From NCBI GenBank assembly GCA_022827625.1, contig JAJEIE010000012.1, positions 62,001 to 126,000 on the forward strand: a stretch of DNA of 64,000 nt. The letters are read 5' to 3'. The DNA is from Candidatus Poribacteria bacterium. Lineage in GTDB: Bacteria; Poribacteria; WGA-4E; WGA-3G. The notes below the pieces were generated by a model that was not told where the DNA came from, did not search any database, and worked only from the letters and a program-made list of their open reading frames with translations. Positions 1 through 64,000 of the stretch are shown one piece after another. Positions within the stretch are counted from its first letter, which is position 1; the number at the start of each line of letters is the position of its first letter. The translations under genes and the position numbers were made by a program.

Positions 1-1
1 A

Positions 2-400
2 CCTTTCTTAACAGACTTGGAGGTTGTGCTCAACCCTACACAGCCTACGTTGGAAGTATTGGATGTTATTCGGACGCAGGAGTCTACTATCGTGAGAATT
101 GATGCTACTGCCTTTGAAAAGGGTGGGATACTCACCATTGATATACGTGTCGGGAGTGCCCAACTTGCTGGCTCTTTCTATTTGTATGAAAGTAACATCG
201 AATTCCCGACAGAACGTGGGCAACGTTACTATCACTCGTTTGCCAATGCGATGGACACTCTACCCGATGGAACGGCACAAATCACGTATCTTTTTTACCA
301 AGGTCAAGTTTTTAAACTCGTAATTACAGCCTCCGAACGGGTGGATAACAAAACGTCTGTCAATGCTTTCCAAGCAAGGATTTCCGTAGCGGAGCATTAA
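2..400 (+). CDS. C-terminal part of a protein with the SelN-associated tail domain (5' end outside window)
   Basis: The frame is open to the left edge, so this is probably the 3' end of a longer gene. A TTG at 17 could start it, but I see no good ribosome binding site. The product closely resembles the last ~125 residues of the next gene: both share EVLD-IRT, IDA-AFE-GG-LTIDI-VG, EFPTE and AQITY/GQITY, and both end NAF-A-ISV. The pattern suggests a small beta-rich domain; I do not recognise a named family. As the same tail follows the selenoprotein N core next door, the missing upstream part may be a second SelN or thioredoxin-like protein; that is inference. The stop codon lies 1 base before the next start, so the two are probably co-transcribed. 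Confidence 0.6.
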   Translation, partial: PFLTDLEVVLNPTQPTLEVLDVIRTQESTIVRIDATAFEKGGILTIDIRVGSAQLAGSFYLYESNIEFPTERGQRYYHSFANAMDTLPDGTAQITYLFYQGQVFKLVITASERVDNKTSVNAFQARISVAEH

Positions 401-401
401 A

Positions 402-1967
402 GTGAAAACATTGCAAAATAAAATCCCGCTCAGCCTTGATGGTAACGCAAAAGTGACCGTTAAAGGCTTCATCGCACCGATTGAATATACACAATATGAC
501 TTCCATGTAAAATGGGACGCTTTAGCAAATCTGCGTGTTGCTGAAGAAAAAAAACATTATCCGGCATCAATTTTCTCCGACTTTCTCCCTAAAGAAGCCA
601 TCTCTGTGGGTACGCTTTGGGAGATTGAACACGAAGGTGTGCTGAAATTGCTGAAGCAACTCCACGCCAAACCGAATCTGGATATGCATATCAATTCAGG
701 AGACTCGCGTGGATTATGGGCATGCTTGCGCGCTTACAATGATGAATTCGCTGACATCGTGTTCCGTATCCATGCGGAATTTGCTTTAACGGACGGTTGG
801 TTCACGCCTTCTCAATTTACTGGACATCTTCTGATTGACCGAATTAAAGAAAAGATCGTGTTTTTCCACATGTACGTTCCTCAAGGGGTCCTGAATTTTG
901 ATGTCAACTGGAAGAAGGACAAAGACCAACCCGATGTGATTACAGATATCGGCTTTTGTCCGCAAATGGAACTCCGCGCTGGAGTAGAAGGCGTTGTGCA
1001 AGATACCGATTTTTCGGAATCTATAACAAAAAAAGAAGCCTCCCAGAAATTAATACGCTGTTTCTACAAATCGCAACAAATTAACTGGGTATCCCTTGAA
1101 GAGGCGTTGAAGATGGCACCCGCACAACAGAAACCGATCCACGCTATTTCCATAAATGGACCGCTTTTCGATGAATCCTGCTGAGGGAGTGGCAAAGGCT
1201 TGAGGGCAGGTGTCCTCTCTAAAGATGAAATTATTGAATTCTCGAATGAACACTTCATTAATACATGGGTCCCCAATTCTGAGTTAGGACGTATCCGTAG
1301 TTTGCGGGAACCGATTGCCAAAAGACGCGAGCGTGAAGGCAAGACGTTTGACATAACACACCCTTTGGCACAAGCAATTATTAAGGGCTGGAAAACCGGA
1401 GCAAAGAAAGGTTCACCGGTAGATTGCTTCGTTATATCGCCAGATTTTGAATTGATGGGCAGACAACTTGTCAATGAACTTGGGAAAGACAGTAAGCGTA
1501 GAGGCCTTTCAGGGTACGGGTATTATCTCACATTTCTTAAGGAAGCCTTGGAAGACAAACAGCCCGGATTGGGCAATCTTATCCTCACCAGCGAACACCC
1601 TTCGCAAGAGGTCCTGGACATTTTCCGAACTCCAATAGGCGGTCATCAGAATTACACCATCGTCGTGATTGATGCAAGAGCCTTTGAAAACGGTGGCACG
1701 CTCACCATTGATATTGAAGTCGGCAGAGAAGATAGTGATGGGACGTTTTATCTTCTCAAGGGCGATACGGAATTCCCCACAGAAGGAGGGGTACTGTATG
1801 AAGACGTACTTGCTGCGGTATGGAATGAACCCGGCGAGACAGGACAAATTACGTATCGTTTCGACCGAGGTCAATTTTTTAAGTTGGGTGCTATTGGATA
1901 CTCGCACGAAGCGGAAGAATCCCTCAACGCGTTTCATGCGAAAATTTCTGTAGAAGTAGCAAATTGA
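402..1967 (+). CDS. selN: Selenoprotein N (SelN), read through an in-frame UGA (Sec261)
   Basis: Two same-frame ORFs (402-1184 and 1200-1967) are separated only by TGA at 1182-1184. Read as selenocysteine they give a 521-residue protein with the SelN active site D-E-S-C-U-G-S-G-K. Before it lie blocks I recognise from animal SELENON: VFRIHAEF, F(S/T)P-QFTGH, DIG(F/Y)-PQMEL and the W-SLEEA segment. After it come a F-NTW strand, a SPDFE segment and FLKE-L. SELENON is an ER thiol-redox protein linked to calcium handling; a bacterial homologue is presumably a thiol oxidoreductase, substrate unknown. No signal peptide or EF-hand is visible. Residues ~395-521 are an extra tail domain shared with the preceding gene. 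The GTG start follows GGAG. A SECIS-like hairpin lies just after the TGA. Standard gene callers would split this gene. Confidence 0.92.
1202..1217 (+). promoter_or_regulatory. Bacterial SECIS-like hairpin
   Basis: GAGGGC (1202-1207) pairs with GTCCTC (1212-1217), including one G-U pair, around an AGGT loop at 1208-1211. The loop carries the GGU expected of bacterial SECIS elements. Its first loop G is about 24 bases after the TGA at 1182-1184, inside the known spacing range. It would recruit SelB with Sec-tRNA. The lower stem is not clear by eye. Confidence 0.7.
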
Positions 1968-1987
1968 CGAAAAATTATCAGTTCTAA

Positions 1988-2692
1988 TTACCAATTACCT
2001 ACATCTGACAACCGAACAAACCGATACCCTTCCTGCTTAAGTCCGGTGATAATCTGATCTGTCGCTTTAACGGTTCCCGAACGATTTGCATTCTTATTTT
2101 CCGCTTTTCCATCGTGTAAGACAATAATCGAACCCGCCCCTGTAGATGAAAGTGTTTTCTTCAATACGGTCTCAGTAATCTTGTCAGGGTTCTGGGTTGT
2201 CCAATCCCAACTCCAGACATTGCAGCTGATGTGTGTCCGATCCCCCTTTGCAAGCACCCACGCGACTGGCAGAAATCTCGTTAATATCGGTGCTCGGATC
2301 ACAAGCTCACCTGTAACACCGGCTTGACGCAGTAGGTCGTCCGTCCGTTCGATTTCTCGTTGGATATAGGAAGGTGGGCAGAAACCAAGTACAGGGTGAC
2401 TGTAGGAGTGATTTCCGATTTGGTGCCCTTCAGCAATAGCACGCTGAAGCGTTTCAGGATGTCTTTCAATCCGATTCCCGATCATGAAAAACGTCGCTTT
2501 GACATTGTGCTTAGCAAGGATATCAAGCAATTGGTCAGTATAAGGCGGACTCGGTCCATCATCGAAAGTCAGTGCAACCAAGCGTTCGTCTGTATTCAGA
2601 CGCACAATATTCTTTCCAAAGGGAGGTCTAAAGAAAACCCATAGCAGTGCCGTTGCTGCGAATCCTGTCAGAGCGGTAATTATTGATTTCAT
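1988..2692 (-). CDS. Membrane-anchored polysaccharide deacetylase (NodB/CE4 family)
   Basis: Predicted metal-dependent N- or O-deacetylase of cell-surface or extracellular polysaccharide. CE4 motifs appear in order: TFDDGP, the metal-binding HSYSH, RAP, WSWDW and a late VLHDG. The RAP motif lacks the usual following glycine (RAPILTRF instead of R-P-P-Y/F-G), so activity may be altered. I chose the ATG at 2692, giving MKSIITALTGFAATALLWVFF as a signal anchor; a TTG 45 bases upstream keeps the frame open but adds a charged leader. It converges on selN with 20 bases between stops and stands alone. The substrate cannot be told from sequence. Confidence 0.85.
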   Translation of the reverse strand: MKSIITALTGFAATALLWVFFRPPFGKNIVRLNTDERLVALTFDDGPSPPYTDQLLDILAKHNVKATFFMIGNRIERHPETLQRAIAEGHQIGNHSYSHPVLGFCPPSYIQREIERTDDLLRQAGVTGELVIRAPILTRFLPVAWVLAKGDRTHISCNVWSWDWTTQNPDKITETVLKKTLSSTGAGSIIVLHDGKAENKNANRSGTVKATDQIITGLKQEGYRFVRLSDVGNW

Positions 2693-2808
2693 GATATTAT
2701 TTCTATTAAATTGATTTTCCTTGATGGTTTTCGTCAAACATGTTACTATCTTTATAATGTTTTTTTCGTGCTTAGCATATAGTTAAAAACTCGAATTTTG
2801 GAGTTTTC

Positions 2809-3912
2809 GTGAAAATTCGTTCTATTAACGCTTATCAAGTCGATCTCCCACTCCATGAAGGGAGTTACAACTGGTCCGGCGGGAAATCTGTATCCGTCTT
2901 TGACAGCACCATCGTCTCAATTGAAACGGACGAAGGCGTTACGGGTTACGGTGAGGTGTGTCCGCTGGGACCGTTCTATCTCCCCGCCTACGCAACAGGT
3001 ACCCGCACGGGTATCGCTGAGCTCGCACCGCATCTCATCGGGGAAGATCCCACGCAACTGCTTCCGCTCAATCAACGCATGGATATTGCGCTTAAGGGAC
3101 ATCCGTACGTAAAATCCGCAATCGACATCGCCTGTTGGGATATCCTCGGTAAAGTTGGAAACCAATCCGTTTGTACGCTCCTTGGTGGGAGATACGGAGA
3201 AGATTTCATGCTTTATCGTGCGATCTCACAACAATCTCCCGATGAGATGGCAGCGAAGGTTGCAACCTATCGCGCGGAAGGCTACCGCAAATTCCAGTTG
3301 AAAGTCGGCGGCGACCCAAACACCGATATTGAACGGATCCGCGCAGTCGCTGAACTGATGCAGCCCGGAGATGTGCTTATTGCGGATGCGAATACCGGAT
3401 GGCTGGTGCACCAAGCCGCTCGCGTCGTCCGAGGCGTGCGTGATGTGGATGTCTACATCGAACAGCCCTGTCTCTCATATCAAGAATGTCTTGCGATCCG
3501 TCAGCGCACAGATCACCCCTTTGTCCTTGATGAGACGATTGACAGCATTGAAACACTGTTACGCGGGAGTGCTGACCGTGCGATGGATGTCGTCAATATT
3601 AAGATAAGTAAATTCGGTGGACTGACCAAAGCGAAACTCGCCAGAGACCTCTGCGTTGAACTCGGAATTGCAATGACGATTGAAGATAGCTGGGGTGGTG
3701 ATATTACAACCGCAGCGATTGCGCATCTCGCCCATAGCACGCCGCCAGAGTTCCTATTCACAGCAACGGATTTCAACAGCTACGTCACCGTCAGCACAGC
3801 AGCAGGCGCGCCGCAACGTGTCAACGGCAGAATGGCAGCCGCAACACAACCCGGTTTGGGAATTACCCCAGATATGGATGTGTTAGGCGAAGCCGTCGTT
3901 CGTGTGGAATAA
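2809..3912 (+). CDS. Enolase-superfamily dehydratase/epimerase, likely cis-3-hydroxy-L-proline dehydratase
   Basis: A 367-residue protein of the mandelate racemase/muconate lactonizing subgroup. It has an N-terminal capping domain and then a TIM barrel with KFQLKVG (Lys165), metal ligands Asp193 (DANTGW), Glu218 (IEQP) and Asp241 (LDET), and Lys265/Lys268 in NIKISKFGG. The capping loop [16 protein letters not shown] resembles enzymes annotated as cis-3-hydroxy-L-proline dehydratase. The next gene encodes an ornithine-cyclodeaminase-family protein, the family that contains delta1-pyrroline-2-carboxylate reductase, which would turn the dehydration product into L-proline. Family membership is firm. 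The substrate is inferred from context; an amino-acid or hydroxyproline-betaine epimerase is the alternative. GTG start after GGAG. Confidence 0.7.
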
Positions 3913-4023
3913 TTTTTTAACGATTGCCTTGCAGATTTCCGATCGTTAAGAAACCATTCATAATCTAAAATAGGTTCTTTAACAGCTCTATATCGGTGTT
4001 GACAACGGAAACACCGCCCAGAT

Positions 4024-4998
4024 ATGATCGATAAAAAAATTAGAATTCTTTCGGCTGCCGATGTCCGAGCAGCCTTACCGATGCCCAAAGCAATTGACGC
4101 GATGCGGCACGCCTACGGTCAACTTTCGGCAGGCAAGGCAATTGCACCGCCACGGCAACACGTCTCCACCGACAAAGGCGTTACCCTCATCATGCCAGCC
4201 TATCTCCCCGAACGTAGCGAATTTGGCATCAAGGTCGTCTCGGTCTATGACGATAATCCGAGCCTCAACTTATCTCGGATCACCGCAACAGTCTTAGTCC
4301 TCGATCCAGCCACAGGAACCCCAAAAGCCTTCATGGACGGTGCCAGTCTCACTGCCATCCGAACAGGTGCAGGCGGTGGCGTGGCGGCAGATTTGCTTGC
4401 CCGCAAAGACTCAAAAACAGTTGGACTCTTTGGAGCCGGTGTACAGGCAAGAGCGCAGCTGCAAGCCGTGATGGCAATCAGAGATATTACCTCTGTCAAT
4501 CTTATCAGTCGCACACAAACCTCCGCGCAACAACTCGCCACCCAGATTTCGGAATGGACAGATGCCCCCGAAGTTAATCTGGTATCTACACCACAACAAG
4601 TTGTAGCAGATGCAGATATTGTTTTATGCGCCACGACATCGGCGACTCCACTTTTTGACGGACATGCCCTACAATCGGGGACACATATCACAGCCGTTGG
4701 CACATTCGTCCCAGAGAAACGGGAAGTCGATACCACGACAATAAGGCGAGCACATCGTATCGTCGTCGATTCGCGGGAAGCCTGCTTAGAGGAAGCGGGC
4801 GATCTGATTATCCCAAATGCTGAAATTGATGCTGAAATTGGTGAAATTGTTAACGGCGACAAACCCGGTCGGCAGTCAGACGATGAAATTACGTTCTTCA
4901 AATCCGTAGGCGTGGCGGTGCAGGACGCAGTCGCAGGCGCAGCGATTCTTGCAGCAGCGGAAGCAAAAGGGTTAGGTGTCCTTGCGGACCTCTGGTAG
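4024..4998 (+). CDS. Ornithine cyclodeaminase/mu-crystallin family reductase (delta1-pyrroline-2-carboxylate reductase candidate)
   Basis: A 324-residue OCD/mu-crystallin family protein. The substrate-binding half carries MPAYL, FGIKVVSVYDDNP and MDGASLTAIRTGAGGG. The Rossmann half carries GLFGAGVQARAQL, then LCATTSATPLFDG and GTFVPEKREVDT. Members reduce cyclic imines with NAD(P)H or deaminate ornithine. Placement 111 bases after the enolase-superfamily gene supports reduction of delta1-pyrroline-2-carboxylate to proline. Its last 27 bases overlap the convergent crtW gene. The ribosome binding site is weak. Confidence 0.75.
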   Translation: MIDKKIRILSAADVRAALPMPKAIDAMRHAYGQLSAGKAIAPPRQHVSTDKGVTLIMPAYLPERSEFGIKVVSVYDDNPSLNLSRITATVLVLDPATGTPKAFMDGASLTAIRTGAGGGVAADLLARKDSKTVGLFGAGVQARAQLQAVMAIRDITSVNLISRTQTSAQQLATQISEWTDAPEVNLVSTPQQVVADADIVLCATTSATPLFDGHALQSGTHITAVGTFVPEKREVDTTTIRRAHRIVVDSREACLEEAGDLIIPNAEIDAEIGEIVNGDKPGRQSDDEITFFKSVGVAVQDAVAGAAILAAAEAKGLGVLADLW

Positions 4999-5676
4999 AT
5001 GCCACCACGGAACGTACGGATATTCATGGTGTTCCCAGTGGTAGCCGAAATGATAACAGGTGATAAACGACCAGAATGTCGAATACGCATTGCTCCGCGC
5101 TCGGTGCGGGTTGTCATAGCCACCTTTTGGAGTGCGATGTGGTAGATATGTGCCGAAATAAAATAGCTGCAGCGTACTAAGAAGTGCTGGAGAGACCCAG
5201 AACAGGACCAGATTGAGCGTCGAAATCCGCAAAACATATTCCATAATCTGAAAGACGATCGCCATGCCTACTATCTGTCTCCAACTGAGGTATTCCTTCA
5301 TAAAACGCAGATACCACATTAAGAAACCGCTATGCTCCCCATCGTGAAAATCTGGATCCTTTCCACTGGCAGGCGTTCGATGGTGTGCCCAATGCTTCTT
5401 TAATAATTTGCGATACGAAAATAGGGCATACAACCTGACGGCGATTGTCCCAATCGCATTATTGAGCCCCGGGCGCGCTTGGCAAACCGAACCGTGCATC
5501 GCATCGTGTGCTGTGATGAACAGACCGGTATAGAGGAACGCCTGGCAAAAGACACCCATAGGGACCAACGCGAGGTTCACCCGAGCAATGTCGAGTGTGA
5601 GTAAAATCGCGAGACTCGATCCCCATAGCCCGATAATCATTAGCGCAATGAATAAACCCTTGTTTTTTAATTTCAT
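4972..5676 (-). CDS. crtW: Beta-carotene ketolase CrtW (4-ketolase)
   Basis: A membrane di-iron oxygenase of the fatty-acid-desaturase fold that adds a 4-keto group to a beta-ionone ring. Histidine clusters: HDAMHGS, HWAHH with HRTP, and HWEHHEYP preceded by FGTYLPH; all are typical of CrtW. There are several hydrophobic helices. I start at ATG 5676 (MKLKNKG), which overlaps the cruF stop by 4 bases, so they are translationally coupled; the frame is open further upstream inside cruF. It is the last gene of the carotenoid operon. The 234-residue length fits the family. Confidence 0.9.
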   Translation of the reverse strand: MKLKNKGLFIALMIIGLWGSSLAILLTLDIARVNLALVPMGVFCQAFLYTGLFITAHDAMHGSVCQARPGLNNAIGTIAVRLYALFSYRKLLKKHWAHHRTPASGKDPDFHDGEHSGFLMWYLRFMKEYLSWRQIVGMAIVFQIMEYVLRISTLNLVLFWVSPALLSTLQLFYFGTYLPHRTPKGGYDNPHRARSNAYSTFWSFITCYHFGYHWEHHEYPYVPWWHLPEVRKDT

Positions 5677-6335
5677 AGGCTCTTCAAATCCACCAGTCCG
5701 AAATAGATGAGTTGTGCGAGATAGAGGTGAAACGCGATTTGTGGCAACGGTGGCTGAGAAAATAAACCGATTCTTATGCCAACCGTCGCAAAGACGAAAC
5801 TCAATCCGAACCACGCCAGATAGTTTTGCAGCGGAATACGGTTGTCTACCCACACCCAATAGTCTAATATTACCGCTGCAGGTTCCATAAACAGATCAAA
5901 ACAGACCATTAACACTGCCACACACACTGCCAACGGGATCGTGCTTTTAACTAAGAATTTCGGTGCAATTTTTTGGATGACAGCAACCGAGGCAACCAGC
6001 ATTACAAACCACGCACACCCGATAGAAATTGGCACCCCATCAATCGAAGGACGTAGTGTCTGCCCGTACGTATACGCCCCGAAAATCTTCCCCGTCCGAA
6101 CACCGAGCCATTCAATTCCGACACTACCTACAATAACGAGGACGCTCCAGAGCACAAGTCGCCGTCTTTTCAGTTGTGGGGACACCCGCCAGCACTCCCA
6201 AAAGAGCCAGATCCCTAAACCAAACATCATCGGCGAAGCGAGGACTTGCATGGCTCCTTGGAAAACACCGAGCAGATGCCACAAACCACCCGCCCCTAAA
6301 AGCAGATAAAGTACACCTATTTTTAGTTTATTCAC
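5673..6335 (-). CDS. cruF: Carotenoid 1',2'-hydratase CruF-like membrane protein
   Basis: A 220-residue integral membrane protein of the carotenoid biosynthesis/CruF (bisanhydrobacterioruberin hydratase) family. Recognisable pieces are IEWLGVRTGKIFGAYTYG, followed by D-x-F-MEPAA and Y-W-W helices. CruF hydrates the acyclic psi end of carotenoids to give a 1'-hydroxyl. With CrtD and a single small cyclase upstream this fits a monocyclic carotenoid with a hydroxylated, desaturated psi end. GTG start at 6335. A dispersed repeat lies directly upstream and separates it from the glycosyltransferase gene; transcription may still continue. Confidence 0.8.
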   Translation of the reverse strand: MNKLKIGVLYLLLGAGGLWHLLGVFQGAMQVLASPMMFGLGIWLFWECWRVSPQLKRRRLVLWSVLVIVGSVGIEWLGVRTGKIFGAYTYGQTLRPSIDGVPISIGCAWFVMLVASVAVIQKIAPKFLVKSTIPLAVCVAVLMVCFDLFMEPAAVILDYWVWVDNRIPLQNYLAWFGLSFVFATVGIRIGLFSQPPLPQIAFHLYLAQLIYFGLVDLKSL

Positions 6336-6341
6336 TTTGAA

Positions 6342-6463
6342 TAGTTAATAGTTATCGGTTATCAGTTGTCGGTTAAGACCTACCTATGTAACCAATTTAC
6401 CACGCCTTAGAGGACTCCAAGTTTAGGAGAGATTGTTACAAAGTCCCGCTTAACTGACGACCA
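6342..6463 (-). repeat. Folded dispersed repeat next to the cruF start (family B copy 1)
   Basis: Tandem GTTATCGGTT/ATCAGTTGTCGGTTAAG arms lie next to the cruF start. An inner GTAACCAATTTACC and a distal GATTGTTACAAAG with GCTTAACTGACGACC can fold back on them. Related copies lie at 17555-17703 and 38436-38567, with a partial one at 43251-43300. In the cruF direction it reads TTAACCGACAACTGATAACC and ends about 14 bases before the start codon. Confidence 0.65.
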
Positions 6464-7567
6464 TTAAATCTGTCGTCCCTTCCATTGCAAGCGACCGCGT
6501 TTGACTTGGTAGAATGAATTAATCCCTATCAGTAACGTGAATAAAACACCGAGCGGATGCAAAACCACGCTTGCAAAGAACGGGTGTTTGTATTTTAACG
6601 CCAGTACAGTACGCATCGTAACGTTCATAAAGATAGCAACGAACGACAGTTTCGTAACCGCCCCAAACCAGACGGTGATATAGGGCAAAACGCACATTGT
6701 AAATAGAGCAAGCGTTAGCACAAAAAATGCGACTGTCCTGTAGCGCACCAACCCAAAAAGGTTTTTGGAAAACCCATTCCACACTTCGCCGAACGAATGA
6801 TACATCCGACAAGACACCACACGAGTGCCAGCCGCAGTCAAGATTTTGATACCCTTCTTTTTCGCCAAGCGACTTAACTCAACGTCTTCAACAATCTGAT
6901 TCGATACCGCTTGATGCCCACCAATCTGTTGATAGGCATCGCGGGTAAAGGCAATCCAGAGACCGCTCGCAGCTGCCAGCGATGGAAAACGACTGAAATA
7001 CGTAAGCCATAACGGAAGACCGGCATAAACAAACATATCAACCACCGGGACCACGAGTTTTTCCGCTAAACTTCCCGTTATCTTCTCTGGAAACGCTGAT
7101 AATAACCCAAGCTCAAACTTCTGCATGTAGGCAACAGTATTTGCAATCGCGTTCGGCGCAGGACGGTTATCCGCATCAGTGAAGATGAGTATCTCTCCAT
7201 CCGCATGCTGACTTAATTGATGGCACGCCCAATTTTTTCCCATCCAGCCCGATGGCAGAGACGCACCCCGAATCGCTCGGACCTCAGGATGCCGCGCCGC
7301 GAACGCTTCAATGATTGCACCGGTGTGGTCAGTCGACTGGTCATCAAGAACGTGAATCTCAAAATTGTCGTACTTCTGTGCCAAAAACCCGTCAATACAA
7401 GCACCGATATTGGTTTCCTCGTTCCGAGCGGGGATTAGCACTGAGACACGCGGACAGTTCTGGAGACCGATGGATTTTTTTAGCATCGGTGCAGTCACAG
7501 TATTAAACAAAGTGACTGCCAAAATAACCGCCAGCAAAACTATCGAAATGATTATCAGAGTAAACAA
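6464..7567 (-). CDS. Family 2 glycosyltransferase, carotenoid type (CrtQ/CruC-like)
   Basis: A 367-residue membrane-bound GT-A enzyme. An N-terminal helix precedes SVLIPARNEE, LDDQSTDHTG, the DxD-like FTDADNRPAP and VEDVELS; three or four C-terminal helices follow. This layout matches glycosyltransferases that glycosylate hydroxylated or carboxylated carotenoids (staphyloxanthin CrtQ type). In this operon the acceptor is probably the 1'-hydroxyl made by CruF. The start is TTG at 7567, 11 bases after AAAGG; no nearer ATG would keep the first helix. The acyltransferase upstream could acylate the sugar. Confidence 0.75.
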   Translation of the reverse strand: MFTLIIISIVLLAVILAVTLFNTVTAPMLKKSIGLQNCPRVSVLIPARNEETNIGACIDGFLAQKYDNFEIHVLDDQSTDHTGAIIEAFAARHPEVRAIRGASLPSGWMGKNWACHQLSQHADGEILIFTDADNRPAPNAIANTVAYMQKFELGLLSAFPEKITGSLAEKLVVPVVDMFVYAGLPLWLTYFSRFPSLAAASGLWIAFTRDAYQQIGGHQAVSNQIVEDVELSRLAKKKGIKILTAAGTRVVSCRMYHSFGEVWNGFSKNLFGLVRYRTVAFFVLTLALFTMCVLPYITVWFGAVTKLSFVAIFMNVTMRTVLALKYKHPFFASVVLHPLGVLFTLLIGINSFYQVKRGRLQWKGRQI

Positions 7568-7582
7568 AGCAACGCCGACCTT

Positions 7583-8242
7583 TCAATGTAGCAGATTCAG
7601 TCCCTTTTCTTGACGAAGAATCCGCAGCGCGAGATCCGCTAACAAGGCAGTTTCCGTCTCTTCAAGCCACTCCATTCCGCGAAATGTGTCCGAGTCACAG
7701 ACCTTGATATCCCCGAAGAAAAAAAACACTTCAGGGCGCTTCTCACCGAGAAACTCAGTGCGAATAGCCACCGGTAGAATAGCCACCGGTTTTCCATATT
7801 CTCTCAAAACCCATTCAACACCGCGTTTATAGTCGAGTGGACGCGTGTGCCATGGTAATAATTCGCCCTGCGGAAAAATAGAGATAAGCGGGGTCCCTCG
7901 CTTCAATAATTCAACGGTATATTCCAGCGATTCAACGATACCTTGCCGATGCTTCGGCTCGATTGAATAAGCCCCAATCTTTGCGAAGAACTTGTATTTA
8001 GATAACTGCGCCTCAAGCATCATCAGATAGGCAGTACGTCGAAAAATGCGTTTGTTGAGCAGATAAATAAAGAACCCATCCCACCATGTACTGTGATTCG
8101 GCAGCAATAGCAACGGCAAATGATTCGGAACTTCCGGTAGATCACCCAAGAGCTGGATTGTGTGAAAATGCCGTTTGAATAACCGTGTGAGATATGGTTG
8201 AAAAATAAAATCCGCCCAAAAGCGGTGTTGTGCCTGAATCAT
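7583..8242 (-). CDS. Lysophospholipid-type acyltransferase (PlsC family), probable carotenoid-glycoside acyltransferase
   Basis: A 219-residue acyltransferase with the H-x4-D motif in NHSTWWDG and the substrate-binding motif FPQGEL (FPEG variant). PlsC-family enzymes move acyl groups to hydroxyls. Its place between crtB and the carotenoid glycosyltransferase, overlapping the crtB stop by 4 bases, suggests it esterifies the sugar of a carotenoid glycoside. Membrane phospholipid synthesis is the alternative. The substrate assignment is inference from the operon. Confidence 0.75.
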   Translation of the reverse strand: MIQAQHRFWADFIFQPYLTRLFKRHFHTIQLLGDLPEVPNHLPLLLLPNHSTWWDGFFIYLLNKRIFRRTAYLMMLEAQLSKYKFFAKIGAYSIEPKHRQGIVESLEYTVELLKRGTPLISIFPQGELLPWHTRPLDYKRGVEWVLREYGKPVAILPVAIRTEFLGEKRPEVFFFFGDIKVCDSDTFRGMEWLEETETALLADLALRILRQEKGLNLLH

Positions 8243-9168
8243 TTATTTGTTATTCCAGAGTGAATTGGGAATAGCTTCTCCTGCGCCGATAGGAGCTTCA
8301 TGCGAAGTCCCTCGTGTAGCAAAATCCCAATTTTTTCAATTGATGGCACAAAAACTCGACCTAAAAACGGGTTATAGTCGCGGGTTTCGATTTTTCTTAA
8401 GATACCGCGGTAAATTTTAGCAGCTGAATAAATCGCATACTGTGAATCCGTATTGAGAAGGGAAATCCCCGATATTGCCTCAGCATAATAGTGATCTGCG
8501 CGTTCGACTTGAAATTTTATGAGTGTTTTTAATCGAGGTGTCATTTTCTCTTCCAAAATGTCCTGTTCTGACACACCGAATCGCACCAAATCCGTCTGTG
8601 GTAGGTAGATACGCCCCATCTCCTTATCTTCTTTAACATCCCGCAGGATATTGGTCAGCTGCATGGCAATACCGAGTTGCTTAGCGTAGTCAAACGCCCG
8701 ATCGTCCTTATAACCAAGAATATGCGTCATCATCAAGCCAACAACAGCCGCAGCCCGATAGCAGAAAAGAAATAAGTCATCAAACGTTTTGTACCGCGTC
8801 CGCTGGATATCCATAGCAACACCTTTGAGCAGATCCAGGGGATATGCAATAGGAATTCCATAAGATTTAGCCACAAGAATAAAGGCACGAATGACGGGGT
8901 GTTCGGACTCACCCGTATTATAGGCAATTCGTAATTCCTCTGCCACAAATTGAATTTCTCTAAGCAGATCCGTCTGAGTTCGTTGACGCGGGGTATCAAT
9001 CAAATTGTCGCAGTGTCGGCAGAATCCGTACAAGGCGTATGTTGCCCAACGTTGCTCACTCGGCAGCATCCGTGCGGAAAAATAAAAACTCTTTGAATAA
9101 TAGGCAGTTATCCTGCGAGCATGCTCAAATGCAGCGCGATCTTTGTCTGCTGGTTTCCAGAATTTCAT
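8239..9168 (-). CDS. crtB: Phytoene synthase CrtB
   Basis: Condenses two geranylgeranyl diphosphates to phytoene, the first committed carotenoid step. The aspartate-rich sites are both present: FCRHCDNLIDTP and LTNILRDVKEDKEMGRIYLP. YSKSFYFSARMLP is the usual N-terminal block. The start is ATG 9168 (MKFWKPADK), preceded by a perfect GGAGGAAATATC; an earlier in-frame start lacks such a site. The product has 309 residues, normal for the family. It sits 47 bases after crtI and overlaps the acyltransferase. No GGPP synthase gene is in the window. Confidence 0.95.
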   Translation of the reverse strand: MKFWKPADKDRAAFEHARRITAYYSKSFYFSARMLPSEQRWATYALYGFCRHCDNLIDTPRQRTQTDLLREIQFVAEELRIAYNTGESEHPVIRAFILVAKSYGIPIAYPLDLLKGVAMDIQRTRYKTFDDLFLFCYRAAAVVGLMMTHILGYKDDRAFDYAKQLGIAMQLTNILRDVKEDKEMGRIYLPQTDLVRFGVSEQDILEEKMTPRLKTLIKFQVERADHYYAEAISGISLLNTDSQYAIYSAAKIYRGILRKIETRDYNPFLGRVFVPSIEKIGILLHEGLRMKLLSAQEKLFPIHSGITNK

Positions 9169-9215
9169 GATATTTCCTCCTCTCCAGAAGGATGCCTGAA
9201 AATTGGACATTAAAA

Positions 9216-10697
9216 CTATTCTACCAAATCCTCAACGACCAATTTTACCGTCGTCTCCGCTGTTAGCAGTACGCCTGGCACGCCAGCTCCCGGATGCGTA
9301 CTCGCTCCAACGAAATAGAGTTTTTGTATATCTTCACTTCGGTTATGCGGTCGAAAATATGCCGTTTGTGTTAGCCTCGGCTCAACTCCCCATGCGCTGC
9401 CGAGATGGTTGTTCCGTTGTTTTTTGAAATCTGAAGGTGTAAACGTTTCGAGGACTGCAATCGAACGCTTTAGGTCTGTCAGTCCAAAATCGTTCTCCAA
9501 GAAGGTTAATATGCTGTCAGTATAGGTTCGCTTTATCTTCTCCCAGTTGATACCGCTTTCCAAATTCGGGACAGGAATCAGGACATACATACTCTCACAT
9601 CCTTCGGGTGCCATAGTCGGATCGGTTTGCGAAGGAATATGTAAATACATCGAAAAATCGTCCGACAGGATTTTATTGTCAAAAATGTCGTCTATCAGTC
9701 CCTTGTATCTTTCAGAAAGAATGAGCGTATGATGCTTCAATTGCGGATACTTCTTATTCACACCGAGGTAGAGGAGAAATGCGCTCATTGAATATTGGGT
9801 GCTCCTGAGTTTCTTGTCAGACCATTTTTTACGATGTTCCGGTTTAATAAGTTCTCGGTAGGTGTGTAGCAGATCGGCATTGGAAATAACGGCATCCGCT
9901 TCATAAAATCTCCCTTTCGTCATAACCCCCTTCACTTCTCGATTCTCAACGATAATCTGTTCAACCTCTACATCGGTTTCAACGACACCGCCGAGTTCTA
10001 CGAACACATTTTCCAGTGCTTGAACGAGGTTATACATGCCCCCTTTGCAGAACCAGACACCGCCAGTTTTCTCAAGGTACGGAATCATTAGGTAAACCGC
10101 GGGTGCCCGAAACGGATTGCCACCTATGAATAGTGGATGAAATGAGAAAGTGAAACGGTGGCGCGGGTCGTCAAAATATTTCTTAACGAAGTTGTATGCA
10201 GGCATCAACGCCCGAAGCCGTAATGCACGTGGCAGAAAAGCGAGCATCGTCGGCAAGTCAAATGGTGTCGAACCGAGTCCGTCCGTAATGACAGCATCGT
10301 AGAGCTGACATGTATGCGCCATGAAACGGTCATAGTTAGCAGCGTCATCCGTGTTGAATTGTGCCATCTGCTGTTTCATCTGCTCGCCGTCATCCGTATA
10401 GTCAAGCACTGAACCGTCATGGAAATAGATACGATAAAAAGGATCAAGTTTCACCAAATCAAGGTAATCTCCCATCCGGACACCCGCGCATGCAAAGACG
10501 CGCTGAACCAAGTCGGGCGCGGTAATAATCGAAGGTCCCATATCGAAAGTGTAGCCGTCCCGAACCAGCTGATAGGCATGACCTCCAACCTTCGCGTTCT
10601 TCTCCAGAACCGTGACCTGCATACCTTCAGCCTGCAATCGAATCGCTGCCGCGAGACCGCCAAACCCTGAACCGATGATGACGATTTTCCGCTTCAT
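9216..10697 (-). CDS. crtI: Phytoene desaturase CrtI
   Basis: A FAD-dependent desaturase/isomerase converting phytoene towards lycopene. It starts with a dinucleotide-binding motif (IVIIGSGFGGLAAAIRL), then EKNAKVGGHAYQLVRDGYTFDMGPS. It ends with the family signature YFVGASTHPGAGVPGVLLTAE. I chose ATG 10697 after AGGAAAAGTG; a GTG one codon earlier is possible. The start shares a base with the crtD stop (TGATG), so they are coupled. The THPGAGVPGV ending is CrtI-like, whereas its neighbour ends VHPGGGIPLV, which is CrtD-like. Confidence 0.92.
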   Translation of the reverse strand: MKRKIVIIGSGFGGLAAAIRLQAEGMQVTVLEKNAKVGGHAYQLVRDGYTFDMGPSIITAPDLVQRVFACAGVRMGDYLDLVKLDPFYRIYFHDGSVLDYTDDGEQMKQQMAQFNTDDAANYDRFMAHTCQLYDAVITDGLGSTPFDLPTMLAFLPRALRLRALMPAYNFVKKYFDDPRHRFTFSFHPLFIGGNPFRAPAVYLMIPYLEKTGGVWFCKGGMYNLVQALENVFVELGGVVETDVEVEQIIVENREVKGVMTKGRFYEADAVISNADLLHTYRELIKPEHRKKWSDKKLRSTQYSMSAFLLYLGVNKKYPQLKHHTLILSERYKGLIDDIFDNKILSDDFSMYLHIPSQTDPTMAPEGCESMYVLIPVPNLESGINWEKIKRTYTDSILTFLENDFGLTDLKRSIAVLETFTPSDFKKQRNNHLGSAWGVEPRLTQTAYFRPHNRSEDIQKLYFVGASTHPGAGVPGVLLTAETTVKLVVEDLVE

Positions 10698-12181
10698 CAC
10701 TTTTCCTGATCCTCCGCAATCAATGTCACCGCCATTTTCCCAGACAATATGACCAACGGGATTCCACCGCCCGGATGCACTGAACCGCCAGCGAAATAGA
10801 GTCCATGAAACGTTCGACTCCGATTGGGTATTCGTCTGAACGCTGTGGTTTTGCTATTTGATGATATGCCGTAGATGCTTCCCTGATTGCTGGCATAAAG
10901 TTCAGAAAAATCCTCTGGTGTGTAGACCTGCTCCACTTCAATTTGATCGGCGATGTCAAAACCGAGGCGTTTTAACTTCTCCCAAACAACCGATCGCATC
11001 CGATCTCTCTCTTTCTCCCATATCTGTCCAGGTGTGATATATGGCATATTCAACAACACAAACCAATTTTCGCCAGCAGCCGGTGCGTGTTCGGCGTCCG
11101 CTTTACTCGTTATAGCGATATAGATAGTCGGTTCATCCGGTACTTGTCGGTGTTTGAAAATCTGCTTGAATTCCGCATCGTAGTCGCTGGAGAAGATAAT
11201 GTTGTGGTGCGCTAATTTCGGGTGCTTGGCACGAACACCCCACAGAAATACCATCCCCGATACCGACGGTTCCAACCGATTCAACCTTTCGCGAGGCTTA
11301 TGATGTCCGTCAATCAATTCGTTATATGCTACGACTGCATCCGCACCACAGAGTACGTAATCTGCCTCAACTTTTTTACCATTAACTCGCACACCACTGA
11401 CCCGTTTCCGCTCGTGACAGATTTTTTCAACTTTTGCGGATGTATGGACCTGAACACCTAACTCACACGCTACTTTCATCAGAGCCTCAACAAGACGGTA
11501 TATCCCACCTTTGACGTAATACCCACCCAATCCATACTCGACATACGGAATTATGTTAAGAGTCGCAGGTGCTTGAAACGGATCTGAACCGTTGTAAGTC
11601 GCGTAGCGGTCAAAGAGTTGAATGAGCCGCCGATCTGAGAAAAAACGAGATACACTCTGGTGAACGGTCCGAAACGGATCAATTTGATGAAGCTTGAACA
11701 ACGTCTGAAAATGTCGAGGTTTCATGAGTTTCTTGAACTCATGGATTGGCGTAAACATAAAGATTTCAGATGTTAAGGTATGGATCCGTTCCGCATATTT
11801 CAAGAAACGCTCATACGCTTCGACATCATCAGGGGATAGCTCCTGAATAGCGGCTTTCATCTTCGCTTTGTCAGCACTCGCATCCATCACTGAACCATCT
11901 GAAAAGAAGTATCGGCATATCGGGTCAATCGACACAAAATCGAGATAATCTGCCCGATTGAACCCGGCAAAATCGAACAACTCGTCAATAACAAAAGGCA
12001 TCGTTAGTAACGACGCGCCCGTATCAAATCGGTAGCCGTCCAAAACGGCCTCATTCACCTTCCCACCGATTTTTGGATTCTTCTCGAACAATTGGACAGA
12101 GAATCCCAAGCGCGCCAGACGAATCGCACCACTTAGCGCACCAAGTCCACCCCCAACAACTGCTACCCTCTTATTTTCCAT
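10697..12181 (-). CDS. crtD: Carotenoid 3,4-desaturase CrtD (CrtI superfamily)
   Basis: A 494-residue FAD protein homologous to the next gene: VAVVGGGLGALSGAIRLARLG, EKNPKIGGKVNE, then a C-terminal RIPNRS-GLYFAGGSVHPGGGIPLVILSGKMA. That ending is characteristic of CrtD-type 3,4-desaturases acting on 1-hydroxy carotenoids in Bacteroidetes-like pathways, which matches a CruF hydratase in the same operon. It overlaps the cyclase gene by 11 bases. A second CrtI sharing the phytoene-to-lycopene steps, as in myxobacteria, is the main alternative. Confidence 0.8.
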   Translation of the reverse strand: MENKRVAVVGGGLGALSGAIRLARLGFSVQLFEKNPKIGGKVNEAVLDGYRFDTGASLLTMPFVIDELFDFAGFNRADYLDFVSIDPICRYFFSDGSVMDASADKAKMKAAIQELSPDDVEAYERFLKYAERIHTLTSEIFMFTPIHEFKKLMKPRHFQTLFKLHQIDPFRTVHQSVSRFFSDRRLIQLFDRYATYNGSDPFQAPATLNIIPYVEYGLGGYYVKGGIYRLVEALMKVACELGVQVHTSAKVEKICHERKRVSGVRVNGKKVEADYVLCGADAVVAYNELIDGHHKPRERLNRLEPSVSGMVFLWGVRAKHPKLAHHNIIFSSDYDAEFKQIFKHRQVPDEPTIYIAITSKADAEHAPAAGENWFVLLNMPYITPGQIWEKERDRMRSVVWEKLKRLGFDIADQIEVEQVYTPEDFSELYASNQGSIYGISSNSKTTAFRRIPNRSRTFHGLYFAGGSVHPGGGIPLVILSGKMAVTLIAEDQEK

Positions 12182-12845
12182 CTTTCAGTTTCTCATAGAG
12201 CATTGTGTTAAAAAGCATCAGTGTGAACCCGTACCCGAAATCCTCAATCGGAATTGTCCAAATCCGGTAACCTATCTGATACACCTCACCATACATAACA
12301 ACCGGGCGCGCTGTGAGATAGCCATTGAATACCAAAATCAAACCTGCGACAATTGCGAGATAGAGATAGGTCTTCGGTCGCAGAAGTAGGTCGGTTCTTA
12401 ACAACATATCCATCAATCCAACAAATCCAAAACAGCATAACACCAACCCTGTATACTGTTTACCTGTGCTGAAAACCCATATACCCACGGGCAGTGCAGC
12501 GTATAAAACGTTCCTAATGTGCCGCAGCGACCTCAATCGTGCTAACCACCTATCAACTTGCGGTAGTGTTTCCCATACCAATAAACACCCAAACGGAACT
12601 GTGATGAAAAAGAGCCACTCCTCAATTGGCAGACCGAAGAACCGAAAATCAAGTGTATAGGCTGTGTTGAACTGCCAATGCGAACCAGCGACAAGCGCAT
12701 CCCATATAACGTAAGGAATCATTACAATTACACTTACGAGTAATTTCAATCGCCACCGTGAAACGCTTTTAATTTGGCGGTTGAACTGGGATGCCACGGG
12801 TCCCAGAACAACAATGAGGTTAAACAGAAGATATTCAAATTTCAT
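12171..12845 (-). CDS. crtY: Lycopene beta-cyclase, fused CrtYc-CrtYd type
   Basis: A 224-residue membrane protein with about six or seven helices and two internally repeated cyclase motifs, FGLPIEEWLFFI and TIPIEDFGYGF. These are the paired signatures of the heterodimeric CrtYc/CrtYd cyclases, here in one chain. It closes a beta ring on lycopene; whether one or both ends are cyclised cannot be read, but CruF and CrtD need an acyclic end, so a monocyclic product is likely. Start and stop overlap both neighbours (4 bases upstream, 11 downstream). Confidence 0.88.
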   Translation of the reverse strand: MKFEYLLFNLIVVLGPVASQFNRQIKSVSRWRLKLLVSVIVMIPYVIWDALVAGSHWQFNTAYTLDFRFFGLPIEEWLFFITVPFGCLLVWETLPQVDRWLARLRSLRHIRNVLYAALPVGIWVFSTGKQYTGLVLCCFGFVGLMDMLLRTDLLLRPKTYLYLAIVAGLILVFNGYLTARPVVMYGEVYQIGYRIWTIPIEDFGYGFTLMLFNTMLYEKLKDGK

Positions 12846-13438
12846 CGCTGCGTGCCTGAATGCTGAGATTTCAATCTGTCTCTGAGTGCCAGAAGATAGG
12901 TTTTCTCGTCATGCGTCAATTTTGCTTTCTCAAGCAAGAAAGCAGCGATATTTGCGATGAGTTTCGGATCATAAGTGTGTATCTGCAGCGGCATCCGTTT
13001 AAGGATTTCTTTAAAATCCCGCTGAGCATCGTCCCCCCGCTGGAAGAAAAACGGAAGATGATAACAAGTCATTCCGTGGATAAAGAGTGCCTCAACGTCG
13101 TTTGGACGCTTCTGTAAGCCGCTATCCATAATTGCTAAACCGCGCTTTACCCACTTGAGCTTGGTATGCGGGAGAAATGCGTGCTTGCCTTTAAGGGCAA
13201 CGAGTGCACCGATGTAGACCTCTGCGCGCCCAGCGTATTTTGGTTCCTCTCGCGCAATGCGTTCAAAAAGTTTGAGCGCTGGTTTAATCTGCTTTTTGTC
13301 TTCAACGGCGGCATAAAATTTCTCTCGCGTCCGTTTCAGCATATCTTCCACCGATTCATCCGCGGCGACACCAGTGACATACAAGAGAAAAAGCTGTGAG
13401 AATATCAAGTTTATATGAACAAGTCGATTAAGTTTCAT
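12842..13438 (-). CDS. Secreted helical-repeat (TPR-like) protein of unknown function in the carotenoid operon
   Basis: A 198-residue protein starting MKLNRLVHINLIFSQLFLLYVTGVAADES, a signal peptide. The rest is helical, with TPR-like spacing (KPALKLFERIAREEPKYAGRAEVYIGALVALKG; PNDVEALFIHGMTCYHLP). I do not recognise a family and give it no function. It overlaps idi by 11 bases and the cyclase by 4, so it is firmly within the operon. A periplasmic or membrane-side assembly or carrier role in pigment handling is possible but unproven. A start 33 bases upstream would bury the signal peptide, so I chose 13438. Confidence 0.7.
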   Translation of the reverse strand: MKLNRLVHINLIFSQLFLLYVTGVAADESVEDMLKRTREKFYAAVEDKKQIKPALKLFERIAREEPKYAGRAEVYIGALVALKGKHAFLPHTKLKWVKRGLAIMDSGLQKRPNDVEALFIHGMTCYHLPFFFQRGDDAQRDFKEILKRMPLQIHTYDPKLIANIAAFLLEKAKLTHDEKTYLLALRDRLKSQHSGTQR

Positions 13439-13967
13439 CGGAAAAATTGATTTTTTGGTACTGTTCAACAACCCGATCGAGCGTTAGTTTGAACCAGTAA
13501 GTGTAATTTTCAGGAGTCTCCTGAACATCCTGCTTCAATGCGCTTATGTTCATCCATTTCCAATCGTCAACTTCATCCGGATTTGGCGTGGGTTGACCAT
13601 TATAGCGTCCAATAAAGACCTGATCAAGTTCGTGTTCAAATAGGTTATTCTCGAGTTGGGTGTGATAAATAAAACTAAAAAGTCCAGTTAATTCACAATC
13701 GAAACCCATTTCCTCATTGAGTCGTCGCCTCGCTGCGCGATAATAGCTTTCGCCGGGGCGTGGATGACTACAGCAGGTATTCGTCCAGAGTCCACCGGAG
13801 TGGTATTTTGTCCTTGCGCGTCTCTGAAGCAATAATTCGCCCACAGCGTTAAAGACAAAAATCGAAAATGCACTGTGTAATTTACCTTCACGATGTGCTT
13901 GTAGCTTTTCTTGCGTGCCGATTTCTCTGCCCGTATGATCGACGAGTATGACATGCTCTTGTATCAT
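13428..13967 (-). CDS. idi: Isopentenyl-diphosphate delta-isomerase, type I (Nudix)
   Basis: Interconverts IPP and DMAPP, feeding isoprenoid units to the carotenoid pathway. Type I signatures: the catalytic cysteine block GLWTNTCCSHPRPGE, the metal-binding R-RRLNEEMGF Nudix helix, and ELDQVF-G late in the protein. The length is 179 residues from ATG 13967, preceded by GGAAACGC; an earlier start 12 codons upstream lacks a site. It is the first gene of the carotenoid operon and is read away from carH. Confidence 0.93.
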   Translation of the reverse strand: MIQEHVILVDHTGREIGTQEKLQAHREGKLHSAFSIFVFNAVGELLLQRRARTKYHSGGLWTNTCCSHPRPGESYYRAARRRLNEEMGFDCELTGLFSFIYHTQLENNLFEHELDQVFIGRYNGQPTPNPDEVDDWKWMNISALKQDVQETPENYTYWFKLTLDRVVEQYQKINFSDET

Positions 13968-14035
13968 TGATAGCGTTTCCTTAGTATCGGTATAATTTCT
14001 CAAGTTAAATTAGAGCGTAAATCTCTATGTACATT

Positions 14036-14064
14036 ATTATTACATATTGTCTATATTATGTCAA
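14036..14064 (-). promoter_or_regulatory. Promoter of the carotenoid operon
   Basis: On the minus strand, TTGACA (14064-14059) is followed after 17 bases by AATAAT (14041-14036), one mismatch from each -10/-35 pair overall. The -35 and spacer contain two 11-base repeats of the form nnTnnACAnnn (TCTTGACATAA, TATAGACAATA), the pattern known for CarH operators, so repression would block polymerase directly. Leader to idi is about 70 bases. Confidence 0.65.
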
Positions 14065-14080
14065 GAAAAAATTTAGACAA
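14047..14080. promoter_or_regulatory. Inverted TTGTCTA ... TAGACAA, candidate CarH-family operator
   Basis: TTGTCTA (14047-14053) and TAGACAA (14074-14080) are exact inverted copies over the operon promoter; a further TAGACAA lies at 14211-14217 just before the carH promoter. The shared T-nn-ACA core matches the half-sites expected for CarH/CarA proteins. Confidence 0.5.
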
Positions 14081-14222
14081 TTTTATCGTAAATCAAATTT
14101 TGTATAGAAATTATGTGGAGAAATAGGACAAGATTACGCAACTAATACCCACCACAGATAACCAAATCGAAAGGAAATTAAGATCTTTACTCCGTCTTAA
14201 TCCTAAAATTTAGACAAGATTA

Positions 14223-14251
14223 TTGACAAATAGCAGATATAATGTTATACT
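14223..14251 (+). promoter_or_regulatory. Promoter of carH
   Basis: TTGACA (14223-14228), 17-base spacer, TATACT (14246-14251). It sits 45 bases before the carH start. TTTAGACAAGA and TATTGACAAAT, 12 bases apart, overlap the -35, consistent with autoregulation. The rest of the 328-base divergent region (13968-14295) is AT-rich and holds no gene. Confidence 0.65.
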
Positions 14252-14295
14252 AAATCGTAAGATAACAAGCGGAGAAATAAAAAAGGAAAAGGCTG

Positions 14296-15258
14296 ATGAC
14301 GGATCAACATAAACACGGTATTAAAACTGTTGCCATTCAGACGGGATTAACACAACTTATCATTCGGGCATGGGAAAAGCGGTACAACGTCGTCACACCG
14401 TTGCGAACCGAAACGAATCGTCGTCTCTATTCCGATGCGGATATATCGCGACTCACATTGCTTCGTCTCGCGACTCAGGCAGGACATAGTATTGGGCGAA
14501 TAGCAAACCTATCGACCGAAGAGCTCCTGGAACTCATTGGAACGGGTGGGACGGTTGCGCAGTCCGCTGCAATCGCAAAAGAGGATGTCTCACAGGAAAC
14601 ATCCCTTCATTTTTACATTGCTTCGTGCATCGCAGCGGTTAAAAGATTTGAGATGCAAGCACTCGAATCAACACTATTCGCTGCATCAGTTGCCTTTAGC
14701 CAACCTGTTTTCCTTGAAAAGTTGATCACACCACTGATGCAGGAAATTGGTGAACAGTGGAAAGCCGGAACTTTACGGATCGCACACGAACACCTTGCCG
14801 CCGCAGTTGTACGAACACTATTGGGCAGTATATGCCACGGATCTGAAGTATCCGCCGCAATGCCAAATTTAGTGGTAGCGACACCGCGGGGTCAACTCCA
14901 CGAAATCGGCGCATTAATTGCCGGAACGACTGCAGCATCGCAAGGGTGGCAAGTCACCTACCTCGGTCCCAACCTACCAGCTGAAGAGATTATAGGGTGT
15001 GCAGCGCAAAATGGAGCAAAGGCGATCGGGTTGAGCATCGTTTACCCGACAGATGATCCACATATAGCAAATGAATTAAGGAAAATTCGACGCGGAATTC
15101 AAGAAGATGTTGCACTTTTTGTCGGAGGAGCAGGGGCAATCGCCTACGACTCCGTCATTAACGCTATTGGTGCAGTGAGAATCAATGACATGCCGACTTT
15201 TCGCACCGAACTTGAAGCCTTGCGTGCTCAACAGGCGGTTTCGGTCACTTCGGTATAA
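14296..15258 (+). CDS. carH: CarH-type MerR-family repressor, B12-dependent photoreceptor
   Basis: A 320-residue protein: MerR-like DNA-binding domain (residues ~8-75, with IRAWEKRY and R-Y--D-SRL), a four-helix bundle (~105-185), then a B12-binding Rossmann domain. It has the photoreceptor signature W-x9-E-H (Trp155, Glu165, His166) and the lower-axial cobalamin motif LHEIG (His202). CarH tetramers with adenosylcobalamin repress carotenoid genes in the dark and fall apart in light. From memory, Thermus CarH has an upper-face His right after the Trp; here that residue is Lys156. Divergent placement from the carotenoid operon strongly supports control of it. Start ATG after AAAAGG-like sequence. 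Confidence 0.9.
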   Translation: MTDQHKHGIKTVAIQTGLTQLIIRAWEKRYNVVTPLRTETNRRLYSDADISRLTLLRLATQAGHSIGRIANLSTEELLELIGTGGTVAQSAAIAKEDVSQETSLHFYIASCIAAVKRFEMQALESTLFAASVAFSQPVFLEKLITPLMQEIGEQWKAGTLRIAHEHLAAAVVRTLLGSICHGSEVSAAMPNLVVATPRGQLHEIGALIAGTTAASQGWQVTYLGPNLPAEEIIGCAAQNGAKAIGLSIVYPTDDPHIANELRKIRRGIQEDVALFVGGAGAIAYDSVINAIGAVRINDMPTFRTELEALRAQQAVSVTSV

Positions 15259-15550
15259 TGCGTCGTACCTGTCGGTTCTGCCCGCCAACAACAATACTAC
15301 CATCCGTTGGATGAATAGCAAGCGAGTACGCCCAACCGTTTAGCGCATGAATCTCACTCGTAACTTCCACTGAATCTGGATCAACGAAACGCACAGCTCC
15401 ATCGGTACACACGGCAACAACCTTTGAGCCGTCGTTCAACCATGCCGTATCAAGCGGGGCTTCCTTCAGTCGTGCGAACTTTACCATCCGACCAATAGTT
15501 GGCTGCCAAAATCAAACGGTACAGTCATCGTCTGCTGAAATGATTACAGG
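15245..15550 (-). pseudogene. WD40-repeat protein remnant with nonsense codon
   Basis: The minus strand encodes one and a half WD40 blades: ISADDDCTV-stop-FWQP, then LDTAWLNDGSKVVAVCTDGAVRFVDP and AYSLAIHPTDGSIVVGGQ. TGA at 15514-15512 stands where WD40 proteins have R/K in a TVRFW-type motif; CGA to TGA would explain it. There is no start or upstream portion. The stop overlaps the 3' end of carH by 14 bases. It is a fragment of a lost propeller gene. Confidence 0.65.
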
Positions 15551-15574
15551 TAATGTAAAAAAATGCATAATTTT

Positions 15575-17554
15575 TTAGAATTTCCCAAAGACGCGCACAA
15601 AAATTTCCATGTAATTCTGATCGTTCACATCCCCGATTGCGCGCTGATCTATGTACCGCGCCCCGATATGCAGAAACATTTGCCGCTCGTAGGCGACAAA
15701 ACTTTTCTCCATCTCAGCCAAGAGTGCCTGACGGACAAAATCGTTATCATTGTCAAGCATATCATTGAATAGGAGTATCTGCCCGCCGCCTGTGAGCTTG
15801 ATGGTTTTCGTGAATTGATAGACGATCTTGAGAATAAGCGCGGATGCCATATCCTGTACATTTGTCCGTTCAATCTCGCGCAATCGGAGACGACGGGAGA
15901 CCTCCTCACCGTCAATCTCTCCGGTTAGGGAAAAGTATTCCAGTCGGTCCTCCGCCATTCGGAAGCCATTACGGATAGTGTACTTGAACATTGGGCTAAT
16001 CTCAAGCGATTTGGAAGGACGCATGCGATACAAGGTCTTGAAGATACCGACTTCGTAATGCTGGTTGTCTTTGTCAAAATCGTAGTCGTATTGCACTTTG
16101 GCGCGAGCGGTCGTGACCATCCGTTCAATTCCCAAGTATTCCCACGTGACTTTAGCGGTATTAATCAGATCGTTCTGCATCAGCAACGGGTCTTTGCGCC
16201 GTTTTTCGACTTCAGTGCCGCCATCAACACCAAAAAATTGAATATCACCCTCGTCCTCCATCTCCCACACCTCTGGTTGCGACCGATAGAGATTTTCGTC
16301 TCGCCTGCCCAGAAATCCAGCAAAATACCACGTCTCATCAGGAATTCGATCTTTTACCAACTTCAACTCGTTCTCAAAAATAAGCGAAGAAGCATGGGGG
16401 AGTTCTTTCTGATAAACCAGATTCGCGAATGCCTTCGTTGAAGTAGGCGTATTTCTGAGTCTCAGGTTTTCTTCAACTTGAAAACCGAGATCCAAGTCAA
16501 CAACGCTCGCTTGACGACTTATCTTACGGTTCATGAATAGCCGAACGCCTTGGAGTCCGACATCGAATTCGTAATTGGGATCCTGATCATTCTCCTCCTC
16601 ATCACGAATGCCGTTGTTGTTCCGATCGCTCTCGTCAAGGAAATCTTCATCGACATCAAAAAGCAGAATATCGTCCTCATAGTCGAAGATACCGTTGTTA
16701 TTTTTGTCAAGGTCACCGGGGATAATTAAGGAGGGCGGATCGAACGGTGTATTATCAGAGTAGCGGTCCTGGTCATCGTTATCGCTGACCGAACGCGAAG
16801 CGTCGAATCTTGGACCGACGCGAAATGCCTCTACTTGAAAAATTGCATCCCCCACAGTTTGGAAGGCTTTGAAAACCGTTGTGGTCGCGTCGAAACGTGA
16901 ACGCAAGTTTTTCTGTAACGCGCTTTTCGGCGTGACAGCCACTTCCGCTTTTATACCGTAGTTGGTGAAATTGGTTTCCAAATCCACCGCCCATACAGGT
17001 GCCTCCCGGAAGTACCAAGAGAGCCCTAACTGGGATTTACCAAACTTTGTGACTTCACGTAAACCGATACCGGACCCTTCTGTTCTGCCCTCCTGCCCAT
17101 TCAGTCGGTTGAGCAATCCAGGAACCATCAGAATTGTCCAGTCGGTGCGGTTCGAGCGGACCTCCCAGCGGACACCGCTGAGGTCAATTTGATCAAAGGT
17201 GAATTTTGTGAAGGTCGTCGGGACTTCTCCAAGGCTCAGGATATTTTTGACAGTGCCCGCGGTCTCCTCAATCACCATGACACTGTGGAAGCCGCGTCGA
17301 AAAAGACGATCAAAATTAAAATTGTCTTGTCTGACGCGTTCTTCCTCTGTATCGGCGAGGAAGTTCCGTCTGTTCGTGAAATCGTACTCAACCCGTCCCG
17401 ATAAGAACAACTTGCCAAAAAGACTGTAGACATCCTCTGCCTCAGCGCGGAACGCGAGCGAACAGCAAAACCAAACTTTTAACAGCAAAAGGAAGCTTTT
17501 AACAAGAAAACGGGAGCGAACCGGGGATTTTCGGTCACCTATGTTTGTTTCCAT
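15575..17554 (-). CDS. Large outer-membrane beta-barrel candidate with acidic calcium-type repeats
   Basis: A 659-residue secreted protein. The N-terminus has a signal peptide (KSFLLLLKVWFCCSLAFRAEAED). Alternating hydrophobic strands run through the body, and it ends in Phe (VRVFGKF), as outer-membrane barrels do. Residues ~290-335 hold dockerin/EF-like Asp-rich stretches, DLDKNNNGIFDYEDD and ESDRNNNGIRDEEEND, which could bind calcium in an extracellular loop or plug. I recognise no named family. It lies downstream of the propeller lipoprotein on the same strand, separated by a dispersed repeat, so the two may form an envelope pair. Confidence 0.65.
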   Translation of the reverse strand: METNIGDRKSPVRSRFLVKSFLLLLKVWFCCSLAFRAEAEDVYSLFGKLFLSGRVEYDFTNRRNFLADTEEERVRQDNFNFDRLFRRGFHSVMVIEETAGTVKNILSLGEVPTTFTKFTFDQIDLSGVRWEVRSNRTDWTILMVPGLLNRLNGQEGRTEGSGIGLREVTKFGKSQLGLSWYFREAPVWAVDLETNFTNYGIKAEVAVTPKSALQKNLRSRFDATTTVFKAFQTVGDAIFQVEAFRVGPRFDASRSVSDNDDQDRYSDNTPFDPPSLIIPGDLDKNNNGIFDYEDDILLFDVDEDFLDESDRNNNGIRDEEENDQDPNYEFDVGLQGVRLFMNRKISRQASVVDLDLGFQVEENLRLRNTPTSTKAFANLVYQKELPHASSLIFENELKLVKDRIPDETWYFAGFLGRRDENLYRSQPEVWEMEDEGDIQFFGVDGGTEVEKRRKDPLLMQNDLINTAKVTWEYLGIERMVTTARAKVQYDYDFDKDNQHYEVGIFKTLYRMRPSKSLEISPMFKYTIRNGFRMAEDRLEYFSLTGEIDGEEVSRRLRLREIERTNVQDMASALILKIVYQFTKTIKLTGGGQILLFNDMLDNDNDFVRQALLAEMEKSFVAYERQMFLHIGARYIDQRAIGDVNDQNYMEIFVRVFGKF

Positions 17555-17703
17555 ATTCTATTAGTTGTCAATTATCGGTTGTCAGTTGTCAGTTAAGAGA
17601 TGGTTTGTAACAATCAGCCCTTATTTGGCATATTCCAGGATGGGTGAATTATTACCAGAACCTCTTAACCAATAACCAATAACTGATAACCGATAACCAT
17701 TCC
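17555..17703 (-). repeat. Folded dispersed repeat (family B copy 2)
   Basis: Arms TTATCGGTTGTCAGTTG and AACTGATAACCGATAACC face each other, with inner GTAACAATC and GAATTATTAC segments. It fills the whole gap between the propeller gene stop and the start of the next gene, ending 6 bases before the ATG. Related to 6342-6463 and 38436-38567. Confidence 0.75.
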
Positions 17704-20700
17704 TCATCTCAAAATATCCTCCGGTCCGTAAGCCTCTGTGAACGTTGTCCAGATGCCCGTCCGCTTATCGAAACGGCTTAATCCACGATACGTGCCAAAC
17801 CAGACGTAGTTATCACCGATAACCATAGAGAGGATACCGTTATGTGCTAAACCTTCCTCTCGGGTGTAAGTCGTCCAATTATCTGTCAACTGCTCAAACC
17901 GACTGACTCCTGCATTGTAGGTGCCGATCCAGACCTCTGTTCCATCAACACCGATGGTGGTTACTTTGTTGCTGGCGAGTCCATCCTCGGTCGTATAGGC
18001 AGCCCAAACATCGGTTTTTTCATTATAGAGCGTCACGCCACGATCACTACCAAACCAGACGCGATCGCCGTCAATCGCGATACAACTGACTTCATCGCTT
18101 GCGAGACCGTCTTCCACCGTGATTGTCTTCCAAATATCTCTACCGATGTCGTATTTACTGACCCCTCGGCGTGTACCGACCCAAACGTGTCTCTTACTGG
18201 CTGTGATACACCAAATCTGGTCCGTAACCAAAGATTCCGCGAACTCTTTAGACACAGCGGAGGGTTGGATCTCCGTCCCCGATGTATAGGTAATCCAAGC
18301 GTTAAGGTCATCTGCTGTGCGTGGGTACTTCCCAATCCCGGAATTGGTCCCGACCCAGATGCTATTGCCATCGCTACTGACAGAAGTTATATTATTGGCT
18401 GGTAGCCCATGCTCAGTTTTGTACTGGTCCCACCGGAGTGCCAATTTATCAAAACGGTTTGCGCCGTCGCGCGTCCCAATCCAGACGTATTGTTCATCAA
18501 CAACAATAGAACTGACCACATTATCGGAAAGTGAATCTTTCTTTTTGCGTCCATGGCGGTGCCAATGGCCCCCGTGCGTTTCTATATTTTCGGATCCACC
18601 CTCCTGCCGATAATTCTTCCAAGTCCCTAACATCTTATCATAGCGGGACATCCCCTCGTCGGTACCGACCCAGACGAAACGTTCATCTGTGTCAACCGTC
18701 CGGACCGTACGTCCAACAAGAATAGGTAGCGCCGTCAAAGGTGTCCAGGATTCCTTCCGCTTGTCATAACGGGAAAGCCCGCGCAAGGTCCCCACCCATA
18801 CATAGTCCTCATCAACAGCGAGCCCGTATTCGCCTACGTGGTTATGGAGAAGCCCTTTGATATCCTTAAACGTTGTCCAGGTGCCAGAGGCGAAATGAAA
18901 TCGTCGAAGCCCTTCATTGGGTGCAGCCAACCACAGATAATCATCATCGGCTGCCAGTTCAAGCGTCCCACGCCCGGATCTGATTGTTGTCCACTCCTTA
19001 TTTCGCCTGTCGTACCGGGTAACACCTACATCTTCCCAGGGTCTGTAAAGTATCCAAACATCCTTCTCTGTTGAGATAATACGCCGAATGGTATTCGCAG
19101 CAAGTACATCATTCGTTGAAAACGTCGTCCATTTTTCCGTTTTCTTATCGTATCGTGATAACGGACGGTTGCTGGTTCTGTCCCATTCCGAACGAGCCAC
19201 CCAGATGAAGTCGTCATCGACAGTAATCCATTCCGCGCCTCTACCCGCCAAGCCGTCTCTGGGTCCGAAATTTTTCCATTCCTGCGTGATTTCATTGTAC
19301 CGCGTGAGTCCACGTCCAGATGCAAACCAGACATTCGGTCCGTCAACTCCAAGTGCATTGATACGTTCAATGTCGCGATGCCCTTCTTCTTCAAGAACTG
19401 TCCATGTCCCAGCCGCTTTGCTATAATGGTTTAATTCCAGCCCGATTATGGGAACAACCCAGACGCTTTGCTCACTGACATCAATCTTACCCACGTCGTC
19501 TGTAGAGAGACCGTCCTCTGAGGTGAAATGCTGCCAGGTATCCGAAGTTTTATCGTAACGGAGAACACCGTAGTCCGTCGTGAACCAGACAGCATCGGTA
19601 TCCACATAGGTCCAACGCACGAGTGTCATGGATCTTTTCTGAGTAGACTTCAAAATATCTAAGCGCGTGAAACGCCGCCACGTTGTTGTTGGACGATGGA
19701 ACCGCACAATACCACCATTCGGTGAAGATTCCCAATTATTAAACCAGATGTAATCGCCATCAAATTTGATGTTTGAGACCTTGGTTTCAAGAAACGGCTC
19801 GCGTACCGGACGGGATTGATGCAACACCTCTCGCCCATTTTTTGCGTCGTACTCAACGAGGCCGATGTCCGTTGCCAACCAGAGTATCCCCTCTGCTTCA
19901 CAGAGAATGCTGCGAATGTTATAGGGCACGGTTGAGCGCGAATTCCAAGAATCGGAAGCACTCGTATAGCTTCCGAGCCCCTGAGGTGTCCCGATCCAGA
20001 GGATGCCATCTTGAAAGGCGAGTGCCGTGACGTTGGGTGATGGCAATTGTTCATTGAAAGGAAGTGGTATCCACCGCTGTTGGGCACTGTTGTACCTTGC
20101 AACGCCTTGACGCGTGCCTGCCCAAAGCGTTTGTTTTCCATTTTCCTCCGTAGAAAGCAACACATTAACATACGGATTCGGGAGCCCTTGAATAGCGGGA
20201 TGCATTGCCTGATCAGCGACCGAATATCGCCAAATACCCGCTGCGCCACCAAACCAAACATTTGCCTGATCGGCGAGTACAGATAGTATGAGCGGGTTCT
20301 TGACCCCCGGCAGCGCAAGTTGTGACCATTCTTGAGAGGTCGTATTATACACCGCGGGCCCGGAGCTTGTACCGAGCCAAATGCGTTGATCCTGCGATGC
20401 AACATCCGCATCAACAGATGTCACAAAAGCCTCGCCCCGTGTTTGTGTGTGAGGTGGGGCCCGAAACGCCCACTCACCGTCTAAATATGTCCGTGTGCCA
20501 AGCCCGCGATCGCTTCCAATCCAGATGGCTGTCGGAAACCTTCGGTTCTCGGTTTTCGGTAAAGAGGTTTCAGATGCCTCCACACCCTCTTGCTGCCCGC
20601 TGACGGTTTCCGACGACTGATAGCCAATATGTATTGATGTGATATAGGGAGTTGGCAATCCATCTTCTTTAGAAATGATTTCCCAACTGCGCGTTTGCGG

Positions 20701-22050
20701 CGTGTAAACCGAAACCCCGCCGACTGTCGCTATCCAGAGGTTTCCATCCGCATCACGTGCGATATCCCGTACATCATTGTCGGCGAGAAAATCGGCTTGT
20801 TTGTAAAGCGTCCACTCACCGGTTACCTTATCAAAGCGGCTCACCCCATCCTCTTTGCTCCCAAACCAGACATCATTGCCTTGTATGGTAATCCAACTCA
20901 CATGATCACTCGATAATCCATCTGCCTTGGTATAGTGTACCCATGTGTTAACAGGCTTGATAAAACGATGTACACCTGCGTTGGCAGTTCCAAACCAGAC
21001 CTGGAACCCATCGGCACGGATACAGGTAATCATATTACTTTTCAGGAGATCCGTTTTTGTATAGGTTTTGATGAAGGTCTGATCGACCTGATTGTATTGA
21101 CTAACCCCTTTGTTCTGAGTACCAAACCAAACGCTGTCATCATCGACAGCAATCGTAGCGATCTCGCTGTCTATTAACCCATCAGATTTCGTATAGTTGT
21201 TCCATGAATCGGTATCTCGGTGGTAGCGGCTCACCCCGCCTCTGCTGAACCTTGGGTCTTCGTCCCAGCCATGCGGATCCGGATTTATCTCTCTATCGGT
21301 GCCAATCCAGACGTATTCCGGTTCAACGGCGATCGTTGTAATTATTTTGCTAACCAACCCATCTTTCCGAGTACGTACCGCCCAACTGTCAATCGTTTTA
21401 TCATATCGGTTCAATCCGTCCGCTGTTCCAAACCATACGTAATTTCCGTCGACTGCAATAGAGGAGACCTGGTCGCTCGCCAAGCCGTCAATAGTTCGGA
21501 AGGTCGAAAAGGCGTTTGTTTGCATATCGTAGCGGCTCACTCCCTCATCTGTAGCGAACCAGACCCATTGTCCATCAATTGCAACGGCATTGACCACATC
21601 ATTCGCCAACCCGTCTTCCATGGTATAGTGTAGCCACGTATCCTGCTGGCGATCCCAGCGCGAGACGCCCCTCGCCGTTGCAATCCATACATTGTCCACA
21701 TCCGCAGCAATACAGTTAATTTCGTTACTAACGAGTGTTCGTTCCACGGGCCACGTCTTTGCAGGCACCGAATTTGCTCCGGAATCTTCAAATGGCATCC
21801 CGGATTGTCGGTCAGTTGCTAATGTTCCACACCCCAAAATCAGAAACAGGGACAGCAACACTAAAATACAGGTGTTAGAAAATCTGTAAAGTGTTCTAAA
21901 ATCTGTAAAGTTGTAAAGTTGTTTCAGGTTACGTCTCAGCTTTACAGAACTCCTCCACGCGTCGCCTGAAAGGGGCAAACCGACTTTAGCACACTCGCTG
22001 CTTTTCACAAGCGACCCTTGCGGCTTATTATTATCTGTTCGTTTCGTCAT
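17704..22050 (-). CDS. Giant beta-propeller lipoprotein with ~29 Reg_prop repeats
   Basis: A 1448-residue protein made almost wholly of two-component-regulator-propeller type repeats: V-W-F/I-G-T-x-x-G-(V/L)-S-R-Y/F-D ... W-x-x-Y/F-T-x-x-D-G-L-x-x-(D/N)-x-(V/I). I count about 29 by eye, enough for several seven-bladed propellers. A hydrophobic stretch at residues ~60-72 ends in LILGC, a lipobox, so it is probably an exported lipoprotein. In known systems such propellers sense sugars in front of histidine kinases, but no kinase domain is attached. The ~57 residues before the signal are unusually long and partly derived from an intergenic repeat. ATG 22050 follows AGAGG. Confidence 0.85.
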   Translation of the reverse strand: MTKRTDNNKPQGSLVKSSECAKVGLPLSGDAWRSSVKLRRNLKQLYNFTDFRTLYRFSNTCILVLLSLFLILGCGTLATDRQSGMPFEDSGANSVPAKTWPVERTLVSNEINCIAADVDNVWIATARGVSRWDRQQDTWLHYTMEDGLANDVVNAVAIDGQWVWFATDEGVSRYDMQTNAFSTFRTIDGLASDQVSSIAVDGNYVWFGTADGLNRYDKTIDSWAVRTRKDGLVSKIITTIAVEPEYVWIGTDREINPDPHGWDEDPRFSRGGVSRYHRDTDSWNNYTKSDGLIDSEIATIAVDDDSVWFGTQNKGVSQYNQVDQTFIKTYTKTDLLKSNMITCIRADGFQVWFGTANAGVHRFIKPVNTWVHYTKADGLSSDHVSWITIQGNDVWFGSKEDGVSRFDKVTGEWTLYKQADFLADNDVRDIARDADGNLWIATVGGVSVYTPQTRSWEIISKEDGLPTPYITSIHIGYQSSETVSGQQEGVEASETSLPKTENRRFPTAIWIGSDRGLGTRTYLDGEWAFRAPPHTQTRGEAFVTSVDADVASQDQRIWLGTSSGPAVYNTTSQEWSQLALPGVKNPLILSVLADQANVWFGGAAGIWRYSVADQAMHPAIQGLPNPYVNVLLSTEENGKQTLWAGTRQGVARYNSAQQRWIPLPFNEQLPSPNVTALAFQDGILWIGTPQGLGSYTSASDSWNSRSTVPYNIRSILCEAEGILWLATDIGLVEYDAKNGREVLHQSRPVREPFLETKVSNIKFDGDYIWFNNWESSPNGGIVRFHRPTTTWRRFTRLDILKSTQKRSMTLVRWTYVDTDAVWFTTDYGVLRYDKTSDTWQHFTSEDGLSTDDVGKIDVSEQSVWVVPIIGLELNHYSKAAGTWTVLEEEGHRDIERINALGVDGPNVWFASGRGLTRYNEITQEWKNFGPRDGLAGRGAEWITVDDDFIWVARSEWDRTSNRPLSRYDKKTEKWTTFSTNDVLAANTIRRIISTEKDVWILYRPWEDVGVTRYDRRNKEWTTIRSGRGTLELAADDDYLWLAAPNEGLRRFHFASGTWTTFKDIKGLLHNHVGEYGLAVDEDYVWVGTLRGLSRYDKRKESWTPLTALPILVGRTVRTVDTDERFVWVGTDEGMSRYDKMLGTWKNYRQEGGSENIETHGGHWHRHGRKKKDSLSDNVVSSIVVDEQYVWIGTRDGANRFDKLALRWDQYKTEHGLPANNITSVSSDGNSIWVGTNSGIGKYPRTADDLNAWITYTSGTEIQPSAVSKEFAESLVTDQIWCITASKRHVWVGTRRGVSKYDIGRDIWKTITVEDGLASDEVSCIAIDGDRVWFGSDRGVTLYNEKTDVWAAYTTEDGLASNKVTTIGVDGTEVWIGTYNAGVSRFEQLTDNWTTYTREEGLAHNGILSMVIGDNYVWFGTYRGLSRFDKRTGIWTTFTEAYGPEDILR

Positions 22051-22087
22051 CTCTGATTACCTCTTCACCAATAACTTACACCTAACA

Positions 22088-22112
22088 ACCTTAGCACACT
22101 TTAGCACACCTC
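22088..22112. repeat. TTTAGCACAC repeat (family E)
   Basis: Two copies of TTAGCACAC lie in tandem just upstream of the propeller gene. The same word occurs inside its coding region (21982-21996) and as a long inverted repeat at 36115-36170. Confidence 0.5.
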
Positions 22113-22125
22113 ATAACTTTCCCGG

Positions 22126-24372
22126 TCAGTCGATTAAGATCTGTTCGATAGAATGTACAAACAACACATCTTTCACTTCATCATAGCGCTGGAGTATTTG
22201 AGACAAATCATCAGAATTAAGGTCTTCTCCTGTTAATCCTGTGATAACGAGGTCAGCCTGAGTGGATCGGTGGGATACTTCTTCTTCCAAGGCTTCCAAG
22301 CTATCATAGGAAATCGATGTCACATTTTGCATTGAGATCGGCAACCTTCCTTCTATCATGAGGGTCGAGAGTCTGTCTGCTTCCCGCTCAGCGTCTCTGG
22401 AATCGGAACAAGCGAAAAGCCTAATTTCAGCACCTCTCCAGTCGGGGTGTCCAATAATGATATACGCCAGCAAGAGCATCATCGGGGCATTTTTTAGATT
22501 CTCCTCTGTCACCCAAACATGGATGGAGGACTTATATCCGAAGCGGTAACCCGTGGATCTAAGGATTAGAATGTTGAAAAGTGAATTTACAGCGAGCTGC
22601 GCCCCCTGTTTGATCTCGTCAATTTCCTCTGGGTTCTCCTCGTCAAACTCAAAGAGTATGGTATTGTTAGGCAGCCCCGAAATCCCTGGCATCTGCGCTA
22701 TCTGTGCCATCGCGAGTTGGAACGTTGGACAAATCAAGGTATCAACGAAAATGCTGGCTCTACTGACCTCTGTACGTTTGATGAGCTCATCAACATGGAG
22801 GCGTGCCTTTATCTCATTGGGAAACGTGTAATCACCGAGGTAAAGTTGAAGGAAATGCCCGAAACCGTGCCTGTGGCAGATCCACCGGAGCAAATCGAAA
22901 TGTCCAAGTCGATGCTCACCTAAACGTGAAACGGCGATGATCGAAGGACGCCATCCGCCTTCAGAGGTCATCACCCGGCTTTTTTGTAGCGTCGTCTGCA
23001 GCCAACGGGTCAACTGAAACATCGTTCCCTGAAAGATCGCAGCAAAATCGCGTTCATCTTGTCGGCTGCGCCGGAGGCCGATGTAGGTCCCGCCCATGAG
23101 GACGAGTGCGATAAGGGCATAGAACGCGCTAATCTGAACCATCATCAGACCACACATCACGGTACCCAGCAGAGACAAATACCAGCGCGAATGAAAGGTC
23201 GGACGATAGGACGGATTGCTCGCGAAATGCTCAAGAAAGGATACCGCACAGAGTGCTCCGTAAGTTACCATAAAGAACATACTCAGAATTTGGGCGATAA
23301 AGTCCACATCACCTATGACAACAAATACCATAGCAACAACACCCGACACACCCGTCGCGTACACGGGTTCTTGACTTTTTCCCACCCCGGTTTCCATCAG
23401 ACGATTCAGCCTCGGAATTGGAAAGACGTTATCGCGAGCGAGCATCTGTAGCGTCCTTGGTGCGACCATGATTGAACCGAGAGCAGAGGATAACGCCGCT
23501 GCGCCTAATCCGATATAGATGGATGGACTCCATAGGGCGACTTGCGCCATGATAAATTGGTCTGCATCCAGTGCTTCAGGAGTGGCACTCTGTCCCAACT
23601 TGACGGCAACAAGGACGTATATCACCATACCGCCGAACGTCGCGCCGATTGTGCCGAGAGGGATACTCCTGCGTGGGTTCTTTAGATCTCCTGATAGCCC
23701 CAAGCCCGCAATCATACCTGTAAAGGCGGGGAAACAGGTCGCGAAAACCGTCCCAAAACCATCGGGATTGTCAATCCGTGCCGTAAGATTTAGACCTTCG
23801 GGTCGTATAGATTCGGGTCCCTCACCAAGCAGGAAAGCAACGATTGAGATCGCAAGCATTACGCAGACGCACCAGAGAAGTTGGACCCCGACACCTGCAC
23901 CTTTCGTCAGCATGATGACCAGCATCAGGAGCGTGCAAGGAATACTTACCCAGCGCGCATCTAAACCGAAACCATAAATGGTTTCAACCCATTCATAAAC
24001 GGGCTGAAAGGCTTCCGCAAAAGCGACGATATAGAAAGCAACCGAGATCGCTTGCGAAATATAGAGCGCGATTCCGATCGAGCCACCGATACTCGCACCG
24101 AAAGAACGACTCACAATATAATACGCACCGCCGCCAGCGACCCGACGGTTCGTCGCAATCTCAGACACCGCCAAAACTGTAGGAACTGTCACCAAATGCC
24201 CAAGCAGGACAACCATGAGCGTTCCCCAAAGCCCGGCATGCGCGACAGCGTAACCGAATCGTAAAAAAAGGATCGCCCCTAAAATCGTACTAATTGAAGC
24301 TAAAAATACAGGAGCCGTACCGAACCCGTGCCCATTTTGACTTTCAGATTTCTGTGACGCTTCTGAAAACAT
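22126..24372 (-). CDS. SLC12-like (cation-chloride cotransporter/APC superfamily) transporter
   Basis: A ~748-residue protein. After a short cytosolic N-terminus, FGTAPVFLASISTILGAILFLRFG and the following helices match the SLC12 family (Na-K-Cl and K-Cl cotransporters) within the APC superfamily. About 12 helices span residues ~25-430. A long soluble C-terminal domain (~470-748) resembles the SLC12 regulatory domain, with a UspA-like pattern near the end (STQADLVITGL). It would move K+ and/or Na+ with Cl-, or amino acids; the ion cannot be set from sequence. I prefer ATG 24372, five bases after GGGGG; a GTG two codons upstream is possible. Confidence 0.82.
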   Translation of the reverse strand: MFSEASQKSESQNGHGFGTAPVFLASISTILGAILFLRFGYAVAHAGLWGTLMVVLLGHLVTVPTVLAVSEIATNRRVAGGGAYYIVSRSFGASIGGSIGIALYISQAISVAFYIVAFAEAFQPVYEWVETIYGFGLDARWVSIPCTLLMLVIMLTKGAGVGVQLLWCVCVMLAISIVAFLLGEGPESIRPEGLNLTARIDNPDGFGTVFATCFPAFTGMIAGLGLSGDLKNPRRSIPLGTIGATFGGMVIYVLVAVKLGQSATPEALDADQFIMAQVALWSPSIYIGLGAAALSSALGSIMVAPRTLQMLARDNVFPIPRLNRLMETGVGKSQEPVYATGVSGVVAMVFVVIGDVDFIAQILSMFFMVTYGALCAVSFLEHFASNPSYRPTFHSRWYLSLLGTVMCGLMMVQISAFYALIALVLMGGTYIGLRRSRQDERDFAAIFQGTMFQLTRWLQTTLQKSRVMTSEGGWRPSIIAVSRLGEHRLGHFDLLRWICHRHGFGHFLQLYLGDYTFPNEIKARLHVDELIKRTEVSRASIFVDTLICPTFQLAMAQIAQMPGISGLPNNTILFEFDEENPEEIDEIKQGAQLAVNSLFNILILRSTGYRFGYKSSIHVWVTEENLKNAPMMLLLAYIIIGHPDWRGAEIRLFACSDSRDAEREADRLSTLMIEGRLPISMQNVTSISYDSLEALEEEVSHRSTQADLVITGLTGEDLNSDDLSQILQRYDEVKDVLFVHSIEQILID

Positions 24373-24617
24373 ACGCACCCCCTTCGTTTATAGAGAACTT
24401 CTTAATACAGATGCATAAAATTTCACAAAGTGCTGTCGGATACAATTGTCGCAATTTTTTAGGAACACCGCTGAAGAACTAAACCTTCTGTTTCATTAAG
24501 GATTAATACTAAAATCACGCCATTCCGGCAATTATTATGCCATAAAAGTGTTTCATAGGCAAGGAAAGCATAACATAAAACTATTTAAACCGAATAAAAA
24601 ACGTTCCAAAAACCTAT

Positions 24618-24646
24618 TTGACAAAAACTTTCAGATGCTCTACAGT
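24618..24646 (+). promoter_or_regulatory. Promoter of the amidohydrolase gene
   Basis: TTGACA (24618-24623), 17-base spacer, TACAGT (24641-24646, four of six consensus bases). It is 57 bases before the start codon. The rest of 24373-24617 is AT-rich with no gene seen. Confidence 0.5.
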
Positions 24647-24702
24647 GTACTTCAACAGCAAAATGACAACTCGAATTGACTTATAGAGACGGAGGTATTT
24701 TT

Positions 24703-25728
24703 ATGCCTTATGGAGGTAATGACTGGCTCGCTTTAACCGAGGAACCGACGCTGGAGCCAGAGATTCCTATCTGCGACCCACATCACCATTTTTGGGATTT
24801 CCGAAACGAACGGATTCCTTACCAACGCTACCTGCTCCATGAGCTGATAGCGGATATTAACAGCGGGCACAATGTGCGCTCTACGGTGTTCGTTGAGGCG
24901 AGAGCGATGTATCGTGCTGATGGACCGGCGGAGATGCGTCCTGTTGGTGAGGTTGAATTCGTTCAAGGGTTGGCGGCTGCGAGTGCAAGCGGTCTATACG
25001 GCACGAGTCGCGCTGCCGCTGCGATTGTTGGGCACGCGAACCTGAACCTCGGTGCGCGCGTCGAACCGGTCCTGGAAGCCTTGCAAGCGGCAAGCCCGAA
25101 TCGGTTTCGAGGGATCCGCCATTCTGTCACGTGGGACCCACATCCAGAGATAGCAGGCGCCTCGGCTTACAGAACAGAAGCACAACTGGCACGTGAAGAT
25201 TTCCGTATCGGTGCGCGGGTTTTGGCGCGTATGGGGATGTCTTTTGAGGCGTGGTTGTATTTCCCGCAACTCCATGAACTCGCCGATTTTGCAAAAGCCG
25301 TTCCTGATCTGACGATTATTTCAAATCATATCGGTGGTTTGCTACGGGTCGGTCCGTATGGTGGCAGAGATGAGGAAGTGCTGGAGGCTTGGCGGAGCGG
25401 TATCGCTGCAGTTGCGGCGTGTCCGAACGTTCACATGAAACTTGGCGGTATCGGGATGCCTCGCACGGGTTTTGACTGGCACGAACGGGAGGAACCGATC
25501 GGTTCTGAAGAATTAGCGGAATCTATGGCACCCTTTATGAACTACTGTATTGAGCAGTTCGGTCCGGAGCGGTGTATGTTTGAAAGCAACTTCCCTGTTG
25601 ACAAAGTTTCGTTCTCGTACAATGTGATGTATAATGCGTTTAAACGGCTGTCATCGGGGTATTCGGAGAGTGAACGTGCCGCGCTGTTTCACGATACGGC
25701 TGTTCGTGTGTATCGGATAGATGTTTAG
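24703..25728 (+). CDS. Metal-dependent amidohydrolase (TIM-barrel, amidohydrolase_2 family)
   Basis: A 341-residue TIM-barrel hydrolase of the amidohydrolase_2/lactonase group. The first metal motif is DPHHHFWD near residue 26. RGIRHSVTWDPHPE, IISNHIGG and an Asn-Phe-Pro-Val-Asp block (ESNFPVDK) follow in the family order. Such enzymes hydrolyse lactones or decarboxylate aromatic acids; the substrate is unknown. I start at ATG 24703, ten bases after GGAGG. A sigma70-like promoter precedes it. It is followed after 44 bases by dprA but the roles look unrelated. Confidence 0.8.
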   Translation: MPYGGNDWLALTEEPTLEPEIPICDPHHHFWDFRNERIPYQRYLLHELIADINSGHNVRSTVFVEARAMYRADGPAEMRPVGEVEFVQGLAAASASGLYGTSRAAAAIVGHANLNLGARVEPVLEALQAASPNRFRGIRHSVTWDPHPEIAGASAYRTEAQLAREDFRIGARVLARMGMSFEAWLYFPQLHELADFAKAVPDLTIISNHIGGLLRVGPYGGRDEEVLEAWRSGIAAVAACPNVHMKLGGIGMPRTGFDWHEREEPIGSEELAESMAPFMNYCIEQFGPERCMFESNFPVDKVSFSYNVMYNAFKRLSSGYSESERAALFHDTAVRVYRIDV

Positions 25729-25772
25729 TTTCACTCTGAACTCTTTGGCGACCTCCCCAAAAGGACGAACAG

Positions 25773-26672
25773 ATGAAAACTAATACAGATTATTTCTGGT
25801 TCCGACTTTTTAAAACGCGGGGCATAGGTGCTAAGACTCTCGCCTCCGTTGCTGAAATACTTGAAAAGGAAAACCTTGATCCTGAAATATTGCCACTCAA
25901 CCAAAGTGATCTCTCGGCACAATCCCCGGAATTAGCGAAAATCCTTAACGGAAAAATTCGTACAAAAGATAGGGAAAAGGTGTTTGAGGCGTACGAGGCT
26001 CTCAAAAACAACGGGGTCGATATTATCTATCCCAGACATCCCAACTTTCCGCCACAACTCCTTGAAATTTCGCCGATACTGTTTGCTAAAGGACAGCAAA
26101 AACACCTCACGTCGGATAGCGTCACGATCGTTGGGGCGCTGAATGTATCGGATCAAGGGATTCGCATCACAAGAAAACTGGCGGGTGATCTTGCAAATGT
26201 GGGCATAAATATTGTTTCTGGATATGCCGAAGGTGTTGACGCAGCGGCGCACTTAGGTGCGTTGGCAGCAGGGGGAACAACGACGCTCGTACTTTCAAAC
26301 GGCATCACGCAGCTCCGTCAGAAAAGTGCGTTTAAAAAATTCAATTGGGATCGAGATGTACTTGCTGTCTCACAATTCGATCCAGATGCCAAGCGGCACT
26401 TGTGGTATGCGTTGGCGCGAAATCAGCTTGTGTGTGGACTCTCCAAAGCGGTTGTCGTTATTGAATCTGGTCCTGAGCGAGACGCGCAGAACACAACGAG
26501 CGGGACCTTCATTACCGCAAAAACAGCTCTTGATATGAATCTGCCGCTTTTTGTTGTTGACCCAAGCTGCCTTGATAATCCGCCAGAAGGTAATGCTGCG
26601 CTGATTGCGTTAGGTGGATATAGCTTCGATCCGGTTGGTGGTGTCAAAGAGATTGTAGGACACATCTCTTAA
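25773..26672 (+). CDS. dprA: DprA/Smf-like DNA-processing protein
   Basis: A 299-residue DprA-family protein. An N-terminal helical (SAM-like) part of ~70 residues precedes the Rossmann core with SGYAEGVDAAAHLGAL, GGTTTLVLSNGI, the RNQLVCGLSKAVVVIE block and TSGTFITAKTAL. DprA loads RecA on incoming single-stranded DNA in natural transformation. The usual C-terminal winged helix is absent. A few core positions differ from the classic SGxARGID and RNRIIAGLS, so a divergent DprA-like role in defence or plasmid handling is possible. ATG start. Confidence 0.8.
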   Translation: MKTNTDYFWFRLFKTRGIGAKTLASVAEILEKENLDPEILPLNQSDLSAQSPELAKILNGKIRTKDREKVFEAYEALKNNGVDIIYPRHPNFPPQLLEISPILFAKGQQKHLTSDSVTIVGALNVSDQGIRITRKLAGDLANVGINIVSGYAEGVDAAAHLGALAAGGTTTLVLSNGITQLRQKSAFKKFNWDRDVLAVSQFDPDAKRHLWYALARNQLVCGLSKAVVVIESGPERDAQNTTSGTFITAKTALDMNLPLFVVDPSCLDNPPEGNAALIALGGYSFDPVGGVKEIVGHIS

Positions 26673-26684
26673 TAGACGGGCAAT

Positions 26685-26742
26685 GAATGGTTTCCCTACT
26701 ACAAACGGGTCTGTTCGTAGTAGTGTGATTTATCGCACGTTC
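26685..26742. repeat. GAACGTGCGATNAATC repeat with CTACTACAAACG (family C)
   Basis: On the minus strand GAACGTGCGATAAATCACACTACTACG matches 43302-43325 closely (GAACGTGCGATGAATCGCAC...). Inverted TTTCCCTACTACAAAC / GTTCGTAGTAG sequences let it fold. It sits between convergent genes and may also act as a terminator. Confidence 0.5.
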
Positions 26743-26747
26743 AGAAA

Positions 26748-27821
26748 TTAGGGGTTTTGTCTCCGTTGCATTTCGGTGTTGACGGCGCGAATGCCAGCCA
26801 CCGTTTCGTTAATCTGCTTGTTTGTCCGGTCGCGAAATCCGTATTTGCGTGCGTTGTTCCTAATGTAGGCACCACAGAGGTGGTATCCGACGCATTGCGG
26901 GATATCCCAGAGCGCGTCCATCACTTGTTGATAGTGGTCTGTATCCTGCAAGCGGTCCGCCGTTGGTGGCCAGCTTGTGTCGCCGTGGGCGCGTATATGT
27001 CCCGCCGCGTCCGCCAGCAGAACCGGTCGGTCTGCGAAGCCTGCCCAGTGCTGCATCTTCGTGGCGATATTCCCTACCGTCCCAAAACATTGAAAACTGA
27101 GCACATCAATGTAGGGCAGTGCTGCCTGGACGACTTCCTCGGGTAGTACTGCGTTTGCCTCCCATCGGTCACCGAGGATCAGATGGTTCAAATCGTAGCG
27201 GCGGATAGCGTCATGGGTGACCTTGTAGTAGCGTTTGGCAATCGCTGAGAGTTCGCGTTGTCCCGCCTCCGATTCGAGCAGGTCTGGATCAACTAACGAC
27301 CCACGCCACTCCGTGGAAGGTGAGGTATGTACCCACTGCGGACAGTCGCAATAGAAGTAGCCGATAAGCTTCGGATCGTCCCGCAAGCGTACACACTCGT
27401 CGCGGGCGACGTAATCGCACCACTCCTCGAAGTCGGCGCGCATTAGATCGGGCATACGGACTTCAACCTGCCACTGATGTGCCTCAGTGAAAGGTAGTAG
27501 GTGGCAGTAAGGCATGTCTGCCCATTGGTATTCCTCATAGGTAAAAGGTCGCGAATGACGGTGGTAGCCTTCGGTGATAATTACGACTTCTTGGGTCCAG
27601 CCGATCGTGTTAAAGCCCCAGTCTCGCAGATCATCGGCGACTGCGCGTAGCCACTGTTCATGGCTGTTGCTGAACTCGCGTTCCCACACGCCGTCTGATT
27701 CTACATACCGCAACGCAGCCGAGTCGATATGGTTCATGCCGATGGACCAGAACGGCGCGCCATCGGGTGTGATGAACCACCAACGCCCATCCCGCTTCTC
27801 AATTGTGTAAAAATCTGCCAT
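26748..27821 (-). CDS. Agarase/GH50-like TIM-barrel protein
   Basis: A 357-residue protein. The opening FYTIEKRDGRWWFITPDGAPFWSIGMNHID is the typical start of agarase/GH50-like glycosidases (x-D-P-x-G-K-P-F-x-S-x-G). DLRDWGFNTIG and YIDVLSFQCFG fit barrel strands. Where related enzymes carry the acid/base Glu in G-Y-F-x-D-N-E-x-x-W, this protein has GYFYCDCPQW, so catalysis may be lost or changed. ATG 27821 follows AAAGGA. No signal peptide. The family call is by pattern memory, and the substrate is unknown. Confidence 0.6.
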   Translation of the reverse strand: MADFYTIEKRDGRWWFITPDGAPFWSIGMNHIDSAALRYVESDGVWEREFSNSHEQWLRAVADDLRDWGFNTIGWTQEVVIITEGYHRHSRPFTYEEYQWADMPYCHLLPFTEAHQWQVEVRMPDLMRADFEEWCDYVARDECVRLRDDPKLIGYFYCDCPQWVHTSPSTEWRGSLVDPDLLESEAGQRELSAIAKRYYKVTHDAIRRYDLNHLILGDRWEANAVLPEEVVQAALPYIDVLSFQCFGTVGNIATKMQHWAGFADRPVLLADAAGHIRAHGDTSWPPTADRLQDTDHYQQVMDALWDIPQCVGYHLCGAYIRNNARKYGFRDRTNKQINETVAGIRAVNTEMQRRQNP

Positions 27822-27890
27822 TGTGACGGATATTCCTTTCAAATGGATTGTGTTCCTACAAACAGAAATTATGTAGGCACGCTTTTTAGG

Positions 27891-28835
27891 TCACCTTTTC
27901 GGCGGTTTAATCATCAGGTCTTCAACAATACGGACATACTCACTATCCGACAACTTCGGATCCAGATAAGACCGAAACCCCGGCTTCATCTCCCACTCAT
28001 ATCCATTCGACAACCTGCCTTTGCCTTCTGTAACCTCAGTGAAATAGTCTCCGAGACCTCGCACACCGTATAAGACCGCGAGTTGGTCCCAACTGGAGCG
28101 TCCTCTGTACTGACCATTGAACCGCCGATAAAACGCTTCACGTACAGGGTTTCCAGTAGCCGTCTCTGCAAGTTTCGCACCGGTATGGACAGACTCTCCA
28201 TAGTGGCTGATAACGAGTGGTGTGGGCCAATTGTGGATAACGTATCCCGACTTATCAATCTGATTGTGCCGAACCGTGTTGTAAGGATCATCAACAACCA
28301 ACGCCATTACCACGAGTTCGGTGACTTTCTGCGCAACGAGATCAGAATCGGCTTTCAGGAGATCGTAAAGGTTGTTGAGGAACCCGACGCTGATAATTGT
28401 TACGGAGTTATCGGGTTGTTCACTAAGTACCTGTCGATAAAGCTCCAAGGAACTGGGGGTTGGAGTGGTCGGGAGATTGTGTGGGAAATTAGCAAGCACA
28501 TCCAGATAGCTTGATTCGTCAGGGTCGGCGAGATCACCTTTGTAAATACCAATGGGAATATTTCCACGGTTATACCATGTATTTATCGCACAAATAGCCT
28601 TGTCAGCATTTGGATGGACTTCGTTGAAACTGACAGCGAGAATCTCCGCCTCTCCGCTATCTGCCAAGGCGTGAAGCACAGCCAGTGCGCCGACATCATC
28701 TACGTCGGTAGACATATCGGTCTCAAATATTATCTTTTTCGGACTCATATTCTCAGCCCCCTCTGCCAACAATCTGGATGGCATTATTACTATCGTAAAA
28801 AGCATCAATACTGTCACAAGATATGATATTTTCAA
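27891..28835 (-). CDS. Secreted nucleoside-hydrolase-like protein
   Basis: A 314-residue protein of the inosine-uridine nucleoside hydrolase fold. A signal peptide (LKISYLVTVLMLFTIVIMPSRLLAEG) precedes FETDMSTDVDDVGALAVL, the Asp-rich calcium and ribose site of the family, and EILAVS. I chose TTG 28835 because GGAGG lies five bases upstream and the signal peptide starts exactly there. The frame stays open further upstream only because a truncated SDR gene start is fused to it. Export suggests scavenging of extracellular nucleosides or a related glycoside; the exact substrate is unknown. Confidence 0.72.
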   Translation of the reverse strand: MKISYLVTVLMLFTIVIMPSRLLAEGAENMSPKKIIFETDMSTDVDDVGALAVLHALADSGEAEILAVSFNEVHPNADKAICAINTWYNRGNIPIGIYKGDLADPDESSYLDVLANFPHNLPTTPTPSSLELYRQVLSEQPDNSVTIISVGFLNNLYDLLKADSDLVAQKVTELVVMALVVDDPYNTVRHNQIDKSGYVIHNWPTPLVISHYGESVHTGAKLAETATGNPVREAFYRRFNGQYRGRSSWDQLAVLYGVRGLGDYFTEVTEGKGRLSNGYEWEMKPGFRSYLDPKLSDSEYVRIVEDLMIKPPKR

Positions 28836-28919
28836 GTTCTCCTCCGAACCACGCTCGACCAGAAAGCGCGTAATCGCCGTGCGAATCAGCCCTATGCCAC
28901 CAATAATCAAAACCCGCAT
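28836..28919 (-). pseudogene. Truncated start of an SDR/NAD-dependent epimerase gene
   Basis: MRVLIIGGIGLIRTAITRFLVERGSE is the first ~26 residues of an extended SDR/epimerase (usually G-G-T-G-x-I-S/G). It has its own GGAGA binding site five bases before the ATG. It breaks off exactly at the ribosome binding site of the nucleoside-hydrolase gene and stays in frame with it. This is a deletion scar; a fused product is possible but would block export. Confidence 0.6.
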
Positions 28920-29109
28920 GAATGTCTCCGATCCGTTTCTAAAGATGAAAATCCCTGTTACTATATTTGAAAAATTGAGGTATGTCAAGAACTTCTGTAA
29001 CGCGAGACTGGTGAGAAACAATTCGTGGGCAAAATCATTGAGAGGTGCTATAATGTTATTAAACTCCTCATAAACTCCAGAAATTAACGCTAATTGGGAT
29101 GAATCACAA

Positions 29110-31953
29110 ATGGAAAAATATGAAGGACACATATATCTTATCGCAGTAGCCATATCACTGCTCGTGCTGTTCAGTGGATGTGGTGTAAAATCCGTGCAAC
29201 AACCCCCGCCTGTTGAGGCTGAAATCGTTAGAGAAGCCGATTGGGAAGTGGAATTCAGGGATGTCTTCTTTTTCGATGCAGAACACGGCTGGGTCATTGG
29301 CGAGAAAGGGACAATCCTCTACACCGATGATGGTGGCAAAAATTGGAAAACGCAGAATAGTAACACCGAAGCACGCCTGAACAAGATGCAGTTCATAGAT
29401 GAAAAACGGGGGTGGGTTGTCGGAAACGAAGGCACCTTTTTACAGACGAAAAACGGCGGGAAAAAATGGGAGAAGCAGGTTGTCAGAGACGGGAGTATGA
29501 GTCTAATCAGCCTCCACTTCTTAGACGAACAACGCGGTTGGATAACTGGGGAAGGGGGTGCCCTCTATTATACTGCAGACGGCGGAGCATCGTGGGACTT
29601 CCGTCCCAGCGGTGTCGGTGAAGCACTCCTCGATATCCATTTTGTTAGCGAAAACGAAGGTTGGTTGATCGCACAACTCGGTACAACATTGCACACGACA
29701 GACGGCGGCAGAACATGGGATTATAAATCGGTAGGCCCTCAGGACGGTTTGCTTAATATACAATTCGATGCCGACCAGAAAACGGGCTGGGCTGTCGGAA
29801 TTGCGTCTACTGTGCTCTCAACGACAGACGGCGGAAAAACGTGGATCCGTGGGGAACCCGGTATCGAAAGCTCCCACGCCATCTATGATCTCTGCTTTAC
29901 AGATACGAAACAAGGATGGTTGGTATCACAAGTTGGAGGCGTGATACACACACAAGACGGTGGAAAAACATGGGCGGTTCAAGAGACAGGGACGCGTAGC
30001 GATCTGATGGCTGTGCATTCGCCTGACGCGAAACATATCTGGGCGGTTGGCAGCTACGGAACGATGCTCCACTCTACTGATGGCGGAAAAACGTGGACGA
30101 TCGACGCCGAAAGCAACGCCGAACCTTTAGGAGGCGTGGCGATGACAGGAGGTGGACGCGGCTGGGCTGTTGGACGGCGCGGCGCAATCTTCCGCACTGA
30201 GAATGAAGGACGCTCTTGGGAACAACAGGATAGCGGTCTCTCTGTCGGCTTGAATAAAGTCACTGCTGTGAGTGAAGAAGAGGCGTGGGCAATCGGCGAT
30301 TCTGGCTATATTCTGCATACCAAAGATGGAGAGACCTGGGAAGTTCAAAAAGGATACGACTGGATCGGGCTACACGATGTGCAGTTTTTGAATAGTGAAC
30401 GTGGCTGGGCTGTTGGGGATATGGGCGGTATTTTTTATACCAACAACGGCGGCGAAAATTGGATTGAGCAACGCGGCTATATCTTTGAACTCTTAAAAGG
30501 ACTCTGCTTTGTCTCACCGAGTGAGGGCTGGGCTATCGGTTGGCCCGGCAAAATCCTCCATACCATTGATAGCGGGAAAACATGGGAACACCAAGACAGT
30601 GGGACATTTAACGAACTCTACTCGGTTTATTTCATAGACGCTGAACTCGGTTGGATATCCGGACAGTACGGACTCATCCTTCACACCAACAACGGCGGGG
30701 AAACATGGGAAACCCAATATACCCGCACGCAAGCAAATCTGAACAAAATCTTCTTCGCCTCCCCCACCGTAGGTATAGCCGTTGGTGACGAAGGAACGCT
30801 GCTACTCACACAAGACGCTGGTAAGAGGTGGACACGAGAAGACAGCGGAACAGATAAAAACCTTAAGGACATCAGTGTCACGGAGGATAAAATATTCGCC
30901 GTTGGTGAAGACGGTATCGCTGTCGCCTATACGATTCCTTCCATAGCAAAATATACGCCACGCAAGCGATTCTTTGATACAACCGAGGCGGAGCTGCCGA
31001 AGAAGAACGCTGGATGGGACATTTTACGCAACGACGGTCCGTTCCGAATCGTCGGCGGGGAGGAAGGCGTGAAATCAGCGGATATTTCCTTTATCAACCC
31101 AATCGAAGGGTGGGCAGTCGGTAATTCCGGTACGATGCTCCGTACCTTAGACGGGGGCAACACTTGGAAGCGCATCGAACCACCTATAGAGACACCTCTC
31201 ATTGCTGTCCACTTTGTTTCGTCAGAGATCGGTTGGTTGCTCACCCAAGACGCGAGTTTCTTATCCACAACCGATGGTGGCAAAACATGGCAGGTCTTGA
31301 ACGAAACAACAAAACCAGTGATCCGTGCCTACGACGACGCGCGTCGTCCTATAGAAGAACCGTGTGAACTTTATACAGCCCATTTCCAAGGTTTCGGTGA
31401 AGGGTGGGCTGCCGGTAAAGAAGGCGTTGTTCTCCATAATAAAGACGGCGATACAGTCTGGAGACATCAGGAAAACGAAACCTCAGCATCCTACCGCGAC
31501 ATCCAGATGGTGGAAACGCATTATGGGTGGGCTGTCGGGTCGTGGGGCAAGGTACTCTGGACAAACGACCAAGGTGAGACATGGCACCTGCAGACGACCA
31601 ACACAGGCTATGACCTCTACGGTGTGTCTTTCTTAAATCGCGTAGAGGGATGGACGGTTGGGAGAGACGGCATCGTCCTTCGCACGGCAGACGGTGGACT
31701 GGGGTGGTCGGCAGTCAACACGGGGATAAGCACACACCTGTATGATGTCTTTTTCATCAACAAAATGGAAGGTTGGATTGTTGGTGAAGGCGGGCTAATT
31801 CTACATACCAAGGATCGTGGTGCAACGTGGGAAATTGAAGTGTCTGGCACCAACGAAGATTTGTATCATATCGACTACGTTGAGGGGTTTGGTATCGTTG
31901 TGTTGGGTGGGCACGGGACTATTATGAAGCGAAAATTAAGTACTGAATCTTAG
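29110..31953 (+). CDS. Large YCF48/BNR-repeat lipoprotein
   Basis: A 947-residue exported protein. ISLLVLFSGCG is a lipoprotein signal. The rest is about 20 copies of a YCF48/BNR-like blade: G-W-(A/V)-V-G-x-x-G-(T/x)-(I/L)-L-x-T-x-D-G-G-x-T-W. YCF48-type propellers act in photosystem II assembly in cyanobacteria; elsewhere they are general exported propellers with unknown partners. A break in the periodicity around residues 600-640 divides two propeller groups. It is followed after 22 bases by a TolB-like propeller gene with a good binding site, probably an operon. Confidence 0.85.
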   Translation: MEKYEGHIYLIAVAISLLVLFSGCGVKSVQQPPPVEAEIVREADWEVEFRDVFFFDAEHGWVIGEKGTILYTDDGGKNWKTQNSNTEARLNKMQFIDEKRGWVVGNEGTFLQTKNGGKKWEKQVVRDGSMSLISLHFLDEQRGWITGEGGALYYTADGGASWDFRPSGVGEALLDIHFVSENEGWLIAQLGTTLHTTDGGRTWDYKSVGPQDGLLNIQFDADQKTGWAVGIASTVLSTTDGGKTWIRGEPGIESSHAIYDLCFTDTKQGWLVSQVGGVIHTQDGGKTWAVQETGTRSDLMAVHSPDAKHIWAVGSYGTMLHSTDGGKTWTIDAESNAEPLGGVAMTGGGRGWAVGRRGAIFRTENEGRSWEQQDSGLSVGLNKVTAVSEEEAWAIGDSGYILHTKDGETWEVQKGYDWIGLHDVQFLNSERGWAVGDMGGIFYTNNGGENWIEQRGYIFELLKGLCFVSPSEGWAIGWPGKILHTIDSGKTWEHQDSGTFNELYSVYFIDAELGWISGQYGLILHTNNGGETWETQYTRTQANLNKIFFASPTVGIAVGDEGTLLLTQDAGKRWTREDSGTDKNLKDISVTEDKIFAVGEDGIAVAYTIPSIAKYTPRKRFFDTTEAELPKKNAGWDILRNDGPFRIVGGEEGVKSADISFINPIEGWAVGNSGTMLRTLDGGNTWKRIEPPIETPLIAVHFVSSEIGWLLTQDASFLSTTDGGKTWQVLNETTKPVIRAYDDARRPIEEPCELYTAHFQGFGEGWAAGKEGVVLHNKDGDTVWRHQENETSASYRDIQMVETHYGWAVGSWGKVLWTNDQGETWHLQTTNTGYDLYGVSFLNRVEGWTVGRDGIVLRTADGGLGWSAVNTGISTHLYDVFFINKMEGWIVGEGGLILHTKDRGATWEIEVSGTNEDLYHIDYVEGFGIVVLGGHGTIMKRKLSTES

Positions 31954-31975
31954 CTTAGATCAGGAGAAGTTTTTG

Positions 31976-32929
31976 ATGAGACGAACATTATTTCTGTTGG
32001 CGTTACTGCTTAAGAGCAGCCTATTGGTAACGAACGTTTGGGGCATCGGCAGGGTTTCCTTCACCTCTGATAGGACAGGAAACCTTGACATCTACATCAT
32101 AGATATAGATGGTAAGAATCTCGTCAACTTAACCAATCACCCGGCGGACGACTTTTCGCCAACATGGTCTCCGGACGGTGGTGCTTTCGCCTATGTCTCA
32201 AACAGGGACGGGAATCCAGAGATTTATGTAATGGATATGAATACGAAGGCATCTCGGAGACTGACAAACCATCGCGCCACCGATGTGAGTCCGGCATGGT
32301 CTCCAGATGGCGAATGGATTGCGTTTGCCTCTAACCAAGCCCGCGATCATGCCGCCGACACTGACATCTACATAATGGACGTGAACGGTAAGAAGGTCCA
32401 GAGACTCACCAATAAAGGCGGACACAATTCAACGCCAGCCTGGTCCCCGGATAGCGAGTGGATCGCGTTTCGTTCCACGCAGGACGGCATCGGCGGTATC
32501 CATGTTATGAACGCTGATGGTGAAAAACAACGCGCACTCACACAGGTTTCTGCGACGAGCCCTACTTGGGCTTCCAACGGAAAACAAATTTACTTTTCCA
32601 GCGAGAGGCTTGGTGGTGTGAAGATGCCAACACTGTTTGCTGTAGATATTGATGGGGAAAACCCTCGAAAATTGACGGACGCTGGAGAAACTTGCGAAGA
32701 ACCTGATGGATCGCCTGACGGTCAGTGGATCGCGTATGTATCCGTTCAAGACGAGAATAAAGACATCTATCTCATCCGTGCGGCGGGTGGTGGCCTCCGA
32801 AAATTGACAGAAGATCTGGGACTGGAATTTTCTCCGGCATGGGTGCCATCGGCGTTTAGTGTTTCACCGAGTGCTAACACACAGATGGTGCTTTGGGGAA
32901 TCCTTAAGCAAACAACGCGCAAAAAATGA
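31976..32929 (+). CDS. TolB-like PD40 beta-propeller, secreted, with W-G-x-L-K tail
   Basis: A 317-residue protein with a signal peptide (LFLLALLLKSSLLVTNVWG) and four to five PD40 repeats: (D/E)IYIMD-NG, LTNH, SP-WSPDG-WIAF-S. PD40 propellers occur in TolB and in periplasmic protein-binding proteins. It lacks the TolB N-terminal domain. The last residues, SVSPSANTQMVLWGILKQ, resemble the shared tail seen in three other secreted proteins here. I chose ATG 31976 after AGGAG rather than the TTG one codon earlier. Confidence 0.8.
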   Translation: MRRTLFLLALLLKSSLLVTNVWGIGRVSFTSDRTGNLDIYIIDIDGKNLVNLTNHPADDFSPTWSPDGGAFAYVSNRDGNPEIYVMDMNTKASRRLTNHRATDVSPAWSPDGEWIAFASNQARDHAADTDIYIMDVNGKKVQRLTNKGGHNSTPAWSPDSEWIAFRSTQDGIGGIHVMNADGEKQRALTQVSATSPTWASNGKQIYFSSERLGGVKMPTLFAVDIDGENPRKLTDAGETCEEPDGSPDGQWIAYVSVQDENKDIYLIRAAGGGLRKLTEDLGLEFSPAWVPSAFSVSPSANTQMVLWGILKQTTRKK

Positions 32930-33071
32930 AAAGAAAACAACGCTCTTCGCCTTTTTTTCTTGCCTCCCAACCCGATGCTTGCTATGATAGGTGTAAACAA
33001 GCCCCCCTTCTTGGCAAACAATATAACGCAAAGACAAATTTTGCCCATGTAGTCAAAATTTGGAGGCAAAC

Positions 33072-34199
33072 ATGAGCAACTATCGTATAGCAATCATCGG
33101 CTTGGGCGGCATGGGTGGCGCTCATGCCGAAGCAGTGCAGTTAGAAGAGAACTGCGAACTCGTCGCCGGGGCGGAAATCAACCCAGAACGGGCAAAAGCA
33201 TGGGGCAAACGGTTCGGGGTCGAAGCCATCTACGACGACTACGAAAAGATGCTCGACGCACAACAACCCGACATCGTTATCGTCCCGACGCAAGCACCGA
33301 TGCACCATCCACCAACAATAGCGGCAGCACAGCGCGGTGTTCACGTCTTCTGTGAAAAACCGACTGCCTTAAACCTGATTGAAGCCGACGAAATGGTCGA
33401 AGCCTGCGACCGACACAACGTCAAGTTCGCTATTAACCACATCAAACGCGCCAGTCCATATAACCGGCACGTCCTTTCGTTGATTGAAAAAGGCGAAATC
33501 GGTGACGTCGTCCTGCTAAAGGCAACGGACAAAGGCGGACGCAAGGTAGGCAATTCGCTCATGGAGATGGGGACGCATCTTTACGACTGGTTGCGTCTCT
33601 TTGCTGGTGATGCCGAGTGGACACACGCACACCTCGTGCAGATGGACGGTCGTGAGTCAACTGTTGATGACATCAAACATACCCAAGAGGTTCACGCATT
33701 CGACCGCGACGCGGGACTTGTGCTTGGTGAACGCGGACACGCCTCCTTCCGTTTCAAGAACGGCATCCACGCCGATGTACAGTTCCTTGCGCAGCCCGAA
33801 ACTAACGATAATGCTTACGGTATCGACATTATCGGGACTGAAGGCAGAATCGCTGTCCGAGAGAGCGTCGGCACCACGATGTTCATCCACAAAGGACAAC
33901 ACAAGACCCCCGCAGAGGCGTGGGAGCCGGTGCATCTATCTGCCGAAGACCTTGACGCACAAGGCAACCCACGAGATAAAGCGTCCATACGGCTGTTATT
34001 GCAACGTCTCATGTTGCGCGACTTTATTGAAGCCATTGAAGAAAACCGGGATCCCTTCGCGAGCGGCAGAGACGGGCGCGATTGCCTTGAAATGATTCAT
34101 GCGACATGGGAATCGCATCGCCAGGGGAGACGGATACCTATGCCACTTACGCCACGTGAACACCCGCTTGAACGGTGGCAACAAGAAGAGGATAGATAA
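33072..34199 (+). CDS. Gfo/Idh/MocA-family NAD(P)-dependent oxidoreductase
   Basis: A 375-residue oxidoreductase. The Rossmann motif IAIIGLGGMGGAHAEA opens the protein, EKPTALN is the family's conserved active-site block, and INHIKRASPYN follows. Members oxidise sugars or inositols with NAD(P). ATG 33072 has GGAGG seven bases upstream. It is not tightly linked to neighbours. The substrate is unknown. A palindromic repeat follows the stop. Confidence 0.87.
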   Translation: MSNYRIAIIGLGGMGGAHAEAVQLEENCELVAGAEINPERAKAWGKRFGVEAIYDDYEKMLDAQQPDIVIVPTQAPMHHPPTIAAAQRGVHVFCEKPTALNLIEADEMVEACDRHNVKFAINHIKRASPYNRHVLSLIEKGEIGDVVLLKATDKGGRKVGNSLMEMGTHLYDWLRLFAGDAEWTHAHLVQMDGRESTVDDIKHTQEVHAFDRDAGLVLGERGHASFRFKNGIHADVQFLAQPETNDNAYGIDIIGTEGRIAVRESVGTTMFIHKGQHKTPAEAWEPVHLSAEDLDAQGNPRDKASIRLLLQRLMLRDFIEAIEENRDPFASGRDGRDCLEMIHATWESHRQGRRIPMPLTPREHPLERWQQEEDR

Positions 34200-34207
34200 A
34201 AAAAATA

Positions 34208-34254
34208 GGCGAGGTTAGGAGGGAAACACCCCAGCAAAAACACCTCGCCAGCGG
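34208..34254. repeat. GGCGAGGTT ... CCTCGCC palindromic repeat (family A copy 1)
   Basis: GGCGAGGTT at 34208 pairs with ACCTCGCC ending at 34249; the copy has a longer loop than others at 52949, 54447, 55625, 61040 and 63277. It lies right after a stop codon, where it may stabilise or end the transcript. Confidence 0.65.
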
Positions 34255-34336
34255 AGATAGAGTAGTTTTATTTCCATTGCTTATCGAAACATCCATTTAT
34301 TTTTAGGCTTCACCAGAAATAAAACAGGAGCGACTT

Positions 34337-35017
34337 ATGCAACGTTTGGATATTCTTCACCCGTCAATTGACGATTACTTACTCGGCATTATTCCTGATC
34401 GCGACGAAGTCCTCACGGAGATGGAAGCACACGCACGGGCAAATCGCTTTCCCATTGTGGGACCGCTTGTCGGACGGGTCTTGCATCAACTCGTATTGAT
34501 AACCAATCCGACCCGAATTTTCGAGATGGGCTCAGGTTTTGGTTATTCGGCGTATTGGATGGCGAAGGCATTGCAGAAACCGGAAGCCGCTATTATCTGT
34601 ACCGATGGATCGCAGGAGAATGCCGATCGTGCTGCAGGGTATCTTGCGCGCGGTGGTATCGCTGACCGTATCGACTATCGCGTCGGTAATGCGCTTGAGA
34701 TCATTGACGAAACTGAAGGCGAGTTTGACATCATCTATAACGACATCGACAAAGACGGGTATCCGGAAGCGTTTCAGAAGGCGATTCCACGGCTTAAGAG
34801 TGGTGGGTTGTTCATTACGGATAACATGATTTGGGGTGGACGCGTCGTCACGCAGGAAACCGGTGATGCCCCAGAAGAACTCAACGAACAGGAGCAGTGG
34901 TTTCACGCTGCCACGATCGGCGTGAGAGAAGTAACACGGCTGCTTTACAGTTCGCCTGATGTATTCACAACGATTATTCCGCTCCGCGACGGTGTCTCGG
35001 TCGCGGTGAAACGGTAA
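34337..35017 (+). CDS. Class I SAM-dependent O-methyltransferase
   Basis: A 226-residue member of the catechol/caffeoyl-CoA O-methyltransferase family. Motif I is FEMGSGFGYSAYW, then CTDGSQENAD, and the metal-site NDIDKDGYPEA. The C-terminal DNMIWGGRVV is typical. It methylates hydroxyls on small aromatics or similar compounds with Mg2+. Start ATG 34337 with GGAG nearby upstream (AGGAGCGACTT). Position between unrelated genes gives no clue to the substrate. Confidence 0.85.
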   Translation: MQRLDILHPSIDDYLLGIIPDRDEVLTEMEAHARANRFPIVGPLVGRVLHQLVLITNPTRIFEMGSGFGYSAYWMAKALQKPEAAIICTDGSQENADRAAGYLARGGIADRIDYRVGNALEIIDETEGEFDIIYNDIDKDGYPEAFQKAIPRLKSGGLFITDNMIWGGRVVTQETGDAPEELNEQEQWFHAATIGVREVTRLLYSSPDVFTTIIPLRDGVSVAVKR

Positions 35018-35075
35018 TCATAAAGCAGAAGCACCTTTGTCGTTTACGGCGAAGGTTATCAATAGGAGGTTTACA

Positions 35076-36089
35076 ATGTTTTTCTTAAACAAACCGTTCT
35101 CTCTAAAAGCCAATCTATTTACGATTGCTTGCTGTGTTTTATTCACACTGTCCACAGTATCGGTGATGGCACACTCAGGTGGCGAAGTGACATCCAAAAA
35201 GACCGAAACGCCTATCACAATTGACGGCATGCTCGATGAAGCGGAATGGGATGCGATATTTCAAGAAGCTTCGCCGCTGCAAGATATTGTTGTAGACCCT
35301 CGCGATCCGAAACACAACCAAGACTGGTATCAAATTATTCCAGGTGGGGGTGCAGGTGCCGACACAAACGACGGCGGCCTTCGGGTCAGTCGTGGTAAGT
35401 TCGACGGCGATGACGATTTCTTAGCGCGCTGGGCGACGCTGTGGGACGACGATTATCTCTATTTTGCATTTGATGTCACCGACGACAGCACACACGAATA
35501 TGCCAACGATCTCGCCACTCGGGACGGGGACATCGACGGGATCTGGTTACTATTCGACACCAAGCACGATGCCCCTGTGTTTGAGTTTCCACATCACGAG
35601 TTTGAAACGAGACACGTCGCCAATAACAGTACATACGAAGCAGACGACCACTACTGGATCTTCGCTCCCTTAACAGCTGCGGGGGTTGGGGCATGGTCAC
35701 AATCCTTGAGTGCAGGTCTTGATCCAGAGTTGGGTGATCCGGCAAATGGACACGTCGCAGGTCAAAAAACGGGTTCGGGTTATTCGGCTGAGATGCGATT
35801 GCCTTGGTCGATTTTTGAACCGTTCTTTGGTGCAGCTCTTGCGCCAACAGACGGTTTGGTTATCGGATTCGACATCACAATCACAGATATTGACGGGGAC
35901 GCGCCCGGCACGTATGCCGCACCGCTTGGGGGTGCAGTCGCGTGGTCGAGTGATTTTGAAAACGACAACAGCCCAGGCGTGCTCGGCGATCTCATGATTT
36001 CCACTGAGGTTGTCGGCAGTGCGACATCTGTCGATCCGAGAGACAAATTGCCGTCAACTTGGGGCAAGATTAAACGCGGCTATAAATAG
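35076..36089 (+). CDS. Secreted CBM9-like carbohydrate-binding protein with TWG-x-IK tail (copy 1)
   Basis: A 337-residue exported protein. Signal peptide FTIACCVLFTLSTVSVMAHSGG, then TPITIDGMLDEAEWDAI, the start signature of CBM9_1/DOMON-like domains, and DDYLYFAFDVTDD, a core strand pair. The C-terminus, AWSSDFENDNSPGVLGDL then VDPRDKLPSTWGKIK, is nearly repeated in the next gene. ATG 35076 follows AGGAGGT. It is a paralogue of 36348-37304. It probably binds an extracellular glycan or haem; no enzyme domain is attached. Confidence 0.78.
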   Translation: MFFLNKPFSLKANLFTIACCVLFTLSTVSVMAHSGGEVTSKKTETPITIDGMLDEAEWDAIFQEASPLQDIVVDPRDPKHNQDWYQIIPGGGAGADTNDGGLRVSRGKFDGDDDFLARWATLWDDDYLYFAFDVTDDSTHEYANDLATRDGDIDGIWLLFDTKHDAPVFEFPHHEFETRHVANNSTYEADDHYWIFAPLTAAGVGAWSQSLSAGLDPELGDPANGHVAGQKTGSGYSAEMRLPWSIFEPFFGAALAPTDGLVIGFDITITDIDGDAPGTYAAPLGGAVAWSSDFENDNSPGVLGDLMISTEVVGSATSVDPRDKLPSTWGKIKRGYK

Positions 36090-36114
36090 TCCGAAGCCAA
36101 AGTTTGCAAGTTTT

Positions 36115-36170
36115 AAGTGTGCTAAAGTCTGTAAAGTTGTCTGAGTTCACTTTGCAACTTTAGCACACTT
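36115..36170. repeat. 14-bp perfect inverted repeat between the CBM9-like genes (family E)
   Basis: AAGTGTGCTAAAGT (36115-36128) and ACTTTAGCACACTT (36157-36170) are exact inverted copies; inner GTAAAGTTG and GCAACTTT extend the pairing. It could end transcription of copy 1. The same words occur near 21982 and 22088. Confidence 0.7.
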
Positions 36171-36347
36171 CATAACCTTTTTGGTATAAACCTTTCCAGA
36201 AATTTCAATAACAGGATTTACGCAAAATTGAGTAGAGACATATATCTTTGGACAGCAAAGATGCCTACTCCCACGGGATCGGTGCGGTTAGAAACCGCCC
36301 CTACCGGTGAAGTACGTAAGTCTGAAACAAAAAAGGAGGATAATTTC

Positions 36348-37304
36348 ATGAAATTTACAATTCACGCCCAAAAAACGCTCACTTTGTTCGTTGGAACCCT
36401 CATTTCAATTTGGCTAATCCTCCTCACAATAGACGGGTTTGCCCATTCTGGCGGCGAGGCAATTAGTGCGCCGAGGAGAGGAGACATCACCATTGATGGG
36501 GACCTTGTAGAATGGGAAATCGTTAGGAGTCTTGCACAAGAGATTACCACAAAACCGCAGGATTGGTATCAAATTGTCGCAGGCGGTGGTGCCGGTCGCA
36601 ATACAAATGACGGTGGACAACGCGTGAGCCGCGGCAAGATTGACGGTGATGACGATCTCCATGTTACATGGATGACCATGTGGGATGATGACAATCTCTA
36701 TTTCGCCTTTGAGGTTGTTGATGACGATATCAACGAGTTAGACCCGCCTTTTGCGGCGCGAAATGACAGAAATTTTGAGGGATACTGGCTCTGCTTCGAT
36801 ACCAAACACGATGCCCCTACCAAAAAGTTCGGAAACAAGAAGTTCGATACAGCTGCAGTTGCTGCAATTAGCACTTATGAACCGGATGATACCTATTGGG
36901 AAATTGCACCGCTGACTACCCGCGGAGCTGGAGCCGCATTTCAAAGAGATGGTCAAGTCGAGGACCCGGAACTCAACAGTCCAGCCAAGGGACACATCAT
37001 GGCGAAAAACGATGGGGGCAGCTACACCTTTGAGATCCGTATGCCTTGGAAAGTTTTTGAACCCTACTACGGCAAACGTTTCAAACCGGAAGATGGCGAT
37101 GTCCTCGGGTTCGATATTACCGTGATGGATGTGGATCCGGTCTACGATCCACCACAAGGCGGTGCGATGGCGTGGTCGAGCGATTTTGAAAATGATAACA
37201 GTCCTGGCGTGTTGGGCGATATAATTTTCAGCACAACCGCTGCTGTTGATCCGAGTGGCAAACTCCCAGTGACCTGGGGTCAAATCAAGCAAGCCCATCA
37301 ATGA
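36348..37304 (+). CDS. Secreted CBM9-like carbohydrate-binding protein with TWG-x-IK tail (copy 2)
   Basis: A 318-residue paralogue of the preceding gene. Signal peptide LFVGTLISIWLILLTIDGFAHSGG, then DITIDGDLVEWE, DWYQIVAGGGAGRNTNDGGQRVSRGK (near-identical block in copy 1) and AWSSDFENDNSPGVLGDI. It ends VDPSGKLPVTWGQIKQ. ATG 36348 has AGGAGG nine bases upstream; the frame runs ~40 codons further without a start site. It overlaps the TPR gene by 4 bases, so they are co-expressed. Tandem duplication is clear. Confidence 0.8.
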   Translation: MKFTIHAQKTLTLFVGTLISIWLILLTIDGFAHSGGEAISAPRRGDITIDGDLVEWEIVRSLAQEITTKPQDWYQIVAGGGAGRNTNDGGQRVSRGKIDGDDDLHVTWMTMWDDDNLYFAFEVVDDDINELDPPFAARNDRNFEGYWLCFDTKHDAPTKKFGNKKFDTAAVAAISTYEPDDTYWEIAPLTTRGAGAAFQRDGQVEDPELNSPAKGHIMAKNDGGSYTFEIRMPWKVFEPYYGKRFKPEDGDVLGFDITVMDVDPVYDPPQGGAMAWSSDFENDNSPGVLGDIIFSTTAAVDPSGKLPVTWGQIKQAHQ

Positions 37305-38419
37305 GACATTTGCTTCTAACGCTGCTTATCTTGTCCTGTTCAAACTTCACAGTGAGTGCCCAACCCGCCGAACTGTTGCTACGGCACTATCGGCAGGCGG
37401 AGATGTTTGTCAACGAGCAACGCTTCGACGCGGCACGCCGCGAATATCAGAAGCTTATCGAATTAGATCCGAGGGTGCCGCAAGCGTATCTGGGATTGGG
37501 TAACATCTACCTCGCGCAGTTCGAGTTTGATCTCGCGCTGGAAACGTATACACAGGCGATCGAACTGAAGTTGCCATCGCCAGAGATATATTGCAATCGT
37601 GGCATCGTCTACACCAAACAGGGACAATATGACAGGGCAATCATCGACTTCCAGCAGGCGTTGACAATTAACGCCGATTACACGCCAGCAAGATTTGAAC
37701 TCGGCTTTGTCTATCAACAAATAGGCGAGTATGCGAAAGCGGTTCGCGAATATGAACGTGTGCTGCCGCACCGTCAGGGAAACCTCGCGCTCCACCATAA
37801 TCTTGCGCGTTGCTATTTCCGTCTCGGACAGGTTGATGCGGCAGCACAGCAACACGAAATTGCACAGCAGATTCGGGAACTTCAAGACGCGCTTGACGCG
37901 GCACAGCAGAAAATTCGTGAAAAACCGGACGATCCGAACGGATATATGGCACTTGCGAAAATCTATGCCAACCACGGGCAACCCCAAAAAGCGTTTGAGC
38001 AGTATAAAGCTGCGATTCTCAAAGATGCCTCTTTGATGGCGGCTTACGACAAGATCGCCGTGCTTTATATTCAGAATCAACAGCGCAGCAAAGCGGTTAC
38101 CGTCTACAAAACCGCTGTCGGTGTTAATTCGGGATATATCAAAGGGCATCTGATGCTCGGTCTACTGTATCAACAGTCCAATCAACCAAAGCAATCTGCG
38201 CACCATCTGGAAATCGCTCGTCAACTCGCTGAAAAAGCGACTGAAACGACCTCAAATGTGCAAAATCTGAATATGCTCGGCGCGATCTATCTTGCCATGA
38301 AAGACTATCCTCAAGCCGAAACCACTTTTCAGCAGGCACTTAAAGTGGCGCCCGATAACAAACAGGCGCAGGAATACCTCCATCAAGTGCAGCAGGGGAA
38401 AAAGGGTGTGTCTGATTAA
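37301..38419 (+). CDS. Secreted tetratricopeptide-repeat protein
   Basis: A 372-residue TPR protein: signal peptide LLLTLLILSCSNFTVSA, then about eight to nine TPR units such as PQAYLGLGNIYLAQFEFDLALETYTQAIEL and PEIYCNRGIVYTKQGQYDRAIIDFQQAL. TPRs mediate protein contacts; partners may be the CBM9-like proteins encoded just upstream. Coupled by ATGA overlap to the preceding gene. A folded repeat follows the stop. Confidence 0.85.
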   Translation: MRHLLLTLLILSCSNFTVSAQPAELLLRHYRQAEMFVNEQRFDAARREYQKLIELDPRVPQAYLGLGNIYLAQFEFDLALETYTQAIELKLPSPEIYCNRGIVYTKQGQYDRAIIDFQQALTINADYTPARFELGFVYQQIGEYAKAVREYERVLPHRQGNLALHHNLARCYFRLGQVDAAAQQHEIAQQIRELQDALDAAQQKIREKPDDPNGYMALAKIYANHGQPQKAFEQYKAAILKDASLMAAYDKIAVLYIQNQQRSKAVTVYKTAVGVNSGYIKGHLMLGLLYQQSNQPKQSAHHLEIARQLAEKATETTSNVQNLNMLGAIYLAMKDYPQAETTFQQALKVAPDNKQAQEYLHQVQQGKKGVSD

Positions 38420-38435
38420 TCTCGGAACGGTTTAA

Positions 38436-38567
38436 ATGGTTATCGGTTGTCGGTTTTCAGTTATCAGTTAAAGAGGGCTCCGTAACAATCTACCCAAACT
38501 TGAAAGTGGTGAATTGTTACAAGAAACTTCTTAACTAATCACCGACAACTAATAACTGACAACTATT
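38436..38567 (+). repeat. Folded dispersed repeat (family B copy 3), abutting a start codon
   Basis: GGTTATCGGTTGTCGG and CCGACAACTAATAAC form the outer arms; inner GTAACAATC and GAATTGTTAC pair. It ends two or three bases before the ATG at 38568, leaving no Shine-Dalgarno sequence: the last leader bases are TAATAACTGACAACTATT. Confidence 0.78.
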
Positions 38568-40217
38568 ATGCGATACGCAATTTGTCTATTTCTTCTAACC
38601 TGTTTAATTAACACATTCTGCTGGGCGGGTGCCGAAGGTAAAATTTCATTTATTCAAACCACAGAGGCGGCGGGTCTCCGGTTTCAGCACGTTGATGGCA
38701 GAAGCGGTCAGCGGTATTTTTTGGAAACGGTTGGATCGGGTGCTGCCTTCTTTGATTATGACGGGGACGGTTTGCTCGATATATATTTGGTTAACAGCAC
38801 CGATTTACCCGGCTCTCATTCACCTACACCCCCAACTAATCGGCTTTATCATAACAACGGGGACGGCACCTTCACGGATGTTACGGAACAGGCAGGCGTT
38901 GGAGATACAAGCTACGGTGCGGGTTGTGCTGTGGCGGACTATGACAACGATGGCGATCTTGATTTATACGTGACAAATTTCGATGCAAACCTACTTTACC
39001 GGAACAACGGCGATCGTACATTCACGGATGTCACGCAGCACGCCGGGGTCGGAGATAGCCGTTGGAGTCTTGGCTGTGCTTTTGCCGATTATGATAACGA
39101 CGGTTTTGTTGATTTGTATGTCGCTAACTACATCAACTTTGACTTTGAAACGCACACCGCCTGCACACAAAAAGGCGTGGCGACTTACTGCCCACCGGAA
39201 AGCTTTGAAGGCTCACCAGATACCTTATATCGCAACAACGGTGATGGCACCTTCACGGATGTCACTACCACTACAGGCGTGTACAACAAAGATGGCAAAG
39301 GGATGGGGGTTGTGTTCGGGGATTACGACAACGATGGCGATGTAGATTGTTACGTCGGCAACGATGCCGGAGAGAATTTCCTCTATCAGAACAAAGGTGA
39401 TGGCACATTTACAAACGTCGGTTGGATGGCTGGGGTCGAGGCTGACGAAAACGGGAACGTACAGGGAACAATGGGGGTCGATTTTGGCGATTATGACAAC
39501 GATGGTCTCTTAGACCTCGTTGCTGTCAACTATCAGCAACAGCCGAATGCCCTCTATCGCAACGATAACGGAAGCTTCTTCACGGATGTCTCGTTTGTGG
39601 CGGGTATGGCTGAGAGTCTTCCGTATGTCGGTTGGGGTGCCGATTTTTTCGACGTGGACAACGATGGGGATAAAGATCTACTCATCGTTAACGGTCACCT
39701 TCAAGACACGGTCGAACAATACGACGACACAACGACCTATCCGCAGCGCAACTATCTGTTGATTAACAACGGACAGGGACGCTTCGTTGATGTTGCAATG
39801 AAAGTCGGAAGTGGGTTACAGTCGCTTAAGGTGAGCCGTGGTCTTGCCACAGGGGATTATGATAACGACGGCGATCTGGACGTGCTCATCTCCAACGCCA
39901 ATGACGCTCCCCAACTCCTTCGCAATGATAGTGGAAATCAGGGCAATTGGATTCTGATTCGCACGATTGGGACGCGGAGCAACCGGGCAGGTATCGGCAC
40001 ACGTGTAAAAATTCAGACCGGCGATTTGATTCAGATTGATGAGGTGCGAAGTGGGTCGGGCTATCTCTCTCAAAACGACTTACGCCTCCATTTTGGGGTG
40101 GGTACGCATAAACGTATTGATCGCATTGAGGTGAGATGGCCCAGCGGCACCGTGGATATAGTTCAAGATATCGAACCGAATCAGATACTTACGATTACAG
40201 AATCAGCGTCGCAATAA
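38568..40217 (+). CDS. Secreted FG-GAP/VCBS protein with ASPIC/UnbV C-terminal domain (CRTAC1-like)
   Basis: A 549-residue exported protein. Signal peptide ICLFLLTCLINTFCWAG; residues ~35-430 contain seven or so VCBS/FG-GAP blades with (Y/F)D(N/G)DG(D/L)LD(L/I)YV calcium loops and NNGDGTFTDVT. The C-terminal ~65 residues are the ASPIC/UnbV domain (GIGTRVKI, YLSQNDLRLHFGVG, RIEVRWPSG). Such propellers bind ligands or other proteins outside the cell. No binding site upstream; the start is defined by the repeat edge and signal peptide. It converges on the carboxylesterase gene with a 15-base overlap. Confidence 0.85.
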   Translation: MRYAICLFLLTCLINTFCWAGAEGKISFIQTTEAAGLRFQHVDGRSGQRYFLETVGSGAAFFDYDGDGLLDIYLVNSTDLPGSHSPTPPTNRLYHNNGDGTFTDVTEQAGVGDTSYGAGCAVADYDNDGDLDLYVTNFDANLLYRNNGDRTFTDVTQHAGVGDSRWSLGCAFADYDNDGFVDLYVANYINFDFETHTACTQKGVATYCPPESFEGSPDTLYRNNGDGTFTDVTTTTGVYNKDGKGMGVVFGDYDNDGDVDCYVGNDAGENFLYQNKGDGTFTNVGWMAGVEADENGNVQGTMGVDFGDYDNDGLLDLVAVNYQQQPNALYRNDNGSFFTDVSFVAGMAESLPYVGWGADFFDVDNDGDKDLLIVNGHLQDTVEQYDDTTTYPQRNYLLINNGQGRFVDVAMKVGSGLQSLKVSRGLATGDYDNDGDLDVLISNANDAPQLLRNDSGNQGNWILIRTIGTRSNRAGIGTRVKIQTGDLIQIDEVRSGSGYLSQNDLRLHFGVGTHKRIDRIEVRWPSGTVDIVQDIEPNQILTITESASQ

Positions 40218-41822
40218 TTCCATGAGTTCTTTATCGTGGTGGTATCGTACCTCACAAGTGGTATCGAAGATCATCGTCGCGCCGCCTTCACTGGTAAAAG
40301 CCGGCCATTCAGGCAATCCTGGATGATTCGGATTACCGTGCCGCGCAAAGTGAATCCATGCCGAACTCATTTTGTCCGCAAGCGTTTGTGCAACTTTTCC
40401 ACCGCCGGTCGCTGTTGAAACGAGATTGACGTTGTTGAAGATATAAGGAATTTCCGCACAGTGCCATGCCATCCCGACCCCGTCCATCACCGGAGATTCA
40501 TAAGTAAATACATAGGCGTATACCGGTGCCCCTTTTTGGTCGGCTTTCAGTTGCGCGTTATTGATGACGCCGGGTCGCCCCCAAGTATCAATGAAATTAG
40601 CGTCTGCATACTTTTTGTCGGGATACGCCTTCAGGAACGCCTCCGCAATTGCGTCAGCCTTGTCCCCGTACTGCTCCATTAATTTGGCTCTCGCTGTCTC
40701 TTTACTCCAATTATTCTTATTGTCGGCTTGGAGTTCCGCTGGAGGCGTGCGATGGATGCTTGTGAACTCATTCAATACCGAACCAATCATCACCGGAATA
40801 TTTTTCGCCTGCGGCGTAAATTCGGGTCCGTCGGGATGTGCGGGAATATAGTCCCCATCTCTAATGGGTGCCCATCCGGCTCGGACTGTCCGGTCTTCAG
40901 CGCGGAGTTGTTCCCGTGCTTTGTTCCCTGCTTCGAGCAGTTGGAGATATGGCACTTTCTGAATTTCATCGACCTGCTCAGATGTCAGCCCTAAGTTTTG
41001 TAAGGTTAACTCAGCAACGCGACGACTGACACTTTGTTCGACAGTAGAATTAAACCCGGCACCGCTCTGAACGATCCCTTTATGAATGAGACCCTTCGCG
41101 GCAGGCGTTCCCATGAGGATACGGACTTTAGCACCACCACCGGATTGCCCAAATACTGTCACATTATCGGGATCGCCACCGAATTCCGTAATATTGGTCT
41201 TGATCCACTCCAGCGCAGCGACGATATCTACCATTCCAACATTGCCGGCGTATTTGTATTTGTCACCATAAGCAGACAGATCAAGATAACCGAGAACGTT
41301 GAGTCGATGGTTAAGAGAGACCACAACGACATCACCTTTCCTACTGAGATTTTCGCCATCATAAGCCACCTGCTCAATCGAGGATCCATTTGTAAAACCA
41401 CCCCCGTGCAGCCAGACCATAACAGGTCGTTTCTTATTGTCCCGAATCCCCGGTGTCCAAACATTAAGGAATTGACAATCTTCGCTCTGCGGTAAGTAAC
41501 GGTGTGGATTGAAGAGTTCATCCCTGGCGACACCAGACATAGGGGGAATTGGACATATCTCACCGTAAGTCAGTGCAGGCCTGATACCATCCCATGCCTC
41601 GACCTTTTCGGGCATCATGAACCGTTCCGCCTTGGCGTAGGGTACACCTCGGTAAGTATAAATCCCGTTCTGGACAAACCCTTGTAATTTACCTGAATCC
41701 GTAGAAACAACCGCCACCGAAGTTGAAGCGACGAACGGATCGGTATTGTCTGCGGCACCTGACATACTGGTGTACGCCAGCGCGAACATCATTATCATTA
41801 TTCCTATTCCTTCCGTTTTCAT
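40203..41822 (-). CDS. Type B carboxylesterase, secreted
   Basis: A 539-residue alpha/beta hydrolase of the carboxylesterase type B family. HGGGF oxyanion motif, nucleophile block VTVFGQSGGG (serine in G-x-S-G-G), and MAWHCAEIPYIF carrying the catalytic histidine. EDCQFLNVW is the usual cysteine block. Signal peptide IMIMMFALAYTSMSGAADN. I start at ATG 41822, 11 bases after GGAGG; earlier in-frame starts add a charged leader. GQSGGG replaces the usual GESAGG. It hydrolyses esters; substrate unknown. Confidence 0.87.
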   Translation of the reverse strand: MKTEGIGIMIMMFALAYTSMSGAADNTDPFVASTSVAVVSTDSGKLQGFVQNGIYTYRGVPYAKAERFMMPEKVEAWDGIRPALTYGEICPIPPMSGVARDELFNPHRYLPQSEDCQFLNVWTPGIRDNKKRPVMVWLHGGGFTNGSSIEQVAYDGENLSRKGDVVVVSLNHRLNVLGYLDLSAYGDKYKYAGNVGMVDIVAALEWIKTNITEFGGDPDNVTVFGQSGGGAKVRILMGTPAAKGLIHKGIVQSGAGFNSTVEQSVSRRVAELTLQNLGLTSEQVDEIQKVPYLQLLEAGNKAREQLRAEDRTVRAGWAPIRDGDYIPAHPDGPEFTPQAKNIPVMIGSVLNEFTSIHRTPPAELQADNKNNWSKETARAKLMEQYGDKADAIAEAFLKAYPDKKYADANFIDTWGRPGVINNAQLKADQKGAPVYAYVFTYESPVMDGVGMAWHCAEIPYIFNNVNLVSTATGGGKVAQTLADKMSSAWIHFARHGNPNHPGLPEWPAFTSEGGATMIFDTTCEVRYHHDKELMELLRR

Positions 41823-41905
41823 ACTATCAATTACCTCCATTGCGTACACGTCCCAGAATACTCGCAACAACTATGAATGTGAATGTCGCTGCGAGATAAC
41901 GTAAA

Positions 41906-43246
41906 TCAATATCTCCAATTTTCATGCGCTAAGGGAGCGCGGTTGAGGGTGTCTCTGTAAGTTCGCCATTGCGGTAGGAAACCGTTCATTAACTCGTGAA
42001 ACCGGTCATTATGCTCACGCTCGAGAAGATGCACCATCTCATGCACCAAGACATACACTAAGCAGGATTCGGGTTTCTTTGCGAGTTCGAGATTCAGCCA
42101 GATACGTTTTGCCTCAACATTGCAAGACCCCCAGAGCGTTTTCATCTTCCTAATCCGCACTTCATTAACAGACACACCGAGTTTGGGTTCCCATTTCTCA
42201 AGGAGCGACGGGAGCTCTGACCGGAGAGACTGGCGATACCAACGCTGCATCACTGCTTCGCGTGCGTCCCGATCAGCACCGGGACGGACAGACAAACCTA
42301 TCTTCGTGTTATTCAGTAGCCATACCCTTGGCGGACCGTCATGCTCTATGACATCGAGCCGATAGCGTCTGCCTCTAAAATAGTGGCTCTCGCCTGTGAC
42401 AAACTCCCGTTGCGATTGCCGATCCTGTCCTTCAAATGCCGCTTGTTGCCGTCGAATCCACGCCACCCGTGAAACGACCGCCATCCGAATCGCATCTGCA
42501 TCAAAGTGTAATGGTGCCGACACTCGCACACGTCCGTTTGGCGGATGGACACCTATACTGAGTTCTCTGAGCAACAGATTATCGCCTGCATCGGGATGTG
42601 CTTCTGTCTCCTTCCAGTGCAGCCAGTGTTTTTCTGGTGTTTTGATGACACTGTAGTGTAATCCTTGGGTTTCGTTGCCTGCCATGACGAGCTGTACAGT
42701 GGCGAAAAACCGTTCGATGAAATCTTGGCGTTGGTTGGTAAGGTTCTGACGGATGCCTTCGGAAACGGAGACGGTGGAACGTTTGAGTTCGAGGACACCG
42801 ATGGCGATGCCGTTGATGTACAGAACGACATCGGGACGTTTGTTGCCATCTTTGCCTTTGAGGGTTACCTCTTCGGCGATACCGAAATCGTTATTGAACG
42901 GATGCTCCCAGTCAATCAGCTTGACGGTGGTCCGGTGCTCACCCGTGCTGGGTTGTACGTTCACGCCGTAGCGCAACAGACCGTAGACTTCTCGGTTCGC
43001 TTCGTAGAGCGTTCGGGTGCCCCCGATTGCTGCACTCCGTTTGAGTTGATCGAGTGCTTTGGCGCTGATGTCGTTTTTATAGCCTTGCTTTCGCAGCCAG
43101 TGAGTGAGATCCTCGGGGATGATATTGCTGTTTTCCTCGCCGCTGTGTTCCCAATTGCCGAGGTAGGTATAGTCCAAGGTATTCTCGAAAAATGCTATAA
43201 CGCGTTCTTGTGTGCGTATTTCTCTTTCGCCAACGGTGGTGTTCAT
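41906..43246 (-). CDS. Chimera: HsdR N-terminal nuclease domain fused to YgjP-type (DUF45/M48-like) metallopeptidase
   Basis: Residues 1-~229 are the start of a type I restriction subunit R: TQERVIAFFENTLDYTYLGNW, GIAEEVTLKG, and the PD-(D/E)xK-type nuclease site RPDVVLYINGIAIGVLELK. Residues ~230-446 are a YgjP-like metallopeptidase: VHPPNGRVRVSAP, MKTLWGSCN and the zinc site HEMVHLLEREHNDRFHELM. In many type I loci an hsdR gene is followed by exactly such a peptidase gene, so an internal deletion removing the helicase and C-terminal parts of HsdR could have joined them, near 42560. The fusion is open-frame and its nuclease motif looks intact. The 5' leader is family B repeat, so expression may be abnormal. 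Confidence 0.8.
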   Translation of the reverse strand: MNTTVGEREIRTQERVIAFFENTLDYTYLGNWEHSGEENSNIIPEDLTHWLRKQGYKNDISAKALDQLKRSAAIGGTRTLYEANREVYGLLRYGVNVQPSTGEHRTTVKLIDWEHPFNNDFGIAEEVTLKGKDGNKRPDVVLYINGIAIGVLELKRSTVSVSEGIRQNLTNQRQDFIERFFATVQLVMAGNETQGLHYSVIKTPEKHWLHWKETEAHPDAGDNLLLRELSIGVHPPNGRVRVSAPLHFDADAIRMAVVSRVAWIRRQQAAFEGQDRQSQREFVTGESHYFRGRRYRLDVIEHDGPPRVWLLNNTKIGLSVRPGADRDAREAVMQRWYRQSLRSELPSLLEKWEPKLGVSVNEVRIRKMKTLWGSCNVEAKRIWLNLELAKKPESCLVYVLVHEMVHLLEREHNDRFHELMNGFLPQWRTYRDTLNRAPLAHENWRY

Positions 43247-43250
43247 GGTA

Positions 43251-43300
43251 GTTGTTAGTTGTCAGTACGGAGCTGCGCTCCTTTCAGTTGTTAGTAAGAA
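43251..43300 (-). repeat. Partial folded repeat (family B copy 4) abutting the chimera start
   Basis: In the gene direction it reads CTAACAACTGAAAGGAGC ... GTACTGACAACTAACAAC before ATG 43246. A GGAGC-TGC-GCTCC hairpin replaces the inner arms. Confidence 0.55.
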
Positions 43301-43301
43301 C

Positions 43302-43437
43302 GTGCGATGAATCGCACTACTACAAACGCGCTTATTGTAATTTTTAGAAGTCGGGAATCGGAGTTCCCTCCTACCGAGAGGCGCATAGATAGAAAGGCTC
43401 TGGCTGCATCTTAGGCTGCATCTTAGGCTGCATCTTA
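43302..43437. repeat. Family C repeat and 12-bp tandem repeat
   Basis: GAACGTGCGATGAATCGCAC (43302-43321) matches 26685-26742. Further on, GGCTGCATCTTA occurs three times in direct tandem (43402-43437), reaching the stop codon of the next gene; a related TGGCTGCGTCTTAATCCG lies within that gene near 43690. Confidence 0.6.
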
Positions 43438-44499
43438 ATCCGCTTTTCCTGATTTTAGATTCGTCAGCTCGGTCCTTCCTTTGTCTGTCAACCGGTACTG
43501 TTGGTATCGACTTCTGGGTTTCGCCGGCAGCGTGTATTCAATCATCTCGTCAGTAAGAAGGTTTCGGAAAACCTTGTTAAATTGACCGGAAAGTTGCTTA
43601 TATCCTAATCTCTTAGACAGTTCGGATTTTGACAGTGGACCCTCGGCGAGCAGGTTTAGCACTTTCGATTTAAGGTCCCCGGGGAGTAACTCTGGCTGCG
43701 TCTTAATCCGTTCTGGAGGTGTGGCACGCCAAATTGTTGTCTTAAATCCACTGCTGTCGGTGAATTCCGGCTCGCGTAAGGCAGCATCTCGGCATCGGCG
43801 GATCATGTCTAAAGTCCCTGTCCCCATCCGTTCAATGTATTGGGCAAGATATAAGGGTTCAGCAAGTAATGGATTGTTGGGGACCGACCGATGTGCTACC
43901 CGTAATTGTTCCAATGTTAGCGGCGGGGGTAGTCTGCCGGGGTTCCAAACCTCAAGCCGATCTCTAAAGAGCATTACTTGGACGCTGGCATTATTGGTAT
44001 AGTCTCGATGCGCTACGGCGTTGACGATCGCTTCTGTCACAACTTCTTTCGGGATTTCATAGGCGACGGGTGCTCGCACGCTTTCTGCGCGTGTACCTAC
44101 TGATAGTGCAATTTTGCTAAGCACAAAATCTACTGCTTGATCGACGAGTTGAAAAGCAGTACCCTTGTAGACTTGGTAAGACGGAATCGGTTTGGCGACC
44201 TCTATTCCGTGGAAGTGGGCACACCTGACCTCCGAGGAAATTAGAAACTGCTGTGGTGTCTTTCCGAACAATAACACCGCCGCGTTTGTTGGTCGTCCAT
44301 CGTTTAGCAAATTGAGATGCGCCAGCAATTCTTCGTCTGATGCGGCTTCAGGGAGCGAGAACGCTCTGGCACTGCGCGCTATACGGATAAACCGATGTAT
44401 CTGATCGGAGTCGAGATCATCCAGTGAAGCTTTTAAACACGGTCCCGCGTCAAACGTTTCAGAACGGACGAGGTCTTGATTGTCTAAGTATTCGACCAT
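43435..44499 (-). pseudogene. ATP-binding helper protein of a restriction locus (RecG-like/AlbA_2 family), N-terminus lost
   Basis: The conserved part (354 residues from ATG 44499) has NDGRPTNAAVLLFGKTPQQFL, IPKEVVTEAIVNAVAHRDY, FRDRLEVWNPGRLPPPLTLEQL and RMGTGTLDMIRRC, the HATPase_c_4 half of AlbA_2/Schlafen-type ATP-dependent DNA-binding proteins often found in type I loci. A winged helix ends it. The expected N-terminal AlbA_2 domain is missing. Upstream, the frame runs into the IS200-like element and encodes unrelated sequence (GCACGCC-TCT-GGCGTGC hairpin at 44502-44518). Insertion has probably truncated it; a shorter protein may still be made. Confidence 0.65.
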
Positions 44500-44592
44500 A
44501 GCACGCCTCTGGCGTGCGGGATTTTTTTTCAAGGTGCCGTAAAGCGAATAAATTTTGGGTTTACTTGCATTCAATCTCAAATACATTCTTCT

Positions 44593-45325
44593 GCTCCAGC
44601 GGAGCAATATGTCTATAGAAAATGTCCTGAAAGCCATCGCACTCCCGGGGAATGCCATAAGGAAACCTGAATACCGTTGATTCTGATTCGCATGAATACC
44701 GTTGATTTGGAGTGCTATGTTCATAGAAAACTGGGCTACGGCTCATTTTCAGAGGGAAGATCGGCAATTGGATCAAAAACATACTTCATATCATAGGCAA
44801 CCTCAAAACGCTCTAAAAACTTAAGATATTCATCGCGAAAGGTTTGATGCGAATGATGTGCCTCTTGGTTTTCAATATAGGTCGCTACCTGAGGTATCTG
44901 AGAATGTGAATAACTGAACGCACCGAACCTCTCTTGCCACGCAAATTGCCCCATCGTCCAACGCTTTTGATTGATAAAGCGCGTCGAATTTACTTTGATG
45001 TCTTTTACTAAACCGGACAACGCGACATTCGGGGTCATCCCGACTAAAATATGGATATGATCCGGCATTGAATTGATTTGAATCAATTTCTGTTTTTTGT
45101 TGGTGATGATGCCGGTGATGTATTTGCGAAGTTCTGGCTTGTGGTGTTTGGGGATAAGTGCGTGTCTACCTTTCACGGAAAACACGATATGCACATAGAG
45201 TTGGGTATAAGTATCTGCCATAGGTTTTTATAAGTCCCAGGGTTTGCCCTATTATATCCGCGTCGTCTGTTGTGTGTCAAACCAAAAGCAATCCATATTC
45301 TATAGACATGTTGCTCCGCTGGAGC
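44593..45325 (-). mobile_element. IS200/IS605-like element carrying only tnpA
   Basis: Outer ends are a 28-base inverted pair with one mismatch: GCTCCAGCGGAGCAATATG-TCTATAGAA at 44593-44620 and its complement at 45298-45325. Each contains a perfect GCTCC-AGC-GGAGC hairpin, as single-stranded-DNA HUH transposases recognise. Only the tnpA gene is inside; no TnpB. It interrupts a restriction locus. Confidence 0.72.
44736..45221 (-). CDS. tnpA: IS200/IS605-family Y1 transposase (TnpA)
   Basis: A 161-residue HUH single-strand transposase. YTQLYVHIVFSVKGR opens it; INSMPDHIHILVGM holds the HUH metal site; ATYIENQEAHH carries the likely catalytic tyrosine near residue 125. Such enzymes cut and rejoin one DNA strand at hairpins, here probably the GCTCC...GGAGC hairpins at the element ends. 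Length is normal for IS200. Start ATG 45221. It seems intact. A REP-associated transposase is a close alternative. Confidence 0.9.
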   Translation of the reverse strand: MADTYTQLYVHIVFSVKGRHALIPKHHKPELRKYITGIITNKKQKLIQINSMPDHIHILVGMTPNVALSGLVKDIKVNSTRFINQKRWTMGQFAWQERFGAFSYSHSQIPQVATYIENQEAHHSHQTFRDEYLKFLERFEVAYDMKYVFDPIADLPSENEP

Positions 45326-45355
45326 AAGGAGCGAATGTCGCGAACCAATTTTTAT

Positions 45356-45571
45356 TTATTCCGTTTTCACCAACCGCACGCGCCCTGTGAGGAGCTGCTG
45401 CATCATCCCCTGTTCGATGGAGAGAGTTTTGTCCCGACGCTGTTCCAATACGGTGATCTCAGCATCCATATCGGAGAGGACAGTGGCGATGGCGCTGTTC
45501 GCCAATTTTGCTTGTAATGTAGGACAATTATACCAGAAACCCTCGATAAGAACGGCGTCACTCGTTCTCAA
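45356..45571 (-). pseudogene. hsdS: C-terminal remnant of type I restriction specificity subunit HsdS
   Basis: The stretch KLANSAIATVLSDMDAEITVLEQRRDKTLSIEQGMMQQLLTGRVRLVK is the conserved C-terminal coiled coil of HsdS (A-V-L-S-D-M-D-A-E-I, Q-G-M-M-Q-x-L-L-T-G). The rest of the ~400-residue protein, with both target-recognition domains, is absent. Upstream is an unrelated lipoprotein gene, so the deletion ends near 45500-45570. Confidence 0.8.
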
Positions 45572-46076
45572 CTGCTACCGGTTCAGTAAGAAGTCGACCG
45601 CCATTGCCGGCATCAGTGATGATAACTTGAACCAAGAACTTATATTGACTGCCTCGCGTGAGATTGTCAATGTATCCTGTGCCATCGTCAATGATAACAA
45701 GGGTATCACTGGTGAGGTCATTATTCACATCTGCAATCACTATACCCTCCTCGTCGACAGCAATCACAAAAGCCTCAAGTTCTACATATTCGGCGTGATA
45801 TGCGTCGGTATCCGACAGGATTTCAGAAATGGTTGTATCAACGGCTAATTCCTCAAGTGTTTTCCCGGTTACCAATAAATCCACACAGACCTTATCTAAA
45901 GCGATGTAGTACTGTGTTAGGTCCCCGAGTAAATAGTCGTAACAGAGTGCGACTTCGTCAACAACTTCGTAAGTAGGTCGGTCCAACTGGTCAAGAACAA
46001 CATCTAATCTATCCTCAGCGCAGCCGAGTGTGAAAACAGTCGCGATAACAAGTAGTGAAAAAGTGAAAAATTTCAT
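45558..46076 (-). CDS. Small lipoprotein of unknown function
   Basis: A 172-residue protein starting MKFFTFSLLVIATVFTLGCAED, a lipoprotein signal with FTLGC lipobox. ATG 46076 follows GGAGAGG. The mature part is acidic, with DVNNDLTSDTLVIIDD and a helical N-half. No family recognised. It is next to a restriction remnant and may be unrelated cargo or a neighbour exposed by the deletion. Confidence 0.65.
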   Translation of the reverse strand: MKFFTFSLLVIATVFTLGCAEDRLDVVLDQLDRPTYEVVDEVALCYDYLLGDLTQYYIALDKVCVDLLVTGKTLEELAVDTTISEILSDTDAYHAEYVELEAFVIAVDEEGIVIADVNNDLTSDTLVIIDDGTGYIDNLTRGSQYKFLVQVIITDAGNGGRLLTEPVAVENE

Positions 46077-46250
46077 TACGCCTCTCCAAAAGTGGTTTTC
46101 AGAGAGTATAGCACGTTCGGAAAAACAATAATAGTGTACTGTATTTTAACAGGGCGAATTCACGGGGCTTTTTGGGGTCCTTGATTTCATTGGGTTTCTG
46201 AACTTGAATTTGTGCATTCTCCGTGAAAGCGAATTTTGGTTATATTTTAT

Positions 46251-47618
46251 TTAACGCATCGGACTAACGACTCCTCGCTTTTGTATCTTCCAGTTGCCGC
46301 GTCTAAACCAGTATCCTATCAGGAGACATTGTACAACGTTTGATACCGCAATCCCCCACCAAATTCCTGTCAGTCCTATCAACTGAGAGAGCAGAATCAC
46401 CAAAATCAATCCAACCCCGAACTGAGAGAGTCCTGTAATCGTCATAGGAGACTTCGTGTCTCCAGCACCATTGAGCGCACGCCCTAAAACACTGGCGACA
46501 ACCATGAACGCAAACGTGGCTGCGAGATACCGCAGATAAGCATTTCCAATTTCAATGACTTCAGGGTCGTTCGTAAACCAACCGACGAAGAATTGAGGGA
46601 TCGTGAACAAGAAGATGCCGATAAACGTAACGACCGCCGCTGCCAAGACGCTCCCTAAATGTGCGGATTTCTCGGCACGATCGATACGACTGGCACCGAT
46701 ATTCTGCCCAACCATCGGGGCTGTCGCGTTTGAGAAGGCAGTTCCGAAATGCATAACAAGGCTCCGCAACCGCATACAGATGGCGTAGGCAGCGACGGGA
46801 TTCGTGCCAAAGACAGCGACGACTCGAATAAACAACACACGGGAACCGTGCCGCAATAACGCTTGCATGGAAGTAAAAATTCCTAAACGCATGATTTGAC
46901 GCCACATTGAAAAGTCTGGACGGCGTTGCACATGACGCAGGGAAATCACACCGTACCCTCTAAAACAGAGATAAAGCAGCACAACAACGGCAAGACCGCG
47001 ACCAATCACCGTCGCATACGCCGAACCGACCACGCCGAGTCGCGGAAATCCCCAGAGTCCAAAGATGAGCAGCGGATCTAAAACGATGTTAACAATCGAA
47101 GAAAAGATGAGGACGACCATGGGTGTCATCGCATCTCCGGCACCGCGGAAAATTGCAGTGAGGGTGCGGGAGAGAAACATCACCACCCCACCCAGCAGCA
47201 TCACCCGAAGATAGGGAACACCCAACGGAATGACCTCCGGCTCGACACCCATTAACCACAATCCAAATTCAGCTAACGGATAGCCTAACACCCCGATGCC
47301 CAACGCACATACCACGTTAAGGGTCAAGGATTGCATGGCAATATCCTCGCTTTCCGCACGCTTCCTTGCACCGATAGCCTGAGACACAAGGATAATTGTG
47401 CCTGTTGAGATGCCGTGTGCCAGAATGCTCACGAGTCGTAGCAAATTCCCGCTGACCGCGACAGCAACGAGGGCTCCGGGGCCGAGCCGACCGACGAAAA
47501 TCATATCAACGATGTTAAATAGGTCTTGAAGGAGTTGACTGACAAACGTGGGGATCGCCAGTCGTAAGAGGGCTTTTGGAATGCTGCCGCGTGTCAGGTC
47601 ATGCTTGGATGTTCTCAT
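46251..47618 (-). CDS. MATE-family efflux transporter
   Basis: A 455-residue, about 12-helix protein of the MATE (NorM/DinF) family. The opening RLAIPTFVSQLLQDLFNIVDMIFVGRLGPGALVAVAVSG is the family's signature, and the second half repeats it with GQNIGASRIDRAEKSA. It exports drugs or metabolites using Na+ or H+. Its start is 10 bases after the esterase stop, so the genes 46251-48869 probably form one operon headed by a DNA-binding protein. Weak binding site. Confidence 0.92.
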   Translation of the reverse strand: MRTSKHDLTRGSIPKALLRLAIPTFVSQLLQDLFNIVDMIFVGRLGPGALVAVAVSGNLLRLVSILAHGISTGTIILVSQAIGARKRAESEDIAMQSLTLNVVCALGIGVLGYPLAEFGLWLMGVEPEVIPLGVPYLRVMLLGGVVMFLSRTLTAIFRGAGDAMTPMVVLIFSSIVNIVLDPLLIFGLWGFPRLGVVGSAYATVIGRGLAVVVLLYLCFRGYGVISLRHVQRRPDFSMWRQIMRLGIFTSMQALLRHGSRVLFIRVVAVFGTNPVAAYAICMRLRSLVMHFGTAFSNATAPMVGQNIGASRIDRAEKSAHLGSVLAAAVVTFIGIFLFTIPQFFVGWFTNDPEVIEIGNAYLRYLAATFAFMVVASVLGRALNGAGDTKSPMTITGLSQFGVGLILVILLSQLIGLTGIWWGIAVSNVVQCLLIGYWFRRGNWKIQKRGVVSPMR

Positions 47619-47628
47619 ACATTTTGTA

Positions 47629-48528
47629 TTAGGGCTTTAGATGTTTTTCAAGGAAGGCTTTCGTTAATTCTGGGACTTTCGGATCTTTGAATCCGCCGTG
47701 TCCGCCGCCCTCCACTTTGTAGAAGGTGACAGGCGCACCGACTGCTTCTAACGCTTCCTTCAGCAACAGGCTTTGATGATACGGAACAAGTTTGTCCTGG
47801 TCCCCGTGGATAATGAGTATAGGTGGATCGGCTTTAGACACGTATGTGATCGGATTCGCTCGTGCCACGCGGTCCTCATGCTCTTGAATCGGTCCACCGA
47901 CCAATTTAGACTCTGGGGAATCAGGTGCGTCATGCACCAACCCATCTGGGAGGCGATGTGTGTCCATTTGAAGGAAATCTGTGGGACCGAAGTAATTGAC
48001 GACGACTTGCACCTGACTGGACACTTCCAAGTTTTCACCCACCTCAAATTCGGTTATATCCCCTGCTGTGCCGAGCATGGCAACAAGATGACCACCGGCG
48101 GAAGAACCCCACGCCGCGAAGCGATTCGGATCGAGACGGTAGGTTTCTGCGTTCGCGCGGATCCATCGTATAGCGGCTTTCACGTCTTCGATTTGTGCCG
48201 GAAAAATGGCGTGCTGACTCAAACGGTAGTTGATACTCGCACCTGCATAGCTTGATTTGAGGTATTCCATCGGTGCGTAACGTTCTTTGCTGCCCCCGAG
48301 CCAAGCACCGCCATGCACCCAGATAATGAGCGGTAGGTTTTCGCCTTCGTTCGGTATATAAAGATCGAGTTTCTGACGTTCGTGTCCATCGGTAACATAA
48401 GCGATATCCCGATGGACCGTTACGCCTTCAGGAACTTTGGGTTCAGCAGGACTTCGGCGTTGCGCCAACACCAAAGCTCCAACGAGGAAACCTAAAATTA
48501 GCACGAAAGCACCGATAATTCGGGTCAT
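47629..48528 (-). CDS. Alpha/beta hydrolase (BD-FAE/acyl-esterase type), membrane-anchored
   Basis: A 299-residue esterase. Signal anchor IIGAFVLILGFLVGALVLAQ, then the oxyanion motif WVHGGAWLGGSK, nucleophile GSSAGGH, ILIIHGDQDKLVPY with the catalytic Asp, and GGGHGGF with His. This is the hormone-sensitive-lipase/BD-FAE pattern, acting on acyl esters or acetylated sugars. ATG overlaps the upstream stop by 4 bases; GGAGGAACGCA precedes it. Confidence 0.88.
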   Translation of the reverse strand: MTRIIGAFVLILGFLVGALVLAQRRSPAEPKVPEGVTVHRDIAYVTDGHERQKLDLYIPNEGENLPLIIWVHGGAWLGGSKERYAPMEYLKSSYAGASINYRLSQHAIFPAQIEDVKAAIRWIRANAETYRLDPNRFAAWGSSAGGHLVAMLGTAGDITEFEVGENLEVSSQVQVVVNYFGPTDFLQMDTHRLPDGLVHDAPDSPESKLVGGPIQEHEDRVARANPITYVSKADPPILIIHGDQDKLVPYHQSLLLKEALEAVGAPVTFYKVEGGGHGGFKDPKVPELTKAFLEKHLKP

Positions 48529-48869
48529 TGCGTTCCTCCATTTTGTCCGATAGATTCGGACAATTTTGTATCTTCAGCAATCATCGCCTCAAGTTCGGTT
48601 CTCAAGTCTTGGATTTGAGAAATCTTTTCTGCCATCTTCTCAAACATCTGTTGTTTGGCTTTAATACCCTCACTAATCAGAAATGCCGTTGCTTCGGAAC
48701 GACTGCTAAATTGTCCGGATTCCACAAGTTCGTCGATCCGATTGAGATTCTCCTCATCAACCCTGACCATTACGACGTTATCTCTTTTTCCTTCGCCTTT
48801 TCCGCGTTTGTGTACCCTTCGTCTTTCACGGTGCCTCTTTCTGCCGCGTTTTGCTTCAAATTCTGGCAT
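48525..48869 (-). CDS. Basic ribbon-helix-helix DNA-binding protein
   Basis: A 114-residue protein. The first ~30 residues are very basic (KRGRKRHRERRRVHKRGKGEGKR). Then VVMVRVDEENLNRIDELVESGQFSSRSEATAFLISEGI fits a ribbon-helix-helix fold (beta strand V-M-V-R-V-D, S-R-S-E-A). A coiled coil, MFEKMAEKISQIQDLRTELEAMI, follows. It is the first gene of a three-gene operon and may regulate it. ATG after GGAGATTTTACA. Not followed by an obvious toxin. Confidence 0.75.
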   Translation of the reverse strand: MPEFEAKRGRKRHRERRRVHKRGKGEGKRDNVVMVRVDEENLNRIDELVESGQFSSRSEATAFLISEGIKAKQQMFEKMAEKISQIQDLRTELEAMIAEDTKLSESIGQNGGTQ

Positions 48870-48969
48870 TGTAAAATCTCCTCTGTTTCATTTAAATACA
48901 TATAAGTTACTTACATGTAATTATTATACATCATGATATGCCAATTTGTCAAATTAAATTTTGATAAGT

Positions 48970-48990
48970 CCGCAAACTAACAGTTTGCGG
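48970..48990. repeat. CCGCAAACTAACAGTTTGCGG palindrome (family D)
   Basis: The 21-base near-perfect palindrome has an exact CGCAAACT / AGTTTGCG core, also found at 54572-54590, both followed by TACAA. The rest of 48870-49105 is AT-rich with no other gene. Confidence 0.6.
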
Positions 48991-49105
48991 TACAAAAACG
49001 CTGTGAACAATAAAACGTTCTTGTTTAATCAGAAAGATTGACACCGACCGGGATTTTAGGTATAATAGTTCGTGCCAAAACACTGAAATATGGAGGTACA
49101 GCCAG

Positions 49106-49360
49106 ATGGCGACGATGAAATGTGGCAGGTGTGGATCTGAGAAAGTCATGCCCAATTTGAGAATTCGGGATCGCTACGAAGCAGGAATGGGACAAGATGT
49201 TGAAGTAGAAGTAGAAGGTAACCCCGATGCCATGATTTTTAAGAAGGCTCACAGAGAAGCGTTGCGAGCAACTGTCTGCGGTGAATGTGGAAACGTCGGT
49301 CTCTCTGTCGAGAACCCAAACGCACTCTGGGAAATTTACATCCAAGGAAAGGATTCATAA
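49106..49360 (+). CDS. Small zinc-ribbon protein
   Basis: An 84-residue protein with two CxxC pairs, MKCGRCGS near the start and VCGECGN near residue 55, that would bind one zinc. The middle is acidic (DVEVEVEG). No further domain; the function is unknown. GGAGG stands nine bases before ATG. A phosphodiesterase gene starts 42 bases later. Confidence 0.75.
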   Translation: MATMKCGRCGSEKVMPNLRIRDRYEAGMGQDVEVEVEGNPDAMIFKKAHREALRATVCGECGNVGLSVENPNALWEIYIQGKDS

Positions 49361-49402
49361 ACCGCGTTCACTGATAAATATTGACATATTTACGGAGGCG
49401 TA

Positions 49403-50896
49403 ATGGCACCAACCGAACCGTCCTTCAAACGCTTTGTTTTTATTTTAATCGATGGAGCACCTTACGCAGTATTTAGAGGGTTACTTGAAAACGGTGACCT
49501 TCCGAACATCAAGAAATACGTCGTAGATCGCGGCAGTCTGAACAAGGCGGTCTCCGTCTTTCCCTCAACGACAGGACCTGCTTTCATCCCTTTCTTTATG
49601 GGGTTGTATCCCGGCACAGTAAACATTCCAGGTATTCGGTGGTTGTCCAAATCGAATTTTCATCTTCCGCACCGTTTCAAACGTCCGGGTGTCTGCAGTT
49701 ATATGGGACTTGACGGGCTGCGTTTTGAAGCCGACCTACCCATAGATCATCCGACGCTCTTCAATTTCTTCTCACCAGTAAGCAACATCTATAACCTCCT
49801 CGCTCGCGGGTGTCCGCCCGCTAAAAACCGAACCCGTTGGATGAAACCGTTTTTCTATACATACGCCCACTTCTCGCATCGGTGGCGATTTGTCAATCGA
49901 ATGGCAATCCAGCATTTACACAAAGCCGCTGAAGCAGGTGATGAATTTATCATGTGTCTTTTCCCTGCAGTCGACACTTTTTCACACCTCACAGAGATAC
50001 GATCTCAACAGGTGTTTCAGACCTACCGAGAAATTGATACCGCCATTGGGAAACTCATCCATATTTTACAAAAAACGAATACCCTCGAAGAAACGCTCAT
50101 TCTGATTACCAGTGACCACGGGATGACCGACACACATACCCACATTGACATCCCTCAGCATTTAGACGATGGGGGTTGGCGATGCCTGCATTATCCGAAG
50201 GTTTGGCGGCAAGGTGCGGTATCTGCGAGTATGGTGTCTGGGAACGGGATGACACATCTCTATTTTAAAAATAGTGGGAAGGGAAAAGGATGGGGGGAAC
50301 GCATGTCTTTCGAGGCACTCCAACAAATCGGGGTCATTGGTTCACTGATTGAACTCGAAGGCTTAGGTCTCGTTGCGGGGCAGAGCGAAACGGGAGACAT
50401 CATTGTCCAAAGTCGAAATGGACAAGGGAGAATCTCTTGCCACTTGCAAAACAAAACTTGTGAAAATCCACAAGGCGTGGCGACAACTTTTAAATCCGCA
50501 GACTCGCTACGCTTCTCCTATCGGTTTACTGGAATAGACCCACTCAAGTATGGTGTCCGCCACGAGCATCTGTCCTCACGGGAAGCACTATACGAAACCT
50601 ATGACAGTCCGTATCCAGATGGAATTGTCCAGCTGTGGCAGATATTTAAGAGTGAGCGAACGGGTGATTTGGTACTCAGTGCCGAAAGTGGTTATGATTT
50701 ACGCGCCCGTTATGAGGTGCCTGAACATCATGCGACACATGGTGCCTTAATGGCGGAACACTTAAACATCCCACTTGCGACGAACCATCCAATCGTTGGA
50801 CCGTACATCCGTTCTGTTGACATCTTTCCAACGGTGTTAAGCCTCTGCGGACACACCGTCGCGGAGGACTCTATTGATGGACGAGTTGTCAAATAA
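49403..50896 (+). CDS. Type I phosphodiesterase/nucleotide pyrophosphatase-family hydrolase
   Basis: A 497-residue alkaline-phosphatase-superfamily enzyme. FILIDGAPYAVFR holds the first metal Asp; FPSTTGPAFIPFFMGLYPG holds the Ser/Thr nucleophile and the P-x-x-F-x-G-x-Y-P-G block. FPAVDTFSH, ITSDHGMTDTHTHID and EHHATHGAL supply further metal ligands. It hydrolyses phosphodiesters or phosphonates; the substrate is unknown. GGAGG precedes ATG 49403. No signal peptide visible. Confidence 0.82.
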   Translation: MAPTEPSFKRFVFILIDGAPYAVFRGLLENGDLPNIKKYVVDRGSLNKAVSVFPSTTGPAFIPFFMGLYPGTVNIPGIRWLSKSNFHLPHRFKRPGVCSYMGLDGLRFEADLPIDHPTLFNFFSPVSNIYNLLARGCPPAKNRTRWMKPFFYTYAHFSHRWRFVNRMAIQHLHKAAEAGDEFIMCLFPAVDTFSHLTEIRSQQVFQTYREIDTAIGKLIHILQKTNTLEETLILITSDHGMTDTHTHIDIPQHLDDGGWRCLHYPKVWRQGAVSASMVSGNGMTHLYFKNSGKGKGWGERMSFEALQQIGVIGSLIELEGLGLVAGQSETGDIIVQSRNGQGRISCHLQNKTCENPQGVATTFKSADSLRFSYRFTGIDPLKYGVRHEHLSSREALYETYDSPYPDGIVQLWQIFKSERTGDLVLSAESGYDLRARYEVPEHHATHGALMAEHLNIPLATNHPIVGPYIRSVDIFPTVLSLCGHTVAEDSIDGRVVK

Positions 50897-50936
50897 ATCT
50901 ATCCGTTATTTTACTCCTAATTGTCCTTCTCTCCAG

Positions 50937-50976
50937 AATTATGCACCTTTCCCCACCTAACTCGCGTCATTATATA
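50937..50976 (+). promoter_or_regulatory. Conserved upstream element of sigma gene 1 (probable ECF-type promoter)
   Basis: AATTATGCACCTTT, 11 bases, then TCGCGTCATTATATA. The same two blocks precede sigma gene 2 (53070-53108) with a 10-base gap, and both lie 102-105 bases before the ATG. They could be -35 and -10-like boxes read by these sigma factors themselves. Confidence 0.55.
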
Positions 50977-51077
50977 GTAAATGGATAAGGCAGTCCTTCG
51001 TGTTTTTCACGCGCAGCTACCTCTGAAACGTGTAAATTGTCCAGCCCTATTGGTAAAGCAGTTTTTGGAGAGATTCA

Positions 51078-52280
51078 ATGAAAAGTGACGATGTTAAGTT
51101 AATCCAGCGTATCCTCAACGGTGATCAAAACGCCTTTGCGAGTTTGGTCAGAAAATACCAGCAGCAGATCCATACATTCGCATGGAGAAAAACGGGTGAT
51201 TTTCAGATCGCAGAAGATATTGTGCAGGAAACTTTTCTTCAAGTTTATCAGAAACTCGATACCTTGGAAGATCCAATGCAATTCACAAAATGGCTGCATC
51301 AGATTGCGAATCGACGCTGTATCGCATGGCTCCGAAAAAATAGGGTACAGACGGAACCGCTGGAAGAAACCGACATCTCAGAAATAGAAACAGAGGCGTA
51401 TTCCCAATATGTTGCCACAGAGCACGCAAAAACGACCGCGGACGCGCAACGCGATCTCGTCGAGAAACTGCTTGCCAAGTTGAAGGCGCGGGACCGCGAG
51501 GTTATCACACTCCACTACTTTGAAGAGATGTCGTCTCCAGAGATAGGTGAGTTCTTAGGTGTATCTGAAAATACGATTAAGAGCCGCCTCCATCGTGCAA
51601 GGCAACAACTAAAGAAGTATGAATCTATGATTCAAGAGGCATTAGACAGGACAACCGAACGGCGACAGCATTCCCCTGAACAAACGAAAGGAGAGACCAA
51701 CATGGCAGATGAAGTTAAGATCGAAGCAAGGTTGAAAGAACTACAGCGTCAGATTGCTAATTTGCAAGAAGAAATCAAGGTTGTTGCAGCTGAATCGGAC
51801 GTTTTCCACGCAGATGATATGCAATTCCATGATCCCGAAAGAAGTGAAGCCCTTCAGACGATATGCCATCTTCCTGTGGATGCTGAAAGGCAAATTTCGT
51901 GGGGCTATCTGGGTGCTTATGGCACGCCTCCCAATAAAACGAAGAGTCGTATCGCATTCTGGTCGACTAACATTGACAGTTTTCTATCTAAAGCACCGGA
52001 TGCTGACCTTGTGAATTTCGCAAGTCTCTTTACAAATCCTGTTGTAGTTGCTGTTTTGAGACAACTGGTAGAGGGCAAAAAATCTGTTGCGGATCTCGCA
52101 CAAGCGTGCAACACTTCAGAAAGCGAAATAGAAACAGCTGTCGCGTTGTTAATGGATGAAACGTTGGTGGAACGCACGGCAGACAATTTCATTAAACCCA
52201 AAAACGATGCCGTTTCCTTCCTCCTAAACTTCGTGAGTATGACAATCGTGCATCTTGGGCATATCAGACCTGAGAATTAA
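51078..52280 (+). CDS. ECF sigma factor with C-terminal winged-helix-like domain (copy 1)
   Basis: A 400-residue protein. Residues ~1-185 are an ECF sigma-70: sigma2 with LVRKYQQQIHTFAWRKTGDFQIAEDIVQETFLQVYQKL, and sigma4 with REVITLHYFEEMSSPEIGEFLGVSENTIKSRLHRAR. After a linker, residues 209-400 hold a coiled coil (ARLKELQRQIANLQEEIK), then ISWGYLGAY and NIDSFLSKAPDADLVNFASLFTNPVVVAVLRQL, and a winged-helix-like part VADLAQACNTSESEIETAVALLMDETLVERT. ATG 51702 (residue 209) has AAAGGAG eight bases upstream, so the C-terminal domain may also be made alone. ATG 51078 follows GGAGAG. Paralogue of 53213-54400. Confidence 0.85.
   Translation: MKSDDVKLIQRILNGDQNAFASLVRKYQQQIHTFAWRKTGDFQIAEDIVQETFLQVYQKLDTLEDPMQFTKWLHQIANRRCIAWLRKNRVQTEPLEETDISEIETEAYSQYVATEHAKTTADAQRDLVEKLLAKLKARDREVITLHYFEEMSSPEIGEFLGVSENTIKSRLHRARQQLKKYESMIQEALDRTTERRQHSPEQTKGETNMADEVKIEARLKELQRQIANLQEEIKVVAAESDVFHADDMQFHDPERSEALQTICHLPVDAERQISWGYLGAYGTPPNKTKSRIAFWSTNIDSFLSKAPDADLVNFASLFTNPVVVAVLRQLVEGKKSVADLAQACNTSESEIETAVALLMDETLVERTADNFIKPKNDAVSFLLNFVSMTIVHLGHIRPEN
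51687..51704 (+). promoter_or_regulatory. Internal ribosome binding site and start inside sigma gene 1
   Basis: AAAGGAG (51687-51693), eight-base spacer, ATG (51702-51704), in frame with the sigma factor. Sigma gene 2 has AAGGAG (53823-53828), the same eight-base spacer and ATG (53837) at exactly the same codon position (209). Conservation in two diverged paralogues argues for use. Confidence 0.7.
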
Positions 52281-52352
52281 ATTGATAAGGGCAGATTTTC
52301 CACCTGCTCTTTTCGCTTTCAATTGCCACAAGTGGCAGAAAGGAATCGTTCA

Positions 52353-52934
52353 ATGTTTTTAGAAAACTCGAAACGTGGGCTTCTCGCTCACCCGATAACA
52401 TTATGTTTTGCGGTCACGGTGACCATCGGTCTACTCTTCGTCGGCACAAATACTCTTATTGGAAATGAGGTTTATGGTCCCATGGACCCACAAAGCGAGG
52501 AGTCTCTTGCTCTTAATACACTATCTCAACCCTCGGGTGAAAGGCAGATTGCATGGGGCTATGTCGGTGCCTATAGCGTCTCCCCCGCCCAGAAGAAAAG
52601 TCGTATCGCATTCTGGAAGGATAATATTGACAATTTTCTATCTAACGCATCAGATGCTGAAATCGCGAATCTCGCGACCCTCTTCACAAACCCCACTGTA
52701 GTCGCTGTTTTAAGACAGTTAGTGGAGGGTAGGAAATCGGTTACGGATTTGGCGAAGGAAGCCGGTATCCCAGAAAGTGAAGTAGAGGGAGCCGTGGAAA
52801 CGTTAATGAAAGCGACGTTAGTGGTGCGTACAGAAGATAACCTCATTACACCCCATAATGATGCCATCTCCTTTTTCTTAAATTTCGTGAGCATGACGAC
52901 TGTGCATCTTGGACACACCAAATCTGATAGATAA
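52353..52934 (+). CDS. Membrane-anchored copy of the sigma C-terminal domain
   Basis: A 193-residue protein. A positively charged start (ENSKRG) and a hydrophobic stretch at residues ~14-30 (ITLCFAVTVTIGLLFVG) anchor it. Then follows the same domain as in both flanking sigma factors: GERQIAWGYVGAY, KSRIAFWKDNIDNFLSNASDAEIANLATLFTNPTVVAVLRQL, DLAKEAGIPESEVEGAVETLM, FFLNFVSMTTVHLGH. No sigma part is present. It lies between the two sigma genes on the same strand, so it may be a membrane regulator of them, for instance competing for the same ligand or partner; that is inference. ATG after AAAGGA. Confidence 0.75.
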   Translation: MFLENSKRGLLAHPITLCFAVTVTIGLLFVGTNTLIGNEVYGPMDPQSEESLALNTLSQPSGERQIAWGYVGAYSVSPAQKKSRIAFWKDNIDNFLSNASDAEIANLATLFTNPTVVAVLRQLVEGRKSVTDLAKEAGIPESEVEGAVETLMKATLVVRTEDNLITPHNDAISFFLNFVSMTTVHLGHTKSDR

Positions 52935-52948
52935 TTAACTTTACTATC

Positions 52949-53008
52949 GCTGGCGAGGTTAGGAATGCACATCGCATTTGAGCGTGTACGCTGCAAAACC
53001 TCGCCACC
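52949..53008. repeat. GGCGAGGTT ... AACCTCGCC palindromic repeat (family A copy 2)
   Basis: CTGGCGAGGTT and AACCTCGCCA flank an inner palindrome (GCACATCGCATTTGAGCGTGTACGC region). Located right after the stop of the anchored-domain gene; it may separate it from sigma gene 2. Confidence 0.65.
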
Positions 53009-53069
53009 TGCAATTGTTCTGTTTTAGGGAACCCTCCAACAAATAGCCCCTTCCAAATCCATTTTTTAA

Positions 53070-53108
53070 AATTATGCACCTTTTTCTTTGCGTTCGCGTC
53101 ACTATATA
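53070..53108 (+). promoter_or_regulatory. Conserved upstream element of sigma gene 2 (probable ECF-type promoter)
   Basis: AATTATGCACCTTT, 10 bases, then TCGCGTCACTATATA, matching 50937-50976. The leader after it is also conserved (GTCCAG-CC, TGATAAACAGTT, TTTGGAGAG), which shows the two genes share a duplicated control region. Confidence 0.55.
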
Positions 53109-53212
53109 ATGAGGCGGATGGACAGATAGGTTTTTCGCTTTTTAAGCGCATTTACCCTGGAAACATGTAAGGCGTCCAGTCCCACTGATAAACAGTTCTT
53201 TGGAGAGGTTTG

Positions 53213-54400
53213 ATGCAAGGTGATGATGTTAAGTTAATCCAGCGCATACTTGCAGGTGATGAAAACGCCTTTGAGAGTCTCGTTCAAAAGTATCAACGGC
53301 AGGTCCACACCCACGCATTGCGGAAAATCGGGGATTTTCAGATCGCAGAGGATATTACACAGGAGACTTTCCTGCGAGTCTATCAGAAACTTGACACGCT
53401 CAACAATCCGGCACAGTTTTCAAAGTGGTTATATGCGATTGTAAATCACCTTTGCATTGCATGGTTCCGAAAAAACCGGTTACAAATCAGGTCGCTACAA
53501 GAGATCCACATCTCGGCAACAGCCGAAGAGACGTATTCTCGGTATATCGCAACGGAACACGCCAAAGCAATGGTTGAATCGCAACGTGATCTCGTCAAAA
53601 AACTGCTGACGACGCTAAAGGAGGACGACCGCGAGGTCATCACGCTCCACTATTTTGAAGAGATGACCTCTTCAGAAATAGGCGAGACCTTAGGGGTCCC
53701 AGAAAATACCATTAAGAGTCGGATCCGTCGGGCAAGGCAACGATTAAGGAAGTATGCATTTATGATCCGAGAAGCACTCGAGATTACAACCGAAGGGGAA
53801 CATTACACCCAAAACCGATTGGAAGGAGAAACTACCATGACAAAGGAAGTAAGAGCCGAATCCAAACTTAGGGCAAGTCTTGAAGAAATGCAGTGTCAGA
53901 TTGCTGATTTGCAGGAGCAACTTCAGGTTATCGCAGATGAATCGGATGCCTTTCTTAATGCCGAGAAACGGGAAGCGGTATCAACATTATGTCGGCTCCC
54001 TCAGAATGCTGAAAGCCCAATCGCGTGGAGTTACGGGGGCAGCTATCGTCCGTCTACTGGAAAGACATCAAAACGTTTTTCATTATGGACAACTAATATT
54101 GACGATTTCATATCTCAAGCCCCGGATGCCGCGATTGTGAATCTTGCGAAACTTTTCACGAACCCGACTGTAGTTGCTGTTTTAAGACAACTGGTCGGTG
54201 GCAAGAAATCGGTTGCAGATTTGGCGGACGGATGCAGTATATCAGAAAGCGAAATGGAGGAGACTGTGACGTTGTTAATCGATGCAACGTTGGTGAAACA
54301 GACGGAAGACAATTGCATTGAACCCATAAACGATGCGGTCTTCTATTTCCTGAACTTCGTGGGCATGACAAGGGTCCATCTGAATCCAAAAGACCACTAA
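53213..54400 (+). CDS. ECF sigma factor with C-terminal winged-helix-like domain (copy 2)
   Basis: A 395-residue paralogue of 51078-52280. Sigma2: LVQKYQRQVHTHALRKIGDFQIAEDITQETFLRVYQKL; sigma4: REVITLHYFEEMTSSEIGETLGVPENTIKSRIRRAR. The C-terminal domain starts at ATG 53837 (residue 209) behind AAGGAG and has SPIAWSYGGSYRPS, NIDDFISQAPDAAIVNLAKLFTNPTVVAVLRQLVGGKKSVADLA, VTLLIDATLV, and NFVGMTRVHL. I start at ATG 53213, the position matching copy 1, after GGAGAGG; a TTG one codon earlier is also in frame. Promoter element conserved with copy 1. Confidence 0.85.
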   Translation: MQGDDVKLIQRILAGDENAFESLVQKYQRQVHTHALRKIGDFQIAEDITQETFLRVYQKLDTLNNPAQFSKWLYAIVNHLCIAWFRKNRLQIRSLQEIHISATAEETYSRYIATEHAKAMVESQRDLVKKLLTTLKEDDREVITLHYFEEMTSSEIGETLGVPENTIKSRIRRARQRLRKYAFMIREALEITTEGEHYTQNRLEGETTMTKEVRAESKLRASLEEMQCQIADLQEQLQVIADESDAFLNAEKREAVSTLCRLPQNAESPIAWSYGGSYRPSTGKTSKRFSLWTTNIDDFISQAPDAAIVNLAKLFTNPTVVAVLRQLVGGKKSVADLADGCSISESEMEETVTLLIDATLVKQTEDNCIEPINDAVFYFLNFVGMTRVHLNPKDH

Positions 54401-54417
54401 CCCAACAATACCCATCT

Positions 54418-54467
54418 CGCTGGTGAGGTTCCCTTAAAAATTGGTAGGCGAGGTTTGCCACCTCGCC
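54418..54467. repeat. Family A palindromes, copy 3
   Basis: GCTGGTGAGGTT (54418-54430) followed by a compact GGCGAGGTTTGCCACCTCGCC hairpin (54447-54467). Just after the stop of sigma gene 2, so it may serve as terminator. Confidence 0.68.
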
Positions 54468-54802
54468 GATCTCTTTTATAGTCTATTATTATGTGAGTTC
54501 GATCTTGGGTTCTGCCGACGTAGTGTAGAACAAACTGTTAATTTGTGCAGTGATAAGTGAACCCAAGAAATCGCAAACTAACAGTTTGCGGTACAAGTAC
54601 TTTTTACCAAATCCAGATTATTTGTAAAATCTACCACGGTTTTCACAAGGATTGAATGGCTAACCTTACGACTTGACTTTGCTGGCTGAACCTGCTATTA
54701 TTTTAATAAACGATTGTGGCAACATGCGATTCAAGCGATTTTCAATTCGCTCCGCAATACCGTTTATTATTTAATATAAAACTCTCAACGCTCAAGGTAA
54801 CC
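54468..54802. repeat. Intergenic stretch with family D palindrome; no gene seen
   Basis: CGCAAACTAACAGTTTGCG (54572-54590), also at 48970-48990. CTTGGGTTC (54506) and GAACCCAAG (54559) form a wider inverted pair. Otherwise AT-rich. Confidence 0.5.
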
Positions 54803-55576
54803 ATGCCAATACCCAACTTCCCCAACAAACACAAATCACGTCCCTTAGTTACGCCGCAACAGCACGTCGCCTACTTCCAGCAACAAGGCTTCATTCCCGA
54901 TTTCCCGATCCCCGAAAGTGTTATTTTCTGCTATGAAGGGAATTTGCTTGAGCGTATTACCAAGGTTGAAAGTGCAGAGCAAGTTCACGGGGTAGGTGGT
55001 GGCTTCTACTTACTGACCGAAACCGACAATCGCATAGCCGTTAGCGGCAATAACGGTATTGGTGCACCCGGTGTTTCAATGCTTCTCGAAATTTACATAG
55101 AACTGGGGGTCAAGCGATTTATTAACGTCGGGATTGCGGGTGGACTACAAAAAACCTCTCATATTGGCGATGTCGTTATTTGTACCAGTGCTATCCGCGA
55201 TGAAGGCGTTTCATACCACTATCTGGAAGACCCTTCAGCACCCGCACTGCCGTCCGAAAACTTGACAGATGCCTTTAGACAGACACTTGAACATGAGGGT
55301 ATACATTACACACAAGGACCAACATGGACGATTGATGCCTTCTTTCGCGAAACAGTTGGAGAAATTCAGCATTATCAACAGGAAGGGGTTGTTACGGTTG
55401 AAATGGAAGCCGCCGCGCTATTTGCCATTAGTACATTGCGTGGTGTAGACATGGCATCAGGGTTCGTTATTAGCGACTTGATAGGCGAATTAGTATGGCA
55501 TCCACAAATACTCGCCCAAGAAACACACGAGAGTCTATTTCGTTTGTATCAAGCAGCGCGAGCAACTTTACAATAG
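54803..55576 (+). CDS. Nucleoside phosphorylase (PNP/UDP family)
   Basis: A 257-residue member of the PNP_UDP_1 family (purine nucleoside or uridine phosphorylase). GNNGIGAPGVSMLLEIYIELGVKRFINVGIAGGLQ and VVICTSAIRDEGVSYHYL are the phosphate and nucleoside sites; VEMEAAALFAISTLRG is the signature base-contact segment. It splits nucleosides with phosphate, releasing base and sugar-1-phosphate. I start at ATG 54803 (MPIPNFP); the frame is open 29 codons further upstream but lacks a binding site. Base preference cannot be set. Confidence 0.82.
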   Translation: MPIPNFPNKHKSRPLVTPQQHVAYFQQQGFIPDFPIPESVIFCYEGNLLERITKVESAEQVHGVGGGFYLLTETDNRIAVSGNNGIGAPGVSMLLEIYIELGVKRFINVGIAGGLQKTSHIGDVVICTSAIRDEGVSYHYLEDPSAPALPSENLTDAFRQTLEHEGIHYTQGPTWTIDAFFRETVGEIQHYQQEGVVTVEMEAAALFAISTLRGVDMASGFVISDLIGELVWHPQILAQETHESLFRLYQAARATLQ

Positions 55577-55624
55577 CGCGCCTGCCGAAATCTTAAGCTC
55601 TATAATTACCTTTACATGTTAGAG

Positions 55625-55650
55625 TTGGCGAGGTTCGGAAACCTCGCCAG
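55625..55650. repeat. Family A palindrome, copy 4
   Basis: TTGGCGAGGTTCGGAAACCTCGCCAG, a compact hairpin between the phosphorylase and dioxygenase genes. With copies at 54447, 61040 and 63277 it is dense in this end of the window. Confidence 0.75.
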
Positions 55651-55729
55651 CGGAGAGGGAAACTTCTAAGTCCGGTATGCTCGCATATTTTAGGACTTTA
55701 CTATAAACAATAAGACTAAAGGAAACCCA

Positions 55730-56563
55730 ATGGGAATACTCACACAAGCACACCGCGACCATTTCGATGAATACGGCTATATGGTCATCGAAAATGCCGT
55801 CCCTATCGAACTTTGTGATGCAGTCGTCAAGGCGATTTTTGCGTTCTTGGAGATGGATCCTTCAGACCCAAATGACTGGTATCGCGCCCCTCATAAACCC
55901 GGCGCAGGTATGGTCGAGATGTACCAACACCAAACCATGTGGAACGTCTACCAACACCCACCGATCCATCAGACCTATACCGAGGTATACGGCACCCACC
56001 GTATTTGGGTTCACCCCGACCGCGTCAACATGAAACCGCCAAAGCATCCCGACTATCCAGAATGGGACCATAAGGGTATGTACCACTGGGATGCCGACAC
56101 CTCAAAACTGCCCGTTAGGTTCCACACACAAGGGGTTCTGTTCCTAAGGGATACGACTGAAAATCAGGGGTCGTTCGTTTGCTGGCCCGGGGCGCACAAG
56201 TCGCTGATTGACGAGGAAAACCCGTGGGTGCCAGAACTTACGCCGGAAATATATAGGGAGAAATTCATACAGGTACCAGCGAAGGCGGGTTCATTGCTGA
56301 TATGGCATGTCGCACTTCCACACGGCAACGGTCGTAACACTTCCGACAAACCGCGATTAGCACAATACATGAACTTCCACCCCGTTCCCGATCCGATGGA
56401 TGAAGAACGGCGCCAAGAACGCATCACACTGTGGCGGGAACGCCGAGCATTGGGACGGGGTCCCTATCCGGGGGATCCGCGGGGTTGGGAAGCGAAAAAC
56501 TATGGGCCCGCGGAACTCACACCCTTGGGACGAAAACTCTTGGGACTCGATCTGTGGGATTAG
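55730..56563 (+). CDS. Phytanoyl-CoA dioxygenase-family Fe(II)/2-oxoglutarate oxygenase
   Basis: A 277-residue PhyH-family enzyme. The Fe ligands are probably HWDAD (H-x-D near residue 122) and the distal histidine in LPHGNGRN (~200), with FWRPG-like R after it (DKPRLAQYMNF). VLFLRDTTENQGSFVCWPGAHKS is typical of the family. It hydroxylates an unknown small molecule. ATG after AAAGGAAACCCA. It converges on the LamG gene with a 4-base overlap. Confidence 0.85.
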   Translation: MGILTQAHRDHFDEYGYMVIENAVPIELCDAVVKAIFAFLEMDPSDPNDWYRAPHKPGAGMVEMYQHQTMWNVYQHPPIHQTYTEVYGTHRIWVHPDRVNMKPPKHPDYPEWDHKGMYHWDADTSKLPVRFHTQGVLFLRDTTENQGSFVCWPGAHKSLIDEENPWVPELTPEIYREKFIQVPAKAGSLLIWHVALPHGNGRNTSDKPRLAQYMNFHPVPDPMDEERRQERITLWRERRALGRGPYPGDPRGWEAKNYGPAELTPLGRKLLGLDLWD

Positions 56564-57360
56564 TATTTCTTAATCATCCCCCAACTCGTTGCTAATTTCC
56601 CTTGTGGGTCTACTCCGAGTGCCGCTTGCAATCCGTTGTCCATGATTGCTTTAATTTGATCTTCACTCAGATCCACGTTAAAGATAGCAACTTCATCGAA
56701 AAGACCGAACATAAATTGGTGGTGCGCCAGAAAGTCCCCCATATTCACTTCCTGGTCCTTAGCATTCGTGTCCATCGCCTGATCGTTGCCTTCCTTGGAT
56801 TGAAGTTCACCATCAACATAGAGATCGTGGTCTTTCACAGCGTCTGAGCCTTTCGGAAAGACGACCGCCATGTGATGCCACTCTTCATCACAAACGTTAT
56901 CAGCCCCGAAATTTTGTCCGCCCGCAACCTCAATCCTCAAGTTGCACTCCGCGCCCCGGAGATGAGCCCGGACGTAGTACTTTTCTCCCGTCAGATTGGG
57001 GCCCCACTTCACCCACGAATGCTCTCGCGTGTCTCCGGCTTTAAACCAAAAGACCGTGGTTCGGGGATCCGTGCCACCAATTCCAGCGTAGCCGGTAACG
57101 ACCAGATTGTCGTCGTTGCCATCGTAATCCAGACACGTTCCGAACACACCTTCGACGTATTTCGCCCCAGAGATGTCGCCATCTCGACCGTTCTCGGAGA
57201 TGTCTTTGGCAACAGTGCCTTTTCCTTCATCAAAGAGGTAAGCAACTTCAACAGTTTTCGGATCAAGCACGGCAGAATAGCTGTTACTGACAACTAACAG
57301 TCCGAAAGTAATGACAATTAACCCAATTAGGACAGACTCACTCCAACTTCTAACGCTCAT
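56560..57360 (-). CDS. Secreted LamG/concanavalin-like protein with TWG-x-IK-type tail
   Basis: A 266-residue exported protein. Signal peptide VLIGLIVITFGLLVVSNSYSA, then a LamG-like jelly roll: VAYLFDEGKGTVAKDISENGRDGDISGAKYVEGVFG, TTVFWFKAGDTREHSWVKWG, WHHMAVVFPKG, LYVDGELQ, FGLFDEVAIFNVDLSEDQI. It ends GVDPQGKLATSWGMIKKY, the tail shared with the two CBM9-like proteins. GGAGG precedes ATG 57360. It probably binds a glycan or protein at the cell surface. Confidence 0.82.
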   Translation of the reverse strand: MSVRSWSESVLIGLIVITFGLLVVSNSYSAVLDPKTVEVAYLFDEGKGTVAKDISENGRDGDISGAKYVEGVFGTCLDYDGNDDNLVVTGYAGIGGTDPRTTVFWFKAGDTREHSWVKWGPNLTGEKYYVRAHLRGAECNLRIEVAGGQNFGADNVCDEEWHHMAVVFPKGSDAVKDHDLYVDGELQSKEGNDQAMDTNAKDQEVNMGDFLAHHQFMFGLFDEVAIFNVDLSEDQIKAIMDNGLQAALGVDPQGKLATSWGMIKKY

Positions 57361-57665
57361 CTCTATTTGCCTCCTGTGTCAAAAATATCGCTAAATTTCC
57401 AATCCCGCACCCTGTATTCTGATGTAGGGGTGGGGTGTCAAAACTTTTATATAAAATGAATTATAGCAAAACCTTTAAAAATGAAAAAGAAAAAAGAGGA
57501 CAATAGCCTTAAAAGCTGCAGGCAATCCTTCGTGCATCACATCTCAGATTTCCTGAATGCTGCGAAAAGCAGTGGATTTCGCCTTAAGACGTTCAAGGAA
57601 TAGTGGCGCGAAACAGATCAAAACAAGCCGCCAAGACTTGTATCTTTTATGTTTGAAAAATAAAT
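57361..57665. other. Intergenic stretch, no gene seen
   Basis: AT-rich sequence between the divergent LamG and FG-GAP genes. CTTGTATCTTTTATGTTTG near 57640 and the following bases are repeated before the TetR gene (60275 on), so the promoter block was duplicated. Confidence 0.5.
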
Positions 57666-57812
57666 TTGACAAACAGAAAAACATCTGATATAATTAACAG
57701 TGTTAAGTTAAATGACTACGTAAAGCAAGGGTAAAACAAATCCTTTGACGAAGGTCGCTTATATTTTTCCTTATCTGTTAACGTCGTTAAGTTATTTATC
57801 TATGTTAACATA
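57666..57812 (+). promoter_or_regulatory. Strong promoter and palindromic operators before the FG-GAP gene
   Basis: TTGACA (57666-57671), 17 bases, TATAAT (57689-57694): a full consensus. TTAACAGTGTTAA (57694-57706) is a perfect palindrome overlapping the -10 end. TTAACGTCGTTAA (57778-57790) and the perfect TATGTTAACATA (57801-57812) follow. A related promoter precedes the TetR gene, so these are likely TetR operators. Confidence 0.65.
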
Positions 57813-57833
57813 AATCCTGAAAGGAGAATAACA

Positions 57834-59564
57834 GTGAAAACGCAAACTTTATCCCATAAACGCTTTTTTTCCATAAAACAAAAACTGGAAACTTGGAAGT
57901 TTGGATGGAAAATCTTTCCAGCCCTCCAGACTACTTTTCTTATTCTGGTTTTCGGCATCCTTTTGTCGGGGTGCTCAGATCTGTCAGGCGAAGCGGTTGA
58001 GCTCATGACACCTTCCACAGCGGAATTCACTTTCGATCGGTATGAGGTCGTTATTGGTCCCGCGAAACGTCAAACGGTTTTGACGGGATTTCTTTTTGAC
58101 GGTCCTATCGCGGAACTTGCCGTGGTACACATCGACGAAAATAACGACCACCGCTTGCGTCTCTACACATTCAGCGGCGATACTTGGGTGCCGACCCTCA
58201 ACGCAACGTTAGGACCCGAAGTAACTTTCGTTGACGTGGCGAACATCGACGGCCGTGACCGCTTGGTTACCTATGCGCGCGACCGCTTGAACTGGTTTGA
58301 TCCGAACTCCGGGATGGAACGCGCACTGGTAGGCGTTACTTCTAACTTCACGCCACCGCGCAGCGGCGAAATTCCCCATGTAGATATTACGCAGGACGTG
58401 AATGCCGACGGCCTCGACGACTTGGTCGTACCCGACGCCGACGGCTTCTGGGTATTCATTCAGAGGCGTGACGGCACGTTTGCTGAGAAAGTACAGATCG
58501 GGGCCCCTACCGAGATGGCGCGGATCCGTGGTGCCGATGGGTATCGATACGACCCTTGGTCTCAGAGTCGTGTCCACGAGATAGATTACGACAGAGATGG
58601 TCGCGTTGATCTGGCGTTCTGGAACGAGGATCACTTTGAGGTGCATCTTCAAAACGAGCGGGGCCTGTTCACATCAAATGCCAGGATCTTCATGACCGGT
58701 GTGACATTCGACGCAGACCGGCTCTCCTCGCTCATTACGGGAGACATGAAGGGGAAGGTACTACACGCGTTGACCGACCTGAACGGTGATGGTGTCGCTG
58801 ACCTGGTCATTTTCAAGCTGTCGGGTAGAGACCTCTCCAGCAAGCACTCCAGTTATGAGGTACATTTCGGCGCGCCGACATCCGATGGCGGTATCGTATT
58901 TGCACGGAGTGCTGACATTACGTTCCAGTCGAACGAGAGAATCCAACTGGGGATGGACCAGCACGACTTGGACCGCGATGGGCAGGCCGAACTGATGATT
59001 ACGACTATCAATCGCGAGTTCCTTAAGGGCAGCCTCTGGAAGCGTATCAAAGGGTTCATGGGTGATGATGTCTGGTTGGATATCGAGTTCTACCAAATGG
59101 AAGCAGGCGGCTCTCCCGATACACCCAACACGACGCGCAGCATCGCGTTGGACGGGGTGCCCAGCCATCGTGAACCGGGGTGGGTGCCACTGGATATCGT
59201 GCTGCGAGGGGCAACCCACGAAAGGCGAAAGACACAAAAGAGGTGGCCACGCGCGTTCAATACAACGCTGCGCATCGGGGATGTGACAGGCGACGGTCGT
59301 GCGGACCTGCTCCTCGGGGATCACCCACGAATCATGGTCGTCTTCGTTGGCGTACCGGGACCTGAACTGTTTGCTCAGCAGCCGCAGGAGGTGGCGGTCT
59401 CCCTTCCCAACGATGAGGAATATACCTGGTTGGTGGACCTCAATAAGGATGGGGTGCAGGATCTCCTCATGCATCACCCCTTCACGCTACGAGACGGCCA
59501 CGGGGCACGGCTACAACCTCTGGGAACTGAACCGCATCGGGTGGTCCTGTTGATTGCCCGGTAA
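57834..59564 (+). CDS. FG-GAP/VCBS-repeat lipoprotein
   Basis: A 576-residue exported lipoprotein. ALQTTFLILVFGILLSGCSD carries the lipobox after a long basic leader. VCBS/FG-GAP-type blades carry Asp-rich loops: DVNADGLDDLVVPDADGFW, DYDRDGRVDLAFW, DLNGDGVADLVIF, DLDRDGQAELMI, DVTGDGRADLLLG and DLNKDGVQDLLM. They probably bind calcium and fold as a propeller. The GTG start follows AAGGAG. It is followed by a barrel protein and the tetR gene, all on the plus strand. Confidence 0.8.
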   Translation: MKTQTLSHKRFFSIKQKLETWKFGWKIFPALQTTFLILVFGILLSGCSDLSGEAVELMTPSTAEFTFDRYEVVIGPAKRQTVLTGFLFDGPIAELAVVHIDENNDHRLRLYTFSGDTWVPTLNATLGPEVTFVDVANIDGRDRLVTYARDRLNWFDPNSGMERALVGVTSNFTPPRSGEIPHVDITQDVNADGLDDLVVPDADGFWVFIQRRDGTFAEKVQIGAPTEMARIRGADGYRYDPWSQSRVHEIDYDRDGRVDLAFWNEDHFEVHLQNERGLFTSNARIFMTGVTFDADRLSSLITGDMKGKVLHALTDLNGDGVADLVIFKLSGRDLSSKHSSYEVHFGAPTSDGGIVFARSADITFQSNERIQLGMDQHDLDRDGQAELMITTINREFLKGSLWKRIKGFMGDDVWLDIEFYQMEAGGSPDTPNTTRSIALDGVPSHREPGWVPLDIVLRGATHERRKTQKRWPRAFNTTLRIGDVTGDGRADLLLGDHPRIMVVFVGVPGPELFAQQPQEVAVSLPNDEEYTWLVDLNKDGVQDLLMHHPFTLRDGHGARLQPLGTEPHRVVLLIAR

Positions 59565-59617
59565 AAAATAGTAGGCACACAGTGTGTGCCGAAATATTAA
59601 AGAAAAAGGAGAAAATC

Positions 59618-60148
59618 ATGACACGCACAATGGTCTGTCTTATCTGCCTCTTTTTGGGGATAGCCTGCAGTCTCTCAGCTGAGGCGCAAGAAAACAATCT
59701 CGCTAAAAATTTCGGTATTGGACTCCAAGGAACGACCCAAGGCTTTGGGGGAGTCAGTTTCCGCTATACCGGATTGGCACCCGTATACCTCCAAACCGTT
59801 GGACGTTTTATTCTCGACAACGATCAAAACAGCGATCACATGTTAGGAGCGGGCGTTTCCTATGCGATCTTTGAACACCAAAGCCGATGGAACGTATCCC
59901 GACTCTACTTCACCTTAGAAGGCGGTTGGCGATATAAAACAGAGCGAGACCTATTTCAAGAAATTGCCAAATCTACAACATTAGCCGGTGGGCTCGCTTT
60001 TGGCGGAGAACTCGTATTTTCGCTTGGGGGCATCCCGCTCGGCTTGAACGTAGCAGTCGGTCAAGGATTCGGCAGGGAAGAAACTGACTCTCAGTCTAAG
60101 GGGCTCGCGGGTGTTTACGTAGGAATGGGCATACACGCCTATTTTTAA
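59618..60148 (+). CDS. Small outer-membrane barrel-like protein
   Basis: A 176-residue exported protein: signal peptide CLICLFLGIACSLSAEAQEN, then alternating strands with many Gly and aromatic residues (FGIGLQGTTQGFGGVSFRY, LYFTLEGGWRYKTE), ending in Phe (MGIHAYF). The size fits an 8-strand barrel. No family recognised. ATG 59618 follows AGGAG. It may be the envelope partner of the preceding lipoprotein. Confidence 0.7.
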   Translation: MTRTMVCLICLFLGIACSLSAEAQENNLAKNFGIGLQGTTQGFGGVSFRYTGLAPVYLQTVGRFILDNDQNSDHMLGAGVSYAIFEHQSRWNVSRLYFTLEGGWRYKTERDLFQEIAKSTTLAGGLAFGGELVFSLGGIPLGLNVAVGQGFGREETDSQSKGLAGVYVGMGIHAYF

Positions 60149-60300
60149 CGCGAGTTCAGCAGCACGGTTTCTCAAAAACGGCGGCTTGTGGGACCCCAGT
60201 TTCCGTTACTGGAGTCCCTTCCCGCTCCTGTTTTGCCTCCTCTTGCTAACAGATGAAAACAAACTCCCAAGACTTGTGTCTTTTATGTTTGAAAAATAAA

Positions 60301-60329
60301 TTGACAAAAAGAAACACATCTGATATTAA
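60301..60329 (+). promoter_or_regulatory. Promoter of the TetR gene
   Basis: TTGACA (60301-60306), 17 bases, TATTAA (60324-60329); next come ATACTGTTAAGTTAAATAC, matching CAGTGTTAAGTTAAATGAC in the 57.7-kb promoter. This points to shared control by the TetR protein. Confidence 0.6.
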
Positions 60330-60375
60330 TATGAATACTGTTAAGTTAAATACCTTTGTAAATAAAGGCAAAGCA

Positions 60376-60981
60376 ATGGGTACCAAAGAACGGAGAGCCA
60401 GGGAAAAAGAACAATTGCGGCAGCAAATTCTTTCTGCAGCGCGAGAGCTCTTTGTCAATGAAGGCTATGAGAACGTCTCCATGCGAAAGATTGCCAACAA
60501 GATAGAATACTCACCCACAACGATCTATCTCTATTTCAAAGACAAGGCGGACCTCTTAGATTCCGTTTGTCAGGAAACACTTCTGAACCTATTGAACACA
60601 CTTGAGGAACTAAAAGAGGATACAAGCGACCCAGTTGAAACCCTGAGAAAAAGTGGAAAAATCTACGTCGAATTCGGTTTAAAATATCCGCAAGATTACA
60701 AACTGACGTTCGTTATTCGTCCACAGTTCCAAGAAGGTTTAGGTCTGCAAGAGGGATCAATTGGCGAAAAAGTGTTTAATTATTTACGTGTGATGGTTTC
60801 TGAGTGTATTAAACAGAAGATATTCCGACAGGTCGATGTTGAAACTACTGGTCAAGTGATGTGGTCAGCGGTTCACGGTGTTACGCTGCTCCTCATTGAT
60901 TTCCCCGATTTTCCTTGGACGGAGAAAGACACATTGATTGATACGGTAATTGACACAACGATTAAGGGTCTGCAGGCATAG
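60376..60981 (+). CDS. TetR/AcrR-family repressor with WHG-type C-terminal domain
   Basis: A 201-residue regulator. TetR helix-turn-helix at residues ~15-60 (ILSAARELFVNEGYENVSMRKIANKIEYSPTTIYLYFKDKADLL). The C-terminal half ends with VMWSAVHGVTLLLIDFP, typical of the WHG ligand-binding domain. I start at ATG 60376 (MGTKERR) because the earlier frame runs through the promoter. It likely represses its own gene and the 57834-60148 cluster through GTTAA palindromes. Ligand unknown. Confidence 0.9.
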   Translation: MGTKERRAREKEQLRQQILSAARELFVNEGYENVSMRKIANKIEYSPTTIYLYFKDKADLLDSVCQETLLNLLNTLEELKEDTSDPVETLRKSGKIYVEFGLKYPQDYKLTFVIRPQFQEGLGLQEGSIGEKVFNYLRVMVSECIKQKIFRQVDVETTGQVMWSAVHGVTLLLIDFPDFPWTEKDTLIDTVIDTTIKGLQA

Positions 60982-61039
60982 AATTTAAAACGATTTGGCG
61001 CAGATTGCCTCTATTTTTTACCTTTCACGCTATTCACCG

Positions 61040-61064
61040 CTGGCGAGACTTCCAAATCTCGCCA
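61040..61064. repeat. Family A-related palindrome, copy 5
   Basis: CTGGCGAGA-CTTCCAAA-TCTCGCCAG, a perfect 9-base stem with the family A layout but GAGACTT in place of GAGGTT, a compensated change that keeps pairing. It lies between convergent genes. Confidence 0.7.
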
Positions 61065-61101
61065 GTCTTGCCTAATTGACCTGTACGGGCTTTACACGCG
61101 T

Positions 61102-62010
61102 TCAACCCGACCGACGCGCCTGCTGCTGTGCTGAGAACGCCGCCTCCCACGCCTCCCATGTCGGTTTATGACCTTCAGTGAGCACAACAAGCGGGACTAT
61201 ACCGCCTGCCAATTGTTTATTTTTTATGAACTCGGCAGCTTCACGTGCCTCAGCAGTTAGCGCAGCCCGATCTGGCGTAGGAAAATAGCGGAAGTCGATG
61301 CTCCACCGGGATTTCCGGGTCGTATTCACTTTGCTGGTATGCACGGTAAGGTTGGACATAAACAGCGCGCCGCCGGGTTTAAGGGGGATAGGGACGGGTG
61401 TGCCGCGTGCTTCGACATCTTCCTCCATCCGGACGTTCATATCCGCACCCCGCGCACCGTCCAATAAACCCCAACGGTGGCTGCCAGGAATCACCCAGCA
61501 ACACCCATTTTCGACTGTCGCTTCGACCAACGGCACCCACACCGTAACCATGTGAAGCCCGCCTGTGTGCTTCTCTTTTTTTCCGACAACCGACTGGTCG
61601 AAGTATTGACTGTCTTGATGCCATGGGAACGAGGTAATCACACTTCGGGGGAGTTTCGTCCGCAACGCAGGCGTGCCGATATTCGAGACTTCAGAACCCA
61701 AGAGAAGCCGTATCACATTAAGCACACCGGGGAGGTTGTAGAGCTCATATAACTCGCGTCCAAATATACCAAAAGACCAGTTGCGTGGCAATATATCCAA
61801 TTCTTCGCAGATCGCAGCATATCGTCTCTCAAAGGATTCGTCTTCATATAGCGACGATAACTTGCCCTCGCTATACAACTCGCGGCTATACGCATCCACC
61901 TTCGCCTTGATGAAGTCGCGCATGGGTTCTAAATCTTGGTGGTCAATAATATCTTTGAGGACCACATAGCCATCACGTTCATAAGCCGTCTTGATTTCTT
62001 GATTTGTCAT
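61102..62010 (-). CDS. Phytanoyl-CoA dioxygenase-family Fe(II)/2-oxoglutarate oxygenase (second copy in the window)
   Basis: A 302-residue PhyH-family enzyme: AYERDGYVVLKDII opening, iron ligands in PWHQDSQYF (H-x-D) and LTVHTSKVNTTRKSRW, and CWVIPGSHRWG. It is not a close copy of 55730-56563. It starts next to the MR-family dehydratase gene on the opposite strand, sharing the 124-base upstream region, so they may act on the same compound; that is inference. AGGAGACTG precedes the ATG. Confidence 0.85.
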   Translation of the reverse strand: MTNQEIKTAYERDGYVVLKDIIDHQDLEPMRDFIKAKVDAYSRELYSEGKLSSLYEDESFERRYAAICEELDILPRNWSFGIFGRELYELYNLPGVLNVIRLLLGSEVSNIGTPALRTKLPRSVITSFPWHQDSQYFDQSVVGKKEKHTGGLHMVTVWVPLVEATVENGCCWVIPGSHRWGLLDGARGADMNVRMEEDVEARGTPVPIPLKPGGALFMSNLTVHTSKVNTTRKSRWSIDFRYFPTPDRAALTAEAREAAEFIKNKQLAGGIVPLVVLTEGHKPTWEAWEAAFSAQQQARRSG

Positions 62011-62134
62011 TAGTCAGTCTCCTTTTCTTCTTTCGTCTCTGTTGCACAATCTCAGCAGATATGCTATCATGAATGCGCAGCAAACGCAATACTATCAATT
62101 TCCTAACCAATTTCATATGCGAAGGGAACCAAAT

Positions 62135-63268
62135 ATGAAAATTACCGACGTAAAAGCGATGACGCTCAAAGGCTATAAACAGTGGAATTACGTCCAAATT
62201 GAAACGGATGAAGGCTTGACGGGAATAGGCGAAGCGCATCCTGGGGCGGGAATCGCTGAAATTGTTCTGCAATTCAAGCGGATACTCCTTGGGGCAGATC
62301 CGAGAAATATAGAGCCGCTCTACAACCGCATGATTGGCGCAGCGAGCAACCGATACGCCATGGGTCTATCAGCAATTGGCGGGATAGAAACAGCACTCTG
62401 GGATATTCTCGGAAAAAGCCTTGGCGTGCCGGTCTATCGGTTATTAGGTGGGAAATACCGCGACCGCATCCGACTCTATGCTGATGTCGGACACGGAAAA
62501 GGGAACACACCCGAAGGATGGGCACAACGCGCCAGAGAAGGCGTTGCAGACGGCTACCAAGCCATCAAGTTTGACATCGATAACTCCGCAAACGAACTCA
62601 AGCAGGACACAGTTAATCGCGAACTCAGTACAGCAGAATTGCAGAAAATGACGGCGTTGGTCGCCGCTGCGCGGGAGGCAGCGGGTGATGGCATCGACAT
62701 CAGCATCGACTGTCATAGCCTCTTCAGCACGCATTCGGCGATGAAACTCGCTGAACGTTTAGAGCCGTTCGATCTGATGTTCTTGGAAGACCCGGTGCCG
62801 AATGATAACGTTGAAGCGATGGCGAAGGTCACTGCCGCGACTTCTATTCCGATCTGTACGGGGGAGTTTCTGTTCCGACGCGACGGTTTTCGTGACTTAA
62901 TCCAGAGCCAAGCCTGCGATATGTTACATGTGGATGTATCTGGAACGGGAGGAATACTTGAAGCGAAGAAGATTGCGGATCTGGCGGATCTCTATTATAT
63001 ACCCTTCGCGGCACACAACATCACATCGCCCATCGGGATGACAGCAACAGCACACGTCTGCGCTGCGGTACGGAACTTCATTGTCATGGAACTTCCGTAT
63101 CACGCCGATCAAGTCGAGTGGCGATGGGACCTCGCAATTTCCGATGATCCGCTTATGCAAGATAACGTATTCGTGCTACCAGAGCAACCGGGATTGGGTG
63201 TCGAAATCAACGCAGATGTTGCAAGGGAACACCTAATGCCCGGATCCGACCACTTCGGTGTGTCGTGA
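62135..63268 (+). CDS. Mandelate racemase-family sugar-acid dehydratase
   Basis: A 377-residue enolase-superfamily protein, MR subgroup. TDEGLTGIGEAHPG and SAIGGIETALWDILGK in the cap and barrel start, AIKFDI (K-x-D), metal ligands in DCHS, FLEDPVP and TGEFL, and a His general base in AAHNITSP. This set fits galactonate/gluconate-type dehydratases. ATG 62135 has AAGGGA eight bases upstream; the frame is open another 31 codons upstream without a site. It differs from the enzyme at 2809, which uses a Lys-based site. Confidence 0.85.
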   Translation: MKITDVKAMTLKGYKQWNYVQIETDEGLTGIGEAHPGAGIAEIVLQFKRILLGADPRNIEPLYNRMIGAASNRYAMGLSAIGGIETALWDILGKSLGVPVYRLLGGKYRDRIRLYADVGHGKGNTPEGWAQRAREGVADGYQAIKFDIDNSANELKQDTVNRELSTAELQKMTALVAAAREAAGDGIDISIDCHSLFSTHSAMKLAERLEPFDLMFLEDPVPNDNVEAMAKVTAATSIPICTGEFLFRRDGFRDLIQSQACDMLHVDVSGTGGILEAKKIADLADLYYIPFAAHNITSPIGMTATAHVCAAVRNFIVMELPYHADQVEWRWDLAISDDPLMQDNVFVLPEQPGLGVEINADVAREHLMPGSDHFGVS

Positions 63269-63276
63269 TACTGTTG

Positions 63277-63298
63277 GGCGAGGTTGGGAAACCTCGCC
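63277..63298. repeat. Family A palindrome, copy 6
   Basis: GGCGAGGTTGGGAAACCTCGCC between convergent genes, nearly identical to 55625-55650. Confidence 0.75.
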
Positions 63299-63317
63299 TA
63301 CTATGATGTGCATAAAA

Positions 63318-64000
63318 CTATCCCGGTAATGCCCCTTGGTAATTCACACCCGTAAACATCCCTATCACCATCCAAATCCCTACAATCCCGAACTCACCTA
63401 CAATAAATCCCATAAACAGCGGTCGAAATCTCCGATAGGACCCAAGTCCTCCCCATTTCAGCGCCAGATACTTCAAAAACCAGCCGATAAACATACACGA
63501 CCAGAGAAAGTAGGACGAATAAACCGCACCCATCACATAGCCAATCGGGTGGAGTTGCCACCACATGAATTGACGCTGCATAATTAGCAGGAAACCGGTA
63601 ATACCGGCACCTAACAGCATGCTATACGCCTCTCCTAATTTCGGGTCCTTCGGATATTGAATCAGCGAAACGATATGATTGAAGTACCTCGGTGCGCCGA
63701 TGAAGGGACCCCTTTGGAGATTTAAACCACCTTTGTCATAAATCAAGGGCAGCGACGCAACATAGGAGACACCGACAGCAACAACAATAGCCAGCACCAT
63801 CGCACCGAGAACGCTTCTGCGATTTAACCGAAACGGGTCTGCGGCTTTGAATCCGTGTAGAACGCTCGGCATCAAAATACCGCCCCAATCTCGCATCATC
63901 ACCCGCTGAAACCCTAAGAGTGCCAAACTGTTGGCATCAATGATTCTTGAACCAGTCGTAATTTCAAAGTATTCTACAGGATACATCGGTGCCTGGATCA
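63318..64000 (-). CDS. Multi-helix membrane protein (DUF6785-like), 5' end cut by the window
   Basis: The last ~226 residues of a minus-strand membrane protein; the frame stays open to the window end (IQAPMYPVEYFEITTGS). Five or so helices: VLGAMVLAIVVAVGVSYVASL, MLLGAGITGFLLIM, HPIGYVMGAVYSSYFLWSCMFIGWFLKYL, RPLFMGFIVGEFGIVGIWMVIGMF. HPIGY and GGLGSYRRFRPLFMG resemble the DUF6785/OPT-like family I remember in planctomycetes and poribacteria; I give no function. It ends with GALPG just before the stop. Confidence 0.6.
   Translation of the reverse strand, partial: IQAPMYPVEYFEITTGSRIIDANSLALLGFQRVMMRDWGGILMPSVLHGFKAADPFRLNRRSVLGAMVLAIVVAVGVSYVASLPLIYDKGGLNLQRGPFIGAPRYFNHIVSLIQYPKDPKLGEAYSMLLGAGITGFLLIMQRQFMWWQLHPIGYVMGAVYSSYFLWSCMFIGWFLKYLALKWGGLGSYRRFRPLFMGFIVGEFGIVGIWMVIGMFTGVNYQGALPG

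Follow-up and report, generated by a model that had tools for sequence, protein, structure and literature searches.

A probable CarH-controlled divergent promoter region between carH and a carotenoid operon of Candidatus Poribacteria

carH and the divergent carotenoid operon

The window analysed here is a stretch of 64,000 nucleotides (G000:C20:62001-126000) from a 5.02-Mb assembly of an uncultured, sponge-associated Candidatus Poribacteria bacterium. Within it, carH diverges from a ten-gene carotenoid operon on the minus strand (13967 down to 4972; Table 1), whose genes, judging from strand and spacing, are presumably carried on one transcript. The carH relatives from named genomes come from Poribacteria MAGs at 13 of 13 loci. 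The encoded protein scores above the cut-offs of Pfam families PF13411, PF02607, and PF02310, corresponding to a MerR domain and both B12 domains, and its best structure match, by sequence as well as by fold, is the CarH of Thermus thermophilus (TtCarH; fold match to PDB 5C8F, E = 3.7e-15). Its score against the NCBIfam equivalog model NF052513 (TransRegCarH) is 111.7 bits, below the curated cut-off of 400.

Table 1. Predicted genes, promoter elements, and cobalamin-site codons around the carH–idi intergenic region, in window coordinates.
Feature	Position	Strand	Remarks
CrtW beta-carotene ketolase	4972-5676	-	Above NCBIfam cut-off
Acyltransferase, GT2 (CruG/HpnB-like glycosyltransferase), CruF-like hydratase	5673-8242	-	
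Phytoene/squalene synthase (CrtB-like)	8239-9210	-	
Two CrtI-family desaturases	9216-12181	-	CrtD-like 10697-12181; CrtI-like 9216-10700
Lycopene cyclase	12171-12845	-	
209-aa protein without Pfam match	12842-13471	-	Conserved between idi and lycopene cyclase in relatives examined
idi (NUDIX, isopentenyl-diphosphate isomerase-like), operon gene 1	13428-13967	-	Pfam NUDIX
Operon -10 hexamer AATAAT, extended TG	14036-14041	-	Conserved in 20 aligned relatives (shifted 2 bp in L030)
Predicted CarH repeat TAGACA in -35/-10 spacer, operon side	14048-14053	-	TAGACA 19/20, TATACA 1/20
Predicted CarH repeat TTGACA = operon -35 hexamer	14059-14064	-	
Half-site B, TAGACAA (TATACAA in most relatives), inverted to operon repeats	14074-14080	+	Other strand TTGT[AC]TA in 17/20, 15-16 bp upstream of -35
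Conserved element A, TTTCTATACAAAAT	14097-14110	-	Core 42 bp upstream of operon -35; TATACA core 20/20
Predicted CarH repeat TAGACA, 12 bp upstream of carH -35 repeat	14211-14216	+	
Predicted CarH repeat TTGACA = carH -35 hexamer	14223-14228	+	
Degenerate third repeat slot CAGATA, carH side	14234-14239	+	Strict TnnACA in 11/20 relatives
carH -10 hexamer TATACT, extended TG	14246-14251	+	
carH, 320 aa: MerR DNA-binding domain, B12-binding helical and Rossmann domains	14296-15258	+	Pfam; TtCarH best match, sequence and fold
Codons W155-K156	14758-14763	+	TtCarH W131-H132
Codons H164-E165-H166	14785-14793	+	TtCarH E140-E141-H142
Codon H202, lower axial B12 ligand	14899-14901	+	TtCarH H177; alignment

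Linkage to carotenoid genes, a trait of CarH circuits, is evident both in the divergent idi-crt operon and in the co-occurrence of CarH and CrtI across the class. Among 82 genomes of the class, CarH (called at E <= 1e-20) was found in 28 and CrtI (called by the first desaturase, E <= 1e-60) in 29; 25 genomes encode both, three CarH only, four CrtI only, and 50 neither (Fisher P-value = 8e-14, not corrected for shared descent). Two of the four CrtI-only genomes are assemblies under 85 per cent complete. One genome (G013, locus L122) has kept carH without carotenoid genes and has no tandem TnnACA pair in 14 kb.

With one adenosyltransferase of the PduO type and one cobalamin riboswitch in the genome, a supply of adenosylcobalamin (AdoCbl) is plausible. 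This riboswitch, the sole one found in the genome (L047:1501-1689 = G000:C21:18717-18905), precedes an open reading frame that has weak beta-propeller/dockerin matches and is not an obvious B12 gene. No RNA family was found by Rfam in 13900-14400. Elsewhere in the window, positions 17704-22050 encode a 1448-aa protein with many W-F/W-G repeat units that, by eye, resemble two-component-regulator propeller repeats.

Divergent promoters and TnnACA repeats

The region at 14036-14251 (72 per cent A+T) holds two divergent sigma70 promoters, each matching 11 of 12 consensus positions, with a 17-bp spacer and an extended -10 TG. On the operon strand, the -35 hexamer TTGACA is followed 11 bp on, within the spacer, by TAGACA; on the carH strand, TAGACA lies 12 bp ahead of the -35 hexamer TTGACA. 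Tandem 11-bp TnnACA repeats over the -35 or -10 are a trait of CarH operators, and the window thus has them at 11 bp on the operon side and at 12 bp on the carH side. The initial annotation had described sigma70-like promoters carrying such repeats at these two spacings, and both the coordinates and the shuffled sequences bear this out: at least two tandem pairs arose in a fraction of 0.0002 of 5000 dinucleotide shuffles, and none of the 5000 placed promoter-embedded pairs on the two strands at once. The exact operator pattern occurs once in the 5.02-Mb genome. A wider regulon was considered and set aside: allowing one mismatch gave five further sites, which are scattered among unrelated genes and, by eye, have no recognisable light or B12 gene nearby, and we claim no further targets from these searches, exact or with one mismatch, which would miss weaker operators.

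The operon-side pair is well conserved. The gene idi is in view in 22 of the 28 CarH-encoding genomes (in the other six, carH or idi is off-contig, or the stretches fetched hold no crt operon or no idi beside it), and 20 of the 22 carry the strict pair. The exceptions are G034, in which different, repeat-like DNA (L022:2440-3160) stands in place of the operon promoter and of the 5' half of idi, and G039, whose contig extends 214 bp upstream of idi and has no pair there. Across 20 aligned operon promoters from CarH-encoding relatives, conservation is 100 per cent at the fixed positions of TTGACA and TnnACA, compared with about 68–76 per cent in flanking DNA, and variation in the second repeat is confined to a free nn base (Table 1).

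On the carH side, the -35 repeat is TTGACA in 19 of 20 promoters and TAGACA in one. The same 20 promoters have a second strict repeat at -12 (six promoters) or at +11 (11 promoters), never at both, and at neither in three; L018, which failed the alignment pattern used for this count, also carries the -12 repeat. As read from these alignments, the 12-bp spacing is a trait of the window's clade, with the repeat register differing by clade, and the site slots seem to have been exchanged while the -35 repeat stayed in place.

The pair also tends to go with CarH. In two genomes that have crt genes and no CarH (G064 and G067), the stretches fetched show no TnnACA pair spaced by 11 or 12 bp upstream of idi, although both genomes retain idi, the 209-aa gene, and the lycopene cyclase gene; the association between operon pair and CarH has P-value = 0.02, a weak test with two negatives only. 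More distant, order-level CarH relatives (G058, G061, and G063; about 40–45 per cent identical) have no strict 11- or 12-bp pair before carH, which limits the operator argument to the window's family. A genus-wide pattern search also matched CarH-less genomes, with unlike spacers, and reversed-pattern controls gave a similar background, so that search alone proves little. As a positive control, the same scan before the carH of Thermus thermophilus HB27 returned TGTACA-11-TTGACA-11-TATACA, and before that of T. brockianus TTGACA-11-TAGACA; both species have a divergent crtB-carH layout as well as a like repeat grid.

Upstream of the operon -35 lie two further elements. An inverted pair, TTGTCTA/TAGACAA, had been singled out in the initial annotation; it is indeed present and exact in the window (14047-14053 / 14074-14080), but we reject it as a conserved palindrome in itself, because the second arm drifts among the 20 aligned promoters. 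The arm that matches 14074-14080 reads TTGTCTA in two (the window and L024), is TTGTATA in 15, and is broken in three, a pattern that fits a further TnnACAA half-site (half-site B) better than a conserved palindrome. Element A (CTATACAAAAT) lies 30–43 bp, mostly 40–43 bp, upstream of the operon -35 among the 20 genomes, and the window's 14-mer, TTTCTATACAAAAT, has a single exact copy in the 5.02-Mb genome. Elements A and B form an imperfect inverted repeat (CTATACAAAA-N-TTTTGTATA), which is perfect over 11 bp in L036; in L030 the distance from A to B is about 11 bp shorter, that is, by one helical turn. The core of element A, TATACAAA, was not seen upstream in the stretches examined from the two crt-bearing genomes that have no CarH, so element A goes with CarH. 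By analogy with the upstream inverted repeat of myxobacterial operators, element A may be a further CarH contact; it may also be the site of another factor.

Cobalamin-site residues of poribacterial CarH

The residues W155-x9-E165-H166 and H202, noted from the sequence at the outset, align with W131, E141, H142, and H177 of TtCarH. We aligned 25 of the 28 CarH proteins (leaving out G037 [Lys], G097 [frame-split], and G061 [split]). The Trp and His of the adenosyl-contacting Wx9EH motif occur in all 25 and the Glu in 24, leaving the motif whole in 24, and the lower-ligand His202 is present in all 25. In G097 (L114:658-1576), and also in L016, carH runs in two frames near residues 151-162, inside Wx9EH, either through a frameshift or through an assembly error.

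The initial annotation was also correct in placing Lys156 where TtCarH has His132, and the substitution is lineage-wide: this position is Lys in 13 of the aligned proteins, Arg in nine (22 of 25 together), Gln in two, and Ser in one, and never the upper His of the TtCarH subtype. The salt bridge of the TtCarH dimer, Arg176-Asp201, is likewise absent from all but one protein, the pair reading Leu/Asn in 20, His/Asn in two, and Arg/Asp, Ile/Asn, and Ala/Asn in one each (n = 25); the lone Thermus-like Arg/Asp pair belongs to G036, which also has Gln156. At the position of TtCarH Glu140, 24 of 25 proteins have His164. The interchange of Lys and Arg within the genus would make it less likely that Lys is a specific ligand of cobalt. 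The AlphaFold model of the window CarH is of moderate confidence (pLDDT 73, with residues 160-185 under 50), and we therefore do not use it to place Lys156 or His164 in space.

Variation at the upper-ligand position extends beyond Poribacteria. Eight homologues were fetched from plasmid records, counting the HB27 TtCarH; of the seven others, T. brockianus has His after the Trp, five with the motif have Q, A, A, E, and A, and the Gemmatirosa protein is without the motif. An upper His is thus not general in the wider family.

Relative to characterised systems, the window CarH shares with TtCarH (PDB 5C8D/E/F) the MerR and B12 domains, Wx9EH, and the lower-ligand His, but is about 28 per cent identical and differs at His132 (Lys156), R176/D201 (L201/N226), and G160 (E184). 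The T. thermophilus crtB-carH operator likewise combines a divergent carotenoid gene with TTGACA-11-TATACA around the -35, whereas the third strict repeat is missing from the window or displaced to 12 bp. The TtCarH light state is reported to use the upper His, and its H132A variant to remain mostly tetrameric in the light (PMC10442372). CtMerR of Chloracidobacterium thermophilum (PDB 8JBS/8JBT) also has no upper His and keeps the Trp, Glu-His, and lower His; it differs in a DNA-binding domain that is diverged by the paper's account and in having Arg where the window has Lys (PMC11796333). Its anaerobic light structure is described as showing no bis-His state, and native MS and SEC-MALS as following a transition from tetramer to monomer in light (PMC11796333). 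Myxobacterial CarH/CarA and their Pcrt operators, as described in PMC9304148, share the 11-bp TnnACA repeats, both strict and degenerate, a -35 inside a repeat, and an inverted repeat upstream of the -35, but the grid is longer (mostly four to five repeats), many of the proteins have His after the Trp, and CarA has lost the Trp of Wx9EH. The same source describes for Bacillus megaterium CarH repeats that overlap the -35 or -10, as in the window, but four in number and with a dimeric light form. Within the collection of papers searched, none named both 'Poribacteri' and 'CarH' and, judged by the titles and abstracts listed, none reported Lys at the upper-ligand site.

A candidate light switch and its alternatives

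The region was initially annotated as a light/B12 control region. A CarH-controlled divergent promoter is indeed its best reading, given the motif, the synteny, the co-occurrence, the Thermus positive control, and the published in vivo light induction of like genes in Poribacteriota, and we consider it likely that a CarH circuit has its bidirectional operator-promoter here, in which both promoters are repressed in the dark and relieved by light. In the dark, AdoCbl-bound CarH oligomers would occupy the tandem TnnACA repeats that include the -35 of each promoter and would block RNA polymerase at the carotenoid operon (idi to crtW) and, by autorepression, at carH. Green or blue light would break the Co-C bond, CarH would fall apart or loosen, and its release would let both strong promoters fire. 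With Lys at residue 156, and Arg in many relatives, a TtCarH-type bis-His light state cannot form via this position. The light state is instead expected to be CtMerR-like, with water or hydroxide on the cobalt and adenosyl loss driving disassembly, and the conserved His164 may have a role in it. Because the window CarH resembles CtMerR in having no upper His, release by light remains its expected behaviour. The earlier suggestion that the upper-ligand photochemistry could differ is reasonable on the sequence comparison, with CtMerR as precedent. As compared here, the system is a lineage variant of the known CarH switch, variation at the upper ligand having already been published for CtMerR (Arg; PMC11796333).

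Several observations weigh against the CarH-circuit reading. Each promoter has two strict repeats, one of the pairs at 12 rather than 11 bp, and the NCBIfam equivalog score falls below its cut-off; operators with one or two strict repeats are known (PMC9304148). The Arg-Asp bridge is missing in 24 of 25 proteins, and TtCarH H132A is reported to stay mostly undissociated (PMC10442372). Finally, G058, G061, and G063 have no pair before carH, G013 has carH without crt genes or operator, and G039 has crt genes and CarH without the pair.

The H132A result and the loss of the bridge are also what would favour a CarH that, having Lys where the upper ligand would be, binds both promoters without being released by light and serves to sense B12 (or oxygen/redox) or to repress constitutively in the manner of CarA. 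We regard this as unlikely: CtMerR, with Arg, is reported to monomerise in light (PMC11796333), Wx9EH is whole in 24 of 25 proteins with an invariant Trp that CarA has lost (PMC9304148), and Poribacteriota carotenoid genes are reported to be light-induced in situ (PMC12879404).

Light control of the operon might also be exerted mainly by another factor at elements A and B (CTATACAAAA-N-TTTTGTATA), leaving CarH to control mostly carH. In its favour, element A is conserved in 20 of 20 promoters with an exact 14-mer that is unique in the genome, and the centre of the A/B arms falls upstream of the operon -35, where activators can bind. Against it, the TnnACA word of the CarH repeats recurs in element A, and the core TATACAAA was not seen upstream in the two CarH-less, crt-bearing genomes examined. 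On this comparison, in which the search for other regulators covered the neighbouring genes, such a division of labour is improbable. That the repeats are mere promoter hexamers, with TTGACA serving as -35 beside a chance TnnACA and no regulator involved, can practically be dismissed even though TTGACA is itself a TnnACA word and the region is A+T-rich, as no shuffle gave pairs on both strands, all 20 aligned promoters retain the spacer repeat with changes confined to the free nn base (TAGACA/TATACA), and the two operon-bearing genomes without CarH have no such pair upstream of idi.

Within the preferred CarH-circuit reading, a more specific proposal, which we put forward tentatively, is that poribacterial CarH switches with neither a bis-His state nor an Arg-Asp bridge, these being replaced by Lys/Arg156 and the lineage-typical His164. 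In that case neither the oligomer formed in the dark nor the ligand on cobalt in the light state (water/hydroxide, Lys, or His164) would be like that of TtCarH. If true, such a switch would account for the rise of Poribacteriota carotenoid transcripts by day that has been published for living sponges. A study of Aplysina aerophoba by diel metatranscriptomics reports a daytime peak for the Poribacteriota transcripts of lycopene cyclase and IDI, and higher transcript levels of phytoene desaturase, lycopene cyclase, and IDI in Poribacteriota bin44 under light (PMC12879404). The window operon encodes enzymes of the kinds induced in bin44, the likeness being one of enzyme kinds. The main text of that study mentions none of CarH, MerR, LitR, or a repressor and ties the induction to no regulator, and the CarH switch would be a concrete candidate cause of daylight carotenoid induction in these symbionts. 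Poribacterial CarH proteins also offer a natural series of Lys, Arg, Gln, and Ser at the upper-ligand position for probing whether light-driven disassembly needs a bis-His state, a question on which TtCarH H132A, with mostly no dissociation (PMC10442372), and CtMerR with Arg, which dissociates (PMC11796333), point in different directions.
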